Below are positions 1 through 64,000 of a stretch of DNA of 64,000 nucleotides, in pieces (the stretch's first letter is position 1; each line of letters starts with the position of its first letter). Made by a program: the position numbers and the translations under genes. The notes beneath the pieces were generated by a model that saw only the letters and a list, made by a program, of their open reading frames with translations, was not told where the DNA came from and ran no database searches. The stretch comes from Flavobacterium humidisoli (GTDB lineage: Bacteria > Bacteroidota > Bacteroidia > Flavobacteriales > Flavobacteriaceae): the NCBI RefSeq assembly GCF_023272795.1, contig NZ_CP096829.1, positions 1,674,001 to 1,738,000 on the forward strand, written 5' to 3'.

Positions 1-84
1 AGATTAAAAAGTTAAAACGGGAGAACAGATAGAAGTTCATGCGATTTTAAATTCAATTTATGCTTTTAAGTTATTTAAAATATT

Positions 85-92
85 TATTTTTG
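85..92 (+). promoter_or_regulatory. Probable -7 element of the pdhB promoter
   Basis: TATTTTTG matches the Bacteroidota -7 consensus TAnnTTTG and lies 33 bases before the pdhB start codon. No clear TTTG is seen at the usual upstream spacing, so the call rests on the -7 box and its position. Nothing else is recognised in bases 1-124. Confidence 0.45.
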
Positions 93-124
93 CTCTTCAG
101 AAAATTCAACATACAATATAAAAT

Positions 125-1102
125 ATGAGAACAATACAATTTAGAGAGGCCATTTGCGAAGCGATGAGTGAAGAAATGCGTCGCGATGAATCCATATATT
201 TAATGGGAGAAGAGGTTGCAGAATACAATGGAGCTTACAAAGCTTCTAAAGGAATGCTTGCTGAGTTTGGTGAAAAGAGAGTAATTGATACTCCAATCGC
301 TGAGCTTGGATTTTCAGGAATTGCAGTAGGTTCTGCAATGAATGGAAACCGTCCTATTGTAGAATATATGACATTCAACTTCTGTTTAGTTGGTATTGAT
401 CAAATTATAAATAACGCTGCTAAAATGCGTCAAATGACAGGAGGACAGTTCAATGTGCCTATCGTTTTCCGCGGACCAACAGCTTCTGCTGGTCAATTAG
501 GAGCTACTCACTCACAAGCTTTAGAAAACTGGTTTGCTAACACTCCAGGTCTTAAAGTTGTTGTTCCTTCAACTCCTTATGATGCAAAAGGACTTTTAAA
601 ATCAGCTATCCGTGATAACGATCCAGTTATTTTTATGGAATCTGAGCAGATGTACGGAGACAAAGGCGAAGTGCCAGACGGAGAATACACAATTCCTCTA
701 GGTGTTGCTGATGTTAAACGTGAAGGAACAGATGTAACGATTGTTTCTTTCGGAAAAATCATCAAAGAAGCTTTTATCGCTGCTGATGAATTAGCTAAAG
801 AAGGAATTTCTTGTGAGATTATCGATTTAAGAACAGTTCGTCCAATGGACAAAGATGCAATCCTTAAATCTGTTAAAAAAACAAATCGTTTAGTAATTCT
901 TGAAGAAGCTTGGCCAGTTGCCAGCCTTTCTTCTGAAATTTCTTATATCGTTCAAGAGCAAGCGTTTGACTTCCTTGATGCGCCAATTCAACGTATTACA
1001 ACTGCAGATACTCCTGCACCTTATTCACCAGTATTGCTTAAAGACTGGTTGCCAAATGCAGGTGATGTAGTAAAAGCAGTTAAAAAAGTATTATACAAAT
1101 AA
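125..1102 (+). CDS. pdhB: Pyruvate dehydrogenase E1 component, beta subunit
   Basis: Beta chain of a heterotetrameric 2-oxo acid dehydrogenase E1, which decarboxylates pyruvate with thiamine diphosphate and passes the acetyl group to E2 lipoate. The 325 residues have the family length, with a pyrimidine-binding transketolase domain in about residues 4-180 (MGEEVAEYNGAYK near residue 26, DTPIAELGFSGIAVG near 55) and a transketolase C-terminal domain in about 195-315. The E1 alpha gene is not in the window; what lies before base 1 is unknown. A probable -7 box at 85-92 and a terminator at 1123-1163 suggest a single-gene transcript. A branched-chain 2-oxo acid substrate cannot be excluded from sequence alone, but the pyruvate enzyme is the usual assignment. 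Confidence 0.87.
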   Translation: MRTIQFREAICEAMSEEMRRDESIYLMGEEVAEYNGAYKASKGMLAEFGEKRVIDTPIAELGFSGIAVGSAMNGNRPIVEYMTFNFCLVGIDQIINNAAKMRQMTGGQFNVPIVFRGPTASAGQLGATHSQALENWFANTPGLKVVVPSTPYDAKGLLKSAIRDNDPVIFMESEQMYGDKGEVPDGEYTIPLGVADVKREGTDVTIVSFGKIIKEAFIAADELAKEGISCEIIDLRTVRPMDKDAILKSVKKTNRLVILEEAWPVASLSSEISYIVQEQAFDFLDAPIQRITTADTPAPYSPVLLKDWLPNAGDVVKAVKKVLYK

Positions 1103-1122
1103 TACAAATACAAAATACTCAT

Positions 1123-1163
1123 AAAACTTCATCAGACAACATGGATTGGTGAAGTTTTTTTTT
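1123..1163 (+). terminator. Intrinsic terminator after pdhB
   Basis: An 11-bp stem (AAAACTTCATC with GGTGAAGTTTT, one G-U pair) is followed by a run of T residues, 21 bases after the pdhB stop codon. Confidence 0.85.
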
Positions 1164-1171
1164 ACTTTATA

Positions 1172-3673
1172 ATGAACAAATTAACTCTACTTCTCTTATA
1201 TATTGTATTTGCATTTGCGAATGTTGTTACTGCACAAACTAAAGTGAGTGGAATTGTTTTGGACAAATCGAATCAGCCAATACCTTTTGCAAATGTGGTT
1301 TTTAAAGGTTCTAATATTGGAATCGTTTCAAATGAAGACGGACGTTTTTATTTAGAATCGCCCAATACCTATACTGCACTCTTGGTTACTTCGGCGGGAT
1401 TTTCAGATAAAGAAGTTCCTTTAGAAAAAGCAGTTAATTATAATTTTAAAATTGTTTTAGGCGAAGCCGAAGCGCTAAACGAAGTTGTAATTTATACGGG
1501 GAAAACTTCTAAAAAGAACAATCCGGCATTAGATATTTTGAGAAAAATCTGGGAAAGAAAACGTAAAAATGGACTTTATCAGTTTAATCAATATCAAATG
1601 CAGAAGTATGAAAAAGTAGAATTTGACATGAACACTATTGATAGTGCATTCATGAAAAACAAGCTTTTTAAAGGAATGGAGTTTATCTTTAATCATGTTG
1701 ATACTTCAGATGTTACAGGAAAAACGTATCTGCCAATTTTTATCAACGAATCTGTTTACGATGTTTACGGTGATAATAAATTAAAGAAAGTAAAAGAAAA
1801 TATAACAGGAAATAAAATGTCTGGTTTTAACGGAAATCAGCAGATTTTATCTTTTGTAAAAGACCTTTATTCGGAGTATAATATTTACGATAATCACCTT
1901 AAATTTTTTGATAAAAGTTTTACAAGTCCACTTTCAAGAACAGGAATTGATGTTTACAATTATGTCTTAAAAGACAGTGCATTTGTAGATAAAAAATGGT
2001 GTTATAATATTGTCTTTTATCCTAGACGTAAAAACGAATTAACTTTCAAAGGAGATTTTTGGGTTAACGATACCACTTTTGCGATCAAAAAAATTAATAT
2101 GGGTGTAACCAAAAGTGCCAATATTAACTGGGTAAAAGATATTTATATCGAACAGGAATTTGATGTGCAAAACGACTCAATTTTCCTTTTGACGCGTGAT
2201 TACATGATGTCTGATTTTGCTTTAAATAAAAAAGAAAAATCAAAAGGAGTTTACGGTAAAAGAACAACTTTATATCGCAATCATAAATTCAATATTCAGA
2301 AACCAGAGAAGTTTTACAAAGAAGAAGTCAATTTTATTGATAATGCAGTTTATGATCGACCGCCAGAATTTTGGGAAGAAAATCGTTTTGAAAAATTAAA
2401 CAAAGACGAACAGGGAATTTATAAAATGCTCGATACACTACAAACGGTCAAGCGATTTAAGCAGTTGTATAATCTCGTCTCTATTTTAGGAAGCGGTTAT
2501 GTCGAGTTTAAAAACTTCGATTACGGGCCAATTTTTTCAACTTTTGGATATAATGAAGTCGAAGGTTTAAGACTGAGAGTGGGAGGAAGGACCTATTTTG
2601 GACCAAATGATCCTTGGCGTATTCAGGCTTATACAGCTTACGGATTTGATGATAATAAATTCAAATACGGAGTTTCTGGAAAATGGATGGTTGACAAGAA
2701 AAACCGTATTATTATCTCTGGAGGAAATAGGCGTGATATTGAACAAATTGGCGCAAGCTTAACTACAACAAATGATGTTTTAGGACGAAGTTTTGCTTCT
2801 TCTGCCTTGTTTACAACGGGAAGTAATGGTAAGCTAACCAATATTAATCTGAGTAATGTTTCGGTTGAAATGGAGGCCAAAAAGAATTTTATAGTTCAGG
2901 CAGGTTTTTCGTATCGTACATTAGAATCGGCATCAAAAACATTTAGTTTAGATTATTATTCGACTTTACCAACTCCTGAAAATCCAGCTGGTGTTATTGA
3001 AAGTGCAGTAAAACAATCTGAAGCAAATATTCAATTTGAATATATGCCTAACCGTAAAACTATTGGTTATGGTGTCGAAAGAGATTTAGTTGATAGTCCT
3101 TTTAGCCATTTCTTTGTGAATTTTAGTTATGGTTTAAAAGGAGTTTTTGACAGTGATTTTGCTTACGAAAAAATTCAAGTTTTTTACAGACAACCAATTA
3201 TTATTGGACCTTTAGGAAGAACAAATATTACAGTTGAAACAGGAAAAACATTTGGTACAATTCCGTTAGGTTTGATGAGTGTAATTCCTGGTAACCAGAC
3301 TTATTTTACTATTGAAAATACATTTAGTAACTTGAATTTCTACGAATTCGTTACGGATCAATATACTACTTTACAATGGAATCATGATTTTGGAGGAAGA
3401 TTGTTTGCTAGAATTCCGTTTATGAGAAAATTGAATTGGAGAGAGTTCATTGGAGTTAGAGCAGTACACGGAACAATTTCTGATGCTAACCGTGCTATCA
3501 ATGCTTCGGGATTACCTTATAACGCTCCTGAAAAAGTATATTATGAATACCATGCAGGAATTGGTAATATTTTCAAAGTTTTCCGTATTGATTTTTCTTG
3601 GAGAGGAAATTACCTAGATATGCCAGATGCTCACAAATTTGCAGTAAAAGGATCTTTTGGTTTTTATTTCTAA
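1172..3673 (+). CDS. DUF5686 and carboxypeptidase-regulatory-like domain outer membrane protein
   Basis: Exported protein of 833 residues. Residues 1-22 form a signal peptide ending in TAQ. Residues 23-110 look like a CarboxypepD_reg-like beta-sandwich (KVSGIVLDKSNQPIPFANV), the extension common on Bacteroidota outer-membrane proteins. The rest fits DUF5686, with alternating aromatic beta strands and a terminal strand FAVKGSFGFYF typical of barrels assembled by the BAM complex. The substrate is not known. It stands alone, nine bases after the pdhB terminator and followed by its own terminator at 3706-3740. It could be read as a TonB-dependent receptor, but no plug domain is visible. Confidence 0.78.
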   Translation: MNKLTLLLLYIVFAFANVVTAQTKVSGIVLDKSNQPIPFANVVFKGSNIGIVSNEDGRFYLESPNTYTALLVTSAGFSDKEVPLEKAVNYNFKIVLGEAEALNEVVIYTGKTSKKNNPALDILRKIWERKRKNGLYQFNQYQMQKYEKVEFDMNTIDSAFMKNKLFKGMEFIFNHVDTSDVTGKTYLPIFINESVYDVYGDNKLKKVKENITGNKMSGFNGNQQILSFVKDLYSEYNIYDNHLKFFDKSFTSPLSRTGIDVYNYVLKDSAFVDKKWCYNIVFYPRRKNELTFKGDFWVNDTTFAIKKINMGVTKSANINWVKDIYIEQEFDVQNDSIFLLTRDYMMSDFALNKKEKSKGVYGKRTTLYRNHKFNIQKPEKFYKEEVNFIDNAVYDRPPEFWEENRFEKLNKDEQGIYKMLDTLQTVKRFKQLYNLVSILGSGYVEFKNFDYGPIFSTFGYNEVEGLRLRVGGRTYFGPNDPWRIQAYTAYGFDDNKFKYGVSGKWMVDKKNRIIISGGNRRDIEQIGASLTTTNDVLGRSFASSALFTTGSNGKLTNINLSNVSVEMEAKKNFIVQAGFSYRTLESASKTFSLDYYSTLPTPENPAGVIESAVKQSEANIQFEYMPNRKTIGYGVERDLVDSPFSHFFVNFSYGLKGVFDSDFAYEKIQVFYRQPIIIGPLGRTNITVETGKTFGTIPLGLMSVIPGNQTYFTIENTFSNLNFYEFVTDQYTTLQWNHDFGGRLFARIPFMRKLNWREFIGVRAVHGTISDANRAINASGLPYNAPEKVYYEYHAGIGNIFKVFRIDFSWRGNYLDMPDAHKFAVKGSFGFYF

Positions 3674-3705
3674 TTGTATTTAAGTGAAAAGATTCAAAGT
3701 TATAG

Positions 3706-3740
3706 AGTCGCAAAGGTTTAAATCTTTGCGACTTTTTTTG
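3706..3740 (+). terminator. Intrinsic terminator after the DUF5686 gene
   Basis: A perfect 10-bp stem AGTCGCAAAG / CTTTGCGACT with a T run, about 32 bases after the stop codon. Confidence 0.88.
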
Positions 3741-3827
3741 TAGGGGAAAAAAAACTTAGCGATTTGGCATCTTTGCAAGAACTAATTTCATTTTTCTTAT
3801 TTTTGATTTACTTTCAAATCCAAAACC

Positions 3828-4427
3828 ATGCAAGAAGCCATTGATTTTCTTTCCTCTAAAAATCCAATATTTCTTGAAATCATAGAAAAATACGGATTGC
3901 CTCCAATTCCAAAACGTCCTCCAGGTTTTGAAACTTTGGTCTTGCTTATACTAGAACAGCAAGTTTCTATCGATTCGGCGAAAGCCACATTTTTAAAAAT
4001 CAAAGCTTACAAAACTTGCAATCCTGAAAACATGGCGGTTTTGTCTGATGAAGAATATCGAAATTTGGGAGTAAGCCGTCAGAAAACAAAATACATCAAA
4101 ATCTTAGCAGAAGCAGTTTTAAATAAGGATTTGGATATTGAAGGTCTAGCATCAAAATCGGCAATACAAGTCCGCGAAGAACTAATTAAATTAAAAGGAA
4201 TCGGCAATTGGACAATCGATATTTATTTAATGTTTTGTCTGGAAGAGCCCGATTTGATTCCGCTTGATGATATTGCAGTAATCAATACCATCAAAGAATT
4301 ACTTAATATTCATGATAGACAAGAAATGGAAATCCATGCAGAACAATGGAGTCCGTATCGATCTTATGCTACTTATTTACTTTGGCATTATTACCTGAAA
4401 AAAAGAAATAGAACAATTAGTTATTAA
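3828..4427 (+). CDS. DNA-3-methyladenine glycosylase II family (HhH-GPD) protein
   Basis: Base-excision repair glycosylase of the AlkA-like HhH-GPD superfamily, expected to remove alkylated purines from DNA in the cytoplasm. The 199 residues carry the helix-hairpin-helix LKGIGNWT at residues 122-129 and the catalytic aspartate motif PLDD at 145-148. AlkA's N-terminal domain is absent, as in the shorter flavobacterial members. No [4Fe-4S] cysteine cluster is seen at the C terminus, which argues against MutY or Nth. It appears monocistronic, between the DUF5686 terminator and the ppa promoter. Confidence 0.82.
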   Translation: MQEAIDFLSSKNPIFLEIIEKYGLPPIPKRPPGFETLVLLILEQQVSIDSAKATFLKIKAYKTCNPENMAVLSDEEYRNLGVSRQKTKYIKILAEAVLNKDLDIEGLASKSAIQVREELIKLKGIGNWTIDIYLMFCLEEPDLIPLDDIAVINTIKELLNIHDRQEMEIHAEQWSPYRSYATYLLWHYYLKKRNRTISY

Positions 4428-4475
4428 ATGCTTGTTTTTTAAACCCTAATGCCGATAATTTAACCTTGTTTTTTA

Positions 4476-4505
4476 TTGTAGAACTAGATTCTTTAGTTAT
4501 TTTTG
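4476..4505 (+). promoter_or_regulatory. Probable ppa promoter
   Basis: TTG at 4476-4478 and TATTTTTG at 4498-4505 (TAnnTTTG) are separated by 19 bases and lie 33 bases before the ppa start. Confidence 0.6.
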
Positions 4506-4538
4506 CAACCGAAATTATAGAAATAATAAAAAACGAAA

Positions 4539-5069
4539 ATGACCGCAGACAAATTAACGACTTTCGATGTATTAATCGAAATACCAAGAGGAAGCAGAAA
4601 TAAATATGAGTACGATTTTGAAATCAAAAGAATGCGTTTTGACAGAATGTTATTCTCTTCAATGATGTACCCAGCAGATTACGGATTTATTCCAGAAACT
4701 TTAGCTTTAGACGGTGATCCTCTTGACGTATTAGTTTTGGTAAACGAACCAACTTTCCCTGGATGTGTTATGGAAGTTAAGCCAATCGGTGTGTTCCACA
4801 TGGCAGATGATAAAGGACCAGACGAGAAAATTATTTGTGTACCAGTTTCAGATCCAATTTGGAATTCATTAAATGATCTTTCTGATATCAACCCACACTT
4901 AGTAAAAGAAATCGAGCACTTTTTCCAAGTTTACAAAGATCTTGAGAACAAAAAAGTAGATGTAGAAGGTTGGGGAGACGTAAAAGAAGCTTACGACATT
5001 ATCGCTGAGTGTACAAAACGTTTTGATGACATTGAAAATAAACCGGCTGGATTATTTAGTATTAAATAA
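4539..5069 (+). CDS. ppa: Soluble inorganic pyrophosphatase, family I
   Basis: Hydrolyses pyrophosphate to phosphate, driving biosynthetic reactions including ATP sulfurylase. The 176 residues are the normal length of bacterial family I enzymes. The signature with three aspartates, DGDPLD, lies at residues 58-63, and YPADYGFIPET at 44-54 belongs to the active-site region. It has its own promoter (4476-4505) and terminator (5091-5128). It sits next to the membrane pyrophosphatase hppA, so the organism has both a heat-dissipating and an energy-conserving route for the same substrate. Confidence 0.95.
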   Translation: MTADKLTTFDVLIEIPRGSRNKYEYDFEIKRMRFDRMLFSSMMYPADYGFIPETLALDGDPLDVLVLVNEPTFPGCVMEVKPIGVFHMADDKGPDEKIICVPVSDPIWNSLNDLSDINPHLVKEIEHFFQVYKDLENKKVDVEGWGDVKEAYDIIAECTKRFDDIENKPAGLFSIK

Positions 5070-5090
5070 TTTTAACCGCATTCTAATATA

Positions 5091-5128
5091 AAAAAAGCAA
5101 TACTGCCGTCAGGAGTATTGCTTTTTTG
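5091..5128 (+). terminator. Intrinsic terminator after ppa
   Basis: AAAGCAATACT pairs with AGTATTGCTTT around a short GCCGTCAGG loop and is followed by T residues, just after the ppa stop. Confidence 0.88.
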
Positions 5129-5182
5129 TTTAAATTCGTTTTAGTTAGATTGTTGACTATTAACCAAAACCATTAAAATATT

Positions 5183-7702
5183 ATGAATGCATTTATGATT
5201 TACCTGCCCATTATAATGGCAGTTTTAGGATTACTTTTCATGGGAATAAAAAGGACTTGGGTTTTAAAACAAGATGCTGGAGACGGTAAGATGAAAGAGA
5301 TTTCAGATTACATCTACGAAGGAGCCTTAGCCTTTCTAAAAGCCGAATATAAATTATTAACCATCTTTGTAATTATCGCCAGTTTAGCTTTGGCAGGAAT
5401 TACTTTTATTCCAGGAGTAAAAACACATTTATTAATCGTAATAGCATTTATTTTTGGTGCTTTATTTTCAGCTTATGCTGGAAATATCGGAATGAAAATA
5501 GCAACTAAAACAAACGTTAGAACTACTCAAGCAGCTCGTACAAGTTTGCCACAGGCTTTAAAAGTTTCTTTTGGCGGTGGAACTGTCATGGGACTTGGCG
5601 TTGCGGGTTTAGCTGTTTTGGGCTTAACATCCTTTTTTATCATTTTCTTTCATTTATTCTCTGATGGAGTTTGGAAAGATACAGATACCATGACAGTTGT
5701 CTTGGAAACTTTAGCGGGATTTTCATTAGGAGCAGAATCAATTGCTTTATTCGCCAGAGTTGGAGGAGGAATCTATACTAAAGCAGCCGATGTTGGAGCC
5801 GATTTAGTGGGTAAAGTTGAAGCTGGAATTCCAGAAGATGATCCTCGTAATCCTGCTACAATTGCAGATAACGTAGGAGATAACGTGGGAGACGTTGCAG
5901 GTATGGGAGCCGATTTATTTGGGTCGTATGTAGCAACAGTTCTTGCCGCAATGGTACTAGGAAATTATGTTATAAAAGATATGGGCGGAAGTATTAATGA
6001 TGCTTTCGGTGGAATCGGCCCAATTTTGCTTCCAATGGCAATTGCTGGTTTTGGGATTATATTTTCTATTATAGGAACACTTTTAGTGAAAATTTCAGAT
6101 GATAATGCAAAAGAAGCACAAGTTCAAAAAGCCTTAAATATAGGAAACTGGGTTTCTATTGTTTTAACAGCCGTAGCTTGTTTCTTCTTGGTACAGCATA
6201 TGCTTCCAGAAACGATGCAGATGAGTTTCTTTGGAGAAGGATCAAAAGCTATTTCGTCAATGCGTGTTTTCTACGCTACATTAGTTGGATTAGTTGTTGG
6301 TGGAGCGATTTCATCAGTAACAGAATATTATACAGGGTTAGGAACAAAACCAGTTTTGGCAATTGTTCAAAAATCATCTACAGGAGCAGGAACAAACGTA
6401 ATTGCTGGTTTAGCAACAGGTATGATTTCGACTTTTCCAACGGTATTATTGTTTGCTGTGGCAATTTGGATTTCTTATGCTTTAGCAGGATTTTATGGAG
6501 TAGCTTTAGCGGCTTCAGCCATGATGGCAACAACTGCTATGCAATTAGCAATTGATGCTTTCGGACCTATCTCAGATAATGCTGGAGGAATTGCTGAAAT
6601 GAGCGAACTGCCAAAAGAAGTTCGTACTAGAACCGATATTTTAGACTCAGTTGGAAATACAACAGCAGCGACAGGAAAAGGATTTGCAATTGCTTCTGCA
6701 GCCTTAACTTCATTGGCATTATTTGCAGCATACGTAACTTTTACAGGAATTGACGGAATCAACATCTTTAAAGCGCCAGTTTTGGCCATGTTATTTGTTG
6801 GAGGAATGATTCCAGTGGTTTTCTCCGCTTTGGCAATGAATTCTGTTGGAAAAGCGGCAATGGATATGGTGTACGAAGTTCGCCGCCAGTTCAAAGAAAT
6901 TCCTGGAATTATGGAAGGAACAGGAAAACCAGAATACGGAAAATGTGTTGAGATCTCTACCAAAGCGGCTTTACGAGAAATGATGCTTCCAGGGATTTTA
7001 ACGATTGGTTTCCCAATTTTAATTGTTCTTTTAGGAAAATTAGTTTACTCAGACAACAATCAGTTAATTGCTGAAATGTTAGGAGGATATATGGCTGGAG
7101 TTACGGTTTCTGGAGTGCTTTGGGCAGTTTTTCAAAACAATGCTGGAGGTGCTTGGGACAATGCGAAAAAATCTTTTGAAGCAGGAGTTATGATTAACGG
7201 AGAAATGACTTATAAAGGCTCTGATGCACATAAAGCTGCAGTAACTGGAGATACAGTTGGCGATCCGTTTAAAGATACTTCTGGACCTTCTATGAATATC
7301 TTAATTAAATTAACTTGTTTGATTGGATTGGTAATCGCTCCAATTTTAGGAGAAGGACATTCTTCATCAGATATTGCAGGAAAAGCTTCTTGCTGTGCTA
7401 AAACAGAAATGCATTCTGGAGTTTCTAAATGCGGTGATATGTCGGGAATGACAAAAGAAGAATGTATTAAAATGTGTAAAGAAAAAGGCTGTTCTGAAGA
7501 AGAAACAGCAAAATGTTTAGCTCATTTTGATTCAAAAGGAAAATACTCTCATACAGAGAGTCAATCAGTTCGCGTAGAGGTTAAAAACATAAACGGAAAA
7601 ACGACTGGAACTGTTACTAAAACAGAAAATGGCAAAACAACAACCGAAGTTTTTGAAGGAACTGAAGAAGAAGTTTTGGCAAAAGTTGAAGCTGCAAAAT
7701 AA
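5183..7702 (+). CDS. hppA: Membrane-bound ion-pumping pyrophosphatase with a Cys-rich C-terminal tail
   Basis: Integral membrane enzyme that couples pyrophosphate hydrolysis to export of Na+ or H+. Most of residues 1-724 are transmembrane helices. The pyrophosphate-binding loop appears in the segment containing DVGADLVGKVE and DDPRNPATIADNVGDNVGD, and a second acidic site is near GDTVGDPFKDTSGPS. The motif GNTTAATGKG has Ala and Gly where K+-independent enzymes have Lys and Thr, so a K+-dependent type is expected. The family normally ends near residue 725. Here a soluble tail of about 115 residues follows, with seven cysteines (737, 738, 750, 761, 765, 770, 778) and a Thr/Lys/Glu-rich end. 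Na+ versus H+ specificity cannot be told by eye. A terminator follows at 7731-7766. Confidence 0.94.
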   Translation: MNAFMIYLPIIMAVLGLLFMGIKRTWVLKQDAGDGKMKEISDYIYEGALAFLKAEYKLLTIFVIIASLALAGITFIPGVKTHLLIVIAFIFGALFSAYAGNIGMKIATKTNVRTTQAARTSLPQALKVSFGGGTVMGLGVAGLAVLGLTSFFIIFFHLFSDGVWKDTDTMTVVLETLAGFSLGAESIALFARVGGGIYTKAADVGADLVGKVEAGIPEDDPRNPATIADNVGDNVGDVAGMGADLFGSYVATVLAAMVLGNYVIKDMGGSINDAFGGIGPILLPMAIAGFGIIFSIIGTLLVKISDDNAKEAQVQKALNIGNWVSIVLTAVACFFLVQHMLPETMQMSFFGEGSKAISSMRVFYATLVGLVVGGAISSVTEYYTGLGTKPVLAIVQKSSTGAGTNVIAGLATGMISTFPTVLLFAVAIWISYALAGFYGVALAASAMMATTAMQLAIDAFGPISDNAGGIAEMSELPKEVRTRTDILDSVGNTTAATGKGFAIASAALTSLALFAAYVTFTGIDGINIFKAPVLAMLFVGGMIPVVFSALAMNSVGKAAMDMVYEVRRQFKEIPGIMEGTGKPEYGKCVEISTKAALREMMLPGILTIGFPILIVLLGKLVYSDNNQLIAEMLGGYMAGVTVSGVLWAVFQNNAGGAWDNAKKSFEAGVMINGEMTYKGSDAHKAAVTGDTVGDPFKDTSGPSMNILIKLTCLIGLVIAPILGEGHSSSDIAGKASCCAKTEMHSGVSKCGDMSGMTKEECIKMCKEKGCSEEETAKCLAHFDSKGKYSHTESQSVRVEVKNINGKTTGTVTKTENGKTTTEVFEGTEEEVLAKVEAAK

Positions 7703-7730
7703 CAACTTTGACAAAGCTCCTTAAAATAGA

Positions 7731-7766
7731 AAATGCCTCTAAAGAAAATTTAGAGGCATTTTTTTA
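7731..7766 (+). terminator. Intrinsic terminator after hppA
   Basis: AAATGCCTCTAAA pairs with TTTAGAGGCATTT and is followed by further T residues. It lies between convergent hppA and the kinase gene and may serve both strands. Confidence 0.87.
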
Positions 7767-7794
7767 TTTCGTGTAAATCTGTGTAATTAATGTT

Positions 7795-8409
7795 TTAAAA
7801 CAATCCGTTCAATTCCGCATCAATTCTATTAATGATATCACCCAAATCTTCAGGATTGTCAACAAAATTGATATTATCCACATCAATAATCAAGAGTTTT
7901 CCTTTAGTGTAAGTCTGAATCCAAGCTTCGTATCTTTCGTTCAAACGGCTTAAATAATCGATCGAAATAGAGTTTTCATATTCGCGTCCGCGTTTATGAA
8001 TTTGTCCTACTAAATTAGGAATAGAACTTCTTAAATAAATCAATAAATCTGGTGCTTTAACCAAAGATTCCATTAATTCAAATAACGAAGTGTAATTTTC
8101 AAAATCACGACTCGTCATTAAGCCCATCGCGTATAAGTTAGGAGCAAAGATATGAGCATCTTCGTAAATCGTTCTGTCTTGAATGATTCTTTTTCCGCTT
8201 TCGCGAATTTGCTGCACTTGACGGAAACGGCTATTAAGGAAATAAATCTGAAGATTAAATGACCAGCGCTCCATTTGATGGTAGAAATCATCCAAGTACG
8301 GATTATCAACTACATCTTCATAATGAGGTTCCCATTTGAAGTGTTTCGCCAATAATTTGGTCAGAGTGGTTTTTCCTGCGCCTATGTTTCCTGCTATTGC
8401 TATGTGCAT
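7795..8409 (-). CDS. Deoxynucleoside kinase family protein
   Basis: Salvage kinase that phosphorylates deoxynucleosides with ATP. The 204 residues begin with a Walker A loop GNIGAGKTT at 7-15. The DRT motif at 78-80 (QDRTIYEDAHIF) corresponds to the DRS motif of deoxyadenosine/deoxyguanosine kinases. The base specificity (dA, dG or dC) is not resolvable here. Its start codon overlaps the stop of the upstream exported-protein gene by one base, so the two are probably translationally coupled. Confidence 0.88.
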   Translation of the reverse strand: MHIAIAGNIGAGKTTLTKLLAKHFKWEPHYEDVVDNPYLDDFYHQMERWSFNLQIYFLNSRFRQVQQIRESGKRIIQDRTIYEDAHIFAPNLYAMGLMTSRDFENYTSLFELMESLVKAPDLLIYLRSSIPNLVGQIHKRGREYENSISIDYLSRLNERYEAWIQTYTKGKLLIIDVDNINFVDNPEDLGDIINRIDAELNGLF

Positions 8410-9224
8410 TACGGTGTTACGATTTTATAATTTGATATATCTGTAGCTGTAAAAATAGATAAAATTTGGTCTTTGTAATAAAAATTGTCAAAGGTTTTTT
8501 CTAAAATTTTAATCTCAGAAATTACCTCTGGATTCGACTTATTCATACCTTTAAAGTACAGTAAACGATTCTTACTGAAAAGATATTGTGAAGGACTAAT
8601 TATAACAATTTTATCAAAATCACCTATTGCGCCTAATGAAGTGATTTTTCCAAAAATATCACAAGAATACCCATTGTTTTTTTTGTCAATCCAATAGAAG
8701 GTATTAAAATCGGTTTGATAATATTGAATTGGTTCAGTCAACGGAATTGAAACCGTTTTGTATTCATTTTTTAGATAATCAAAAAGCCCAATTTGCTGAT
8801 TTAAAGCATTGTAAATCCATAACTGGTTTTGCGTAGACATTCCGATGGCGCTTACTACAATTGGCGCTGCATTCTGCGAAAAGTTAATTTCGGTCATTTT
8901 ATTCAATTGATTGTCTAGTAAAACAACACTATTGAAATCTTCATAAAACAACACAATTTTTAACGGATTCTGAAGATCGACTTTTGTTATTTTTCCCAAA
9001 GAAACATTTTTGTATTCGAAGATTTCTTTTCCTTTAATTTTGCTAAAAACGTTGTTCGTAATTTGATAGGAATATCCAAAAGAATCATATCCTAAAAATT
9101 CGTCAGAAGTGTTTTTATACCGCGAAATTAAAGTCGGATTTATGCTCAAGTCCTGAGCTGAAAGCGCATGAAAAGTGCAGAAAAGAAATATGGAAAATAA
9201 AATTTTTTGCACGTTTCTATACAT
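8409..9224 (-). CDS. Exported protein of unknown function, beta-propeller-like
   Basis: The 271 residues begin with a signal peptide (hydrophobic residues 8-21, cleavage expected after ALSA). The rest is a series of short beta-strand-like repeats without cysteines, consistent with a periplasmic beta-propeller or quinoprotein-like fold. I recognise no catalytic motif. It forms a two-gene unit with the downstream deoxynucleoside kinase (one-base overlap). Similar pairs occur in related flavobacteria, but no function follows from this. Confidence 0.65.
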   Translation of the reverse strand: MYRNVQKILFSIFLFCTFHALSAQDLSINPTLISRYKNTSDEFLGYDSFGYSYQITNNVFSKIKGKEIFEYKNVSLGKITKVDLQNPLKIVLFYEDFNSVVLLDNQLNKMTEINFSQNAAPIVVSAIGMSTQNQLWIYNALNQQIGLFDYLKNEYKTVSIPLTEPIQYYQTDFNTFYWIDKKNNGYSCDIFGKITSLGAIGDFDKIVIISPSQYLFSKNRLLYFKGMNKSNPEVISEIKILEKTFDNFYYKDQILSIFTATDISNYKIVTP

Positions 9225-9437
9225 TAGAAAATTAATTTACAAGAGCACCAAATTACAAAAAACTCTCCTTAAAATTTCAATTTTGAGACTTAAACCTTTT
9301 TTAAATCTAATAGTCTAAAAAATAAGCGGTTCTATCTATGCCTTAATGCCGTTTATATATTTAGTTTTTTGAATTTTAAAATAAATAATACATTTGAATG
9401 TAATCTTTATCCGATTTACTCACTTAAAGAAAATAAA

Positions 9438-10325
9438 ATGAAAAAGATATTTTTTTATATGACTGTACTGCTTGTTTCTGTACAAATTCAAGCGCAAAAA
9501 GATTTTCAAGGAATGGCTGTTTACGAGTCAAAAACACAAGCGCCAAAGTTTGAGGGAATGCGCGGGAATAGAGATATTACCCCAGAAATGCAGAAAAACA
9601 TGGAAGAGCGTATGAAAAAAATGCTCGAAAAAACATTCATTTTAAACTTCGATAAAACAGCGTCTATTTACAAAGAAGAAGAAAAACTAGAAACACCTGG
9701 TCAGCAGGGCGGTTTTCGCATGATGTTCGGTTCGCTTACTGGTGGAGGTGGCACTTTCTACAAAGATGTAAAAACAAAAACGTATACGGTCGATAAAGAG
9801 TTTATGGGTAAAGAGTTTTTGGTTGTGGACTCCCTTCCAAAATTAGAATGGAAATTGGAGCAGGAAACCAAACAAATTGGTGGTTACAATTGCTTCAAAG
9901 CGACAGCCGTAAAACAAGCCAGCAAAACCGATTTTAGAAACTTCAGGCCTAAAAAGGATGAAGATAAAAAAGAGGAGGCTAAAAAGACTTCAGGAGATAC
10001 CAAAACGAATTTTGCTGATAATTTTGAAATCCCAAAAGAAATTGTTGTTACGGCGTGGTATACACCAGAAATTCCGATCAATCAAGGACCAGAAAATTAC
10101 TGGGGACTTCCTGGTTTAATTTTAGAAATCAACGATGGAACTACTACGATTTTATGTTCTAAAATTGTTTTAAACACAAAAGATAAAGTGGAAATAAAAC
10201 CTTCTAAAAAAGGAAAAGTAATTTCTCAGAAAGAATACGACGAAACAGTAATTAAAAAAATGGAAGAATTTAGGGAGATGAACCGAGGCAGAGCAGGCGG
10301 ACCTCCTCCTCCAATGGGAAGATAA
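9438..10325 (+). CDS. GLPGLI family exported protein
   Basis: A secreted Bacteroidota protein of unknown biochemical role. I choose the ATG at 9438, which begins a clear signal peptide (MKKIFFYMTVLLVSVQIQA). An in-frame ATG at 9369 would place a hydrophilic stretch before it. The mature protein has the family hallmark WGLPGLILEINDG in the C-terminal half and ends in a basic Gly/Pro-rich tail. Residues near AKKTSGDTK form a charged linker. The next gene, starting 48 bases after the stop, encodes a TonB-receptor-like barrel; GLPGLI genes are often paired with such receptors, suggesting a joint role at the outer membrane. Confidence 0.85.
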   Translation: MKKIFFYMTVLLVSVQIQAQKDFQGMAVYESKTQAPKFEGMRGNRDITPEMQKNMEERMKKMLEKTFILNFDKTASIYKEEEKLETPGQQGGFRMMFGSLTGGGGTFYKDVKTKTYTVDKEFMGKEFLVVDSLPKLEWKLEQETKQIGGYNCFKATAVKQASKTDFRNFRPKKDEDKKEEAKKTSGDTKTNFADNFEIPKEIVVTAWYTPEIPINQGPENYWGLPGLILEINDGTTTILCSKIVLNTKDKVEIKPSKKGKVISQKEYDETVIKKMEEFREMNRGRAGGPPPPMGR

Positions 10326-10373
10326 AATACAAAGAAAATAAATTCCAAATTCCAAACTTCCAATATTCTTATC

Positions 10374-13061
10374 ATGAATAAGACCATTTTTTTATTTGCC
10401 TTACTTTTTACTTCTCTTTCCTTTTCGCAAAGTGTTCGTTTTGATGGTTTGATTCAGGACGAACAAAAAAATCCGTTAGAAATGGCTAATATCATGGCGA
10501 TTAACAATGGCACCAAGGCAATGGATTCATACGGAATCACCAATGATAAAGGAAAGTTCCAGCTCACTTTAAAACCTAATTCGGCTTACACTATTAAAAT
10601 AAGTTATTTGGGAATGAAATCTAAGGAAATTGCTGTAGTTACCAAGGCTGAGAACGTGACTCAAACTATTGTTATGGATGGTGCGGGAATCGAATTGGAA
10701 GGTGTAGAAATTGTTCGAGAAATGCCTGTTTCTATAAAAGGCGATACAATTGTTTACAATGCAGATTCTTTTAAATCGGGAACAGAAAAAAAGCTTGAAG
10801 ATGTTCTGAAGAAATTGCCAGGAGTTGAGGTAAATGCCGATGGCGAAATCGAAGTGGAAGGAAAAAAAGTCAGTAAATTGATGGTTGAAGGAAAAGATTT
10901 TTTTGACGGAGATACCAAATTAGGCGTTAAAAATATTCCAGCCGATGCTATTGATAAAGTGCAGGTTTTAAGAAATTATAATGAAGTCAGCCAATTAAAA
11001 GGTTTAGAAAATGATCAGGAAAATGTTGCAATGAATATCAAATTAAAAGAAGGAAAAAAGAACTTTTGGTTTGGAGATGTGACTGCTGGAATTGGAGTGG
11101 CAGAATTGGATAGTCGGTATATTATTAATCCGAAATTATTCTATTACAGTCCAAAATACAGTATTAATCTAATCACCAATTTTAATAATATAGGAGAATT
11201 GCCACTTACTGCACAAGATTATTTTAAGTTCACAGGCGGATTTAAAAATATGATGAAAAAAGGCGGAAGCAGTTTTAATGTTTCTTCAAATGATTTAGGG
11301 ATTTCGTTGCTTCGAAATAATCGCGCTAAAGAAATCGAAACCAAATTTGGAGCAACAAACTTCGCTTATTCTATAAATAAAGCTTGGAACTTAAGTGGTT
11401 TTGGAATTCTTTCGACTTCAAAAACAGATTTAGAAACTAAATCTCAAACCACGATTCTAGATTCTGGAGATCAGCAGAAACGTGATGAAATGACGCATCA
11501 AAAGAATAATTTGGGGCTTTTTAAACTGAGCTCGACTTACAAGCCAAACGATAAATTTCAGTTTGATTATGATATCTTGACCAAATTGTCAAAGCAGAAT
11601 GAAGATACAGATTTGCTTCGTGAATCGGTTGTCGATAATGTTTCGGCGGTTGAGACCATTTTAACTGAAAAAAAACAAGATCCAACTTCTATCAATCAGA
11701 ATTTGAGTTTGTATTATACGCAAAGCAGTAAAAATATTTTTGCTTTTGAAATGCAACATTTGTATCAAGACGAAAATCCATTTTATAATGCCAACTTAAG
11801 ATCGCAACCTTTTGATTTATCAGGATATATTACAGGACAAAATCGAAATGATTTGAATCAAGATCGTTTTGTCAAAACCAATAAACTCGATGCCAAATTG
11901 GATTACTATTATATGGTAACGCCAAAAAGCAATTTTAATATTACGGTAGGAAATACCTATTCGTATCAAAACTTCAATTCTCACATTTTCCAAATGCTAG
12001 ATAATGGAGATAAAAATGACTTAAATGATCCTGAAAACAATAATGATGTCGATTATCGTTTTAATGATGCTTTTTTAGGTTTTCATTATAAAATGCTAAC
12101 AGGGAAATTTACATTTACGCCAGGTGTTAGTTTGCATACCTATCAGATGACAAATGGACAATTGGGAAGCGATTATTCTCAAAGCTTTACTAAAGTTTTG
12201 CCTGATTTTTTTGCCTTATATCAAATCAAAAAATCGGAAACGCTTACCTATAATTTCTCTTTGACAAACGATTTTACCGATATTAATCAATTAGCTTCGG
12301 GTTATGTTCTGTCAGATTACAGCAGTCTTTTTCGCGGAAATCGTTTCTTAGAAAATGCGACTTCGCAAGTGCATTCTCTTCGTTATTTTAAATATAATAT
12401 GTTCAATTTTGAGAATATTTTTGCCAATGCAACCTATACAAGAAAAGTTGATGCCATTAAGACAAAAGCCAATTTTGACGGAATTAACCAATCTTCAGTT
12501 CCATACAATTCTAATTTGGCAGACGAAACTTTTTCTGGAATGGGAACTTATGGGCGTTCTTTCCTCAAAAACTATAAAGCATCTGCAAGTGCAAGTCTTA
12601 ACTGGTCAAAATTCAACAATATTCAAAATGAAAAATTAGCAACGACCGAGAGTTTTGTGCAAAGCTATACTGTTAAAGCTTCAACAAATTATAAAAAGCT
12701 TCCAAATATAGAATTTGGTTATAATCTTTTGGTTAACAAATACAGTGGTTCAACTTTTTATACTGACAAACCATTTGCAAGATTGGACTATTATTTCTTG
12801 GATAGTTTTTCTTTTGTTTCTGAATACGAATTTTATCATTACTATAATGGAGATAAAACGGTCGATAATGAATATGATTTCTTAAGCGCGAGTTTGGTTT
12901 ATCAAAAAAAGAATAGCAAATGGGAATATAAAATTTCGGCAGCTAATTTATTAAATACGACTTATCTTAATGACGATAGCTTTTCTCAGTTCTCTACACG
13001 AGTTTCTCAATATACGGTTCAGCCGCGTTACATCATATTTTCTATGAAATATAATTTGTAG
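10374..13061 (+). CDS. TonB-dependent receptor-like outer membrane beta-barrel protein
   Basis: The 895 residues comprise a signal peptide (1-18), a CarboxypepD_reg-like domain (about 20-110, FDGLIQDEQKNPLEMANIM), a plug-like domain (about 115-225, with LPGVEVNADGEIEVEGKKVSKL) and an OMP_b-brl_3-type barrel to the C terminus. It probably assembles in the outer membrane together with the GLPGLI protein encoded upstream. No substrate is indicated, and no metal or vitamin regulatory signal is seen before the operon. Confidence 0.82.
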   Translation: MNKTIFLFALLFTSLSFSQSVRFDGLIQDEQKNPLEMANIMAINNGTKAMDSYGITNDKGKFQLTLKPNSAYTIKISYLGMKSKEIAVVTKAENVTQTIVMDGAGIELEGVEIVREMPVSIKGDTIVYNADSFKSGTEKKLEDVLKKLPGVEVNADGEIEVEGKKVSKLMVEGKDFFDGDTKLGVKNIPADAIDKVQVLRNYNEVSQLKGLENDQENVAMNIKLKEGKKNFWFGDVTAGIGVAELDSRYIINPKLFYYSPKYSINLITNFNNIGELPLTAQDYFKFTGGFKNMMKKGGSSFNVSSNDLGISLLRNNRAKEIETKFGATNFAYSINKAWNLSGFGILSTSKTDLETKSQTTILDSGDQQKRDEMTHQKNNLGLFKLSSTYKPNDKFQFDYDILTKLSKQNEDTDLLRESVVDNVSAVETILTEKKQDPTSINQNLSLYYTQSSKNIFAFEMQHLYQDENPFYNANLRSQPFDLSGYITGQNRNDLNQDRFVKTNKLDAKLDYYYMVTPKSNFNITVGNTYSYQNFNSHIFQMLDNGDKNDLNDPENNNDVDYRFNDAFLGFHYKMLTGKFTFTPGVSLHTYQMTNGQLGSDYSQSFTKVLPDFFALYQIKKSETLTYNFSLTNDFTDINQLASGYVLSDYSSLFRGNRFLENATSQVHSLRYFKYNMFNFENIFANATYTRKVDAIKTKANFDGINQSSVPYNSNLADETFSGMGTYGRSFLKNYKASASASLNWSKFNNIQNEKLATTESFVQSYTVKASTNYKKLPNIEFGYNLLVNKYSGSTFYTDKPFARLDYYFLDSFSFVSEYEFYHYYNGDKTVDNEYDFLSASLVYQKKNSKWEYKISAANLLNTTYLNDDSFSQFSTRVSQYTVQPRYIIFSMKYNL

Positions 13062-13152
13062 TATTTTTGTTGCAACATTGTGTTTTTTGTGATTTGTTTA
13101 ATGAAGAATCAAATATCTTTGTGATATATTATTAACGACAAAAAACGTAACC

Positions 13153-15417
13153 ATGCGCAATTTTATCTGGAGTGTATCGCTCCTGTTTGCTGGAATTTCT
13201 ATCTCTTTCGCCCAAACAAATGGCATCGAAAAAGGAACTTATTTATCTACAAATAAAGGAGCAAAGATTAAGTTAAATTTATTAGATGATAATAAATACG
13301 AACTGGTTTTTTATTCGGGAGGTTATGAGATTAAAGGCGATTCGCTAGTTTTTTTAAAAAGCACAGAGAATAAAACAAATAGATTTGATCTTGTTTTTGC
13401 TAAAGATAAAAAGGCAAAAAAAATTAAGATTAAATTCTTGAATCCATCTTATTATTCTTTTTATATTGGAACCCAAAAAGGAGTAGAATCGGTACAATAT
13501 CAGAGACTTTCTGATATAAAAACGAAAGTAGATCCTGATTATATCAAAACAGATTTAGATTTTGAAATCGAGAAAACCGACTTCATTTATTTGGTTTACG
13601 AAGACTATGATGGAAAAAGTGATGTAAGTAAATATGCATTGCCAAAAGATGTTTCGGAAGTGACAATCAACTATGATATGGCAGTTTTGAGCGATTTAAA
13701 TCTTGTTGGATCTTTTGATAAAGGAACAAAAGAATTGAAAGTTTCTGATCAATACGGAAAAGATCCTTTGGTATTTATAAACGAAAAAGAGGAGAAACCA
13801 GCTAAAGCTCCAACAGTTGTTCCTATAGAAAATCAAACCATAAAAAATTGGACTTATCCAGGAAAAGAAAATACTTTAATAAATGACGATTTTGGTTCTG
13901 GAGTAGCTGTGGATAGTGCAGCTGTAATAGTCGATGCTGCTGCCGTTGATGCTACAATTCCTCCGCCAGCATATACCAAATATGATTTTAAATTAAAAGT
14001 TGAAAACAATCTAAAAAAAGCAATAGAATCTACAAAAACTGCAAATAATAAATTTTTGGTTGTTGTAGTTGACAACAAGGATAAGACTGCAAAAGAAAAT
14101 TTTGATGCTTTTGTAAAAGAGCAAGAAACACAGACGGGATATAATATGTACGATTCTTATAATGCTCTTTATGATATCTACAATTATTATTTGGCAGGAG
14201 CCGATGATAAGAAATGGCTTAAAAACAATAAAATTGCAAGTGACCAAAGTGTAATTATTTTAAATGGAGAAGGAAATCAGCTTGCTGTTGCAAAATCAGA
14301 TTTAGCTACGCAACAATATCAATTTAGTTATTATGGAGATTTCTATAGAAAACTTCAGCGAGCAAATGCCTTCCTTTCTGTAGATAAAGTTTTAAAGAAC
14401 AAAAAAGCTTCAGATTCAGATTTAATCGCAGCTTTTAATAAGGCAGCCTTGTTAGAAACATCTTACGATTATGATTCAGATTATGCAGTAAACGATCCTA
14501 ATTCGACTGAATTTGTAATTACAAAAACGGCTTTAAACCAAAAAGAGGTGGCTCAAACGTGGAAAAAGTTAATTGAAGCACATCAAAAAGATAAAGTTGC
14601 AAATATGTATTTGGTAGAAACGATTATTAAAGAAATCAAAAACCAAGGATTTACAAAACAGCTTTTTAATACAGATAGAATTCTAAACGATACAGATTTC
14701 TTAGCAATCGATTATTTGCTAAATCACTCAGATGATATTGAAAGTAATCGTGCAGAATTTAATAGTAAACAAGGAGAACTTCATACTATTGGAAATGTGG
14801 TTTCTGAAGTTTCAGATGCATTGCAGCAAAATCTATATCTTTCTCAAGATGGAGTTTCTGGAGAAATGAATAAAGAAAAAATCAATTTGCTTTACAAGAA
14901 AATTATTGCTTCTGGAAAAGGGAATTTCGATTCGTACAAAAACTATTTTTATTATTTGAGCCAGCTTGAAGAACAGGACGGTTCAAACACAACTTATTTA
15001 AAAGAGTTCAACACTTATTTTGATAATACTTTGGCGGGAGGGAGTCCGATTGAAAAATTAGATGCAATCTTTTCGGGATTAGATTCTAGTTCCAGCTATT
15101 CTTATGATGGATGGAATTCATTCAAAATTTACCATTCAGACACTTGTAACAATGCGGCATGGGCAGTTGTATTAAAACCACAGAATTCAAACTTTATTAA
15201 AGATGCTATTAAATGGTCTGAATATAGTTTGGTTGTAACCAAAAACAATCCATATTATTTAGATACTCTAGCACAATTGTATTATAAAGACGGACAACAA
15301 CAAAAAGCCATAGAAACGCAAGTTTTAGCAGTAAAATTTATCACTAGTGATATTGATAGTGAAACTGCAAATCAAATGAAAGAGGTTTTAACTAAAATGA
15401 GTAACGGGACATATTAA
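13153..15417 (+). CDS. Large exported protein with C-terminal TPR-like segment, function unknown
   Basis: 754 residues with a signal peptide (1-20, ISIS-FAQ). The N-terminal half is beta-rich. A segment around residues 275-390 (NNKFLVVVVDNKDKTAKENF) resembles a thioredoxin-like fold that lacks a CxxC active site. The last 60 residues (NPYYLDTLAQLYYKDGQQQ) look like a tetratricopeptide repeat. This order of domains recalls Bacteroidota periplasmic thioredoxin-family proteins, but without redox cysteines the function is open. A terminator shared with convergent metK follows. Confidence 0.6.
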   Translation: MRNFIWSVSLLFAGISISFAQTNGIEKGTYLSTNKGAKIKLNLLDDNKYELVFYSGGYEIKGDSLVFLKSTENKTNRFDLVFAKDKKAKKIKIKFLNPSYYSFYIGTQKGVESVQYQRLSDIKTKVDPDYIKTDLDFEIEKTDFIYLVYEDYDGKSDVSKYALPKDVSEVTINYDMAVLSDLNLVGSFDKGTKELKVSDQYGKDPLVFINEKEEKPAKAPTVVPIENQTIKNWTYPGKENTLINDDFGSGVAVDSAAVIVDAAAVDATIPPPAYTKYDFKLKVENNLKKAIESTKTANNKFLVVVVDNKDKTAKENFDAFVKEQETQTGYNMYDSYNALYDIYNYYLAGADDKKWLKNNKIASDQSVIILNGEGNQLAVAKSDLATQQYQFSYYGDFYRKLQRANAFLSVDKVLKNKKASDSDLIAAFNKAALLETSYDYDSDYAVNDPNSTEFVITKTALNQKEVAQTWKKLIEAHQKDKVANMYLVETIIKEIKNQGFTKQLFNTDRILNDTDFLAIDYLLNHSDDIESNRAEFNSKQGELHTIGNVVSEVSDALQQNLYLSQDGVSGEMNKEKINLLYKKIIASGKGNFDSYKNYFYYLSQLEEQDGSNTTYLKEFNTYFDNTLAGGSPIEKLDAIFSGLDSSSSYSYDGWNSFKIYHSDTCNNAAWAVVLKPQNSNFIKDAIKWSEYSLVVTKNNPYYLDTLAQLYYKDGQQQKAIETQVLAVKFITSDIDSETANQMKEVLTKMSNGTY

Positions 15418-15440
15418 TAGACTATATATACAATAAAATA

Positions 15441-15476
15441 AAAGCCGATTTCTATTTTAGAAATCGGCTTTTTTAT
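15441..15476. terminator. Bidirectional terminator between the exported-protein gene and metK
   Basis: AAAGCCGATTTCT and AGAAATCGGCTTT form a 13-bp stem flanked by A residues on one side and T residues on the other, so it can end both convergent transcripts. Confidence 0.88.
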
Positions 15477-15526
15477 GTTTGGCTAACTAAAATGTCTAAC
15501 AATCTTAGTCAGTTATAAGTCTAGAT

Positions 15527-16777
15527 TTACAATCCAAAAGCAGCTTTTACTTGGTCAACAAAATCAAGTTTTTCCCAAGTAAACAATTCAACAGTAACTG
15601 TTTTTTCATTTCCGCCTGGAGCAGAGAAAGTTTTAGTAACCGTTTCTGGTTTACGTCCCATGTGTCCGTAAGCAGCAGTTTCGCTATAGATTGGGTTTCT
15701 TAATTTTAAGCGTTGCTCGATAAAGTAAGGACGCATATCAAATATAGCTTCTACTTTTTTAGCGATTTCACCGTTAGTTAAGTTTACTTTTGAAGTTCCG
15801 TAAGTTTCAATGAAAATTCCCATTGGCTCAGCAACTCCAATTGCGTAAGAAACCTGAACTAAGATTTCGTCAGCAACACCGGCAGCAACTAAGTTTTTAG
15901 CGATATGACGAGTTGCATAAGCAGCACTTCTGTCTACTTTACTTGGATCTTTTCCAGAGAATGCACCACCACCGTGAGCACCTTTTCCACCGTAAGTATC
16001 AACAATGATTTTTCTTCCTGTTAAACCAGTATCTCCGTGAGGTCCTCCGATAACGAATTTTCCTGTTGGGTTAATATGGTAGTTGATTTTATCATTAAAT
16101 AAGTGAGCGTGTTCTGGGTTTTTAGCGATAATTCTTGGAATCAAGATTTCGATAATATCTTTTTTGATTTTAGCCAACATTGTAGCTTCTTCATCAAAAT
16201 CATCATGTTGAGTTGAGATAACAATCGCATCAATACGAGTTGGTTTGTTATCGTCGCTATATTCTAAAGTTACTTGAGATTTAGCATCTGGACGTAAATA
16301 CGTGATTTCTTTGTTTTCGCGTCTTAAAATAGCTAACTCTTGTAATAATTTATGAGATAAATCTAATGCCAATGGCATGAAGTTTTCAGTTTCGTTTGTA
16401 GCGTAACCAAACATCATTCCTTGGTCACCTGCACCTTGCTCTTCTGGCTTAGCTCTGTCAACACCTTGGTTAATATCTGCAGATTGCTCATGAATAGCTG
16501 AAAGAATTCCACAAGAATTCGCTTCAAACATATACTCACTTTTAGTATATCCAATTTTACGGATTACTTCGCGAGCGATTTGCTGAACATCAAGATAAGT
16601 ATTTGACTTTACTTCACCTGCTAAAATAACCTGACCTGTAGTAACTAAAGTTTCACATGCTACTTTAGAATCAGCATCAAATGCCAAAAAGTTATCGATT
16701 AATGCATCCGAAATTTGATCTGCAACTTTGTCTGGATGCCCTTCACTAACAGATTCTGACGTAAATAAATAAGCCAT
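15527..16777 (-). CDS. metK: S-adenosylmethionine synthetase
   Basis: Makes SAM from methionine and ATP with release of phosphate and pyrophosphate. The 416 residues are a full-length MetK, with [13 protein letters not shown] at 14-26, [11 protein letters not shown] near 118 and the phosphate-binding [16 protein letters not shown] near 265. It is transcribed alone, against the preceding gene. The promoter at 16965-16994 puts the start of transcription about 180 bases upstream of the ATG. That leader contains a short uORF and alternative hairpins rather than a recognisable SAM-I aptamer. Confidence 0.98.
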
Positions 16778-16841
16778 AATAATGTAATAATAAAATATTA
16801 GTTTTTAAAAATTTAAGCAGGGAAAGTAATTGCTAAAAAGG

Positions 16842-16866
16842 GCTAAAGGAGAGTTCCTGCTTTAGC
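16842..16866 (-). terminator. Terminator-like hairpin in the metK leader, overlapping the uORF end
   Basis: On the metK strand GCTAAAG (plus 16860-16866) pairs with CTTTAGC (plus 16842-16848), and the hairpin is followed by CCTTTTT. The upstream arm can instead pair with the later segment TTTTTAGCA (plus 16831-16839). The two foldings are mutually exclusive, as in an attenuator or riboswitch expression platform. The 3' arm includes the stop codon of the uORF. Confidence 0.45.
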
Positions 16867-16902
16867 ATTTTTTACTACTGAAATGAATCTTTCAGCATTC
16901 AT
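16843..16902 (-). CDS. Candidate 19-codon upstream ORF in the metK leader
   Basis: ATG (plus 16902-16900) to TAG (plus 16845-16843), encoding a 19-residue peptide starting MNAERFISVV and ending AGTLL. It has no Met codon beyond the start and no Cys codon, unlike the other leader ORFs in the window. It lies inside the expected metK 5' untranslated region, and its last codons form part of a terminator-like hairpin, so translation would affect the RNA fold. Whether it is translated is unknown. Confidence 0.4.
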   Translation of the reverse strand: MNAERFISVVKNAKAGTLL

Positions 16903-16964
16903 AACGAAATCATTTCATTATGAAGAGGTTGCAATCAGTTCAAATTTTTCCTCTGTTTCGGGTG

Positions 16965-16994
16965 CAAAGGTATGAAACCATTTTGATTTGCAAA
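16965..16994 (-). promoter_or_regulatory. metK promoter
   Basis: Read on the minus strand: TTTG (plus 16991-16994), 18 bases, then TACCTTTG (plus 16965-16972), an exact TAnnTTTG. The start of transcription would be near 16957, leaving a leader of about 180 bases before metK. Confidence 0.7.
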
Positions 16995-17045
16995 TTAAAG
17001 TTCAACTTTTTTTATTTTTTCTAGCAGAAATTTAACAATAACATA

Positions 17046-17057
17046 CTATTTTGATAG
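17046..17057. promoter_or_regulatory. CTATN4ATAG-like operator candidate upstream of leader A
   Basis: CTATTTTGATAG is a near-perfect inverted repeat. It lies within a 23-base stretch (17044-17066) that matches 32165-32187 at 19 positions, including 14 consecutive bases GATAGGGTAATGGA. Here it is about 27 bases upstream of the -33 box, a position suited to an activator; at 32167 it lies downstream of the start of transcription. Confidence 0.5.
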
Positions 17058-17083
17058 GGTAATGGAAAATATTTTGTTTTTTG

Positions 17084-17115
17084 TTTGGTCGATTAAAAAA
17101 TAGTTTGCAACTTTG
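17084..17115 (+). promoter_or_regulatory. Promoter of leader A / TonB-dependent receptor
   Basis: TTTG at 17084-17087, a 20-base spacer and CAACTTTG at 17108-17115 (one mismatch to TAnnTTTG). The stretch TTTGGTCGATTAAAAAATA starting at 17084 is nearly identical to the one at 20255 in the metY leader promoter. The start of transcription is expected near 17122, only about 17 bases before leader ORF A. Confidence 0.6.
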
Positions 17116-17138
17116 CCCCGTTAAAACAAAAGAAACAA

Positions 17139-17207
17139 ATGAAATTTACAGTTTGCAATATGATGTCTTGTAAGATGCCGGAGTTATCCGCAGAGACGCT
17201 ATTGTAG
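17139..17207 (+). CDS. Leader peptide A, Met/Cys-rich, 22 codons
   Basis: A short ORF starting ATG-AAA and ending TAG, with Cys at codons 6 and 11 and Met at 8, 9 and 13. The core N-M-M-S-C-K-M is nearly the same as N-M-M-C-C-K-M in leader B at 20341. It lies just after a promoter and 26 bases before an intrinsic terminator. Codons 17-19 contain GCAGAG, which can pair with the terminator's 5' arm. This is the layout of ribosome-mediated attenuation: slow decoding of Met or Cys codons would favour the antiterminator. The controlled gene is the TonB-dependent receptor at 17329. The peptide itself need not have a function. Confidence 0.72.
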   Translation: MKFTVCNMMSCKMPELSAETLL

Positions 17208-17232
17208 TTATTTTTCAATAAAATATAAATAG

Positions 17233-17262
17233 AACCTCTGCTGAACCGCAGAGGTTTTTTTT
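17233..17262 (+). terminator. Attenuator terminator A with competing antiterminator
   Basis: AACCTCTGC (17233-17241) pairs with GCAGAGGTT (17248-17256), followed by T residues. The 5' arm bases CTCTGC (17236-17241) can instead pair with GCAGAG at 17190-17195 inside leader ORF A. A ribosome that reaches the leader stop would cover that segment and allow termination; one stalled at codons 6-11 would leave it free. Confidence 0.78.
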
Positions 17263-17328
17263 ATGCCAAAAATAAACCTGTAAGATTTTTTTTAAGCCAA
17301 AAACAATAATTAATCAGTAAAAAAAGAA

Positions 17329-20175
17329 ATGAAGAAAAATGTACTAATCGTTTTAGGTCTTGTCACTTTTTCAGGACTTTATGCTCAGGACAATAAAAAA
17401 GAGCAGGATAGTTTAAAAAACAACGAACTGTCTGAAGTTACTATTATTGGATCAAGAAGTAAAAACAGAGTTAAAACAGATGTGCCAGTCCCAGTTGATG
17501 TTTTTAACGTATCAGAAATAACAAAAGGAGCACCGCAAACGAGCGTAACTCAAATTTTAAATTACGTTGCGCCGTCGTTTACGAGTAATCCAACATCTAC
17601 AGCAGATGCAACAGACCACGTTGATCCTGCGCAATTAAGAGGATTAGGACCAGATCAGGTTCTTATTTTAGTAAACGGAAAAAGAAGGCATACAAGTGCT
17701 TTAGTAAATATAAACGGATCGCCAGGAAGAGGGTCTGTAGGAACAGACTTAAATGCAATTCCGTCTTTTGCTATAGAAAGAATAGAAGTTTTAAGAGATG
17801 GCGCTGCCGCGCAATACGGTTCTGATGCGATTGCGGGAGTTATTAATATTGTTCTAAAGAAAAACGCTAATTATTTGACAGGAGGAATTCAGTATGGAGC
17901 CAATCTATCTTCGGGATCAAATAATTTTGAAGGAGGAGCAGACGGTCAAACTGCCCAAATCGATTTAAACTACGGAACTTCATTAGGCAAACCGGGAAGC
18001 TTCTTAAATGTTACAGGGACTGCGGTGACAAGACAAGCAACCAGTAGAGCAGGAATTAGAAACAATGCTATTTTTAATGCCTACAATGCGGTTGAAAATA
18101 GAGCGGCACAAGATGGGGTCGAAATCAACTCTTTGTTTAGCAATATTAATACGACTGGAAACTCGACTCAAATTTTGTCTTCTTTAAAACAATATGCACC
18201 GCAAGTAAGTTATTTTACAACAGCACAGCAAAATGCTATTGCATCGGCTTCAACAATTGCGCAAATGCAGACTGCTTTAAATTTTGACGTAACTAATAAC
18301 GAATTGGCTTACAGAGGTCAGCAGAGAAGTGATTATAATATGAGTGTTGGTCAATCAGAATTGGCTGCAGGACAATTGTATTTTAATGCTAAATATCCTT
18401 TGAGCGAAACCACTTCTTTATATTCCTTTGGAGGAGTTTCTTATAGAGGGGGTAAATCGTATGCGTTCAATAGATTGCCAAATGGTTCTGGTACTTTCAC
18501 GCAAATGTACCAAAACGGATTCCTGCCAGAAATTGAATCAAAGATTTTAGATGCTTCCGCAGCTGTTGGTGTAAATACACAATTATTTGGGTTTGATACC
18601 GATTTAAGTACCAATTTAGGAACAAACTCTTTTAATTATGATGTGAATAATTCCATCAATGCAACTTTAGGAACTAATTCTCCTTTTAGTTTTGATGCCG
18701 GAAAAATTTCGTTTTTACAAAGCACAACCAATTTGGACTTTAGTAAAAAACTGGATGTTCTTTCTGGGCTGAACGTTGCTTTTGGAGGTGAATTCAGATA
18801 TGAGAACTACCAAATTAAAGCAGGAGAAGAAGCTTCTTACGGATTGTATGATGTAAACGGAGATTTAGTATCAGGAATTTTACCTAGCAATTCACCATTG
18901 ATTGTAACTGATTTCTTTGGAAATAAACGTGGAGCAGGAGCGCAAGGATTTTCAGGATTTCAGCCTTCTGATGCTAAGGAAAAAGATAGAAAAAGTGGTG
19001 CCGCTTATGTTGATTTAGAATTGAATGCCACTGAAAAATGGCTTATAAATGGAGCAGCACGTTATGAAAATTATTCAGATTTTGGAAATACAGTTACTTT
19101 CAAACTGGCTTCTCTTTTAAAATTAAATGATAATATCAATTGGAGGATTTCTGGACAAACTGGCTTTAGAGCGCCTTCTTTACAGCAAAGATACTTTGAA
19201 TCAAGTTCTACTCAGTTTATTAACGGTTCTCCATATCAAGTGGGTTATTTTACAAACGATTCGCAAGCTGCAAAAAGTATTGGAATTGAAAGTTTAAGAC
19301 CAGAGAAATCAAAAAGCATCAGTACAGGATTTACATTCAAAATTCCTGAAGCTAACATAACCATTGCAACTGATGCTTATTTTACAAGAATCAATGATCG
19401 TATTGTTTTGTCTGGACAATATTCTAGACCAACAGACGCGCAAATCGGTGCTGCAACTTCGCCAGAGCAGGCAGAAGCACTGACTTTATTTCAACAGGCA
19501 TTTGATTTAAAAGGTGTAGAAAGAGCATCTTTCTGGACAAATGGAATTGATTCTGAAACAAAAGGAATTGATTTGGTGATTTCTCAAAAATATGATGTAA
19601 TTCAGGATTTTGTAATTAGAAATGATTTGGCTTTAAGTTTTAATGAAACCAAAAGAGTAGGCGATTTACATATCCCAAAATCAATAATTGATGCAGGAGG
19701 AGAACCATATATTTATTCTTTCTTCCCAGAATCAAGCCGAGTGTATTTAGAAGAAGCGATTCCGAAACTGAAAGCCAATTTGATGACTACTTTCAATATT
19801 AAAAAACTGGATATCTATTTAAGAAACAGCTATTTTGGAAAAGTTACAGATCCAGGAGCAACAGATGTTAATCTTGACGGATTTTCTTCTGTGTATGAAC
19901 ATCCAGAATATAGCGCAAAATTGGTTACCGATTTGTCTTTAGGATATCAGATCAACGAGCATTTGAGAGCTACAATTGGAGTTAATAATATAGGAGATGT
20001 ATATCCAGACAGAAATAATCCTGCAACTCCTGCATTTACAAACACAACTCCAACTTTGTCACCAGCGCCAAGTACAGATTTGACAAATGCGAATCAGTTT
20101 GCCTATTCAAGAGCAGTTTCTCAATTTGGATTAAATGGAAGATTTGGTTTTGCTCGTTTGAGCTTTAAATTTTAA
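17329..20175 (+). CDS. TonB-dependent outer membrane receptor under leader-peptide control
   Basis: Outer-membrane transporter of 948 residues. A signal peptide (1-19) is followed directly by a plug domain (about 45-185, with LRGLGPDQVLILVNGKRRH and GSDAIAGVINIVLKK) and a 22-strand-type barrel ending ARLSFKF. The CarboxypepD_reg-like domain is absent, so it is more like FecA/BtuB-type importers than SusC. Its transcript starts with the Met/Cys leader ORF A and attenuator, and it lies between metK and metY. From this I infer import of a methionine- or sulfur-containing compound; cobalamin for MetH is another possibility, though no cobalamin riboswitch is seen. A terminator at 20186-20226 ends the unit. 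Confidence 0.88.
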   Translation: MKKNVLIVLGLVTFSGLYAQDNKKEQDSLKNNELSEVTIIGSRSKNRVKTDVPVPVDVFNVSEITKGAPQTSVTQILNYVAPSFTSNPTSTADATDHVDPAQLRGLGPDQVLILVNGKRRHTSALVNINGSPGRGSVGTDLNAIPSFAIERIEVLRDGAAAQYGSDAIAGVINIVLKKNANYLTGGIQYGANLSSGSNNFEGGADGQTAQIDLNYGTSLGKPGSFLNVTGTAVTRQATSRAGIRNNAIFNAYNAVENRAAQDGVEINSLFSNINTTGNSTQILSSLKQYAPQVSYFTTAQQNAIASASTIAQMQTALNFDVTNNELAYRGQQRSDYNMSVGQSELAAGQLYFNAKYPLSETTSLYSFGGVSYRGGKSYAFNRLPNGSGTFTQMYQNGFLPEIESKILDASAAVGVNTQLFGFDTDLSTNLGTNSFNYDVNNSINATLGTNSPFSFDAGKISFLQSTTNLDFSKKLDVLSGLNVAFGGEFRYENYQIKAGEEASYGLYDVNGDLVSGILPSNSPLIVTDFFGNKRGAGAQGFSGFQPSDAKEKDRKSGAAYVDLELNATEKWLINGAARYENYSDFGNTVTFKLASLLKLNDNINWRISGQTGFRAPSLQQRYFESSSTQFINGSPYQVGYFTNDSQAAKSIGIESLRPEKSKSISTGFTFKIPEANITIATDAYFTRINDRIVLSGQYSRPTDAQIGAATSPEQAEALTLFQQAFDLKGVERASFWTNGIDSETKGIDLVISQKYDVIQDFVIRNDLALSFNETKRVGDLHIPKSIIDAGGEPYIYSFFPESSRVYLEEAIPKLKANLMTTFNIKKLDIYLRNSYFGKVTDPGATDVNLDGFSSVYEHPEYSAKLVTDLSLGYQINEHLRATIGVNNIGDVYPDRNNPATPAFTNTTPTLSPAPSTDLTNANQFAYSRAVSQFGLNGRFGFARLSFKF

Positions 20176-20185
20176 TGAAAGTTGC

Positions 20186-20226
20186 CTCTTTCAGGCCTTT
20201 ATACAAAAGGCTTGAAAGAGATTTTA
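20186..20226 (+). terminator. Intrinsic terminator after the TonB-dependent receptor
   Basis: CTCTTTCAGGCCTTT pairs with AAAGGCTTGAAAGAG (one G-U pair) around a short loop and is followed by ATTTT. Confidence 0.82.
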
Positions 20227-20254
20227 AAAAAATAGTATAAAATTTCAATTTTAA

Positions 20255-20286
20255 TTTGGTCGTTAAAAAAATACTTATTACATTTA
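20255..20286 (+). promoter_or_regulatory. Promoter of leader B / metY unit
   Basis: TTTG at 20255-20258, a 20-base spacer and TACATTTA at 20279-20286 (one mismatch to TAnnTTTG). TTTGGTCGTTAAAAAAATA from 20255 closely matches the promoter of leader A, with the same spacing. The start of transcription is expected near 20293. Confidence 0.62.
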
Positions 20287-20288
20287 CT

Positions 20289-20300
20289 CTATCGAATTAG
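20289..20300. promoter_or_regulatory. CTATCN3TTAG operator candidate at the metY leader start of transcription
   Basis: CTATCGAATTAG resembles the reverse complement of the site at 32167-32178 (CTATCGGCTTAG), differing at two central bases. It overlaps the predicted start of transcription, a repressor-like position. The Rrf2 regulator encoded at 30616 is a candidate ligand, by inference only. Confidence 0.4.
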
Positions 20301-20340
20301 TCGAATTTAAAAAATAGTCGAATTCAAATTTTAAATAAAA

Positions 20341-20421
20341 ATGAAAACAATAGCAAAAAGAAATATGATGTGTTGTAAGATGATGCAAATGTGCATCCCA
20401 ATTTGCTGTTGCCAAAAGTGA
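20341..20421 (+). CDS. Leader peptide B, extremely Met/Cys-rich, 26 codons
   Basis: An ORF from ATG 20341 to TGA 20421. Of its 26 codons, Met occupies 1, 9, 10, 14, 15 and 17, and Cys occupies 11, 12, 18, 22, 23 and 24, so almost half code for the two sulfur amino acids. The core N-M-M-C-C-K-M-M is shared with leader A. It is followed by a terminator 31 bases downstream, and its last codons (GCCAAAAG, 20411-20418) can pair with that terminator's 5' arm. It lies ahead of a 58-residue protein and metY. The function is inferred to be a sensor of charged Met-tRNA and/or Cys-tRNA. Confidence 0.82.
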   Translation: MKTIAKRNMMCCKMMQMCIPICCCQK

Positions 20422-20451
20422 AAGAGACAATCTTTGTTATAGTTAAACTAT

Positions 20452-20488
20452 AAGCCCTTTTGGTCGCCATCCGAAAGGGCTTTTTTAT
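20452..20488 (+). terminator. Attenuator terminator B with competing antiterminator
   Basis: A 12-bp stem (20452-20463 with 20471-20482, one G-U pair) followed by T residues. CTTTTGGT at 20457-20464 in the 5' arm is complementary to GCCAAAAG at 20411-20418 in leader ORF B (8 pairs, one G-U). The two pairings exclude each other. Confidence 0.85.
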
Positions 20489-20512
20489 TTCCAACATTTT
20501 AAATTTTAAATT

Positions 20513-20689
20513 ATGAATACACTAGATATAAATACAATCGCATTTCAATACTTATTAAGAAATAATAATTCGGAAGAATCATCAACTGAAACTCCAAAAT
20601 ATGATCCTGCACAGCAGATAAAAACGCAGAAATCATTACTGTTTCATCTATATGATCTTGAAGAAGAAGCTGAAGATATTTTAGCTTAA
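20513..20689 (+). CDS. Small protein of 58 residues between attenuator B and metY
   Basis: ATG 20513 to TAA 20689. Soluble and acidic, starting MNTLDINTIAFQYLLR and ending EEEAEDILA. I do not recognise a family. It is the first gene after attenuator B and precedes metY by 87 bases, so it would be made under the same Met/Cys control. A motif SLLFHLY (41-47) followed by acidic residues is matched by SLLFLMY (51-57) in the 66-residue protein at 24058, which also follows Met/Cys leaders. A regulatory role in methionine synthesis is conceivable but unproven. Confidence 0.55.
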   Translation: MNTLDINTIAFQYLLRNNNSEESSTETPKYDPAQQIKTQKSLLFHLYDLEEEAEDILA

Positions 20690-20776
20690 ATCAATTTCAG
20701 ATTCAAGAGCAATTTCAATAAGCAATATCAATTACAATATATAAACGTATTAAAAATACCTAAAAACTAAGAAATC

Positions 20777-22081
20777 ATGAGTACACAAAAATTTGCAACA
20801 AACGCATTACACGCAGGACACGATGTTACTAAAAACGGAAGCACAAGAGCGGTGCCAATTTACCAAACATCATCTTATGTATTTAACAATTCAGATCATG
20901 CAGCCAATTTATTTGGTCTTGCCGAAGCTGGATTTATTTATACAAGATTAAACAACCCGACAAACGACGTTTTAGAACAGCGTCTGGCAGCACTTGAAGG
21001 AGGAATCGGAGCTGTGGTAACCGCTTCTGGAGCATCTGCAATTTCTACTACATTATTGACTTTGCTAAAAGCGGGAGATCATATCGTAGCTTCAAATAGT
21101 TTATACGGCGGGACTTATAATCTGCTTAAAGTTACATTACCAAGATTAGGAATTACCACAACATTTGTAGATCCTTTAAAACCAGAAAACTTTACCAAAG
21201 CGGCAAAAGAAAATACAAGAGCTTTTTTTGTGGAATCTCTTGGTAATCCAAAATTAGATGTGCTAGACTTAAAAGCAATTTCGGCAGAAGCCAAAGCATT
21301 CAAAGTGCCATTTATAGTAGATAATACAGTTGCGACACCTTATTTGTTGAATCCAATTAAATATGGTGCCGATATTGTAATTCATTCCTTAACTAAATAT
21401 ATCGCAGGAAACGGAACTTCATTAGGAGGCGTTATCATTGATGCTGGAAACTTTGACTGGGCAAACGGAAAATTTCCTGAATTTACCGAGCCATCTGCAG
21501 GATACCACGGATTAGTATATCATGAAGCTTTAGGAAATGCAGCTTTTATAGCAAAAGCTCGAATTGAAGGTCTGCGTGATTTTGGTGCTGCTTTAAGTCC
21601 ATTTAATGCGTTTCAGATTATTCAGGGACTAGAAACACTTCCAATTCGAATTAAGAAACACAGTGAAAATGCTTTGGCTCTAGCCGAATGGTTAGAAAAA
21701 CAAGATGAGGTGGTTTGGGTAAATTATCCAGGATTAAAATCAAGTAAATATAATGCTTTAGCTAAAGAATATCTGCCAGAAGGACAAAGCGGTATTATCA
21801 CTTTCGGATTAAAAGGTGGTTTTGATGCCGCTAAAAAAGTAGTCGATGATACCAAATTATTCTCTCTGCTAGCCAATATTGGTGATACAAAATCGCTGAT
21901 TATTCACCCTGCAAGTACTACACACCAACAGTTAACAGATGAAGAACAAATAGAAACAGGAGTTTCTAAAGATTTAATTCGTCTGTCTGTAGGAATTGAA
22001 GATATTGAAGATTTAATTGCTGATTTGCAAACTGTTTTTGAGAGCGTTTATGTTTCTCAATTCAGCATCAATAAAAATTAG
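20777..22081 (+). CDS. metY: O-acetylhomoserine sulfhydrylase
   Basis: PLP enzyme of the Cys/Met metabolism family that makes homocysteine from O-acetylhomoserine and sulfide. The 434 residues are the length typical of MetY, longer than cystathionine synthases. The PLP lysine is K207 in HSLTKYIAGNG, and the aspartate of VDNTVATPYL binds the pyridine nitrogen. MetX, encoded at 24628, would supply the substrate, and the cys operon the sulfide. It lies 87 bases after the 58-residue gene in the unit controlled by attenuator B and is ended by the hairpin at 22105-22144. A second family member at 28657 may overlap in function. Confidence 0.9.
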   Translation: MSTQKFATNALHAGHDVTKNGSTRAVPIYQTSSYVFNNSDHAANLFGLAEAGFIYTRLNNPTNDVLEQRLAALEGGIGAVVTASGASAISTTLLTLLKAGDHIVASNSLYGGTYNLLKVTLPRLGITTTFVDPLKPENFTKAAKENTRAFFVESLGNPKLDVLDLKAISAEAKAFKVPFIVDNTVATPYLLNPIKYGADIVIHSLTKYIAGNGTSLGGVIIDAGNFDWANGKFPEFTEPSAGYHGLVYHEALGNAAFIAKARIEGLRDFGAALSPFNAFQIIQGLETLPIRIKKHSENALALAEWLEKQDEVVWVNYPGLKSSKYNALAKEYLPEGQSGIITFGLKGGFDAAKKVVDDTKLFSLLANIGDTKSLIIHPASTTHQQLTDEEQIETGVSKDLIRLSVGIEDIEDLIADLQTVFESVYVSQFSINKN

Positions 22082-22104
22082 GTTTTTTTGTTTTTTGTTT
22101 GAAA

Positions 22105-22144
22105 AATTGCCTTTAGCGAGTGGTTTTGCTAAAGGTAATTTTTT
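22105..22144 (+). terminator. Intrinsic terminator after metY
   Basis: AATTGCCTTTAGC pairs with GCTAAAGGTAATT (13 bp with one G-U pair), followed by T residues. Confidence 0.87.
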
Positions 22145-22168
22145 ATGAAAAGCATCTCTATAAAATTT

Positions 22169-22299
22169 AAACCATATAAGGAATATAAGTGCATTTTAGA
22201 AGAAGCGTACTGTAAAAACGCACCGTAGAGACGCACTGCAGTGCGTCTAACTTTATAAATGTTGGAATATTAAATGAACTTACATTCCTTGTATGGTTT
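22169..22299. repeat. Interspersed palindromic element with AAACCATATAAG ends
   Basis: The left end AAACCATATAAGGAATATAAG and the right end ACTTACATTCCTTGTATGG plus TTT are imperfect inverted copies. The same ends occur in the element at 31035-31112, where they are closer together. The centre carries a second palindrome (22229-22248). It looks like a small non-autonomous intergenic repeat rather than a gene. Confidence 0.75.
22229..22248. repeat. Perfect 20-bp palindrome nested in the larger repeat
   Basis: AGACGCACTG followed by its exact reverse complement. G+C is well above the surroundings, suggesting a separate repeat family inserted inside the 22169-22299 element. Confidence 0.75.
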
Positions 22300-22321
22300 C
22301 AAAAATTAAAAAATAGAAATT

Positions 22322-23410
22322 ATGTCAAAGCTTAAAATAAACATTATCCTTTTCGGAATTGGAAATATCGGAAGTACTTTGATTAATCAGATTGTCGAAA
22401 GTCAGGAGTTTTTTCTTGAAAGCAAAAACGTCGATTTTCATTTTCCAATAATAACCAATTCGACGGTTGCTTTTTTTGAGAAAGAAGGTGTTGGTTATGC
22501 ATGGGAAACCAATTTTAGACAATTGGCAGTTCCTTTTAAAGTAGAAGATATTGTTGAATTTGCACAAGAAAACGAATTTGAAAACTTGATTGCCGTAGAT
22601 GCAACAGCCAGCGATGAATTGGTAAAGCATTACAATACGCTAATCAAAAACGGATTTAATATTGTAGCGGTAAACAAAAAAGCCAATACGCTCCCGATTG
22701 ATTTATATAAAGAATTACGAGCAGATCTTAAAAAGTATGGCAAAGAGTTTCTATATGAAACCTCTGTAGAAACTGGAATTCCTGTTTTGCAGACCTTAAG
22801 AGATTTGTATTATTCGGGCGAAAAAATCACAAAAATTCGAGGTGTTTTCTCTGATAATCTAAGTTATGTCTTTAATCGATTTTCATCAGAAGAAGTTTCA
22901 TTTTCATCTGTTTTAAAAGATGCGAGTCTTTTAGGATTAATGAAGTCAAACTTTAAAGAAGATCTCTCAGGAAATGATACTGCGAGAAAACTTTTGATCT
23001 TGGCCAGAGAAATAGGAAAGGATTTTGAGCTTTCTGACATTGAAATCAAGCCATTTATAACCAAAGACCATTTGGAGAAAAACGGGGTGCTAAACAAAGA
23101 TGCTCTCGATAAATCTTTTAAAATTACCAAAATTACTCAAGCTGAAAATCATGTGTTAAGATATGTGGGTGAGTTTGATGTAGAAAAAGGCACTTTGGAA
23201 GTTAAGTTGATTTCAGAACCAGTAGATTCTCCAATTGGACAATTGAAAGGTTCTGATGCCATTTTTGAAATTTTCACTCAATCTTATGCCGACATTCCTA
23301 TCGTAATTCAAAGTGCTCCACCATGTAAACAAGCAATTTCAAGAGGAATTATAACCGATATTCTAAAAATTGCGGAACGAATTAGGAGCAAAGAAGCCGT
23401 TTGGCTTTAA
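22322..23410 (+). CDS. Degenerate homoserine dehydrogenase paralogue
   Basis: 362 residues alignable along their whole length with the dehydrogenase half of the fused enzyme at 25619. The dinucleotide loop GIGNIGST (12-19) and residues D214, D219 and K223 in KEDLSGNDTARK are kept. The motif EPDP just before them is replaced by MKSN, so a glutamate becomes lysine at 208. FSGTLSY is FSDNLSY, and the C-terminal GAGAG loop is SAPPC. Homoserine or cofactor binding is therefore doubtful. The reading frame is intact, so it is not an ordinary pseudogene; a regulatory or altered-substrate role is possible. It lies 240 bases after metY, beyond a terminator and repeat. Confidence 0.75.
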   Translation: MSKLKINIILFGIGNIGSTLINQIVESQEFFLESKNVDFHFPIITNSTVAFFEKEGVGYAWETNFRQLAVPFKVEDIVEFAQENEFENLIAVDATASDELVKHYNTLIKNGFNIVAVNKKANTLPIDLYKELRADLKKYGKEFLYETSVETGIPVLQTLRDLYYSGEKITKIRGVFSDNLSYVFNRFSSEEVSFSSVLKDASLLGLMKSNFKEDLSGNDTARKLLILAREIGKDFELSDIEIKPFITKDHLEKNGVLNKDALDKSFKITKITQAENHVLRYVGEFDVEKGTLEVKLISEPVDSPIGQLKGSDAIFEIFTQSYADIPIVIQSAPPCKQAISRGIITDILKIAERIRSKEAVWL

Positions 23411-23548
23411 TTTTTTAGTTAAAAAAAAGAAAAAAGAGAAAAAAGTTCTTTGATAAATTGATTTGTCAAATGGAGTCATGAAGAAAAAATTAGCTTTTTT
23501 GTAGGTTTTTTACCTTTATTATTTCGTTTTCGTTTTTGTAAGATGTTT

Positions 23549-23583
23549 TTTGTCGTTAAAAAACACATTTTCAACGAATTTTG
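23549..23583 (+). promoter_or_regulatory. Probable promoter of leaders C and D
   Basis: TTTG at 23549-23552 and GAATTTTG at 23576-23583 (one mismatch to TAnnTTTG), spacer 23 bases. The sequence TTTGTCGTTAAAAAACAC resembles TTTGGTCGTTAAAAAAATA at leaders A and B. The start of transcription would be near 23590. Confidence 0.45.
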
Positions 23584-23663
23584 TAATTAAATTCTTGAAT
23601 TTTATTTGTGTAATAAAAAAAATATTTGCATATTTGTTATACCCAAAAACTACTAGAAATCAA

Positions 23664-23735
23664 ATGAACTTAAAAGTCAACAAAATGTTTTGTGCCATTT
23701 CGGTTAAGGCCGAGGCTGGGGTGTCTATTGCTTAA
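23664..23735 (+). CDS. Leader peptide C, 23 codons
   Basis: ATG 23664 to TAA 23735. It has the sequence N-K-M-F-C at codons 6-10, so one internal Met and one Cys codon. The reading frame is open upstream to 23550, but the ATG at 23664, after an A-rich stretch, fits the leader size. Codons 17-18 (GAGGCT, 23712-23717) are complementary to the 5' arm of the terminator 35 bases after the stop. Leader D downstream shares N-K-M-F. Confidence 0.6.
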   Translation: MNLKVNKMFCAISVKAEAGVSIA

Positions 23736-23769
23736 AAAAATTGTAAGAATACAATAAAAATATAGTAAG

Positions 23770-23801
23770 AGCCTCCGATAGAAATATTAGGAGGCTTTTT
23801 A
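23770..23801 (+). terminator. Attenuator terminator C with competing antiterminator
   Basis: AGCCTCC (23770-23776) pairs with GGAGGCT (23790-23796), followed by T residues. The 5' arm AGCCTC can pair instead with GAGGCT at 23712-23717 in leader ORF C. Confidence 0.75.
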
Positions 23802-23845
23802 ATTTAATAGAAATGCAAAAATTTAAAATACAATATAAATCACAG

Positions 23846-23911
23846 ATGAATAAATCCTTACAGATGAACAAGATGTTTACTGTCGCGCTTATTTGCGCGT
23901 ACGTCTGTTGA
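23846..23911 (+). CDS. Leader peptide D, 21 codons, in series with leader C
   Basis: ATG 23846 to TGA 23911, with Met at codons 1, 7 and 10 and Cys at 17 and 21; M-N-K-M-F at 7-11 repeats the core of leader C. Codon 7 is an alternative start. I see no promoter between terminator C and this ORF, so it appears to lie on the same transcript. CGCGC and GCGCG at codons 13-18 can form a hairpin. The segment right after the stop (ACTAAAAG, 23913-23920) can pair with the 5' arm of terminator D. Confidence 0.6.
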   Translation: MNKSLQMNKMFTVALICAYVC

Positions 23912-23941
23912 TACTAAAAGTATATATGAGTGTAAAAACTT

Positions 23942-23980
23942 AAACCCTTTTGGTATCTAAAAATCCAAAAGGGTTTTTTT
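23942..23980 (+). terminator. Attenuator terminator D with competing antiterminator
   Basis: A perfect 12-bp stem AAACCCTTTTGG / CCAAAAGGGTTT followed by T residues. CTTTTGGT in the 5' arm pairs alternatively with ACTAAAAG at 23913-23920 (8 pairs, one G-U), a segment a terminating ribosome at 23911 would hide. Confidence 0.85.
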
Positions 23981-24057
23981 ATTCGGTAAAACGAATTAAC
24001 AAAAAGATAAACGAGAAATAAAGATTATAAAACACAACTTAACTAAAACTTAATATC

Positions 24058-24258
24058 ATGAGCAAATTGAACTACTTCGCAGAAAAAATTTCTAAATTGA
24101 AAAATAGAAGAACAAAAAATAGTAATCCGCCGCCAACAAACGAATTGGCTCACCCTAGGTTCGGAATCACAGAGGAAGATAAAAGCGCTGAGAAAAAAGC
24201 ACCAAATTCTTTATTGTTTTTGATGTATTCAAAAGAAAATGAAACGCTTTTTATCTAA
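24058..24258 (+). CDS. Small protein of 66 residues after tandem attenuators C and D
   Basis: Basic N-terminal half (KISKLKNRRTKN at 10-21), a proline cluster and a hydrophobic C terminus. No family recognised. It is the only gene between terminator D and the metX riboswitch, so it is probably the first product of the C-D controlled transcript. SLLFLMYSKENE (51-62) resembles SLLFHLYDLEEE (41-52) in the 58-residue protein at 20513, in the same position relative to a Met/Cys leader. The resemblance is short and may be chance. Confidence 0.55.
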   Translation: MSKLNYFAEKISKLKNRRTKNSNPPPTNELAHPRFGITEEDKSAEKKAPNSLLFLMYSKENETLFI

Positions 24259-24392
24259 ACAGAAAAGTATCATAAACTAGGTGAAAACCTGCTTAATTTT
24301 ACTGGGCATTTTTGTTCGGTAAATTTTTGCGTATAATAGTTTTTGCTAAAGTAAGTCGCAGAAATTTAACAAACACTTTTGCATAAAATTTG

Positions 24393-24420
24393 TTTGTTAG
24401 CGAAATTAGTAGTTAATTTG
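24393..24420 (+). promoter_or_regulatory. Probable promoter of the metX riboswitch transcript
   Basis: TTTG at 24393-24396, a 17-base spacer and TAATTTG at 24414-24420, one base shorter than the TAnnTTTG consensus. The SAM-I aptamer begins about 29 bases later. Confidence 0.45.
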
Positions 24421-24447
24421 CACTCGTTAAGTTCAAACACGTATTGA

Positions 24448-24557
24448 AATGTTATAAAGAAAGGACGAGGGATTAGACCCGATGAAGCCTTAGCAACCCT
24501 TCGGTAAAACGAAGAAGGTGCTACATTCTACCACGCCAAACGTGGAAAGATAACAAC
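24448..24557 (+). ncRNA. SAM-I (S-box) riboswitch upstream of metX
   Basis: Contains the conserved SAM-I core elements: GAGGGATTAGACCCGATGAAGCC, given here as GAGGGA (24468-24473) and GACCCGATGAAGCC (24476-24489), then TTAGCAACCC, GAAGGTGCTACATTCTACC and GAAAGATAACA. P1 forms between TGTTAT (24450-24455) and ATAACA (24550-24555). It binds S-adenosylmethionine and is expected to shut off metX and the fused aspartokinase gene when SAM is plentiful. No strong terminator follows, so control may be translational. Confidence 0.92.
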
Positions 24558-24627
24558 AAGATTTTTTCTAGTTAAACCTAGTTTTTCTTTCTAATATTTC
24601 CATATACAAATCAATAATACAACAGAT

Positions 24628-25617
24628 TTGAAATTGGAAAATATACCAAATCCCATTATAATTCAAGATTTCATCACAGAAAGTGGTGCAACTTATCATT
24701 CTATACCATTAAGTTTTACGCTGGCAGGACAACCTTTGCACAGCGCGCCTATTGTTTTGGTTAATCATGCTTTAACTGGAAATTCGCAAGTTACTGGCGA
24801 AAACGGCTGGTGGAATGACTTGATTGGCGAAGGTAAAACCATTGATACTACTGTTTACACCATTCTAGCTTTTGATATTCCAGGAAATGGGAGCAATTCT
24901 TTCCTAATCGAAAACTATCTAGATTTTACTGCAAGAGACATTGCCAGAATTTTTATTGAAGGAATAAAAGCTTTAAATATTGAAAAGCTTTATGCTATCA
25001 TTGGAGGTTCTGTTGGAGGTGGAATTGCTTGGGAAATTTTAGCTTTAGCGCCAAATATCACAGAAAACCTTATTCCGATTGCGAGCGACTGGAAATCGAC
25101 TGATTGGCTTATTGCAAATTGCTTCTTACAAGAGCAAATTTTGAATAATTCTTCGAAGCCAATCGAAGACGCCAGAATACATGCAATGCTTTGTTACCGT
25201 TCGCCAGAATCTTTTAAAGAAAAATTTCAGCGTACGATCAATCAAGATCTTTTGATTTTTAATATCGAAAGCTGGCTGGCACATCATGGGAAAAAATTGC
25301 AGAAAAGATTCCAATTGTCTTCTTATAAATTAATGAATCAGTTGCTTAAAACAATTGATATTACTAGAAATAGTCAAAGTTTTGAAAATTTATTGTCTAA
25401 AACGACGGCTTCAATTCATATCATCGGAATCAATTCGGATTTGTTTTTTACAGCAAAAGAAAACGTAGAAACCTACGAAGAATTGAAGAAATTTAAAGAC
25501 AATGTTTTCTATAGCGAAATTGATTCGGTTCACGGACATGACGCTTTTTTAATCGAGTACAAACAATTAGATCATTTACTTGCCGATATTTTTAAGGCAG
25601 AAACAATAAAGAAATAA
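24628..25617 (+). CDS. metX: Homoserine O-acetyltransferase
   Basis: Alpha/beta hydrolase-fold enzyme that acetylates homoserine with acetyl-CoA, the first committed step of methionine synthesis. The 329 residues contain the nucleophile elbow GGSVGGGIAW (about 126-135) and the C-terminal HGHDAFL with the catalytic histidine. No ATG is in frame near the N terminus; TTG at 24628 or TTG at 24634 (giving MENIP) is the likely start. It is directly under the SAM-I riboswitch and is followed after one base by the aspartokinase-homoserine dehydrogenase gene. Confidence 0.9.
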   Translation: MKLENIPNPIIIQDFITESGATYHSIPLSFTLAGQPLHSAPIVLVNHALTGNSQVTGENGWWNDLIGEGKTIDTTVYTILAFDIPGNGSNSFLIENYLDFTARDIARIFIEGIKALNIEKLYAIIGGSVGGGIAWEILALAPNITENLIPIASDWKSTDWLIANCFLQEQILNNSSKPIEDARIHAMLCYRSPESFKEKFQRTINQDLLIFNIESWLAHHGKKLQKRFQLSSYKLMNQLLKTIDITRNSQSFENLLSKTTASIHIIGINSDLFFTAKENVETYEELKKFKDNVFYSEIDSVHGHDAFLIEYKQLDHLLADIFKAETIKK

Positions 25618-25618
25618 A

Positions 25619-28033
25619 ATGAAAGTATTAAAATTTGGAGGTAAATCGTTAGCAAACGGAGAAGGACTTAACAAAGTTGTTTCAATCATTTCTGATAAAG
25701 TAAGTCAAGGTGAAAAAATTGCCGTTGTGGTTTCTGCACGCGGAAATGCTACAGACGAATTGGAGTTTATTTTGAGCATTGCTGCTAAAAACGGCAGTTA
25801 CAAGGAATTATTAGAGAATTTTAAAAAATATCAAATATCAGATTATCCGAATGTAGATTTATCGGAAGAATTCAATGTCTTAGATAAGCTTTTTGAAGGC
25901 GTAAGTTTAATTGGAGATTACAGCAAAAAAATCAAAGATCAGATTTTGTCAAAAGGAGAATTGCTTTCGGCTAAATTATTGACGGCTATTTTATTGGAAA
26001 AAGGAATTCCAGCCAATTTTGTAGATACAAGAGAATTGTTGAAAACCGATTCTAAATTTGGTGATGCACAACCTTTGGAACAGCTTTCAAAGAAAAACGT
26101 AGTCAATTATTTTAAAGAACATAATGGCGAAACGGTTAATATAGTTACAGGCTTCATTGGCTCAAACAACAACAACGACACAACTACTTTAGGTAGAAAT
26201 GGCAGTAACTATACCGCTTCGTTAATCGCAAATTATTTAAATGCTGAAGAATTACAAAACTTCACGCATGTAGACGGAATCTATACGGCAAATCCAGATT
26301 TGGTTGCCGATGCTAAGAAAATTGAATATTTATCTTTCAATGAAGCAAATGAGCTGGCAAATTTTGGCGCAACGATTCTGCATGCCAAAACGATTATTCC
26401 TTTGTTGGAAAAGAATATTCCATTACGTATTTTAAATACATTCAACCACGAAAATCGCGGCACCTTAATTACTTCAGATTCTTCTAAAGAAGGAATTAAA
26501 ACGCTTTCTGTTTTAGAAAATGTTTCTCTTGTAAATTTGGAAGGACGTGGATTACTAGGAAAAGCAGGCGTCGATGCCAGAATTTTTAAAGTAATGGGAG
26601 ATCACAATATCAGTGTGAGTATCATTTCGCAAGGATCTTCAGAAAGAGGAATTGGCTTGGTTGTAGCGACTGAAAAAGCTACACTTGCAATGGTGGAATT
26701 AGAAAAAGAGTTCGAAAACGACTTTTATTCAAAAGACGTAAACCAAATTACCGTGACAGATAATGTATCGGTAATTTCGATTATCGGGCAGGATTTGAGC
26801 ACTTTTCATAAACCATACACCGCTTTAATCAAAAATAAAATTGTTCCGATTTTGTTTAACAATACTGTAACGGGCAAAAACGTGAGTTTGGTTGTTAAAA
26901 AAGAAGAATTAAATAAAGCCTTAAATGTAATTCACGGAGAGATCTTTGGTGTTTCTAAGAAAATAAATATCGCGATTTTTGGCCACGGATTAGTAGGCGG
27001 AACTTTAATCAATCAGATTTTAGAATCGGCTGCGGCAATTGAAAAGCGTAAAGATATTAAGCTGAATGTGTTCGCTATAGCAAATTCTAAAAAACTGCTT
27101 TTAAACAAATATGGCGTTACTAGCAATTGGAAAAATGATATCGCGGCTAAAGGTGAAGCTTACACCATTAAAGATATTATAGCTTACGCAAACGAACATC
27201 ATTTAGAGAACTTAATTGCAATTGATAATACTGCAAGTGCAACTTTCGTTGAGAATTATATTCCGCTTGTAGAAAGCAGTTTCGATTTGATTTCTTCGAA
27301 TAAAGTGGCTAATACTTTGACGTACGGTTTTTATAAAGAATTAAGAAAAGCTTTGGCAGAAAACCAAAAGAATTACTTATACGAAACCAATGTTGGTGCA
27401 GGTTTACCGTTAATTGATACCATTAAATTATTGCACCTTTCAGGAGAAAATATCACAAAAATTAAAGGAGTTTTCTCTGGAACATTAAGTTATTTATTCA
27501 ATAATTTCTCTGCGAAAGATGCGCCTTTCAGCGAAATCTTGCAAGAAGCAATTGATAACGGATATACAGAACCAGATCCGCGTGAGGATTTATGCGGAAA
27601 TGATGTTGGTAGAAAATTATTAATTTTAGCTAGAGAATTAGATTTGCAAAATGAATTTGAAGAAATCTCAATTCAGAATTTAATTCCAGAACACTTACGT
27701 GAAGGAAGTGCTGCCGATTTCTTGACGAAATTAAAAGAATTCGACCCAATTTATGCTAAAATAAAAGCAGAACAGCAGCCAAATCACGTGTTGAGATATA
27801 TTGGGGAATTGTCTGGAGATTTGCAGAATGACAAAGGAAATCTTGAAGTAAAATTAGTTTCAGTGCCAAAAGATACTGCATTAGGCGGATTAAAAGGTTC
27901 TGATTCTTTCTTCGAAATTTACACAGAATCTTACGGAGATCGTCCAATTGTTATTCAAGGAGCTGGTGCAGGTTCTGCGGTAACGGCAAGAGGAGTTTTC
28001 GGAGATATTTTGAGATTGTCGGATAAAGGATAA
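25619..28033 (+). CDS. thrA: Bifunctional aspartokinase / homoserine dehydrogenase
   Basis: Fused enzyme of 804 residues that phosphorylates aspartate and reduces aspartate semialdehyde to homoserine. The kinase half (1 to about 440) starts VLKFGGKSLANG and includes an ACT regulatory region near 310-440 with DHNISVSIISQGSSERGI. The dehydrogenase half (about 446-804) has GHGLVGGT, GYTEPDPREDLCGND and GAGAG. It could equally be called metL; its place after metX and the SAM-I riboswitch suggests methionine-linked control. It lies one base after metX, so the two are coupled. Confidence 0.93.
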   Translation: MKVLKFGGKSLANGEGLNKVVSIISDKVSQGEKIAVVVSARGNATDELEFILSIAAKNGSYKELLENFKKYQISDYPNVDLSEEFNVLDKLFEGVSLIGDYSKKIKDQILSKGELLSAKLLTAILLEKGIPANFVDTRELLKTDSKFGDAQPLEQLSKKNVVNYFKEHNGETVNIVTGFIGSNNNNDTTTLGRNGSNYTASLIANYLNAEELQNFTHVDGIYTANPDLVADAKKIEYLSFNEANELANFGATILHAKTIIPLLEKNIPLRILNTFNHENRGTLITSDSSKEGIKTLSVLENVSLVNLEGRGLLGKAGVDARIFKVMGDHNISVSIISQGSSERGIGLVVATEKATLAMVELEKEFENDFYSKDVNQITVTDNVSVISIIGQDLSTFHKPYTALIKNKIVPILFNNTVTGKNVSLVVKKEELNKALNVIHGEIFGVSKKINIAIFGHGLVGGTLINQILESAAAIEKRKDIKLNVFAIANSKKLLLNKYGVTSNWKNDIAAKGEAYTIKDIIAYANEHHLENLIAIDNTASATFVENYIPLVESSFDLISSNKVANTLTYGFYKELRKALAENQKNYLYETNVGAGLPLIDTIKLLHLSGENITKIKGVFSGTLSYLFNNFSAKDAPFSEILQEAIDNGYTEPDPREDLCGNDVGRKLLILARELDLQNEFEEISIQNLIPEHLREGSAADFLTKLKEFDPIYAKIKAEQQPNHVLRYIGELSGDLQNDKGNLEVKLVSVPKDTALGGLKGSDSFFEIYTESYGDRPIVIQGAGAGSAVTARGVFGDILRLSDKG

Positions 28034-28111
28034 CACGATTTTAGATTGCAGATTTTAGACTTGAGATTTTAGATTTACAAGACTATAACAAAACAAAAAA
28101 ATAACAACACA

Positions 28112-28537
28112 ATGAAAGTAACCTTAAACAGAGTAAATGACGCATTTCATTTTAAACTAAAAAATGAACGCGGACATATAGTTGACGTTGACAGCAGAGC
28201 CGAATTTGGCGGAAGCGATTTAGGAGCAAGTCCAATGGAATTGGTATTAATGGGGGTTGCAGGATGCAGCGCTATAGATATGATTTCGATTTTAAAGAAA
28301 CAGCGTCAGGAAATTACTTCTTTTAACGCTGAGGTTGAAGGAACAAGAGTTCAAATCGAAGAAGCAAAACCTTTTAAAGAAATCGATGTGGTTTTTTATT
28401 TAGAAGGAGAAATCAATCCAGAAAAAGCCAAAAAAGCAGCGCAGCTTTCTTTCGAGAAATACTGTTCTGTTGCCAAAACAGTTGAGCCAACGGTAACAAT
28501 TAAATACAAAGTTGTCCTGAACAACGAAGCTTTGTAA
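28112..28537 (+). CDS. OsmC family protein
   Basis: A 141-residue OsmC/Ohr-fold protein. Family members include peroxiredoxins with two cysteines: here GVAGCSAIDM near residue 52 and KYCSVAKTV near 112 supply them. It lies between the aspartokinase fusion and a sulfhydrylase in the met operon, and is preceded by short ATTTTAGATT-type repeats (28033-28080). A role in sulfur or thiol redox chemistry is plausible, but the substrate is unknown. Confidence 0.85.
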   Translation: MKVTLNRVNDAFHFKLKNERGHIVDVDSRAEFGGSDLGASPMELVLMGVAGCSAIDMISILKKQRQEITSFNAEVEGTRVQIEEAKPFKEIDVVFYLEGEINPEKAKKAAQLSFEKYCSVAKTVEPTVTIKYKVVLNNEAL

Positions 28538-28656
28538 GAATTAGAAAATTAGTTAATTAGAGAATTAGATAATTTCTCTAAAAAGTTTGAATTTTAAGTT
28601 CATTGATAACCTGAAACTTTAAACTTGAAACAAAAAAACAAAAACAAAACAACACA

Positions 28657-29829
28657 ATGAATACAGAAGAATTTGGTTTTGAAACACAAGCCATAAGAAC
28701 ACAATTAGAGAGATCTCAATATTTAGAACATTCGGTGCCTTTGTACCTTTCATCAAGCTTCGTTTTTGAAGATGCTGAAGATATGAGAGCTTCGTTTACA
28801 GAAGAAAAAGAAAGAAATATTTACAGCCGTTTCAGCAATCCAAACACTTCGGAGTTTGTAGACAAGATCTGCAAAATGGAAGGTGCCGAATCTGGTTACG
28901 CTTTTGCAACAGGAATGGCAGCAGTATATTCTACTTTTGCAGCATTGTTAAATTCTGGAGATCATATTGTTTCTGCAAGCAGTGTTTTTGGTTCTACTCA
29001 CGCTTTGTTTATGACTTATTTTCCAAAATGGAATATCGAAACTTCTTATTTCGAAATCAATAAGCCAGAAACAATCGAAAGTTTTATTAAGCCAAATACC
29101 AAAATATTATACGCCGAATCTCCGACAAATCCAGGAGTGGATGTAATCGATTTAGAACTGTTAGGAAATATTGCTAAAAAACACAATTTGATTTTAATAA
29201 TCGACAACTGTTTTGCAACACCTTATTTACAGCAGCCAATTAAATTTGGAGCACATTTGGTTATCCATTCAGCAACAAAATTAATCGACGGACAAGGACG
29301 CGTCTTAGGCGGAGTTACTGTTGGAGACGCAGAATTAATCAGACAGATTTATTTGTTCTCTAGAAACACAGGTCCAGCTTTATCACCTTTTAATGCTTGG
29401 GTTCTTTCAAAAAGTTTAGAGACACTTGCCGTTCGTGTTGACAGACACTGCGAAAATGCTTTAAAAGTTGCTGAGTTTTTAGAAAGTCACCCGAATGTAA
29501 ACAGCGTAAAATACCCATTCTTGAAATCGCATCCGCAATATGAAATTGCTAAAAAGCAAATGAAAGCTGGTGGAAACATCATCGCATTCGAAATTAAAGG
29601 TGGGATCGAAGCGGGAAGAAAATTCCTGAATTCAATTCAACTTTGCTCATTATCTGCAAATATTGGAGATACAAGAACAATTGTTACGCATCCGGCTTCA
29701 ACAACACACAGCAAATTATCTGAAGAAGATCAATTGGCAGTTGGAATCACACAAGGATTAGTTCGTGTTTCTGTTGGTTTGGAAACTGTTGAAGATGTAA
29801 TTGCAGATTTGAAACAAGCGTTGGCTTAA
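28657..29829 (+). CDS. metZ: Homoserine-ester sulfhydrylase (MetZ/MetB-type PLP enzyme)
   Basis: PLP-dependent Cys/Met metabolism enzyme of 390 residues, close in length to O-succinylhomoserine sulfhydrylase and cystathionine gamma-synthase. K208 in HSATKLIDGQG is the Schiff-base lysine. Because the acyl donor gene here is metX, the true substrate is likely O-acetylhomoserine; MetB activity cannot be excluded. It is the last met gene of the riboswitch-controlled cluster and is ended by a strong hairpin at 29879-29928. Having it beside MetY suggests two different sulfur donors or conditions. Confidence 0.8.
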   Translation: MNTEEFGFETQAIRTQLERSQYLEHSVPLYLSSSFVFEDAEDMRASFTEEKERNIYSRFSNPNTSEFVDKICKMEGAESGYAFATGMAAVYSTFAALLNSGDHIVSASSVFGSTHALFMTYFPKWNIETSYFEINKPETIESFIKPNTKILYAESPTNPGVDVIDLELLGNIAKKHNLILIIDNCFATPYLQQPIKFGAHLVIHSATKLIDGQGRVLGGVTVGDAELIRQIYLFSRNTGPALSPFNAWVLSKSLETLAVRVDRHCENALKVAEFLESHPNVNSVKYPFLKSHPQYEIAKKQMKAGGNIIAFEIKGGIEAGRKFLNSIQLCSLSANIGDTRTIVTHPASTTHSKLSEEDQLAVGITQGLVRVSVGLETVEDVIADLKQALA

Positions 29830-29878
29830 AATTTTAGATTTTAGACTTAAGATTTTAGATTTTCAATTTCTAATATAT

Positions 29879-29928
29879 AAAGACGATTTTTGATAGTAAG
29901 TTTTACTGTTGAAAATCGTCTTTTTTTT
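29879..29928 (+). terminator. Intrinsic terminator after metZ
   Basis: AAAGACGATTTT pairs with AAAATCGTCTTT, with an inner ATAGTAA/TTACTGT stem, followed by a run of T residues. Confidence 0.88.
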
Positions 29929-29990
29929 AAAATTGTTCTCTAAAAAATATACTTTTGTTTTGGACTGAGAATATTAATGACGATTAGTTT

Positions 29991-30494
29991 ATGAGTGATA
30001 GAGTTTACATTCTTGATAAAAAAATACTTGCTTCAAATAGAAAACGTTTTGAAGGTTTTATTATTGATTTTATTTTTACAATTATTTTAATTTTTATTTC
30101 TGGTTTTGTAATTGTAATAACAGGAAATATTTTTAATTGGGATATATTCTCCATTTGGCAAAGATTTGTTACTGATTCTACTTATGTGGCATTTTTTACT
30201 TTTTTGATGCTTAATTATTTTTTTATGGAGTGTTTTTTTGGTGCGTCTATGGGGAAATTTGCTACAGGTATCGTGGTCGTTACTGAAAAGGGTACAAAGC
30301 CAAATTTTATTAAGATTCTTATTCGTACCTTTTGTCGCTTAATTCCTTTTGATGTATTATCATTTTTAGGAAAATCTGGCACTTTCTGGCATGATTCTAT
30401 ATCAAAAACTCATGTTGTAGTGAGAAGTGAACTTGAAAAAGATATGGAAATCTTTTATCAGATCGATTTGATTGGAGTAAAAGAAGTAATTTGA
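29991..30494 (+). CDS. RDD family membrane protein
   Basis: A 167-residue inner-membrane protein with hydrophobic segments near 25-50 and 63-85 and the RDD-like pattern of an early Arg-Phe-Glu (KRFEGFIIDF) with a later membrane segment and GKFATGIVVV. RDD proteins are of unknown or varied transport-related function. It stands between the metZ terminator and the Rrf2 gene and shows no link to sulfur metabolism beyond position. Confidence 0.72.
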   Translation: MSDRVYILDKKILASNRKRFEGFIIDFIFTIILIFISGFVIVITGNIFNWDIFSIWQRFVTDSTYVAFFTFLMLNYFFMECFFGASMGKFATGIVVVTEKGTKPNFIKILIRTFCRLIPFDVLSFLGKSGTFWHDSISKTHVVVRSELEKDMEIFYQIDLIGVKEVI

Positions 30495-30523
30495 TAGAAT
30501 TAGTAGAATTTAACTTTATTCTT

Positions 30524-30556
30524 TTGTGATTGTTCAAACAAAAAGCATATTTTTGT
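30524..30556 (+). promoter_or_regulatory. Promoter of the Rrf2 regulator gene
   Basis: TTTG at 30524-30527, a 21-base spacer and TATTTTTG at 30549-30556 (TAnnTTTG). An imperfect CTATC-type site (GTAATTTGATAG, 30487-30498) lies just upstream and could mediate autoregulation. Confidence 0.6.
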
Positions 30557-30615
30557 TGTTTAATAATTTACAGCAATCAATTAACTCTTGAAAAGCTGGA
30601 ATCTAAAACATAAAG

Positions 30616-31026
30616 ATGCTTTCAAAAAAGACAAAATACGGAATCAAAGCTTTGACTTATTTAGCAAGACGCGAAAATAACGAACCAGTTCAGATTGCCG
30701 AAATTGCGAAAAGCGAACACATTTCGATAAAATTTTTAGAAAGTATTTTACTGCTGTTGAGAAACTCGGGTTTTCTTGGAGCAAAAAAAGGAAAAGGTGG
30801 AGGTTATTATCTGATAAAAGACCCAAAAGATATCAGCATGGCTAAAGTATATCGAATTCTGGAAGGGCCAATTGCATTATTGCCTTGCGCGAGTCATAAT
30901 TTTTACGAAAGATGTGATGATTGCGATGATGAATCTACTTGTGCTGCTAGGCGTTTAATGACAGAAGTTCGTGATAATACACTTAAAATATTAGAAAGCA
31001 ACTCTTTGGCAGATATAGCATTCTAA
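30616..31026 (+). CDS. Rrf2 family transcriptional regulator
   Basis: DNA-binding repressor family that includes IscR, NsrR and the cysteine regulator CymR. A winged helix covers about residues 1-80 (KYGIKALTYLARR; KGKGGGYYL wing). Cysteines at 91, 100, 103 and 109 follow, more than in CymR (none) and in a spacing different from IscR, so an Fe-S or zinc site is possible. It is next to the sulfate-assimilation operon and two sulfur-type permeases, which makes it the best local candidate for a sulfur-responsive regulator of the operators noted at 32129 and 32167. Confidence 0.88.
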   Translation: MLSKKTKYGIKALTYLARRENNEPVQIAEIAKSEHISIKFLESILLLLRNSGFLGAKKGKGGGYYLIKDPKDISMAKVYRILEGPIALLPCASHNFYERCDDCDDESTCAARRLMTEVRDNTLKILESNSLADIAF

Positions 31027-31034
31027 AAAAAAAT

Positions 31035-31112
31035 AAACCATATAAGTCATATAAGTTCATTTTAGTCTTTGCGGAAAGCTTGTTAAATGAACTTATATGA
31101 CTTATATGGTTT
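31035..31112. repeat. Interspersed palindromic element, compact copy
   Basis: The left arm from 31035 begins AAACCATATAAGTCATATAA and the right arm to 31112 is its inverted copy (ending CTTATATGGTTT), separated by about 22 bases. It is the same family as 22169-22299. It lies between convergent Rrf2 and permease genes and may act as a terminator for both. Confidence 0.8.
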
Positions 31113-31123
31113 AAAAAATTGCC

Positions 31124-31906
31124 TTAAAAAATCAATTTATATCCAGCTAAGAAAAGCATTACTGCAATTGCATTTCTAAGAAACTGGTCAGGCACTTTTC
31201 CGCTTAACATGCTTCCCATGTATATTCCAGGAAGCGATCCCATCAACAATTGACCAAGTAATCCTAAATCTAAATTTCCCATAGAAGCGTGGCCAATTCC
31301 AGCAACCAAAGTTAAAGGAACAGCATGTGCAATTTCAGTTCCAACTAAACGTGGTGTTGGCAATAATGGATATAGGAAGAATAAAGTTACAGTTCCTAAA
31401 GCTCCAGCTCCAATAGAAGTTAAGGTTACAGTTGCTCCTAATAAAACTCCGATTGCGATTGTCAGCATATTTTGAGTGGTGCTTTCGCTGTGAAATTTAT
31501 CTCCGGCATGTTTTTGAGAAAAAACTAAAAGCTTCTTTTTGAATATTATCGCTACCGAAGTAAATAATAAAGCCCATCCTAAACTGTACTTAATAACTCG
31601 ATTTACAGTTTCTATATCGGTTTTAATGCTATGTAAAATCCATAAAGTTACTAAAGCAGCGGGAACGCTCCCTAAAGTCAGCCAGCCCGTAATTTTCCAG
31701 TTGATGTTCCCTTTTTTATTGTGTACAAATATTCCTCCAGCTTTGGTAAAAGCAGCGTATAGTAAATCGGTTCCTACTGCAGTTGTTGGAGAAATGCCGA
31801 AATATAATAAAATAGGAGTCATTAAAGAGCCTCCTCCAACACCTGTTAACCCCACAATAAAACCAACTGCTAAACCTGCTATTACAAGACCGATCTGAAA
31901 ATCCAT
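31124..31906 (-). CDS. TauE/SafE family sulfite/sulfonate-type permease (first)
   Basis: A 260-residue membrane protein with about eight transmembrane segments. The first contains GLTGVGGGSLMTP (about 20-32), the hallmark of TauE/SafE half-repeats, and the second half repeats it as TSIGAGALGTVTL. Family members export sulfite or sulfonates or import sulfur anions. It is divergent from the second TauE gene at 32218, and the pair frames the sulfate-assimilation promoter region. Confidence 0.85.
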   Translation of the reverse strand: MDFQIGLVIAGLAVGFIVGLTGVGGGSLMTPILLYFGISPTTAVGTDLLYAAFTKAGGIFVHNKKGNINWKITGWLTLGSVPAALVTLWILHSIKTDIETVNRVIKYSLGWALLFTSVAIIFKKKLLVFSQKHAGDKFHSESTTQNMLTIAIGVLLGATVTLTSIGAGALGTVTLFFLYPLLPTPRLVGTEIAHAVPLTLVAGIGHASMGNLDLGLLGQLLMGSLPGIYMGSMLSGKVPDQFLRNAIAVMLFLAGYKLIF

Positions 31907-32124
31907 GAAAAAATATTTGCCGCTAAAATAACAACAATTTTATAATTATCCTATAGATTTTGTAGAGATTAAATGTGTATTTTTGTGGATCACAAAATTG
32001 GAGCATCTTGTTAAAATAGTAAGAGGTAACATTTAATTTGTTAAAATAATCACTAATTCTTTTTTAAATCTCTTTTAACTTGGTTTATAAGATGATAGCT
32101 TATGTAAAAAAGTAAATATATTGT

Positions 32125-32154
32125 TTTGATATTTCGAAATATATAGTACTTTTG
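32125..32154 (+). promoter_or_regulatory. Promoter of the sulfate-assimilation operon
   Basis: TTTG at 32125-32128, an 18-base spacer and TACTTTTG at 32147-32154, an exact TAnnTTTG. The start of transcription is expected near 32161. The spacer is largely filled by a 14-bp palindrome. Apart from this promoter and the two operator candidates the 31907-32217 interval shows nothing else. Confidence 0.78.
32129..32142. promoter_or_regulatory. Palindromic operator candidate inside the cys promoter spacer
   Basis: ATATTTCGAAATAT is a perfect 14-bp palindrome placed between the -33 and -7 boxes, where a bound protein would block the polymerase. A dimeric regulator such as the neighbouring Rrf2 protein is a candidate. 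Confidence 0.5.
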
Positions 32155-32166
32155 CAAAGTAATCTA

Positions 32167-32178
32167 CTAAGCCGATAG
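32167..32178. promoter_or_regulatory. CTAAN4ATAG operator candidate downstream of the cys operon start
   Basis: CTAAGCCGATAG at about +6 to +17. The 23 bases 32165-32187 match 17044-17066 at 19 positions, with GATAGGGTAATGGA identical. Its position fits a repressor or a 5'-UTR element. Confidence 0.5.
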
Positions 32179-32217
32179 GGTAATGGATTTTTAAGAACAA
32201 AAAACAATTCTTAAAAT

Positions 32218-33120
32218 ATGGAAAATGAACTTAAGTTAAACAGCACTATAGTAAAGTCTGATTCTTTATTAAAGGAAAAATTGTGGGTTGTAATACCTGT
32301 TGTTTTGTTGTTAGGTTTGGCAGTTACATTAATTTATAATCATCATGCTGAATTTTCGTGGGATGGTTTCGTTCAGGGGCTTGATGAAAATCTTTTAGCA
32401 TTTTTTTTAATTGGTGCTTTTGCTCAATTAGTAGATGGCGCTTTAGGAATGGGATATGGAGCAACTTCTACGTCATTTTTATTGGCTTATGGAGTTTCGC
32501 CAGTTTTGAGCAGTACGGCAGTTCACGTTTCAGAGATGTTTACAACTGGAGCATCGGCGCTTTCGCACCACCGCTTTGGAAACATCAATAAAAAATTGGT
32601 CAAACATTTATTGATTCCTGGGGTTTTAGGATCAATCACAGGAGCTTATTTATTATCAGATGTTATTGACGGAGATATTATTAAGCCTTTTATTGCGGTT
32701 TACATGATTATTCTGGCAGTTGTAATTATCAGAAAGGCTCTTAGAAAAAGTGTTGTAAAAAAGAAAACCAAAAAACTAGGAGTTTTAGCAGTGTTTGGAG
32801 GTTTTATGGATTCTGTTGGAGGAGGAGGCTGGGGGCCAATCGTGACTTCAACATTGTTAGGAAGAGGAAGAAATCCAAAATATACGATAGGGTCTGTAAA
32901 TGCGGCCGAGTTTGCCATTTCGTTTGCAAGTGGAATTACTTTCATGCTTTTTGGTGGAATTCACGGCTGGCAGATAATTATCGGATTGATTTTAGGAGGA
33001 GTTATTTCAGCGCCAATAGCAGCTTATTTGGTAAATAAAATCAAAAGAAAACCAATGATGGTTGCGGTTGGAGTTCTAATTATAATATTGAGTTTAAAAA
33101 CATTATCTAAATTATTGTAA
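32218..33120 (+). CDS. TauE/SafE family permease (second), first gene of the cys operon
   Basis: A 300-residue membrane protein with about eight transmembrane segments; the half-repeats are marked by VDGALGMGYGATS (about 72-84) and FMDSVGGGGWGP. As the first gene of the sulfate-assimilation operon it is likely to move sulfate into the cell or sulfite out. It shares little with the divergent TauE protein outside the repeats. cysH begins 27 bases after its stop. Confidence 0.87.
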   Translation: MENELKLNSTIVKSDSLLKEKLWVVIPVVLLLGLAVTLIYNHHAEFSWDGFVQGLDENLLAFFLIGAFAQLVDGALGMGYGATSTSFLLAYGVSPVLSSTAVHVSEMFTTGASALSHHRFGNINKKLVKHLLIPGVLGSITGAYLLSDVIDGDIIKPFIAVYMIILAVVIIRKALRKSVVKKKTKKLGVLAVFGGFMDSVGGGGWGPIVTSTLLGRGRNPKYTIGSVNAAEFAISFASGITFMLFGGIHGWQIIIGLILGGVISAPIAAYLVNKIKRKPMMVAVGVLIIILSLKTLSKLL

Positions 33121-33147
33121 AAGATAATTTTAGAAAGGAAAAGAATT

Positions 33148-33858
33148 ATGAGTGCGATTATTGTGCAAGAATTATTAGAGAAAACTAAAGATCTTTCGCT
33201 TGACGAAACCTTAGTTTTTTTAGCAAAAGAATTTCCGGGAAAAGTAATTTTCTCAACTTCTTTCGGTCAGGAAGATCAGGTAATTACTGATTTTATTGCA
33301 AAAAGTAACACAGATATTACTGTTTTTACTCTAGACACCGGAAGATTATTTCAGGAAACTTACGATGTTTTTCATAAAACATTAAAAAAATACAAAAGAC
33401 CAATCGAAGTTTTTTTCCCAGAAGCTGCTTCAGTAGAAAATCTTCTGAAAACAAAAGGACCAAACAGCTTTTACGATTCGGTTGAAAACAGAAAAGAATG
33501 CTGTTTTATTCGAAAAGTGGTTCCGTTACGAAAAGCTTTAGCAGGAAATTCAGTTTGGATTACAGGTTTAAGAGCAGAACAATCAGAAAACAGACACGAT
33601 TTAAGTTTGTTTGAATACGACGGAAACTTCGAAATCATCAAATTCAATCCGTTATTAAAATGGACTTTAGAAGAAGTTGAAACGTATTTGTCAGAAAACA
33701 ATGTACCTCAAAATGCTTTACACAAACAAGGTTTCGTAAGTATTGGCTGCGCGCCTTGTACAAGAGCCATTTTTCCAGGTGAAGATATCAGAGCTGGAAG
33801 ATGGTGGTGGGAATCTAGTCATAAAGAGTGCGGGCTTCATAGTGCTAAGAAAGAGTAG
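33148..33858 (+). CDS. cysH: Adenylyl-sulfate (APS) reductase
   Basis: Reduces activated sulfate to sulfite. The 236 residues contain the PP-loop region STSFGQEDQ (36-44) and the C-terminal ECGLH with catalytic C228. C118-C119 and C201-x-x-C204 are the four [4Fe-4S] ligands that mark APS reductases and are absent from PAPS-specific enzymes. No APS kinase (CysC) is seen in the window, which agrees with direct use of APS. It is the second gene of the operon starting at 32218. Confidence 0.93.
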   Translation: MSAIIVQELLEKTKDLSLDETLVFLAKEFPGKVIFSTSFGQEDQVITDFIAKSNTDITVFTLDTGRLFQETYDVFHKTLKKYKRPIEVFFPEAASVENLLKTKGPNSFYDSVENRKECCFIRKVVPLRKALAGNSVWITGLRAEQSENRHDLSLFEYDGNFEIIKFNPLLKWTLEEVETYLSENNVPQNALHKQGFVSIGCAPCTRAIFPGEDIRAGRWWWESSHKECGLHSAKKE

Positions 33859-34005
33859 TAGAAGAAAGAAGCAAGAGGCAAGACTTCTGCAGAGAATAAA
33901 AAATAGATTTATAGAATAAAGAGTGGAGATTTTAGATCAGGTTAAAAACTTGAAACTTGAAACCTGAAACAAAATTTTCACAACAAAATATCAAACAAAA
34001 AAACA

Positions 34006-34905
34006 ATGAGTTCAGTATTAAAAACAAACGCTTTAGAGAGTGAAGCGATATACATTTTCAGAGAAGTAATTTCACAGTTTGACAAACCGGTTTTGCTTTT
34101 CTCAGGAGGAAAAGATTCTATTACATTAGTGCGTTTGGCACAAAAAGCATTTTTCCCTGCTAAAATTCCGTTTCCTCTATTACACGTTGATACGGGGCAC
34201 AATTTCCCTGAGACAATTGCTTTCAGAGATAAATTGGTTGAAGAATTAGGTTTAGAGCTAATCGTTCGTAATGTTCAGGATGCTATTGATGAAGGAAAAG
34301 TGGTAGAAGAAACTGGTAAATATTCAAGCCGTAACAGCTTACAGACTACAACACTTTTAGATGCAATTGAAGAATTTAAGTTTGATGCTTGTATTGGTGG
34401 CGCCCGTCGTGATGAAGAAAAAGCAAGAGCTAAAGAGCGCATTTTTTCTGTTCGTGATGATTTCGGACAATGGGACGAAAAAAATCAAAGACCTGAGTTG
34501 TTTGATATCTTGAATGGAAAAATCGAAAATGGACAAAACGTTCGTGTTTTCCCAATTTCAAATTGGACAGAATTAGATGTTTGGAGTTATATCGAAAAAG
34601 AACAAATCGAGATTCCATCAATCTATTTCTCACATAAAAGAAAAGTTTTTTTGAGAGACGGTTTAATCTGGTCGCATTCTCCTTTTGTGTATCAGGAAGA
34701 AGACGAACAAATCGAAGAACGAATTGTTCGTTTCAGAACCGTTGGAGATATGAGTTGTACAGCTGCTGTTGAATCTTATGCAGCAACAATTGAAGAAGTG
34801 GTAGGTGAAATCAGATCATCAACCATTTCTGAAAGAGGAGCCAGAATCGATGACAAACGTTCTGAAGCTGCAATGGAAAAGAGAAAACAACAAGGGTATT
34901 TTTAA
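34006..34905 (+). CDS. cysD: Sulfate adenylyltransferase subunit 2 (ATP sulfurylase small subunit)
   Basis: Makes APS and pyrophosphate from ATP and sulfate together with CysN. The 299 residues have the PP-loop LLFSGGKDSI (about 30-39) and the C-terminal family pattern GDMSCTAAVES. It lies 147 bases after cysH, across a spacer with repeated ACTTGAAACTTGAAACCTG units, and 112 bases before cysN. The pyrophosphate by-product is removed by Ppa/HppA encoded earlier in the window. Confidence 0.95.
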   Translation: MSSVLKTNALESEAIYIFREVISQFDKPVLLFSGGKDSITLVRLAQKAFFPAKIPFPLLHVDTGHNFPETIAFRDKLVEELGLELIVRNVQDAIDEGKVVEETGKYSSRNSLQTTTLLDAIEEFKFDACIGGARRDEEKARAKERIFSVRDDFGQWDEKNQRPELFDILNGKIENGQNVRVFPISNWTELDVWSYIEKEQIEIPSIYFSHKRKVFLRDGLIWSHSPFVYQEEDEQIEERIVRFRTVGDMSCTAAVESYAATIEEVVGEIRSSTISERGARIDDKRSEAAMEKRKQQGYF

Positions 34906-35017
34906 TTGGATAATTAATAATTGACAATTGATAATTAAAAAGTAGAATCAAAAAAACATACGGATTATAAGTTTCAAACAAAACCTGAAACTTTAAACCT
35001 GAAACAAAAATATTAGA

Positions 35018-36262
35018 ATGGACGTTTTAAAAATAGCAACAGCAGGAAGTGTAGATGATGGAAAAAGTACTTTGATCGGAAGATTATTGTACGATACAAA
35101 ATCATTGACTACAGATAAAATAGAAGCAATCGAAAAAAGCAGTAAACAAAAAGGTTACGATTATCTTGATTTTTCGTTAGCGACAGACGGTTTAGTAGCC
35201 GAAAGAGAACAAGGAATTACAATTGACGTTGCGCATATTTATTTTTCGACTGCAAAGAAAAGTTACATTATTGCAGATACTCCTGGACACGTAGAATATA
35301 CAAGAAACATGGTTACAGGAGCTTCAACTTCTCAGGTTTCAATCATTTTAATTGATGCCAGAAAAGGAGTAATTGAGCAGACTTACCGTCACTTTTTTAT
35401 CAATAATTTATTGAGAGTAAAAGAGGTAATTGTTGCCATTAACAAAATGGATTTAGTGGATTATTCAGAAGAGGTTTTCAATAAAATCAAAGCTGATTTT
35501 CAGGCATTAAATGCAAAAAGCACTTTTAAGGAGCAAAACGTAAGTTATATTCCGTTAAGCGCAATCAACGGCGGAAACGTAGTTGATAAATCAGAAAATA
35601 TGCCTTGGTACGATGGTCAAACTGTTTTAGAACATTTAGAAGGATTGCATGCTTCAGATGTTTTTGAAGCTGGAAAAGCACGTTTCCCAGTTCAAACCGT
35701 TATTCGTCCAAAAACAGAAGAATACCATGATTTTAGAGGTTACGCAGGAAAATTATACGGAAATTCAATTAAAGTTGGAGATGCCGTAACGGTTCTTCCT
35801 TCTTTAACAGAATCAAAAGTATCTAAAATTCACTTTTTCGATAAAACATTCGATGAGGCCGTTGCAGGATCTTCAATTACAATCGAATTAGAAAATGATA
35901 TCAATGTAACGAGAGGAGATATGATTGTAAAATCAGATGAGCTTCCAAAAATTGAAAAAGATATTACAACGACAGTTTGCTGGATGGATAGTAAAAAACT
36001 GGTTCCAGGAACAAAGTATTTAGTACAACATAATACGAATAGGGTTTTGGCAAAAGTAGAAAGTATTAAAAATACGATTGCAACTGATTATTCAGGAACG
36101 ACTGAAGCTTCACAATTAGCAATCAACGAAATTGGAGAAGTAAGCATTAAATTAAGCAAACCGTTATATTTTGATTCTTATAATGAAAACAAATCAAACG
36201 GAGCTTTTATCTTAATTGATACTGCAACAAACACAACAGCAGGAGTAGGATTCATTCGCTAG
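35018..36262 (+). CDS. cysN: Sulfate adenylyltransferase subunit 1 (GTPase)
   Basis: EF-Tu-like GTPase that drives APS synthesis by CysD. The 414 residues show the P-loop AGSVDDGKST (9-18), DTPGH (switch II) and NKMD (G4). It is about 60 residues shorter than the E. coli protein and has no APS kinase extension at the C terminus. It is followed after 82 bases by sulfite reductase. Confidence 0.94.
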   Translation: MDVLKIATAGSVDDGKSTLIGRLLYDTKSLTTDKIEAIEKSSKQKGYDYLDFSLATDGLVAEREQGITIDVAHIYFSTAKKSYIIADTPGHVEYTRNMVTGASTSQVSIILIDARKGVIEQTYRHFFINNLLRVKEVIVAINKMDLVDYSEEVFNKIKADFQALNAKSTFKEQNVSYIPLSAINGGNVVDKSENMPWYDGQTVLEHLEGLHASDVFEAGKARFPVQTVIRPKTEEYHDFRGYAGKLYGNSIKVGDAVTVLPSLTESKVSKIHFFDKTFDEAVAGSSITIELENDINVTRGDMIVKSDELPKIEKDITTTVCWMDSKKLVPGTKYLVQHNTNRVLAKVESIKNTIATDYSGTTEASQLAINEIGEVSIKLSKPLYFDSYNENKSNGAFILIDTATNTTAGVGFIR

Positions 36263-36344
36263 TTGATAGTTGATGGTTTTTAGTTGATAGTTATTCTGCT
36301 AGTAAACCAACAACCAACAACTGACAACCAACAACTAAAGAGAA

Positions 36345-38435
36345 ATGGAAAGTTTTAGAACAGAAATAGAAAATCCGGTAGTTCAGAAAGAGATTATCGA
36401 ATTAGAAAAAAAGATTCATTTATTCCGTGGAGGAAAAATTGATGATGAGCGTTTTCGCAGTCTTCGTTTAGCGCGCGGAATCTATGGACAGCGTCAGGAA
36501 GGCGTGCAGATGATTCGTATCAAATTGCCTTATGGTAAAGTTACCAGTGAACAATTAGTGCGTATTACTCAGGTTTCTGATGAATATTCTACTGGACGTT
36601 TACACATTACAACGCGTCAGGATATTCAGATTCATTACGTAAGCTTAGACAGAACACCAGAACTTTGGGCTGATTTAGCTAAGGATGATATTACGCTTCG
36701 TGAAGCTTGTGGAAATACCGTTAGAAATATTACAGGAAGCGAATTGGCGGGTGTAGATGTAAACGAACCATTTGATGTTTCGCCTTACGCACACGGACTT
36801 TTTCAATATCTATTAAGAAATCCAATCTGTCAGGAAATGGGACGTAAATTCAAAATTTCGTTCTCTTCTTCAGACGAAGATACGGCTTTGAGTTATTTGC
36901 ACGATTTAGGATTTATTCCTAAAATTAAAGACGGACAAAAAGGTTTTAAAATCATGTTTGGAGGAGGTTTAGGATCTCAGCCAGCACATGCTGAATTGCT
37001 TTCGGAGTTTGTTCCGGTAAACGAAATTATTCCAACAGCAGAAGGAATCATTCGTATTTTCGACAGATACGGAGAACGTGCCAAAAGAATGAAAGCGCGT
37101 ATGAAATTCTTAATCAAAGAAATGGGGAAAGACGCTTTCCTTGATTTAGTTGAAAAAGAGAAAAAAGCCATTGCTTTTGAAACATACGAAATAGATACAA
37201 CCGCTTTTGATGGTCCAATTCCAGAACCAGTTTTAGAAGTTCCACAAGTTACAATTGAAGATACCGAAGCTTACGAAGCTTGGAAAAAATCGAACGTAAT
37301 TAAGCAGAAACAAGACGGTTATTATGCTATCGGAATCAAAGTTTTATTAGGAGATTTTTATACTGATAAAGCCAGATTATTAGCAGCATTAATTAAAAAT
37401 TACGCAGCAAACGAATTACGTTTTTCATTGCGTCAAAATATTGTAATACGTCACGTAAAAGAAGAGAATCTTCCTTTCTTTTATCAAGAATTAGCCAAGC
37501 TTGACTTTGTTCAATTAGGATATAATTCAGTTGGAGATATTACGGCATGTCCGGGTACTGATACTTGCAACTTGGGGATTGCAAGTAGTACCGGTATTGC
37601 AGAAGAATTAGAAAGAGTTTTAACTGCTGAATATCCTCAGTATTTAAACAACCGCGAAATCGAAATTAAAATTTCGGGTTGTATGAATGCCTGCGGACAG
37701 CACAATATGTCGGCAATTGGATTCCAAGGAATGTCTATTAATTCAGGAAAATTAGTTGCTCCGGCTTTGCAAGTTTTATTAGGCGGAGGAAGATTAGGAA
37801 ATGGCGCTGGACGTTTTGCTGATAAAGTAATCAAAGTTCCTAGTCGTAGAGGTCCTGATGCGTTGCGTACCATCTTAAATGATTTTGACGCTAACGGAAG
37901 CGGACAAAAATTCCTTGATTATTATGATACAAAAGGAGAAAAATATTTCTACGAAATCTTAAAACCTTTCGCAGATGTAACCAATTTAACAGAAGCTGAT
38001 TTTGTAGATTGGGGTAACGCAGACAACTATGTAAAAGCAGTTGGAGTTGGAGAATGTGCGGGAGTTGTGATCGATTTAGTAGCGACATTATTGTTTGAAG
38101 CGAAAGAGAAATTGATTTTGGCTCAAGAATCTTTCGACGAGAAAAAATGGTCAGATGCTATTTACCATGCTTATGCAGGATTTGTAAACGGTGCTAAGGC
38201 TTTATTATTGGCAGAAAACCAAAAAACAAATCACCATGCAGGAATTGTCGATTTGTTTGACACTGTTTTTATTGATACCAATAAAATCGAATTGAATTCA
38301 ACTTTTAAAGATTTGGTTTACCAGATCAATAAAAACGAACCATCTGAAGCTTTCGCTAAAGATTATATTGCTCAAGCAGTAGTTTTCTTTGACAAAATTG
38401 AAACTTTCAGAGCTCAAGAATTAGCAAATGCTTAA
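36345..38435 (+). CDS. Sirohaem sulfite/nitrite reductase with C-terminal HEPN-like domain
   Basis: Reduces sulfite to sulfide with six electrons, probably from ferredoxin. Residues 1 to about 560 form the two nitrite/sulfite reductase repeats. C402, C408, C446 and C450 (ACPGTDTC and SGCMNAC) bind the coupled [4Fe-4S]-sirohaem centre. After this core, about residues 575-690 form a helical region (EKLILAQESFDEKKWSDA) that resembles a HEPN domain and is not part of usual sulfite reductases. The setting in the cys operon argues for sulfite rather than nitrite. Its end overlaps the start of the sirohaem methyltransferase by eight bases. Confidence 0.9.
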   Translation: MESFRTEIENPVVQKEIIELEKKIHLFRGGKIDDERFRSLRLARGIYGQRQEGVQMIRIKLPYGKVTSEQLVRITQVSDEYSTGRLHITTRQDIQIHYVSLDRTPELWADLAKDDITLREACGNTVRNITGSELAGVDVNEPFDVSPYAHGLFQYLLRNPICQEMGRKFKISFSSSDEDTALSYLHDLGFIPKIKDGQKGFKIMFGGGLGSQPAHAELLSEFVPVNEIIPTAEGIIRIFDRYGERAKRMKARMKFLIKEMGKDAFLDLVEKEKKAIAFETYEIDTTAFDGPIPEPVLEVPQVTIEDTEAYEAWKKSNVIKQKQDGYYAIGIKVLLGDFYTDKARLLAALIKNYAANELRFSLRQNIVIRHVKEENLPFFYQELAKLDFVQLGYNSVGDITACPGTDTCNLGIASSTGIAEELERVLTAEYPQYLNNREIEIKISGCMNACGQHNMSAIGFQGMSINSGKLVAPALQVLLGGGRLGNGAGRFADKVIKVPSRRGPDALRTILNDFDANGSGQKFLDYYDTKGEKYFYEILKPFADVTNLTEADFVDWGNADNYVKAVGVGECAGVVIDLVATLLFEAKEKLILAQESFDEKKWSDAIYHAYAGFVNGAKALLLAENQKTNHHAGIVDLFDTVFIDTNKIELNSTFKDLVYQINKNEPSEAFAKDYIAQAVVFFDKIETFRAQELANA

Positions 38436-39201
38436 TATAAAACCAAAAATAACTTTAGTCGGTGCAGGTCCGGGAGATCCCGATTTACTTACGCTCAAAG
38501 CTGTAAAAGCATTGGCTGAAGCCAACGTGGTTTTATATGACGCTTTGGCCAATGAAGAAATTCTGGATTACGCACCAAAAAATGCAATTAGAATTTTTGT
38601 TGGAAAAAGAATCGGCAATCATGCCTATACGCAGGATCAAATCAATCAATTGATTGTGGATAATGCGCTGACTTACGGAAACGTAGTTCGATTAAAAGGT
38701 GGAGATCCGTTTATTTTTGGAAGAGGTGGTGAAGAAGTGGAATTTGCAGAAAGTTTCGGAATTGAAACTATCGTAGTTCCCGGAATTTCATCTGTATTGG
38801 CAGTTCCTGCAAGTCAGGGAATTTCGATTACAAAACGTGGCGTTTCAGAAAGCTTTTGGGCTATTACAGGAACAACATCTGATAGAAAATTATCTGCAGA
38901 TGTAGCTTTGGCAGCTCAATCTTCTGCAACAGTTGTAATCTTGATGGGAATGCACAAATTGCCTCAAATCATCGATTTGTTTCAAAAAGAAGATAAAGGA
39001 AATTTACCAGTTGCCATCATTCAAAACGGAACAACTGCTGAAGAAAAGGTTGGTGTAGGAACAGTAGATTCAATTTTAGAAGTTGTAAAAGAAAAAGAAT
39101 TAGGTTCGCCAGCGATTATTGTTCTTGGAGAAGTTGTAAGAGAAAGCAATAAACTAAAAGGATTTTACGAAGAATTTCTATCAAAAGAAGAAATTCGTTA
39201 G
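38428..39201 (+). CDS. cobA: Uroporphyrinogen-III C-methyltransferase
   Basis: SAM-dependent methylation of uroporphyrinogen III to precorrin-2, the first step to sirohaem for the preceding sulfite reductase. The 257 residues have VGAGPGDPDLLTLKA (10-24) and the SAM-site loop RLKGGDPFIFGRGGEE (about 90-105). It is a single-domain SUMT without the dehydrogenase/chelatase part of CysG, which is encoded separately at 39329. It overlaps the upstream gene by eight bases. Confidence 0.94.
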   Translation: MLNIKPKITLVGAGPGDPDLLTLKAVKALAEANVVLYDALANEEILDYAPKNAIRIFVGKRIGNHAYTQDQINQLIVDNALTYGNVVRLKGGDPFIFGRGGEEVEFAESFGIETIVVPGISSVLAVPASQGISITKRGVSESFWAITGTTSDRKLSADVALAAQSSATVVILMGMHKLPQIIDLFQKEDKGNLPVAIIQNGTTAEEKVGVGTVDSILEVVKEKELGSPAIIVLGEVVRESNKLKGFYEEFLSKEEIR

Positions 39202-39206
39202 AATTT

Positions 39207-39292
39207 ATGTTCTGTTAGGAACATTTCATCGGTAGTAGAAAAAAAATAAATGTTCCCAACAAAAATGTTCCGTTAGGAATATTTGATTGGTA
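39207..39292. repeat. Two copies of a TGTTCCGTTAGGAACAT-type repeat
   Basis: ATGTTCTGTTAGGAACATTT with CATCGGTAGTAGAA (39207-39240), then a diverged copy ATGTTCCGTTAGGAATATTT with GATTGGTA (39265-39292). A third copy is at 43087-43120. They are interspersed intergenic repeats. Confidence 0.7.
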
Positions 39293-39328
39293 AATCGTCT
39301 AATTTTGGTTAGATGAAAAAAGAGTAAC

Positions 39329-39910
39329 ATGGAACAAAACGAATTATATCCCATATTTCTAAAACTTCACAATCTAAATGTCTTGATTGTGGGCGGAGGA
39401 AATGTAGGTCTGGAAAAGCTTTCTTTCTTGCTAAAATCAAGTCCAAATGCAAATGTTGAGGTTGTAGCGCCCGATTTTCATTTAGAAATTAAAGTTTTAG
39501 CCGAAAAGCATCCTTCGATTAAATTGACAGAATCGAAGTTTAAAAAGAAAATGCTCAAAAAACGTCATATGGTAATTGCCTGTACAGACAATTTAAAAGT
39601 GAATAAAAGAGTATACGATTTGTCACGTAAGCGTTATTTGATTTGTAATATCGCCGACACGCCAGATTTATGTGATTATTATTTGGGCGGAATCGTAACA
39701 AAAGGAAATGTAAAAATTGCCATTTCGACTAACGGAAAATCGCCAACAACAGCCAAAAGACTTCGAGAGTTTTTTGAAGAAGTAATTCCAGAAGATATCA
39801 ATCAAATGGTTGAGAACCTGAATGAATACCGAAAAACGCTCAAAGGTAATTTTGAAGAAAAGGTTAAAAGAATGAATGAGATTACCTCTTCATTAAAAAA
39901 TAAAGAGTAA
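39329..39910 (+). CDS. Precorrin-2 dehydrogenase / sirohydrochlorin ferrochelatase
   Basis: Met8/CysG-N-like protein of 193 residues that oxidises precorrin-2 with NAD+ and probably inserts iron to give sirohaem. The Rossmann loop is VGGGNVGLEKL (21-31). ISTNGKSPTTAKRLREF (about 132-148) is the conserved dimer/active-site segment. It completes the sirohaem pathway begun by the gene at 38428 and lies in the same operon. Confidence 0.9.
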   Translation: MEQNELYPIFLKLHNLNVLIVGGGNVGLEKLSFLLKSSPNANVEVVAPDFHLEIKVLAEKHPSIKLTESKFKKKMLKKRHMVIACTDNLKVNKRVYDLSRKRYLICNIADTPDLCDYYLGGIVTKGNVKIAISTNGKSPTTAKRLREFFEEVIPEDINQMVENLNEYRKTLKGNFEEKVKRMNEITSSLKNKE

Positions 39911-40007
39911 AAAAGTTTCGGAAAGAAATTAATGATAAAAATCATTGATAGTACAAGGATTTATTCGTTTCTTTGTGTTATTAAGAATGATTATAAACAA
40001 CAACATA

Positions 40008-41060
40008 ATGATTAAAACAGATATACTTATAATTGGAGCAGGACCAACAGGTTTATTTGCCGTTTTCGAGGCAGGATTGTTAAAATTAAAATGCCACATT
40101 TTAGATGCTCTTCCACAAGCAGGAGGACAACTATCAGAGTTATATCCAAAAAAACCAATTTATGATATTCCTGGATTCCCAGAAGTATTAGCTGGAGATT
40201 TAGTTGATGGATTAATGGAGCAAATCAAACAATTTGAGCCAGGTTTTACTTTAGGCGAGCGTGCAGAAACCATCGACAAACAAGAAGACGGAACATTTAT
40301 CGTAACTTCAAATAAAGGAACTAAATTCCACGCGCCAGTTATCGCAATCGCTGGAGGTTTAGGAAGTTTTGAGCCTCGTAAACCACTTATCGAAGATATC
40401 GAGTTTTATGAAGATAAAGGAGTAAAATACTTCATCAAAAATCCTGAAAAATTCAGAGATAAAAGAGTAGTAATTGCAGGAGGAGGAGATTCAGCTTTAG
40501 ACTGGAGTATCTTCTTAGCAAATGTAGCTTCAGAAGTAACTTTAATTCACCGTAGAAATGAATTTAGAGGAGCTCTAGATTCTGTAGAAAAAGTACAGGA
40601 ATTAAAATCAGCTGGAAAAATTAAATTAATCACTCCAGCAGAAGTTATCGGAATTAATGGTGCTGAACACGTAGAATCATTAGATATTGAAGAAAACGGA
40701 GCACACCGTAAAATCGAATGCGACTATTTCATCCCGCTTTTCGGATTAACTCCAAAATTAGGTCCGATAGGTGACTGGGGATTAGAAATCGAGAAAAATG
40801 CAATTAAAGTAAACAATGCATTAGATTACCAAACGAACATTCCGGGAATCTTCGCCATTGGAGACGTTAATACATACCCAGGAAAATTAAAGTTAATCCT
40901 TTGCGGATTCCACGAAGCGACTTTAATGTGCCAGGCAGCTTACCAAATCATCAACCCAGGTAAAAAATACGTATTGAAATATACAACAGTTTCTGGTGTT
41001 GACGGTTTCGACGGAACTCGTAAAGAAGCTCCAAAAGCGGTTGTGAAAGCGATTGTTTAA
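40008..41060 (+). CDS. NAD(P)/FAD ferredoxin reductase (thioredoxin-reductase-like)
   Basis: Flavoprotein of 350 residues with the FAD loop IGAGPTGL (8-15) and the NADPH loop VVIAGGGDSALDWS in the middle. It lacks the CxxC redox centre of thioredoxin reductase, as in the YumC-type ferredoxin-NADP+ reductases. As the last gene of the sulfate operon it probably feeds electrons to sulfite reductase through ferredoxin. I prefer the ATG at 40008 to that at 39945 because family proteins start at MIKTD. It ends at the terminator 41111-41140. Confidence 0.88.
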   Translation: MIKTDILIIGAGPTGLFAVFEAGLLKLKCHILDALPQAGGQLSELYPKKPIYDIPGFPEVLAGDLVDGLMEQIKQFEPGFTLGERAETIDKQEDGTFIVTSNKGTKFHAPVIAIAGGLGSFEPRKPLIEDIEFYEDKGVKYFIKNPEKFRDKRVVIAGGGDSALDWSIFLANVASEVTLIHRRNEFRGALDSVEKVQELKSAGKIKLITPAEVIGINGAEHVESLDIEENGAHRKIECDYFIPLFGLTPKLGPIGDWGLEIEKNAIKVNNALDYQTNIPGIFAIGDVNTYPGKLKLILCGFHEATLMCQAAYQIINPGKKYVLKYTTVSGVDGFDGTRKEAPKAVVKAIV

Positions 41061-41110
41061 TCTGAGATGCTAAGATACTAAGGTGCTAAGGGACTAAGAT
41101 TTTTATATAG

Positions 41111-41140
41111 AAAGCTCAAACTAAAAGTTTGAGCTTTTTT
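41111..41140 (+). terminator. Terminator of the sulfate-assimilation operon
   Basis: AAAGCTCAAACT pairs with AGTTTGAGCTTT around three bases and is followed by T residues. Confidence 0.9.
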
Positions 41141-41160
41141 AATTAATCCCAGAGGGATGA

Positions 41161-41275
41161 AATATTTATAGAAAAGAAATTATTCGTTTGCAAAAGAGCT
41201 CCAGAGGAGCGAAATATATGTCGTCGCTCCGCTGGAGCTTTTGCTTGGTTAAATAATTGTTTTTCTATAAATATT
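41161..41275. repeat. Long interspersed inverted repeat
   Basis: The outer arms AATATTTATAGAAAA and TTTTCTATAAATATT and inner arms with GCAAAAGAGCTCCAG and CTGGAGCTTTTGC form a large imperfect hairpin. Related GCTCCTCTGGAGC sequence follows at 41278-41291. This is a flavobacterial intergenic repeat with no ORF. Confidence 0.75.
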
Positions 41276-41350
41276 ATGCTCCTCTGGAGCTCAACGAATA
41301 TGTATGGATTTATTATTAAAGCATAATTTCTAGGAAAAATACATAAAAAA

Positions 41351-41447
41351 CATAGCCAGTGGTTTTAACCACTGGAACCCAACGCATGAACAACGTGCAA
41401 CGAATTAACACAATACGTGTCCCGCGGTTGAAACCGCGGGCTATATT
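41351..41447. repeat. Pair of palindromic repeats with raised G+C
   Basis: CCAGTGGTTTTAACCACTGG at 41356-41375 and CCCGCGGTTGAAACCGCGGG at 41421-41440 are two nearly perfect palindromes embedded in similar flanks. No gene is seen. Confidence 0.75.
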
Positions 41448-41517
41448 TGAAAATCAAAGTCAAGTTTTAACCTTAGAATCTTAGCGACTTAGAACCTCAG
41501 AACCTTAGAAAAAAACA

Positions 41518-41549
41518 TTTGCAAATCGTATCCCTATTTCATACCTTTG
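41518..41549 (+). promoter_or_regulatory. Promoter of the metH riboswitch transcript
   Basis: TTTG at 41518-41521, a 20-base spacer and TACCTTTG at 41542-41549, an exact TAnnTTTG. The SAM-I aptamer starts about 22 bases later. Confidence 0.75.
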
Positions 41550-41570
41550 CACTGTTCTTAAAATTATTGT

Positions 41571-41687
41571 CAGTTATCACGAAAGGCGGAGGGATAGACC
41601 CGATGAAACCTTAGCAACCCTTTATCATAAAGAAGGTGCTAAATTCTACTTTATACGACATTTTCCAGTATTAAAGATAGATAACAC
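41571..41687 (+). ncRNA. SAM-I (S-box) riboswitch upstream of metH
   Basis: Carries GGAGGGATAGACCCGATGAA at 41588-41607, then ACCTTAGCAACCC, GAAGGTGCTAAATTCTAC and GATAGATAAC. P1 forms between GTTATC (41573-41578) and GATAAC (41680-41685). P3 is longer than in the metX copy. It is expected to turn down the split metH and metF cluster when SAM is high. About 340 bases, mostly repeat sequence, separate it from the metH start. Confidence 0.92.
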
Positions 41688-41779
41688 AAATACATACTCG
41701 TATTTCTCAAAACTTTTCCAGACAACACACAATATTTACTGAAACAGATTCTGTATCAGGAGCGAATCATTGGCGCATT

Positions 41780-41862
41780 TTTGCAGTCAATAGTTCCCGC
41801 TTTTCGTTGCAATCTTTTGTTTTTTAAAGAAAAAACAAAAGGATTTCCACTTCAATCGGGGC
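41780..41862. repeat. Interspersed repeat with an A/T hairpin between the riboswitch and metH
   Basis: CTTTTGTTTTTT (41814-41825) and AAAAAACAAAAG (41830-41841) form a perfect 12-bp stem, flanked by CCCG (41797) and CGGG. The block looks like a repeat inserted in the metH leader. Whether it changes riboswitch output is unknown. Confidence 0.65.
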
Positions 41863-41937
41863 TAATGAGCCAGCAATAGTGCACTTTTGGAATTAATGTG
41901 AAAAAAATATCGAAGGTTAAACCAGACTGGTTTTCAA

Positions 41938-41953
41938 TCCCGAAGCTTCGGGA
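41938..41953. repeat. 16-bp perfect palindrome
   Basis: TCCCGAAGCTTCGGGA. Similar CCCGA-based palindromes occur at 47858 and near 49306. Confidence 0.7.
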
Positions 41954-42029
41954 CTGTCAGGTTTAAATAGAGTCTTCAAAATTATAATTAAAAAAGCTTT
42001 GTGCCTTAGTGGCTTAGCGGCAAAAGAAT

Positions 42030-43034
42030 ATGGCAATTACGATACAAGAAGCAATAAAGAAAAATATCCTAATCCTAGACGGAGCAATGGGAACGATGTT
42101 GCAACGCTATAATTTCTCAGAAGAAGATTTTAGAGGAGAGCGTTTCAAAGATTTCCTGCATCCGTTAAAAGGAAACAACGATTTATTATCCCTAACACAA
42201 CCACAAGCCATCCGCGCTGTTCACGCTGCTTATTTTGAAGCTGGTGCTGATATTGTAGAAACCAATACTTTTTCAGGAACGACAATCGGTATGGCTGATT
42301 ATCATATGGAAGATTTGGTTTACGAGTTAAACTACGAATCAGCAAAGATCGCACGACAAGTTGCTGATGAGTTTACCGCAAAAAATCCAGAGAAACCACG
42401 TTTTGTAGCTGGTTCAATCGGACCAACAAACCGTACGGCAAGTATGTCACCAGACGTAAACGATCCAGGTTACAGAGCCGTAACGTTTGACGATTTGCGA
42501 ATTGCATACAAAGAACAAGTAGAAGCGTTAATGGATGGAGGATGCGATTTACTTTTAGTAGAAACGATTTTCGATACCTTAAATGCGAAAGCAGCACTTT
42601 TTGCAATTGAAGAAGTGAAGGAAGAACGTAATCTGGATATTCCAATTATGGTTTCAGGAACCATTACAGATGCTTCAGGAAGAACACTTTCTGGACAAAC
42701 TGTTGAGGCATTTTTGATTTCAGTTTCGCATATTCCGTTGTTAAGTGTTGGTTTCAATTGTGCTCTTGGAGCCGATTTATTGAAACCGTATTTAAAAACA
42801 TTAGCACATAATACAAGTTTTAATGTTTCGGCACATCCAAATGCAGGATTGCCAAACGCTTTCGGACAATACGACGAAACGCCAGAGCAAACGCAAGCTT
42901 TTATCAAAGAATATTTAGAAGATAATTTAATCAATATTATCGGTGGCTGTTGCGGAACAACGCCAGATCATATTCGATTAATGGCTGAGGTTGCGAAAGA
43001 TTATAAGCCGAGGGTTGCGCCGGTTATTGCCTAA
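42030..43034 (+). CDS. metH: Methionine synthase, homocysteine-binding part (split MetH, N-terminal half)
   Basis: The homocysteine S-methyltransferase domain of cobalamin-dependent methionine synthase, as a separate 334-residue protein. The substrate zinc is held by C244 (GFNCALG) and C307-C308 ([10 protein letters not shown]). Residues 14-25 ([12 protein letters not shown]) start the barrel. The remaining domains are encoded at 43368. A clean stop, a 333-base spacer and a separate start show a real gene split rather than a frameshift. The SAM-I riboswitch at 41571 controls it. Confidence 0.93.
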
Positions 43035-43086
43035 AGTTTCGCTTATGCAAGGTTTTAAAAACCTTGCAGGTTGAATTCAGAATAAA

Positions 43087-43120
43087 ATGTTCCGTAGGAA
43101 CAAATCATCGGTAGAAAAAA
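43087..43120. repeat. TGTTCCGTAGGAACA-type repeat
   Basis: ATGTTCCGTAGGAACAAATC followed by ATCGGTAGAAAA, the same family as the two copies at 39207-39292. Confidence 0.7.
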
Positions 43121-43164
43121 ATGACAATTGAAATCGTGGAAAATAGATTGTTTGTTTTAACCGA

Positions 43165-43257
43165 GTCTGCGTGAGGGATAGAAGTGAAAAGCCCACAGCC
43201 TGACGAAGGAAGTGCGAGGACTTGTAACGGATAGCCCGGCCCGGAGGGACACGCCCA
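43165..43257 (+). ncRNA. Flavo-1-like structured RNA between the metH halves
   Basis: A locally G+C-rich segment with GCGTGAGGGATAGAAG near its start, TTGTAACGGATAGCCCGGCC in the middle and GGAGGGACACGCCC at its end; the ends can pair. This agrees, from memory, with the Flavo-1 RNA motif found widely between flavobacterial genes, whose function is unknown. It is flanked by AACCTTGCAGG repeats (43055 and 43290). It might instead be only a dispersed repeat. Confidence 0.55.
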
Positions 43258-43367
43258 AATTAATAAACATAAATACCTACAAAGTTTTCAAAACCTTGCA
43301 GGAAACAAAAGAGAATAAAAAAAACTCAGAATCTAGGCATCTTAGAATCTTAGTAACTTAAAAAAAA

Positions 43368-46043
43368 ATGGCAGAAAAAAGAAGAGACCTTGTATTATCA
43401 GGATTAGAACCATTGATTATTACGCCCGAAAGTGTTTTTGTAAACGTTGGGGAACGTACGAATGTAACAGGTTCAAGAAAATTCTTGAGATTAATCAAGG
43501 AAGAGAAATATGACGAGGCGCTTGATATTGCAAGGCAGCAGGTAGAAGGAGGAGCACAAATCATCGATATTAATATGGATGAGGGAATGTTGGATGGCGT
43601 TACTGCAATGACTAAATTTTTGAATTTAATTGCTGCAGAACCAGATATTTCGCGAGTGCCGATTATGATTGACAGTTCGAAATGGGAAATCATCGAAGCG
43701 GGTCTTAAAGTAGTACAAGGGAAAAGCGTTGTAAACTCGATTTCGTTAAAAGAAGGAGAAGAAGCCTTTATTCACCATGCTAAATTAATCAAACGCTACG
43801 GAGCGGCGGCGATTGTAATGGCTTTTGACGAAGTAGGTCAGGCCGATAATTACGATCGTAGAGTCGAGATTTGCCAACGTTCTTATGATATTTTGGTAAA
43901 CAAAGTAGGTTTTCCTCCTCAGGATATTATTTTCGATTTGAATATTTTCCCAGTTGCAACAGGAATGGAAGAACACCGCCTGAATGCTTTGGACTTTTTT
44001 AGAGGAACAAAATGGGTTCGTGAGAATTTACCACACGCACATATTAGTGGAGGAGTGAGTAACGTTTCATTCTCGTTTAGAGGGAATGATGTTGTTCGTG
44101 AAGCGATGCACTCGGTGTTTTTGTATCACGCAATTAAAGAAGGAATGACGATGGGAATCGTGAATCCAGAGATGCTTACGATTTATGATGATATTCCGAA
44201 AGACTTATTAGAACACGTTGAAGACGTAATTTTAGATAGACGTGATGATGCTACAGAACGACTTTTAGATTTTGCAGAAAATGTAAAAGGTGAAGTAAAA
44301 AGCGATGAAAAAGCCATTCAGGAGTGGCGTTTAGGATCTGTTCAGGATCGTATTACACATTCTTTGGTAAAAGGAATTGATGCTTTTATTGAAGAAGATG
44401 TAGAAGAAGCCCGTTTGGCAGCAACAAAACCAATTGAAGTTATCGAGATCAATTTAATGGCTGGAATGAATGTCGTTGGAGATTTATTCGGGAGCGGAAA
44501 AATGTTCCTGCCACAGGTTGTAAAATCGGCTCGTGTAATGAAAAAAGCGGTTGCTTATTTGCTGCCTTTTATTGAAGCAAGCAAACAAGCTGGAGATAAA
44601 CAAGGAAACGGAAAAATCCTGATGGCAACCGTAAAAGGTGATGTTCATGATATTGGAAAAAACATCGTTTCGGTGGTTTTAGCTTGTAACAATTATGAGA
44701 TTGTAGATTTAGGTGTAATGGTTCCTCCAGAAAAAATCATTGCAGCGGCTATTGAACATGAAGTAGATATTATCGGATTAAGTGGACTGATCACACCTTC
44801 GCTTGACGAAATGGTTTATTTGGCCAAAGAATTAGACAAACAAGATATTAAAATCCCGATTATGATTGGTGGTGCAACTACTTCGCGCGCGCACACCGCG
44901 GTGAAAATTGCTCCTCAATATAGAGAAACTGTAATTCACGTAAACGATGCTTCGAGAGCCGTTACCGTTGCAGGAAATCTATTAGATCATAACCGAAAAA
45001 TATATGCAGCCGATATTCGTGCAGAATACGATTCGTTTAGAGAAACATTTTTAAATCGTTCGAGAGATAAAAACTTCTTAACGATTGAAGATGCGCGTAA
45101 AAATAAATTACCATTGGATTGGAGTGAATATACTCCAGTTAAACCAAAAGTAATTGGTGCACAAACCATAGAAGTTGAATTGGATGTTTTGGTTCCGTAT
45201 ATCGACTGGACGCCATTTTTTCAGACTTGGGAATTGTACGGAAAATATCCGGCAATTTTAACGGATGAGGTTGTGGGCGAACAAGCAACATCTGTTTTCA
45301 AAGATGCTCAGGCGATGCTTAAAGTAATCTTAGAAGAGAAAAAACTAAAAGCAAAAGGTATTTACGGAATTTTCCCTGCGAATCAGGTGGATGATGACGA
45401 TATCGAATTGCGTGATGAAAACGGAAAAGTTTTAGAAAAATTCTTAACGCTTCGCCAGCAGTCACAAAAAACAAAAGGCGCTCCAAACATCGCTTTAGCC
45501 GATTTTATTCTGCCAAAAGAAAGCGGAATAGAAGATTATATGGGAGCTTTTTGTGTAACCACAGGTTTTGGTGTTGACGAATGGGCTGCGGAATATGAAA
45601 AGAATTTAGACGATTACAATTCGATTATGGTCAAAGCGCTTGCAGATCGTTTTGCTGAGGCTTTCGCCGAATATCTTCACGAAAAAGTTCGTAAGGATTT
45701 CTGGGGTTATGATTCAGAAGAATCTTTAACCAACGAAGAATTGATTAAAGAAAATTATAAAGGAATTCGTCCTGCGCCAGGTTATCCGGCTTGTCCTGAT
45801 CACTTGGAAAAACCAACGATTTGGAAGCTTTTAAATGTAGCCGAAGAAATTGGAGTTACTTTGACAGAAAGTATGGCGATGTGGCCGGCTTCTTCGGTTT
45901 CAGGATATTATTTCGGAAACCCAAAGAGCCGATATTTCGGATTAGGAAAAATAAAAGAAGATCAAGTCACAGATTACGCCAAACGCCGAAATGTACCACT
46001 TGATTACGCAATGAAATGGTTAAACCCTAATATAGCAGATTAA
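43368..46043 (+). CDS. metH: Methionine synthase, folate/cobalamin/activation part (split MetH, C-terminal half)
   Basis: Transfers methyl from methyltetrahydrofolate via cobalamin to homocysteine. In 891 residues: pterin-binding domain (about 1-280, [17 protein letters not shown]), cobalamin cap and binding domains (about 300-560, with D425-x-H427-x-x-G430 in [10 protein letters not shown] supplying the lower ligand histidine), and the SAM-binding reactivation domain (about 600-891, with [12 protein letters not shown]). It works with the zinc half encoded upstream. metF follows 77 bases later. Cobalamin dependence is certain from the DxHxxG motif, although no cobalamin riboswitch is seen. 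Confidence 0.96.
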
Positions 46044-46120
46044 ATTAGTCTAAAGTCAAAAGTCTTAAAGTCCGAAAGGAAAGACTTTCGACTTTCGACT
46101 TTCAAACTTTAAGACTTAAA

Positions 46121-47077
46121 ATGAAAGTAACAGAGCATATAGAAAACGCCAAAGGAAAAACATTATTCTCATTTGAAATTATTCCGCCTCAAAAGGGGAA
46201 AAGCATTCAGGAATTATACGATAATATTGATCCGTTAATGGAGTTTAAACCGCCGTTTATTGATGTAACAACTTCTCGTGAAGAATATATTTATATTGAT
46301 AAAGGAAACGGACTTTTGGATAAAAAGCTAACTCGTATGCGTCCGGGAACGCTTGGGATTTGCGCTTCTATAAAACATAAATACAATGTCGATACAGTTC
46401 CACATTTACTTTGTGGCGGATTTACGCAGGAAGAAACAGAGTATATGTTGGTTGATTGTCAGTATTTAGGAATCAACAATGTGATGGCGCTTCGCGGAGA
46501 TGCCATGAAAGATGAGCAGTCTTTTACGCCAAAAGCGGGAGGAAATCATTATGCAATCGATTTGGTTCGTCAAATCAACGATTTAAATTGTGGAAAATAT
46601 CTTCATGAAGTAATGGATGTTGACAATAAAGCCGATTTTTGTATTGGCGTTGCAGGATATCCAGAAAAGCATTTAGAATCACCATCTTTACAATCAGATT
46701 TAAAAAGATTAAAAGAAAAAGTAGATGCAGGAGCAGATTATGTTGTAACACAAATGTTTTTTGACAACTCGAAATATTTTGCCTTTGTAGAAAAAGCAAG
46801 AGAAATAGGTATTACAATTCCGATTATTCCTGGAATAAAACCTATTGCGGTTCAGAGACATTTACAGGTTTTACCACAGATTTTTAGAATCGATTTACCA
46901 GAAGATTTAATCGATGCTGTAGATAAATGCAAAAACAATGCTGAAATCAAACAAGTCGGAATCGAATGGGCGATTCAGCAGTCATTAGAATTAAAAGCCG
47001 CTGGAGTTCCGTTTTTACACTATTATTCAATGGGTAAATCTGAGAACATTCGCCAGATTGCAAGTCAGGTTTTTTAA
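46121..47077 (+). CDS. metF: 5,10-methylenetetrahydrofolate reductase
   Basis: Flavin enzyme that makes methyltetrahydrofolate for MetH. The 318 residues begin with FSFEIIPPQKGKS (16-28), including the conserved glutamate, and contain DVTTSRE and VTQMFFDNSKYF. It lies 77 bases after metH, across direct repeats of the AAAGTCTTAAAGT type, and is most likely co-transcribed. A palindrome AACTTTGTCAAAGTT (47091-47123) follows and may end the operon. Confidence 0.95.
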   Translation: MKVTEHIENAKGKTLFSFEIIPPQKGKSIQELYDNIDPLMEFKPPFIDVTTSREEYIYIDKGNGLLDKKLTRMRPGTLGICASIKHKYNVDTVPHLLCGGFTQEETEYMLVDCQYLGINNVMALRGDAMKDEQSFTPKAGGNHYAIDLVRQINDLNCGKYLHEVMDVDNKADFCIGVAGYPEKHLESPSLQSDLKRLKEKVDAGADYVVTQMFFDNSKYFAFVEKAREIGITIPIIPGIKPIAVQRHLQVLPQIFRIDLPEDLIDAVDKCKNNAEIKQVGIEWAIQQSLELKAAGVPFLHYYSMGKSENIRQIASQVF

Positions 47078-47090
47078 GGTATGTGTGATG

Positions 47091-47123
47091 AACTTTGTCA
47101 AAGTTTTAAACTTTGACAAAGTT
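47091..47123. repeat. Palindromic AACTTTGTCAAAGTT repeat after metF
   Basis: AACTTTGTCAAAGTT and AACTTTGACAAAGTT are tandem, each nearly self-complementary, and able to form a hairpin. A related fragment follows hppA at 7703. Confidence 0.65.
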
Positions 47124-47190
47124 GTTGAGAACTAAGAAGGCAGTCTTGGAATTTGGTATTTTTAAATTTTGGAATTTAACTTTTACAATC

Positions 47191-47844
47191 ATGAAACAAG
47201 AAGAACTACAAGCCATAGCTTCTCAATTAAAACATCCATCGGGAGAAAAAGGAATCGAAATGGGCAATATGATGAACGAGACGAACATCAACATGACCAA
47301 ACATTCGATTCAGAATTTGAATATAGCAAACGAAAACAGAATTTTGGAACTAGGCCACGGAAACGCTGGTCATGTAGAGTTTTTGTTTGAACAAGCTGAA
47401 AGGCTAAAATATTACGGACTGGAAATGTCGGAACTGATGTTTCAGGAAGCAAGACAAATCAACCGAAATTTCGTTTCTCAAAAACAGGCCTTCTTTTCAC
47501 TTTATGACGGAAATACTATTCCGTTTGAAGCTGAATTATTTGATAAAATATTTACGGTAAACACCATTTATTTTTGGCAGAAGCCTGAAGAACTACTTTC
47601 AGAAATCTACAGAGTTTTAAAACCAAATGGAAATTTCTGCCTGACATTTGCCGAAGAAGATTTTATGAAAAAACTGCCTTTTACACAATTCGAATTTGAA
47701 TTGTACAGTACAGAAAAAGCGCAGGAATTAATCAAAAAATCGGATTTTAAAATTGTGTATACAGAAACACAGACCGAAAAAGTAAAAAGCAAAACAGGGG
47801 AATTAGTCGACAGAGCTTTTACTACGATTGTTCTGGAGAAATAA
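47191..47844 (+). CDS. Class I SAM-dependent methyltransferase
   Basis: 217 residues with the Rossmann SAM motif ILELGHGNAGHVEFL (about 52-66) and motif II region KIFTVNTIYFW. The substrate is unknown; the fold resembles UbiE-type small-molecule methyltransferases. I chose the ATG at 47191, where the protein starts MKQEELQ, over that at 47113 because the extra residues are unlike the family. It lies downstream of metF, so it may profit from the same SAM supply. Confidence 0.85.
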   Translation: MKQEELQAIASQLKHPSGEKGIEMGNMMNETNINMTKHSIQNLNIANENRILELGHGNAGHVEFLFEQAERLKYYGLEMSELMFQEARQINRNFVSQKQAFFSLYDGNTIPFEAELFDKIFTVNTIYFWQKPEELLSEIYRVLKPNGNFCLTFAEEDFMKKLPFTQFEFELYSTEKAQELIKKSDFKIVYTETQTEKVKSKTGELVDRAFTTIVLEK

Positions 47845-47857
47845 TTTTTTTTGCTAC

Positions 47858-47875
47858 TCCCGATAGCTATCGGGA
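47858..47875. repeat. 18-bp perfect palindrome
   Basis: TCCCGATAGCTATCGGGA just after the methyltransferase gene, preceded by a T run; an interspersed repeat that may also act as a terminator. Confidence 0.7.
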
Positions 47876-48016
47876 TAAAGATTAGCACAGATTAGAAAAT
47901 CATTTTAATCCCTATAATCTGTGGCAAAAAAATTACCAATCAATTTTTGCAATCCTTTTTTGAGTACTTTCATTCTTTATTATTAATCTTTTCCGAATTT
48001 TAATTCTCTACAACTT

Positions 48017-49240
48017 ATGGAAGTTAACAAAATCAATTTTTTGCAGAGTTACAGCAGTATTTTATGGCTTCTTGGCGGTATTATAATAGGAAGTGTTTTC
48101 GGATTGGTGTTTGGAGAAGATGTTTTGATTATAAAACCACTTGGCGATATATTCCTGAATTTACTTTTCACAGCTATTATTCCGCTTATTTTCTTCACAA
48201 TCGGGTCTTCGGTTGCGAATCTGGAACGAACAGAAAAGCTAGGAAAACTGTTTGTTATAATGTTATTGGTTTTTCTCGCTACCATTCTGATTTCTGCTAT
48301 TGTAATGATTTGTGCGGTTTATCTTTTTCCGATTCATGAAGATATCGCAATTGCAAAAGTTCCGTTTGAAGAAGTAGCATCAGGATCAGCAGGAGATCAA
48401 ATTGCAAAACTGCTTACGGCCAATGATTTCTTCGAATTATTGTCTCGAAAAAGTATGCTGGCGTTGATTATTTTTTCTTTTTTAGTTGGTTTCGCCACAT
48501 TACAATCAGGAGAAAAAGGAAACGCATTCAAAAGTTTTCTGGATTCTGGAAACGAGGTCATGAAACAGCTTTTAAACATCATCATGAAATTGGCGCCAAT
48601 TGGTTTAGGAGCCTATTTTGCTTATCAAGTTGGAGTTTTTGGACCGCAATTGTTAGGAGTTTATGCAAAACCAATGGCAGTTTATTATGCCGCCTGCATT
48701 TTCTATTTCTTTGTTTTCTTTAGTTTATATGCCCTTACCGCTGGCGGAAAAAGAGCTTTTAAAGTTTTTTGGAGCAATAACATCATGCCTTCTTTGACAG
48801 CTGTAGGTACCTGTAGTAGTATAGCAACCATTCCAGCCAATTTAGCGGCAGCAGAAAAAATGGGAATCCCGGCACATGTACGAAATTTGGTAATTCCGCT
48901 TGGTGCGCCTCTGCACAAAGACGGTTCGAGTATGTCATCCATCTTAAAAATAACCTTTTTGTTTGCTATGTTTGGCAAAGATTTTTCAGATCCGATGACC
49001 ATTCTTTTGGCATTAGGAATAACTGTAATTGTTTCAATTGTCGAAGGTGGAATTCCAAACGGAGGTTATATTGGGGAAATTTTAGCCATTACTGTTTATG
49101 GTTTTCCGATGGAACAAGCTTTGCCAGTTGCCATGATTTTAGGAACGTTAGTTGATCCAATTGCTACTTTACTAAATGCTAATGGAGATGTAATCTCTTC
49201 TATGATGGTTTCACGGTTTTCCGAAAAGACAAAGTGGTAG
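48017..49240 (+). CDS. Dicarboxylate/amino acid:cation symporter
   Basis: Inner-membrane secondary transporter of the DAACS (GltP/DctA) family. 407 residues with hydrophobic helices throughout. The serine-rich re-entrant loop appears as GTCSSIATIPANLAA (about 264-278) and the second loop region as IVEGGIPNGGYIGE. It would take up glutamate, aspartate or C4-dicarboxylates with Na+ or H+. It stands alone, and no regulator is nearby. Confidence 0.9.
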   Translation: MEVNKINFLQSYSSILWLLGGIIIGSVFGLVFGEDVLIIKPLGDIFLNLLFTAIIPLIFFTIGSSVANLERTEKLGKLFVIMLLVFLATILISAIVMICAVYLFPIHEDIAIAKVPFEEVASGSAGDQIAKLLTANDFFELLSRKSMLALIIFSFLVGFATLQSGEKGNAFKSFLDSGNEVMKQLLNIIMKLAPIGLGAYFAYQVGVFGPQLLGVYAKPMAVYYAACIFYFFVFFSLYALTAGGKRAFKVFWSNNIMPSLTAVGTCSSIATIPANLAAAEKMGIPAHVRNLVIPLGAPLHKDGSSMSSILKITFLFAMFGKDFSDPMTILLALGITVIVSIVEGGIPNGGYIGEILAITVYGFPMEQALPVAMILGTLVDPIATLLNANGDVISSMMVSRFSEKTKW

Positions 49241-49361
49241 CTTCTCTATAAATTTTCAATTAAAATAAATACTAAAAACAACTTATTTCGCGTGAAATGG
49301 CTTCTCCCGAAGTCTCGGGATCGCTCAGCCTGATAATGCGTGATGTAAATAACTATATACT

Positions 49362-50762
49362 ATGAATTCAAAATTACAGCACGATCTCGACAACTTTGAG
49401 AATATCTTACAAAAAGCAAAACAACAGGGAATTGATTTTTTGAATAATATTGATAACATTCCAACCTCTAATACTTATTCAATCGATCCTAAAACTGAGC
49501 TAAATGAATTAGGTTTAGGATCTATTGAAGCTTTGAAGGAATTTAATGAAAGATTGGCTCCATTAATGGTTTCTTCGCCTGGGCCAAGATATTGGGGATT
49601 TGTAACCGGCGGATCAACCCCAGCTTCTATTGTTGGAGATTGGCTGGCATCGGTTTACGATCAAAACACACAATCTGTGACTTCGCAGGGCGGTAATTCG
49701 GCTTTAATAGAGTTTGAAACTATTAATTTATTATTGCAGTTATTAGAACTTCCAGATTCGTTTTTAGGAGGATTTGTAACAGGCGCAACAATGTCTAATT
49801 TCACCAGTTTAGCAGTTGCGAGACAATGGTTTGGAAAACAGTATGGAAAAGATTTTGCTAAAAACGGAATCTCTGAAACCCTTACTATTTTAACGGCAAC
49901 ACCACATTCTTCTTCTATAAAATCATTATCGATGTTAGGAATTGGAAGCCAGAATTATACGGTTGTAAAAACAATTGAAGGCAATCGTGAAGCTTTGGAC
50001 ATTGCCGATTTAGAAGAAAAGATTAAAGCTCTAAACGGAAAACCTTTTATTCTAATTTCAAGTGCTGGAACGGTAAACACCGCCGATTTTGATGATTTTG
50101 AAGCAATCGCCCAACTACGAGAAAAATACAAATTCTGGTGGCATATTGACGGTGCTTTTGGCGGATTTGCTGCAGTTTCAGAAAAATACAAACATTATGT
50201 AAAAGGCTGGGAAGGAGCAGACAGTATTACGATTGATTGTCATAAATGGTTGAATGTTCCGTACGAAAGTGCTTTTTATTTAGTTAAAAAAGAACATGTT
50301 AATCTGCAGATTGAAACATTCCAAAATTCAAATGCGCCTTATTTAGGGAATCCGTTGGAAAATTTTAATTATCTAAATGTAGTTCCAGAAAATTCTCGCC
50401 GTTTACGTGCGTTACCTGTATGGTTTTCGCTTAAAGCCTACGGAAAAGAAGGTTTTAGAGACCTTATTGAGGATAGTACAGCATTGGCTTTACATTTTGC
50501 AAATGCTTTAATAGAAAATGATTTTGAACTTTTAGCTCCAATTCGTTTAAATAATGTTTGCTTTACACTAAAAGGAGAAAAAAATCAGGAAAAAGTAAGT
50601 CCGTTTTTATCTGCTTTGAATGATACTGGAAAAGTATTTATGACGCCAACAGTTTATCAGAACAAAAAAGGAATTAGAGCTTCATTTGTAAATTGGAGAA
50701 CTACAGAAAATGATGTAAAACTTGTAATAGAGAAAATGCGTGAAGTGATTTCGGAAATATAA
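49362..50762 (+). CDS. PLP-dependent group II amino acid decarboxylase family protein
   Basis: 466 residues of the aspartate-aminotransferase fold, with the PLP lysine K295 in DCHKWLNVPYESAF and the aspartate of HIDGAFGGFA binding the cofactor. Related to aromatic-L-amino-acid and glutamate decarboxylases. The substrate cannot be assigned. It follows the amino acid/dicarboxylate symporter by 121 bases, which may hint at uptake and decarboxylation of the same compound. A hairpin at 50778-50805 follows. Confidence 0.85.
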   Translation: MNSKLQHDLDNFENILQKAKQQGIDFLNNIDNIPTSNTYSIDPKTELNELGLGSIEALKEFNERLAPLMVSSPGPRYWGFVTGGSTPASIVGDWLASVYDQNTQSVTSQGGNSALIEFETINLLLQLLELPDSFLGGFVTGATMSNFTSLAVARQWFGKQYGKDFAKNGISETLTILTATPHSSSIKSLSMLGIGSQNYTVVKTIEGNREALDIADLEEKIKALNGKPFILISSAGTVNTADFDDFEAIAQLREKYKFWWHIDGAFGGFAAVSEKYKHYVKGWEGADSITIDCHKWLNVPYESAFYLVKKEHVNLQIETFQNSNAPYLGNPLENFNYLNVVPENSRRLRALPVWFSLKAYGKEGFRDLIEDSTALALHFANALIENDFELLAPIRLNNVCFTLKGEKNQEKVSPFLSALNDTGKVFMTPTVYQNKKGIRASFVNWRTTENDVKLVIEKMREVISEI

Positions 50763-50777
50763 TCTATCTAAAAATAG

Positions 50778-50805
50778 AAGAGCCTGTTTGAAGGAACAGG
50801 CTCTT
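50778..50805. terminator. Hairpin between convergent genes
   Basis: AAGAGCCTGTT and AACAGGCTCTT form an 11-bp stem between the decarboxylase and the receptor gene. The T run is short on the plus strand and a little better on the minus strand. Confidence 0.6.
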
Positions 50806-50853
50806 GACTAACACAAAAAAAAACAAAAAACAAGGTATTTAAAGAACGAAACT

Positions 50854-52974
50854 TTATATACGGTATGTAAATGCAATTGTCGCTATACGATTGTCAAGAT
50901 CATATCTTTTATCAATAGTAGTTTGCGCGACAGCAGATTTAATATAGAAATTATTGGTGTTGAAAACATTGGTAAAATTGAGTTTAATATTTCCTTTTTT
51001 AGCCAAAACTTGTTTAGAAATCCCAATGCTGAAATCAAAGAAACCGTCTCTTTGGTAAATTCCAAGATTAGATTTTGACTGATATTGTGCGTTCCCTTCT
51101 GCTTTTAAGGTTTCGGTTATTGTAAAGGAGTTTTGAACACTCAGATTTATTGTCATAATAGGATCAATCGTATTGCTGTTTAAAATTTGTCCCATAAATT
51201 TATTTTCAAAAACATTGAATAAAGTGTTGACAGACCACCACTTGCTTAACTCAGAAGTATTGGTAATGTTAACTCCATAATTGTATGATTTATCAACGTT
51301 TATTTGAGTGGTAACGGTTGTATTCGTGTCTGGATTGTAGTTGTATACTTCCGTAAAAACATCTTTGGTGCTATTGAAATAAAGAGAAGCCATGAAATTG
51401 CTTTTCCAAGCATAACCAATTTCCATAGCGTGCGTAATCTCTGGAATCAAGTTCGGATTTCCTTGCGAATAATTGAATGAATCATCGTAAAAACGGAACG
51501 GATTCAAATCAAACTGACTGGGTCTATTGATTCTTTTGCTATACGATGCATGTGCAGAATGATTACTCGTGAATTCATATTTTAAAGAAAGACTTGGAAA
51601 CCATTTCAAATAATCATCTTTGTGTTCTTCATTCAATGTTTTCTGATCAATATTGATTGCAGTGTATTCGCTTCTTAAACCAGCCTGAATATTTAATTTT
51701 TCTAACTGATATTTGTAGTTGGCGTAAGCAGCGTAAATCTGTTCATTATATTCAAAATGATTGGTAGAGTTAAAATCAATAAGCCATTGGTTATTTTCAT
51801 AATATTCGTAAACAGATGGATTGTCATTGTTTTTAATGCTAGCTTTGAAACCCCACTCAATAGATTGTTTTTCCTTGAACGGATTTACAAAATCGACTTT
51901 TCCTGTAAAGACTTTTAATTGAGAAGGAATATAACCGCGACGATCGTTTACAACAGTAGCGTTTGCAGTATTATCTGCGCTCTGAAATTGATTAGATTTA
52001 AACTTCGAAGTTTCATATTCAAAATCAAAAATCATATTTTTTCCTTCGTCATTGAATTTATGCGTACCAGAAAAAGCATACGTATAATCGTTCCATTTTT
52101 CTTTACTATCATTATAGGTCAAAGCATCAAAAATGGGCTGATTTGAAGTGTTGAAGACTTTATTTGTTCCGTCAGCCATATTTTCATAACGTCCAATTTT
52201 GGCATCAACATAGAATTCTAAATTGGTTTTAGGCGAAACTTCATATTGAGTACCAACCTTGAAATTATTAGAAGTCAAAGGTTCATCTGTTATAGAAGTT
52301 TGGTGATTTGTAGAAGCAATTTCTTGATGCGTAAGGCTTGTATATTGAGTCTGGTTGAATTGTTTATGCTCTTCTTCACCACGGAAAGTATAGCTGTAAT
52401 TTCCGAAAACGCCCCATTTATCTTTATTGTAATTTAAATTGAAGCCCGAATTGGTTCTGTTTTTTCGTCCTCTTCCGTAACTCGCAAAAGCGGTACCTTT
52501 TAAACCAGAGGAGTTTGGTTTTTTAAGTATGATGTTAATAATTCCAGCTTTTCCGGCTGCATCGTATTTAGAAGAAGGATTTGTAATTACTTCAATTTGT
52601 TTGATGTTGGATGAAGTCGTAGCTTTTAGATAATTGGCCAATTCTTTTTGAGAAAGCTGCGTTAGTTTACCGTTAATCATTACGGCAACGCCTTGTTGTC
52701 CGCGAATTGACAAATCGCCATCTTGAGACACAACAACGCCTGGCGCACGTGATAAGACGTCAAGCGCGGTCCCGCCTTCAGAAACGATGCTGTTTTCTAC
52801 ATTAAAAACAAGGCGATCCGATTTTTGAGTGTAAAGTACTTTCTTTTTACTAATCACAATTTCATCTAAAGCATTTATAGCGGTTTCAACAATACTATCT
52901 GTTTCTTTTTCTGTTTGAGAATATCCATCATATACCGAAAAAGCGAGCATAAGAGAGGTTATAATTTTTTTCAT
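50854..52974 (-). CDS. TonB-dependent receptor-like outer membrane beta-barrel protein
   Basis: 706 residues: signal peptide (1-19), a TonB-dependent-receptor plug (about 50-150, RAPGVVVSQDGDLSIRGQQG and KAGIINIILKK) and an OMP_b-brl_3-type barrel ending IATIAFTYRI. It has no CarboxypepD_reg domain, unlike the protein at 10374. Substrate unknown. It is separately transcribed, convergent with the decarboxylase. The 190 bases before it show no riboswitch or leader ORF. Confidence 0.85.
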   Translation of the reverse strand: MKKIITSLMLAFSVYDGYSQTEKETDSIVETAINALDEIVISKKKVLYTQKSDRLVFNVENSIVSEGGTALDVLSRAPGVVVSQDGDLSIRGQQGVAVMINGKLTQLSQKELANYLKATTSSNIKQIEVITNPSSKYDAAGKAGIINIILKKPNSSGLKGTAFASYGRGRKNRTNSGFNLNYNKDKWGVFGNYSYTFRGEEEHKQFNQTQYTSLTHQEIASTNHQTSITDEPLTSNNFKVGTQYEVSPKTNLEFYVDAKIGRYENMADGTNKVFNTSNQPIFDALTYNDSKEKWNDYTYAFSGTHKFNDEGKNMIFDFEYETSKFKSNQFQSADNTANATVVNDRRGYIPSQLKVFTGKVDFVNPFKEKQSIEWGFKASIKNNDNPSVYEYYENNQWLIDFNSTNHFEYNEQIYAAYANYKYQLEKLNIQAGLRSEYTAINIDQKTLNEEHKDDYLKWFPSLSLKYEFTSNHSAHASYSKRINRPSQFDLNPFRFYDDSFNYSQGNPNLIPEITHAMEIGYAWKSNFMASLYFNSTKDVFTEVYNYNPDTNTTVTTQINVDKSYNYGVNITNTSELSKWWSVNTLFNVFENKFMGQILNSNTIDPIMTINLSVQNSFTITETLKAEGNAQYQSKSNLGIYQRDGFFDFSIGISKQVLAKKGNIKLNFTNVFNTNNFYIKSAVAQTTIDKRYDLDNRIATIAFTYRI

Positions 52975-53290
52975 GTTGTTTAAATTTGGCTAATTCTAAA
53001 CGGAGATTTAGAACCTAATAATCTTTTGTAGTTTTTAAAATCAGAATTTATTGCAGTACAATTTGCTCTAATTTGTCCGAAAACCTTTTTTGAAGATTTA
53101 TTGCTTGATTTGAAACAACATACATAAGTTTTTTGAGGGTAAGGAGAATAGGTAACATACCGTGGCATTTAAAATTTGATTTGCCAAATATAACACTATT
53201 TATAACAAGTCTAAATAAAAATAGAAATTATTTTTATTGAAAAACCCTTATTTTACTGATTTTCAGAGAAGAGAAGAAGAAATAAGAATT

Positions 53291-53329
53291 AAAAAAGGGT
53301 TTGTTTTAAATAAAACAAACCCTTTTTTA
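53291..53329. terminator. Bidirectional terminator upstream of gldA's end
   Basis: AAAAAAGGGTTTGTTTT and AAAACAAACCCTTTTTT form a 17-bp stem with A/T tails on both sides, ending the gldA transcript. Confidence 0.85.
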
Positions 53330-53357
53330 AGTGAAAATGATGACTGTAACAGAAAAC

Positions 53358-54254
53358 TTATTTCGTAATTTCTCTAAAAACAGCTTCCAGATTTTTATTT
53401 TTCTGATTAAGTTGTAAAGTTTTTAATCCATTTTCGTTGGCAAAGTCAAAAATAGCGGGGCGCATATCTTTCTCTGTAACAAAAGTGAGTTCCCATGTCA
53501 TGTCATGCGTATTTACATAAGAAGAAATATTTTCTAGTCTAGCCAAAAGCTGCTCTTCAACTTTGTAATCAAACTCTACTTCAATTACTTGCTCTTTATT
53601 GGCAGTAACCAAATGGTCCAATTTATTGTCTGCAACGATTTGTCCTTTGTCAATAATTATGACACGATCGCATATTGCTTCAACCTCCTGCATAATGTGT
53701 GTCGACAAAAAAACAGTTTTATTTTTTCCTGCATTTTTAATCACATTTCGAATTTCCATTAACTGGTTAGGATCCAGTCCAGTAGTTGGCTCATCCAAAA
53801 TTAAAACTTCTGGATCATGAAGCAGAGCATTTGCCAATCCAACGCGCTGGCGATACCCTTTAGAAAGCTGTCCAATCTTTTTATGGCTTTCTGGTGTCAG
53901 TCCTGTCAGTTGAATTACTTCTTCAATTCTTGATTTTGGCACGTTATAAACATCGGCATTAAATGCCAAATACTCACGAACATACAAATCCAAATATAAC
54001 GGATTGTGCTCTGGTAAGTAACCAATCGAGCGTTGTACTTCTTTTGCGTTTGTCATGACATCGTGACCATTTACAAGGGCTGAGCCACTGTCGGCAAGTA
54101 AATAAGTGGTCAAAATTTTCATCAAAGTAGATTTTCCAGCTCCGTTTGGACCAAGAAATCCTACGATTTCCCCTTTCTCAATTTTAAAAGAAATTTCATT
54201 TAGAGCTTTTTGCTCTCCGTAACTTTTTGATATACTGTTTACTTCTATCGACAT
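53358..54254 (-). CDS. gldA: Gliding motility ABC transporter ATP-binding subunit
   Basis: ABC ATPase of 298 residues with Walker A GPNGAGKST (34-42), signature LSKGYRQRVGLANAL (about 136) and Walker B LILDEPTTGLDP. The length and sequence fit GldA, which with GldF and GldG is needed for flavobacterial gliding motility and/or secretion-associated functions. GldF and GldG are not in the window, as expected since gldA is encoded apart. A terminator lies at 53291-53329. Confidence 0.88.
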   Translation of the reverse strand: MSIEVNSISKSYGEQKALNEISFKIEKGEIVGFLGPNGAGKSTLMKILTTYLLADSGSALVNGHDVMTNAKEVQRSIGYLPEHNPLYLDLYVREYLAFNADVYNVPKSRIEEVIQLTGLTPESHKKIGQLSKGYRQRVGLANALLHDPEVLILDEPTTGLDPNQLMEIRNVIKNAGKNKTVFLSTHIMQEVEAICDRVIIIDKGQIVADNKLDHLVTANKEQVIEVEFDYKVEEQLLARLENISSYVNTHDMTWELTFVTEKDMRPAIFDFANENGLKTLQLNQKNKNLEAVFREITK

Positions 54255-54402
54255 GACTTTTTATTTGTTACAAAAGTAACGAGAAATAGTTTCGATTGCT
54301 AAAATTTTATCTCTTAAAGTAATTATAAAAAAATTGAACAGCCCAGTATTCACGGCATCGTTATTGTTAAAGGAATGCTAAAATTAAAATAAAACCCAAA
54401 TC

Positions 54403-54987
54403 ATGAAAAAAATTCTAGTGATGGCTGCTTTAGCTATCTGCAGTTTTGCAAACGCACAAAAAGGTACAATCTTAGTTGGTGGAAACATCGGTTACACTTC
54501 TGAAAAATCAGAATACAGATTTAGCGAAGACAAAACAAGTACATTTACTTTTTCTCCAAAAGTAGGTTACCAATTTAACGATAACTGGACAGTAGGAGGA
54601 GAATTTGCAGTAAGTTCATCTAACAACGAAACAACAGCGGGTATCGAAGAAAAAAACAACAACTTCAAATTAGGAGCTTTTGTTCGTTATTCTGTGCCAT
54701 TAAGCCAAACTTTTGCAGTTTTTGCTGATATGGGTGCAGGTTTCCAAACTCAAAAAGATAAAGTGTATGGTCCTGGAAATGCTTTCTCAAAATACAAAGG
54801 AGACGGTATGTATGTTGGAGTAACTCCAGCTCTTTTCATCAACATGAAAAAAGGTTTTGGTCTTAACTTCAGCATTGGTGGTTTAGGATACGAAACTTTA
54901 AGCTATGACAATAATGGAGCTGATTACAGTAAATTCTACTTCAACTTTGGTCAAACATTTAATATTGGAATCTCTAAAAACTTCTAA
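54403..54987 (+). CDS. Small outer membrane beta-barrel protein (first of a tandem pair)
   Basis: 194 residues: signal peptide ending NAQ (residues 1-18), then an OmpW/OprF-like eight-strand barrel, KVGYQFNDNWTVGGEF and FGLNFSIGGLGYETL, ending FGQTFNIGISKNF. It is followed by a terminator at 55013-55041 and by a close paralogue at 55211. The codon usage here is regular and the start region strong, suggesting high expression, possibly as a general porin. No substrate is indicated. Confidence 0.83.
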   Translation: MKKILVMAALAICSFANAQKGTILVGGNIGYTSEKSEYRFSEDKTSTFTFSPKVGYQFNDNWTVGGEFAVSSSNNETTAGIEEKNNNFKLGAFVRYSVPLSQTFAVFADMGAGFQTQKDKVYGPGNAFSKYKGDGMYVGVTPALFINMKKGFGLNFSIGGLGYETLSYDNNGADYSKFYFNFGQTFNIGISKNF

Positions 54988-55012
54988 TCTTAGTTTTTAT
55001 ATTCAATTTCAG

Positions 55013-55041
55013 AAAGCGCTCCATTTGGAGCGCTTTTTTTA
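55013..55041 (+). terminator. Intrinsic terminator after the first barrel gene
   Basis: AAAGCGCTCC / GGAGCGCTTT, ten base pairs, followed by T residues. Confidence 0.9.
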
Positions 55042-55210
55042 TGCTCTAATGTAAATTTATTGTTTGCGAATTTGTAATAAAAAACGCAATTAGTGTTGAG
55101 GTGTTTAGAATTTATTAAATAACTGTAAATGATTGGTTTTACGATTATTATTGATTGTCTGGTGGCATTGTTGTTGGTTAATGCCTACAAATTTTAAATT
55201 ATAGACCATT

Positions 55211-55798
55211 ATGAAAAAAATGCTACTTATTCTTGCATTGTCAGTTTTTGGCTTTGCAAATGCCCAAAAGGGAACAATTTTAGTTGGAGGAAACATTGGT
55301 TATACTTCTGAAAAAACTGAAAGAGAAATTACATCAGCAAAAAATAATGTTTTTCAGTTTTCTCCAAAAATTGGATATCAATTTCACGATAACTGGACAG
55401 CTGGAATTGAATTTTCGGTAGTATCTTCAAAAAGTAATCTTGGAGAGGGTGAAGGTAAAGCTACTACTTTTAAAACAGGAGCTTTTGTACGTTATACAAT
55501 GCCATTGAACGAAACTTTTTCAGTTTTTGCTGATTTGGGGGCTGGGTTTCAAAATCAAAAAATTAAAAATTACGAAAATGGATCGCTGGTATCAGATAAT
55601 AAAGCTGATGGTTTTTATACAGGCATCACTCCGGCTCTTTTTATTAATATGAAAAAAGGTTTTGGTTTAAACTTTAGTATTGGCGGATTAGGATATGAAA
55701 CCTTAAACTATGATATAAGTGGCAGTGATGTTGATTACAGTAAATTTTTCGTCAATTTTGGTCAAACATTTAACATTGGAATTTCTAAAAACTTTTAG
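55211..55798 (+). CDS. Small outer membrane beta-barrel protein (second of a tandem pair)
   Basis: 195 residues, colinear with the protein at 54403: signal peptide, KGTILVGGNIGYTSEK shared at the mature N terminus, and the same end FGQTFNIGISKNF. The middle loops differ, as expected for surface-exposed segments. A tandem duplication, each copy with its own terminator (55820-55851 here). Expression may differ, since the upstream regions do not match. Confidence 0.83.
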   Translation: MKKMLLILALSVFGFANAQKGTILVGGNIGYTSEKTEREITSAKNNVFQFSPKIGYQFHDNWTAGIEFSVVSSKSNLGEGEGKATTFKTGAFVRYTMPLNETFSVFADLGAGFQNQKIKNYENGSLVSDNKADGFYTGITPALFINMKKGFGLNFSIGGLGYETLNYDISGSDVDYSKFFVNFGQTFNIGISKNF

Positions 55799-55819
55799 TT
55801 TTGACTTTTATGTAAATAG

Positions 55820-55851
55820 AAAAGCGCTTCAATTTGGAGCGCTTTTTTTAT
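55820..55851 (+). terminator. Intrinsic terminator after the second barrel gene
   Basis: AAAGCGCTTC / GGAGCGCTTT with one mismatch, followed by T residues; very similar to the terminator of the first copy and probably duplicated with it. Confidence 0.88.
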
Positions 55852-55887
55852 TAAAAGTTGTGATAAAAATCTTCTGCTTCTAAAAAA

Positions 55888-55954
55888 CAATGCCAGTAGG
55901 TGAAGTCGAAACAAATCATAACTTCAAGATTTTCGACTTCACCTACTGGCATTG
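55888..55954. repeat. Perfect 24-bp inverted repeat with a 19-base loop
   Basis: CAATGCCAGTAGGTGAAGTC plus GAAA at 55888-55911 is exactly complementary to 55931-55954. It is not followed by a T run. It precedes a zone of gene fragments (55985-56213), so it may mark an insertion or rearrangement point. Confidence 0.8.
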
Positions 55955-56060
55955 AAACAAAAATATAATCTAAATAAATAGTATTAACTCACTAGGTTTT
56001 CAACTGAGGCTCTCATTTCTTGAGCAGCGGAAACCATTTCGATTAATCGCTGTAAATAGC

Positions 56061-56213
56061 GATTACGACTTTATGCTTAAAATTTTGGTTCAGGATATGA
56101 CTATTTATCAGGGTTTTGTAATGAATAAGCTGTCAACGATTGAAAACATTGGAAACACTAACAGTATTTTTGTAATGGGAGAAATCAAACACAGCACCGC
56201 TTTAGAATTTTAA
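56061..56213 (+). pseudogene. Fragment of an Lrp/AsnC family regulator gene
   Basis: An open stretch whose last 50 codons (from DYDFMLKILVQDM to the TAA at 56211) match the C-terminal ligand-binding domain of Lrp/AsnC regulators, including NKLSTIENIGNTNSIFVMGE and the terminal KHSTALEF. The helix-turn-helix half is missing; the frame upstream (to about 55983) does not resemble Lrp. It is a decayed gene remnant lying between the barrel pair and the dGTPase-family gene. Lrp proteins respond to amino acids, so its loss may be of interest beside so much amino-acid regulation. Confidence 0.72.
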
Positions 56214-56311
56214 AGCAGAAGAAAATCCTAAAATAAAACGTATTTTTGAAATCTAAAATCAGCAATTTAGATCAAAAATCTAAAATCGTTAATCTACAAT
56301 CTAAAATTAAA

Positions 56312-57658
56312 ATGAACTGGGAACAACTTTTATCATTAAAACGTCAGGGAGATACAAGCAAAAGATTACGTGTAGAACAAGATGATACTCGTTTAGGATT
56401 TGAAGTCGATTATGACCGAATTATATTCTCTGCCGCTTTTAGAAGTTTGCAAGATAAGACACAAGTTATTCCGCTTTCTAAAACCGATTTCGTGCACACG
56501 CGTTTAACGCATAGTTTGGAAGTTTCTGTTGTAGGGCGTTCGCTTGGGCGTTTGGTTGGAAAGAAAATCATTGAAAAATACCCTTATTTAAAAGAAGTTC
56601 ATGGTTATCATATGAATGATTTTGGAGCTATTGTGGCAGCAGCTTCATTAGCGCACGATATCGGGAACCCGCCTTTTGGGCATTCTGGAGAAAAAGCGAT
56701 TGGAGAGTATTTCTCTATCGGAAATGGTCTGAAATATAGAAATCAGCTAACAGATAAACAATGGCAAGATTTAATTGATTTTGAAGGAAATGCCAATGGT
56801 TTTTCGGTTCTTACGGCAAGCCGTCCAGGAATTGAAGGCGGACTTCGTATTTCGTATGCTACTTTGGGAGCTTTTATGAAATATCCGAAAGAGAGTCTTC
56901 CGAAAAAGCCAACCCATAATATCGCCGATAAGAAATACGGTTTCTTTCAAACAGATAAATTATTCTTTGAAGAAGTTGCCAAAGATATGGGAATGATTGC
57001 CAATAAATCTGGAGATGATATTGGTTTTGAAAGACATCCTTTGGCGTATTTAGTTGAAGCTGCAGATGATATTTGTTATACGATTATTGATTTTGAAGAC
57101 GGAATCAATTTAGGTTTGGTTTCTGAAGATTTTGCTTTAGAATATTTAATTAATTTGGTAAAAGACAATATAGGAGTTTCTAAATACAAATCATTAACTA
57201 CAAAAGAAGACCGTATTAGTTATTTAAGAGCTTTGGCAATCGGAACTTTAATTAATGATGCTGTAAATGTTTTTGTTGAAAATGAAGAAGCAATTCTTGC
57301 TGGAAACTTTCCGTATGCTTTAACAGATAAAAGCAAATACAAAGCACAGATGAATGATATTATCAAACTGAGTGTCGAAAAAATCTACCAGAGCAGAGAA
57401 GTAATTGAAAAAGAAATTGTAGGTTATCAAATTATTCAAACGCTGTTGGATAAATTTATTACAGCGTTTAATAATAAATACGATGGAACTGCCTCAAACT
57501 ACGATAAGTTGATTTTGAAAATGCTTCCAGAAAAACATCATTTGGAGAAAACCAATTTATATGAGCGTCTATTGCATATCTGCCATTATGTTTCGCTCTT
57601 AACAGACGGAAATGCACTTGAACTCTATGAAATGATTCAAGGACAAAAAAAGCGTTAA
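56312..57658 (+). CDS. dgt: Deoxyguanosinetriphosphate triphosphohydrolase family protein
   Basis: HD-domain hydrolase of 448 residues that cleaves dNTPs to deoxynucleoside and triphosphate. THSLEVSVVGRSLG and SLAHDIGNPPFGHSGE contain the metal-binding H...HD, with a later Asp in VEAADDICYT. I chose the ATG at 56312 (MNWEQL), as the bases before it are ATCTAAAAT direct repeats (56250-56310) unlikely to be coding. A bidirectional terminator follows at 57661-57703. Confidence 0.92.
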   Translation: MNWEQLLSLKRQGDTSKRLRVEQDDTRLGFEVDYDRIIFSAAFRSLQDKTQVIPLSKTDFVHTRLTHSLEVSVVGRSLGRLVGKKIIEKYPYLKEVHGYHMNDFGAIVAAASLAHDIGNPPFGHSGEKAIGEYFSIGNGLKYRNQLTDKQWQDLIDFEGNANGFSVLTASRPGIEGGLRISYATLGAFMKYPKESLPKKPTHNIADKKYGFFQTDKLFFEEVAKDMGMIANKSGDDIGFERHPLAYLVEAADDICYTIIDFEDGINLGLVSEDFALEYLINLVKDNIGVSKYKSLTTKEDRISYLRALAIGTLINDAVNVFVENEEAILAGNFPYALTDKSKYKAQMNDIIKLSVEKIYQSREVIEKEIVGYQIIQTLLDKFITAFNNKYDGTASNYDKLILKMLPEKHHLEKTNLYERLLHICHYVSLLTDGNALELYEMIQGQKKR

Positions 57659-57660
57659 CT

Positions 57661-57703
57661 AAAAAAAGCTTCTTTTAGAAATATTCTAGAAGAAGCTTTT
57701 TTT
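57661..57703. terminator. Bidirectional terminator after dgt
   Basis: AAAAAAAGCTTCTT and AAGAAGCTTTTTTT form a 14-bp stem; it also serves the convergent DUF3078 gene. Confidence 0.88.
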
Positions 57704-57727
57704 AGTTGTATTGATTTCTTTATTTCT

Positions 57728-58729
57728 TTATTTGAAAGCATAAACGAGACCAACACCAAGAACTTGTCTTAACTGCATTTTTGGTCCTTCAGTAACTTGA
57801 CTTTTTGTTCCTGTGGCTGGATCGACAACTTCTATTTTGTTTTTAATATCATCATCGTAAATTAAATGAACGCCAATGTTTGCTTTGACATAAGCATTTA
57901 CAACCAAATCGAGACGTGTATCATAATCAATGTCCACATTTCCGAATCGGTTTAAATAGTCAGTATATAAAGAAAGTCTGTTTTCGTAAAAAACATTTTT
58001 ATAGATTTCGTTTTTCATGTAGGCAGTAAAAAGGATACCAAATTCGGCTTTTACCTTTTGGCCTTCTTCAATTAAAATTTGTTGTGTCGGATCTAAAGGA
58101 TCTGGTGCATAAACGGCTTTTTTAACACCAAAAGAACCTTGGTTTGCCAAATTTTGATCTAATACCAATGTGGTCTTTAAAGTAATGGGTGAGAAATAAA
58201 ATGTTCTGTTTTTCTCTTTATTTGAATTCTCTGCTCCGGCTCCTAAAAAGACATATGCCGGTGCAAAAGGTCTAGATATAGGAACGTCTCGATTAGGATA
58301 ATTATAACCGTTGGTGAACTGCGTATTGAAGTTGAACTTTGCCGAATAGTACCAATTTGAAGCGGTGTCTTTTCTAAAACCATAAGTAGAGTTAAATTGA
58401 ATCGCATCATCTGTTTTTCTCGTTTCAATATCTTCTTGTTTGTTTAGACCATATTTCATAATAAGTTCGTTGAACCATTTATGATTTCCTTTCAAATAAG
58501 TTCGAGAGAATTCTCCTTTAAATAATCCAGAGATAGAACTTGTTCCCCCCGCGCTCCAGTTTACAAAAGCTATTTGTGAAAGGTCAAAACCAAGTTGGTT
58601 TTTTTCTGTCCAGTTTGAAGGCGGTTTAGGTGCTTGATTGGGGCTTAGAGTGGTTTGTATAATCTGGGCAAAGTTATTAGAAGTACACAAAAGCAATAAT
58701 AGCAAAAGGGTAGAACGCAATAATTTCAT
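57728..58729 (-). CDS. DUF3078 family exported protein
   Basis: 333 residues: signal peptide (1-21, ending FAQ), then an all-beta protein with WSAGGTSSISGLFKGEFSR and a final strand VLGVGLVYAFK, consistent with an outer-membrane barrel. DUF3078 proteins are restricted to Bacteroidota and have no known role. It ends the cluster with dxs, 34 bases downstream of it, and may be co-transcribed. Confidence 0.85.
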   Translation of the reverse strand: MKLLRSTLLLLLLLCTSNNFAQIIQTTLSPNQAPKPPSNWTEKNQLGFDLSQIAFVNWSAGGTSSISGLFKGEFSRTYLKGNHKWFNELIMKYGLNKQEDIETRKTDDAIQFNSTYGFRKDTASNWYYSAKFNFNTQFTNGYNYPNRDVPISRPFAPAYVFLGAGAENSNKEKNRTFYFSPITLKTTLVLDQNLANQGSFGVKKAVYAPDPLDPTQQILIEEGQKVKAEFGILFTAYMKNEIYKNVFYENRLSLYTDYLNRFGNVDIDYDTRLDLVVNAYVKANIGVHLIYDDDIKNKIEVVDPATGTKSQVTEGPKMQLRQVLGVGLVYAFK

Positions 58730-58763
58730 TATAGGTAATTTTTGTTTTGGTTTCGCAAAATAA

Positions 58764-60551
58764 TTATTTTGAACCGTTAGAAAAAAGATTTATTAAATTT
58801 TTAACGTCAATTTTACACAATTGTTGTAACTGATTTACTGTTCCGTGCTCCATAAATTGGTCTGGAACACCCAAAATTTCAATCGAATTTTTAAAATTAT
58901 TTGCTGCTGCAAATTCTAAAACAGCACTTCCAAAACCACCATTTTTAACCCCATCTTCGATTGTAATAATGTTTTTAAAAGTTTTGAATATAGTTGTTAA
59001 TGTATTGATGTCTAGTGGCTTAATGAAGCTAAAGTTATAATGGGCAGTCTCATCAGAATGAGCGCACTCTTTGAGAGCTTCAATAACATTATTTCCAATT
59101 GTTCCGGTCGACAGTACCGCAACTTCTGTACCATCTTTTAAACATTTTGCTTCGCCTAAATTAATTTTTTTGTAATGTCCGAAATTTTCTACTTCCCAAT
59201 TTGGCAGTACGCCTCGACCTCTTGGATATCGAATTGCAATGGGATGATCTAATCCTAATTGTGCAGTATACAAAATGTTTTGAAGTTCAATTTCGTTTAA
59301 AGGCGCATAGATAATCATATTTGGAATAGAACGCAGATATGCGATGTCAAAAACACCATGATGCGTTGCGCCATCTTCGCCAACTAAACCTGCTCTGTCC
59401 AAACAAAAAATAACAGGAAGGTTTTGCAGCGCCACATCATGAATCACTTGATCGTAGGCGCGCTGTAAAAAAGTCGAATAAATATTGCAGTAAACAATCA
59501 TTCCTTGAGTTGCCATACCAGCTGCTAATGTAACGGCATGCTGTTCGGCAATTCCAACGTCAAAGGCGCGATCTGGCAATTCGTCCATCATAAACTTTAA
59601 TGAACTTCCAGATGGCATCGCAGGAGTAATTCCTATTATTTTTTCATTCTTTTTGGCTAAATCTAAAATGGTTAAGCCAAAAACATCTTGGTATTTTGGA
59701 GGGAGATTTTCTTCCGATTTTAAATGAATTTCGCCAGTTGAAGCATCAAACTTTCCAGGCGCGTGATATTTTACCTGATTTTCTTCAGCCTGAAGCAAGC
59801 CTTTCCCTTTTGTAGTTACGATATGAAGGAATTTAGGTCCCTTAATCTTTTTTAAACGTTTTAATTCTTTAATTAATTTCGGAAGATCGTGACCGTCTAT
59901 TGGTCCCGAATAATCAAAATTTAAAGACTTTATGATATTATTTTGTCTTGGATTTTTCCCGTTTTTAACAGAAGTCAGATATTGTTTTAAAGCGCCAACA
60001 CTAGGGTCAATTCCGATCGCATTATCATTTAGAATAACTAAAACATTAGCATCCGTAACTCCCGCATGATTAAGTCCTTCAAATGCCATTCCGCTTGCAA
60101 TAGAAGCATCTCCAATTACCGCAATATGTTCTTTGTCAAAATCACCTTTTAACTTAGAGGCAATCGCCATTCCTAAAGCGGCAGAAATCGAAGTAGAAGA
60201 ATGCCCAACGCCAAAAGTATCGTATATGCTTTCGCTTCTTTTTGGGAAACCAGAAATGCCGTCGATTTGCCTGTTGGTATGAAAAATTTCTCTTCTTTCG
60301 GTCAAGATTTTATGTCCATACGCCTGATGTCCAACATCCCAAACCAATAAATCATCTGGAGTATTAAAAACATAATGCAAGGCAATTGTCAATTCAATTA
60401 CGCCCAAACTCGCGCCTAAATGACCTTCTTTTACAGAAACCACATCGATAATAAATTGACGCAGTTCTTGAGCAACCTGAGCAAGCTGTTCTTCTTTTAA
60501 AAGACGTAAATCGGTCGGATTGTATATGTTGGAAAGTAAATCGCTTTTCAT
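58764..60551 (-). CDS. dxs: 1-deoxy-D-xylulose-5-phosphate synthase
   Basis: Thiamine-dependent first enzyme of the MEP isoprenoid pathway, joining pyruvate and glyceraldehyde 3-phosphate. The 595 residues are slightly short for the family. They include VWDVGHQAYGHKILTER with the conserved histidine, the thiamine-diphosphate motif GDASIASGMAFEGLNHAG with NDNAIGIDPSVGA, and the C-terminal pyrimidine and transketolase domains (GIAEQHAVTLAAGMA). The three TonB-like genes lie just upstream, separated by 51 bases. Confidence 0.96.
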   Translation of the reverse strand: MKSDLLSNIYNPTDLRLLKEEQLAQVAQELRQFIIDVVSVKEGHLGASLGVIELTIALHYVFNTPDDLLVWDVGHQAYGHKILTERREIFHTNRQIDGISGFPKRSESIYDTFGVGHSSTSISAALGMAIASKLKGDFDKEHIAVIGDASIASGMAFEGLNHAGVTDANVLVILNDNAIGIDPSVGALKQYLTSVKNGKNPRQNNIIKSLNFDYSGPIDGHDLPKLIKELKRLKKIKGPKFLHIVTTKGKGLLQAEENQVKYHAPGKFDASTGEIHLKSEENLPPKYQDVFGLTILDLAKKNEKIIGITPAMPSGSSLKFMMDELPDRAFDVGIAEQHAVTLAAGMATQGMIVYCNIYSTFLQRAYDQVIHDVALQNLPVIFCLDRAGLVGEDGATHHGVFDIAYLRSIPNMIIYAPLNEIELQNILYTAQLGLDHPIAIRYPRGRGVLPNWEVENFGHYKKINLGEAKCLKDGTEVAVLSTGTIGNNVIEALKECAHSDETAHYNFSFIKPLDINTLTTIFKTFKNIITIEDGVKNGGFGSAVLEFAAANNFKNSIEILGVPDQFMEHGTVNQLQQLCKIDVKNLINLFSNGSK

Positions 60552-60602
60552 TGTATTGTAAAAAGCAAATTTACGGTTTTAAATTTAATTTTTCTGTGCG
60601 TA

Positions 60603-61241
60603 TTATTTTAGAAGAATAGGCACAGAATATTGCATTCTTACTTTTTTTCCATTTGATTCGCCGGGCATCCATTTAGGACATAAACTTAAAACCCTTATAA
60701 TTTCTTTTTCCAAAGGTTCTTCAACAGGCGGCGAGCATTCAAGAAATGAAACGCTTCCATTTTTTTCTACTGCAAAGGCGAGGGTAAAATTGAGTTTCCA
60801 ATAGTTTACGTTTTCAGGCTTTTTGTATTCTTTCATGAAAAAGTTATGAAATTGTTCGATACCACCTGGAAATTCGGCATTTGTATTCGAAAGGGGTTTT
60901 AGAGCTGAAGAAGCATCTTCTTTTTTTACTTTATCAGATTTTGAAGATTTGCTCTCATCCACTTCTCTAGATGCTATTGTCGTTGTTTTTTTTATTTTAA
61001 GTTGCTCAATTTTTGATAAATCTGACGGTGCTTGATCTGATTTTTTTGGACTAATTGCAGTTGCATCTAAAACTTCTGGTTTTGCTGTCAAAGTATCTTT
61101 GGTAACTTCAATATTCTTAATTTCTTGCTGTTTGTTTTCTTTGTTTTGGCAACCGAAAAAAACGACAGCTATAACTACATACAACGTTGGCAAAAACGAT
61201 TTGCGGTTTATATAAGTAGTTAATTTATGTTTTATTTTCAT
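60603..61241 (-). CDS. TonB C-terminal domain protein lacking the Cys-rich N terminus
   Basis: 212 residues. A membrane anchor (about 18-32, LYVVIAVVFFGC) is followed by a charged linker and a TonB/TolA C-terminal domain (about 120-212, with FLECSPPVEEPLEKEIIRVL and WMPGE). The motif FGCQNKE in the membrane region parallels FSCVNKE in the two neighbouring paralogues, so it seems a truncated descendant. It starts on the last base of the upstream paralogue's stop codon (TAATG), so translation is coupled. Confidence 0.82.
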   Translation of the reverse strand: MKIKHKLTTYINRKSFLPTLYVVIAVVFFGCQNKENKQQEIKNIEVTKDTLTAKPEVLDATAISPKKSDQAPSDLSKIEQLKIKKTTTIASREVDESKSSKSDKVKKEDASSALKPLSNTNAEFPGGIEQFHNFFMKEYKKPENVNYWKLNFTLAFAVEKNGSVSFLECSPPVEEPLEKEIIRVLSLCPKWMPGESNGKKVRMQYSVPILLK

Positions 61242-62059
61242 TATTTAAATGTAATTGGCAAAATAAAAGTTGACCGTACAATTCGATTGTTTACTTTTCC
61301 AGGAATCCATTTTGGACCAGATTCTAATACTTTAATAACTTCTGTTCCATTTTCTGCCGACTTGTTTTTAGTTACTCTAAAATTGCTCAAAGTTCCATCT
61401 CTTTCTACAACAAATAGAACTGACATTTCTCCTTCTTTTGAAGCAGTATAATTTTTTGCAAAATAAGAATAGAATTTATTCATTCCGTTTTTTGGAGCAG
61501 GTAAAATATCCAAATCAACGGCATTATATATAATACTATATTTAAAATTTAATCTGTCATTTTCAATAGCTATGGGAGGAGTTACCATTCCCATTGTGAC
61601 TCTTTCTATTGGCGCTTTTGTTTTTCCTTTTTTAGATTCAATCTGATGGCCATAGCAGAAGGAAACATCTTCATTTTGATTTTGTGTCGGATTGCCGACG
61701 ATTTCAATCTGATCAATTTTTTTCTTGTTCCCTTCTTTATTTACACAGCTAAACAAAGTCGTTCCCATGGCAATAAACAAGGCAAGAAGAAACATTTTAT
61801 GATAGTTTGTCTGTGAATATAAAACGCGATTCGGAATTTGAATCGTAATGGTATCTAACTGTGATTGCTTAAATCTACCGCAAATTTTCTCATTTTGATT
61901 TTGAATGAAATAGTGCTGAATTTCTTCTGGAAGCATAGAACTAAAATCAACAACAGTTTTAGAGCAACTCATGCAGAAACGGCCATTTTCATTTGGCGTC
62001 ATTTCGTTCCAGTCTTCATAGCATGGTTCAGGAATGCTGATTTTATAATTTCTTTCCAT
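61241..62059 (-). CDS. TonB-like protein with Cys-rich N-terminal domain (copy 2)
   Basis: 272 residues. The cytosolic N terminus (1-80) has C13, a C-x-x-C pair in FCMSCSK and a later KICGRFKQSQLD; then a transmembrane segment (about 88-104, KMFLLALFIAMGTTLF), a linker and a TonB C-terminal domain with the terminal repeat WIPGKVNNR. It is a near copy of the protein at 62139 over the first 120 residues. This kind of N terminus occurs on other flavobacterial energy-transducer TonB proteins. It may energise outer-membrane receptors; the cysteines suggest metal or redox sensing. Confidence 0.84.
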   Translation of the reverse strand: MERNYKISIPEPCYEDWNEMTPNENGRFCMSCSKTVVDFSSMLPEEIQHYFIQNQNEKICGRFKQSQLDTITIQIPNRVLYSQTNYHKMFLLALFIAMGTTLFSCVNKEGNKKKIDQIEIVGNPTQNQNEDVSFCYGHQIESKKGKTKAPIERVTMGMVTPPIAIENDRLNFKYSIIYNAVDLDILPAPKNGMNKFYSYFAKNYTASKEGEMSVLFVVERDGTLSNFRVTKNKSAENGTEVIKVLESGPKWIPGKVNNRIVRSTFILPITFK

Positions 62060-62138
62060 ATTCAGATATCAAAGATTAAATGTAATAAATAATAAGCACA
62101 AGCAATTTTTTTATAGAAAATCTATTAAAATTAGTCAT

Positions 62139-63104
62139 TTATGGTTGTAGACTTAATTGTGTTTGTTCCTGACTTTCACCAGTTTTAACAATTTGCATGG
62201 TCGTAATTTTTGAAAATTTTCTCTTTCTTTTTTTTGGATTTAAAGTGTCGAGTTCAAGTGTGATAGGTAGATTGTAAAAAGTTCTAACTTTCCTTCCCGC
62301 GATTTCGCCCGGAGTCCATTTTATAGATTTTTCCAAAACTCGAATAGCTTCTTCCCCAGTTCCAAAACCAAGATCTTCAATAGTTTTTATTTCATTTAGT
62401 TTTCCGTCTTTTTCAATAACAAAAGACATTTTGATAACTCCGGTAGACTTTTTTAACTCTTTGGGTATTTTAAATTCAGATTTAAAAGCTTCGTAAAATA
62501 CATTTATTCCTCCAGGGTAATCAGGTATGACATCAATTGACACACTTCCATAGACGGTATTGTCTTTATAAATATCATTATTGGCTATCGTTTCTCCGCA
62601 TTCTGTTTTTACGAAAGAAAAGGATTTTTTGCTTTTTAAAGGAGAGCCATTTTTAGATTTTGTTTTGCTAACGGTTGTTGGTTTAGTAGTGATTACTTCC
62701 TGCTTTTCGTTAGATTGAGTTTTTAGAGAAGGAGAATTTTCAATTATTTCAATTTTCTCGATTTTTTGTTTGTTCCCTTCTTTGTTCTGACAGCTAAATA
62801 AAGTGCTTCCCATTGCAATAAATAAAGCCAGTAAAAACATTTTATGAAAATGCGTTTGTGTATAAAGCACCTTACTGGGAATTTGGATTGTTATCGAATC
62901 AAGTTGAGATTTTTTAAATTTTCCACATATTTTATTGCCTTGATTGCTAACAATGTATTGCTGAATTTCTTCTGGAAGCATAGAACTAAAATCAACAACA
63001 GTTTTAGAGCAGCTCATGCAGAAACGGCCATTTTCATTTGGCGTCATTTCGTTCCAGTCTTCAGAGCATGGTTCAGGAATGCTGATTTTGTAATTTCTTT
63101 CCAT
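62139..63104 (-). CDS. TonB-like protein with Cys-rich N-terminal domain (copy 1)
   Basis: 321 residues with the same Cys-rich start (FCMSCSK and KICGKFKKSQLD), a transmembrane segment and a longer periplasmic linker. The TonB C-terminal domain ends near WTPGEIAGRKVR, followed by a basic extension of about 35 residues (KKRKRKFSK). The sequence before its start codon (ATTCAGATATCAGAGATTAA) matches that before copy 2 almost exactly, so the duplication included the promoter. First gene of the three on the minus strand. Confidence 0.85.
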   Translation of the reverse strand: MERNYKISIPEPCSEDWNEMTPNENGRFCMSCSKTVVDFSSMLPEEIQQYIVSNQGNKICGKFKKSQLDSITIQIPSKVLYTQTHFHKMFLLALFIAMGSTLFSCQNKEGNKQKIEKIEIIENSPSLKTQSNEKQEVITTKPTTVSKTKSKNGSPLKSKKSFSFVKTECGETIANNDIYKDNTVYGSVSIDVIPDYPGGINVFYEAFKSEFKIPKELKKSTGVIKMSFVIEKDGKLNEIKTIEDLGFGTGEEAIRVLEKSIKWTPGEIAGRKVRTFYNLPITLELDTLNPKKRKRKFSKITTMQIVKTGESQEQTQLSLQP

Positions 63105-63164
63105 ATTCAGATATCAGAGATTAAATGTAATAAAAATAAGTTCTAAAATCCTATTTTTGCAATT

Positions 63165-63608
63165 ATGATAAATCCTTTTACAGACGAATATTTTATGAAA
63201 AAAGCTTTGCAGGAAGCTGAAATGGCTTTTGAAAAAGGCGAAATTCCTGTTGGCGCTGTAATTGTTGTTGCCGATAAAGTAATTGCAAGCAGTCATAATT
63301 TGACCGAATTATTAAATGATGTTACAGCTCATGCTGAAATGCAATCTATCACAGCGGCAGCAAACTTTCTAGGCGGAAAATACTTAAAAGACTGTACGCT
63401 TTATGTAACTCTTGAACCCTGCCAAATGTGCGCCGGGGCTTTGTATTGGAGTCAGATTTCTAAAATTGTTTTTGGCGCACGTGACGAACAACGCGGATTT
63501 TTGAATATGGGAACAAAACTGCATCCTAAAACAACTGTTGTTTCTGGCGTAATGGCAAACGAAGCTGCCGATTTAATGAAACGCTTTTTCTTGGAAAGAC
63601 GCAAATAA
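63165..63608 (+). CDS. tadA: tRNA adenosine(34) deaminase
   Basis: Zinc deaminase that converts A34 to inosine in tRNA-Arg. The 147 residues carry the zinc site H56-A-E58 and P85-C86-x-x-C89. The E58 residue is the proton shuttle. A cytosine or guanine deaminase paralogue is possible, but the LEPCQMCAGALYWSQI pattern is typical of TadA. It is divergent from the TonB cluster and 11 bases before a SUKH-like gene. Confidence 0.9.
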   Translation: MINPFTDEYFMKKALQEAEMAFEKGEIPVGAVIVVADKVIASSHNLTELLNDVTAHAEMQSITAAANFLGGKYLKDCTLYVTLEPCQMCAGALYWSQISKIVFGARDEQRGFLNMGTKLHPKTTVVSGVMANEAADLMKRFFLERRK

Positions 63609-63619
63609 TTTCAAATAGC

Positions 63620-64000
63620 ATGACAGATTTTTCCACAATAAAAAAGCTATTTGGTATTACAGAACTAAATGGTTTTACAAATGATGAAATTCAGGTTGTA
63701 AAAGATGTCTTCGGACAGCTTCCAAAAGTTTTTATTGATTATTATATTGAATTAGGTAAAATCCAAAACTTAAATCAAACGCAAGATTCTCTTGTAATTC
63801 ATGAAAGATTTCAATTCTACAATCACAATGATTATCTGATATTTTATACCGAAAACCAGCACGCTTGTGTTTGGGGAATTCATAAGGATAATTTGTCAAA
63901 TCCCAATCCGCCCGTTTATATGAGTTATGACGAAAAAGAATGGAATTTGGAAACCGAGACTTTGACAGACTTTTTTACTGCAATGGCTTTTCTTCAGGCT
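63620..64000 (+). CDS. SMI1/KNR4 (SUKH)-like protein, truncated by the window end
   Basis: ATG 63620, open to the last base (127 codons). LPKVFIDYYIELG near residues 33-45, then YLIFYTENQHACVWGIH and PPVYMSYDEKEW, match the SUKH superfamily, which includes immunity proteins against nuclease toxins and also housekeeping relatives. No toxin gene is visible, because the window ends. It lies directly after tadA and may be co-transcribed. Confidence 0.72.
   Translation, partial: MTDFSTIKKLFGITELNGFTNDEIQVVKDVFGQLPKVFIDYYIELGKIQNLNQTQDSLVIHERFQFYNHNDYLIFYTENQHACVWGIHKDNLSNPNPPVYMSYDEKEWNLETETLTDFFTAMAFLQA

Follow-up and report, generated by a model that had tools for sequence, protein, structure and literature searches.

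What does a short open reading frame (ORF) crowded with Met and Cys codons do ahead of metY in Flavobacterium humidisoli? The locus lies in a stretch of 64,000 nucleotides (contig NZ_CP096829.1, positions 1,674,001 to 1,738,000), here called the window, which was analysed at its full length. The original prediction took the ORF, leader B, for the leader peptide of a transcription attenuator. The leader peptide, the terminator and the competing antiterminator of that interpretation have held up, but the late Cys sensor which it placed at codons 22-24 has not. Leader B very likely attenuates the transcription of metY by way of the ribosome, with methionine and, in this clade, also cysteine as the signal. 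This reading is suggested by the conserved frame, the covarying alternative helices, codons that fit the ribosome footprint, the serial order of two leaders without an internal promoter motif, and the exclusion of SAM-I riboswitches. The features are collected in Table 1.

Table 1. Features of the metY region and related elements in the window (positions of the window).
Feature	Position	Strand	Basis or remark
SAM-II riboswitch before metK	16852-16959	-	
Leader A ORF, MKFTVCNMMSCKMPELSAETLL and stop	17139-17207	+	Most Flavobacterium genomes have a homologue ahead of metY
Leader A antiterminator strand GCAGAG, partner CTCTGC of terminator A	17190-17195	+	Covariation
Terminator A hairpin, then U-tract	17233-17256	+	-14.0 kcal/mol; covariation values in the text
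TonB-dependent receptor gene between leaders A and B	17329-20175	+	Pfam PF00593, PF07715
Promoter-like site of leader B, Bacteroidota type: TTTG (20255-20258), 20 nt, TACATTTA (20279-20286)	20255-20286	+	
Leader B ORF, MKTIAKRNMMCCKMMQMCIPICCCQK and stop	20341-20421	+	Sequence; conserved frame
Segment 1, CAATAGCAAA, codons 3-6, partner 20401-20410	20348-20357	+	Pairing
Segment 2', TTTGCTGTTG, codons 21-24, partner segment 1	20401-20410	+	Pairing
Segment 2, GCCAAAAG, antiterminator strand, codons 24-26	20411-20418	+	Pairing
Small hairpin AAAGA/TCTTT inside antiterminator	20421-20435	+	67% of cells paired, mainly close relatives
Small hairpin TATAGT/ACTATA inside antiterminator	20438-20452	+	67% of cells paired, compensatory changes
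Terminator B hairpin (20453-20481) and U-tract	20453-20487	+	Folding, covariation
Segment 3, CTTTTGGT, common to antiterminator and terminator	20457-20464	+	Pairing
58-aa ORF between leader B and metY	20513-20689	+	Matches no Pfam/NCBIfam family
metY, O-acetylhomoserine/O-acetylserine sulfhydrylase	20777-22081	+	NCBIfam TIGR01326, E 1.7e-194, above cut-off
Leader C: ORF 23664-23735, MNLKVNKMFCAISVKAEAGVSIA and stop; terminator 23770-23796	23664-23796	+	Model match, folding
Leader D: ORF 23846-23911, MNKSLQMNKMFTVALICAYVC and stop; terminator 23942-23976	23846-23976	+	Folding
SAM-I riboswitch	24449-24556	+	
SAM-I riboswitch	41571-41687	+	
Flavo-1 RNA (RF01705)	41789-41867	-	Adjoins SAM-I on the opposite strand

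The leader reading frame and its conservation

The count of twelve Met/Cys codons among 26 given in the original prediction is exact: Met stands at codons 1, 9, 10, 14, 15 and 17, and Cys at codons 11, 12, 18, 22, 23 and 24. It had also called this density far beyond chance. For 11 of the 25 non-start codons the binomial P is ~1e-8, calculated against a background of 5.2%, which is the mean Met/Cys fraction of the 386 small ATG ORFs of 15-60 aa in the window; leader B has the highest density of them all. Codons for the amino acids of the downstream pathway are thus enriched, and for Met this applies to all clades.

The original prediction had made its case depend on conservation of the reading frame in relatives, and the frame is conserved. 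The ORF is present at 30/30 of the closest metY loci, and of 80 named Flavobacterium records, 79 have leader B ahead of metY (nearly all of the named relatives that are closest by metY bear the label Flavobacterium). The exception is F. hercynium (L284), where the leader is slightly altered. At least one Met/Cys-rich ORF with a terminator occurs at 96 of 100 Flavobacterium metY upstream regions; the other four metY genes have no leader. The lengths of the ORF region are equal modulo 3 in 49 of 50 aligned leaders B, a preference that the spacer behind the ORF does not show. In frame, 31% of the leader codons specify Met or Cys, and 18.7% specify Met; out of frame, the combined share is about 10% in one frame and 3% in the other, and that of Met is below 1%. 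The frame-keeping indels and the in-frame excess of Met and Cys indicate that the leader ORF is probably read as protein.

A self-search gave no second copy of leader B. Its short weak matches (L002, L003) were not leader-like, and neither was a pattern match with one mismatch (L006).

Alternative helices and the position of the ribosome

The end of the ORF had been proposed to be complementary to the 5' arm of the terminator, and this pairing could be specified: segments 2 and 3 form a duplex of 8 bp in which the eighth pair is G-U. CTTTTGG of segment 3 lies within the 5' arm of the terminator, and the remaining T in the loop. The terminator hairpin itself, AGCCCTTTTGGTCGCCATCCGAAAGGGCT, precedes a T-run and has a folding energy of -17.1 kcal/mol. 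Antiterminator and terminator are mutually exclusive, and the 5' strand of the antiterminator would be covered by a ribosome at the stop codon.

Both structures recur in relatives. In 50 leaders B, pairing held in 99.3% of the cells of the intrinsic terminator before the structural gene, 8 of whose 11 pairs showed changes on both sides, and in 93.5% of those of the antiterminator helix; in 45 leaders A the values were 99.0% for the terminator and 90.5% for the antiterminator, and the covariation counts are inflated by the relatedness of the sequences. A further helix, between codons 3-6 and codons 21-24 of leader B, had 73.7% of cells paired vs at most 45% when slid. In the shuffle controls, neither the pairing percentage nor the covariation score ever came up to the observed value, and pairing was far lower in slid registers. 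Antiterminator strands have also changed together with their partners, to GCAGCG/CGCTGC at a metY locus from a different family of the order (L343) and to AAGAGGC/GCCTCTT before cysH-cysD-cysN (L336).

The duplex energies were less informative. When leader ends were shuffled, 95 of 154 leaders beat 95% of the shuffles. Leader-A ends combined with leader-B terminators reached a mean of -10.8 kcal/mol vs -13.5 kcal/mol for the own terminators. Duplex energy alone discriminates only weakly. Because this comparison is only partly discriminating, we relied on column covariation and geometry.

Toeprints place the leading edge of the ribosome ~12-13 nt beyond the first base of the codon in the A site. 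The original prediction had stated that stalling at codons 9-18 would leave segment 2 free and that stalling at codons 22-24 would cover it. Folding agrees with both statements: in the first case the full antiterminator of 8 bp folds before the 3' arm of the terminator exists, and in the second, as with a ribosome at the stop codon, 0 antiterminator pairs are left, all of this being calculated with equilibrium energies for a process that is co-transcriptional. At least some internal Met stall allows the antiterminator in 154/154 leaders, whereas a ribosome at the stop codon allows it in 15/154. Across 151 leaders, the Met codons occupy the region that lies 12-59 nt ahead of the antiterminator strand, and nearer to it they drop to 0-2%. 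Such a sharp Met cut-off at ~12 nt is what a stalling sensor requires and is otherwise hard to explain.

We therefore propose the following mode of action, in which translation, stalling, read-through of the terminator and the identity of the signal are what we infer. When charged Met-tRNA (or Cys-tRNA) is ample, the ribosome would reach the stop codon and cover GCCAAAAG; CTTTTGGT would then be free, the terminator would form, and transcription would end before metY. When Met or Cys is scarce, the ribosome would stall in codons 9-18, GCCAAAAG and CTTTTGGT would pair, and with the terminator blocked metY would be transcribed. The same would hold for leader A upstream. A single transcript would carry A and then B in most Flavobacterium species, so that RNA polymerase passes both; in the window genome the TonB-receptor gene stands between them, and B has a promoter-like site of its own.

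The folding also bears on what happens when no ribosome is present. By equilibrium folding, the ribosome-free RNA forms the antiterminator in the window, in 73 of 82 leaders B and in 43 of 72 leaders A. The helix between codons 3-6 and 21-24 of leader B abuts the antiterminator and does not compete with it. A trp-type protector hairpin, i. e. a segment 1 that blocks segment 2 in the untranslated RNA, was found neither in the window nor in 73/82 leaders B. An untranslated leader is thus predicted to give read-through by default.

Methionine, cysteine and the late codons

Which of the two amino acids is sensed can be approached through the conservation of single codons. Codons 12 and 18 are Cys in 72 of 73 leaders B, and in view of this conservation Cys very probably contributes to sensing in the main clade. 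These two codons, together with the annotation of the metY family also as cysteine synthase, could even suggest that Cys alone is sensed and that the Met codons are incidental. This is improbable, however. A deep clade (L135-L145) has Met-rich leaders with 0-2 Cys, e. g. MIFNTNTMMMAMMMMNMMMFTTPYCLKSTS; all 79 distinct leaders B contain at least three internal Met, while nine of them contain at most one Cys. In addition, the genome has cysE-like and cysteine synthase/CBS-like genes, so that the supply of Cys need not depend on metY, and MetY as the sole route to Cys, which was also considered, is not supported. Hence methionine would be the signal common to all clades.

Even less probable is the distinction between early and late stalls that the original prediction had suggested. 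In such a two-stage sensor, read-through would follow from early stalls at Met/Cys codons, and termination from late ones at Cys codons 22-24. The geometry would permit it, since a ribosome stalled at codons 22-24 would sit on the antiterminator strand, as described above. Yet codon 22 is Cys in only 59 and codon 23 in only 55 of 73 leaders, with Arg, Tyr, Ser or Pro instead in many species, and the output of a late stall would equal that of full translation. The nucleotides of codons 21-24 pair with codons 3-6 and begin the antiterminator strand, and those of codons 22-24 covary with codons 3-6 as RNA; RNA pairing accounts for these nucleotides, and the amino acids vary. The end of the ORF is conserved as RNA. 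In leader A, the conserved CCGCAGAG is translated in two different frames, giving S-A-E or P-Q-R depending on the species.

Finally, although Met/Cys-rich stretches are able to bind Cu(I), it is hardly credible that the peptide binds a metal such as copper and that the leader senses this metal and not amino acids: Cys is nearly absent in one clade, the Met/Cys spacing is variable, the downstream genes belong to methionine and sulfate assimilation, and the leaders exchange with SAM-I riboswitches at metY.

Serial leaders, SAM riboswitches and known attenuators

Leader B is not a lone element but a member of a serial pair with leader A, and on this point the earlier reading was incomplete. Leader A, with the terminator stem CCTCTGC/GCAGAGG, is the top genomic match of model R1 (E 2.6e-15). 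The string N-M-M-x-C-K-M, noted in the original prediction as common to both leaders, is indeed present in A and B of the window genome but is not a fixed motif, as other species have, e. g., NMCCMM or MMMAMMMM. It was also discarded as a conserved element: the exact DNA pattern occurs in only 3 of 299 family genomes, and the two occurrences outside the window genome are not leaders.

At 58 of 100 Flavobacterium metY upstream regions, A and B lie within 1.2 kb, with A directly first. An A-B distance similar to that of the window was found in 13 relatives, where leader A is 3.6-3.8 kb upstream of metY. The TonB-dependent receptor encoded between the leaders in the window may take up a nutrient related to sulfur or methionine. 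Upstream of 56 of 72 leaders A there is a promoter motif of the Bacteroidota type, as there is before 22 of 32 leaders B outside close tandem; of the leaders B in close tandem just 6 of 50 have one, which is the frequency expected from shuffled sequences (11%). The scarcity of promoter motifs between close leaders points to a common transcript; closely spaced A and B are thus probably transcribed together, and the polymerase must pass both.

Related leaders extend beyond metY. Leaders C and D of the window precede a 66-aa ORF, which is followed by a SAM-I riboswitch and metX. The antiterminator strand of leader D, TACTAAAAG, lies directly past the stop codon. Among 20 relatives, leader D, whose peptide ends in MNKMFTVALICAYVC, could be recognised in 19 and leader C in 8. 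The small ORFs behind leader B (20513-20689) and behind leader D (24058-24258) have a motif in common (SLLFHLYDLEEE and SLLFLMYSKENET, respectively), and possibly they represent a small-protein family under Met control. When 196 genomes of the order were searched with the covariance model of leader A, 25 gave matches; they come from five genera and include two other families, and some of the weak matches may be false. The genes that follow the leaders include metY-metX-homoserine dehydrogenase operons, metH and cysH-cysD-cysN, where metX and homoserine dehydrogenase were named by likeness to the proteins of the window. One record of the same genus without an orthologous metY (L336:68-265) carries a Met/Cys-rich leader with its own covarying terminator before cysH-cysD-cysN.

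Other Flavobacteriaceae genera show what stands at metY where the leaders do not. Among 60 metY loci from these genera, eight have Met leaders (several in tandem), none of them with SAM-I (0/8), whereas SAM-I lies directly upstream of metY at 49 of the 52 leaderless loci; at the remaining three, the stretch examined contains a SAM-II match instead. If placed at random, the chance that all eight leader loci fall among the 11 loci without SAM-I is calculated as ~6e-8. No SAM-I was found at 20 Flavobacterium metY regions, including four without leaders. This distribution suggests that the leaders replace SAM-I at metY and that the two are mutually exclusive there. The Rfam models for SAM-I and SAM-II gave no match at leaders A or B, the T-box model gave none in the window, and of the Rfam 15 families none exceeded its gathering score at the leaders, a relaxed threshold returning only chance sub-threshold matches. 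Elsewhere in the window, a SAM-II and two SAM-I riboswitches occur along with the Met leaders, so that a single gene cluster seems to combine the sensing of SAM with that of Met-tRNA.

Methionine is also the residue with which every protein begins. A sensor of Met that works through the ribosome faces an inherent difficulty: starvation impairs initiation on the leader itself as well, a problem to which a read-through default would be suited and which it appears to solve. As for the complete arrangement, i. e. a Met-sensing attenuator with two serial Met checkpoints, without a protector hairpin (failed initiation, which also depends on Met-tRNA, giving read-through) and swapped for SAM-I at the same gene, we see the chances for and against it as evenly balanced.

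Leader-peptide attenuation is textbook knowledge for Trp, His, Thr, Leu, Ile/Val and Phe. Attenuation by amino acids is thus already known; the Met-sensing version, for which the comparative evidence is good, appears new. The metY leaders resemble the trpL class of E. coli in having a leader ORF rich in the regulated amino acid, an intrinsic terminator and an antiterminator strand at the ORF end. As in the trpL class, the position of the ribosome would be the switch; in our E. coli trpL control a stall at Trp frees the antiterminator. They differ in the amino acid (Trp there, Met plus Cys here), in usually being two in series, and in the default, since in trpL the protector hairpin folds in the untranslated RNA whereas the metY leaders fold the antiterminator (73/82 B, 43/72 A). 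The trp leader control sequence was checked against 5,371 E. coli genomes, and the same computation returned the opposite default.

Two serial short ORFs that govern the transcription of an operon are also known from Salmonella mgtCBR, where mgtM and mgtP lie in one leader mRNA as tandem attenuators and respond to ATP and proline, mgtP being a sensor rich in codons for its amino acid (PMC3641672). There the two signals are distinct, whereas both metY leaders are of the Met/Cys type and each has its own terminator. Codons for sulfur amino acids ahead of sulfur genes occur in actinobacterial cys operons too (Canestrari et al. 2020, as cited in PMC13236596). Those leaders contain Cys runs without obvious terminators, and no RNA element was reported at the methionine operons (PMC1262725); the metY leaders, in contrast, are dominated by Met and have an intrinsic terminator. 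The transcriptome of F. psychrophilum gave strong clues to leader-peptide attenuation before amino-acid biosynthesis operons; Met does not appear in the main text, and the locus table may list the leader (PMC9723704). A published Met leader-peptide attenuator was not found in our search, which lay mostly outside subscription journals.

A functional counterpart is the SAM-I riboswitch (RF00162), which is found at the same gene, metY, in most other Flavobacteriaceae genera and has the same expected outcome. Its aptamer, however, binds SAM directly, and none of the loci scanned has both SAM-I and the leaders at one metY. With the same gene governed in related genera either through a SAM riboswitch or, as proposed here, through charged tRNA, metY would offer a natural comparison for why lineages swap their sensors.
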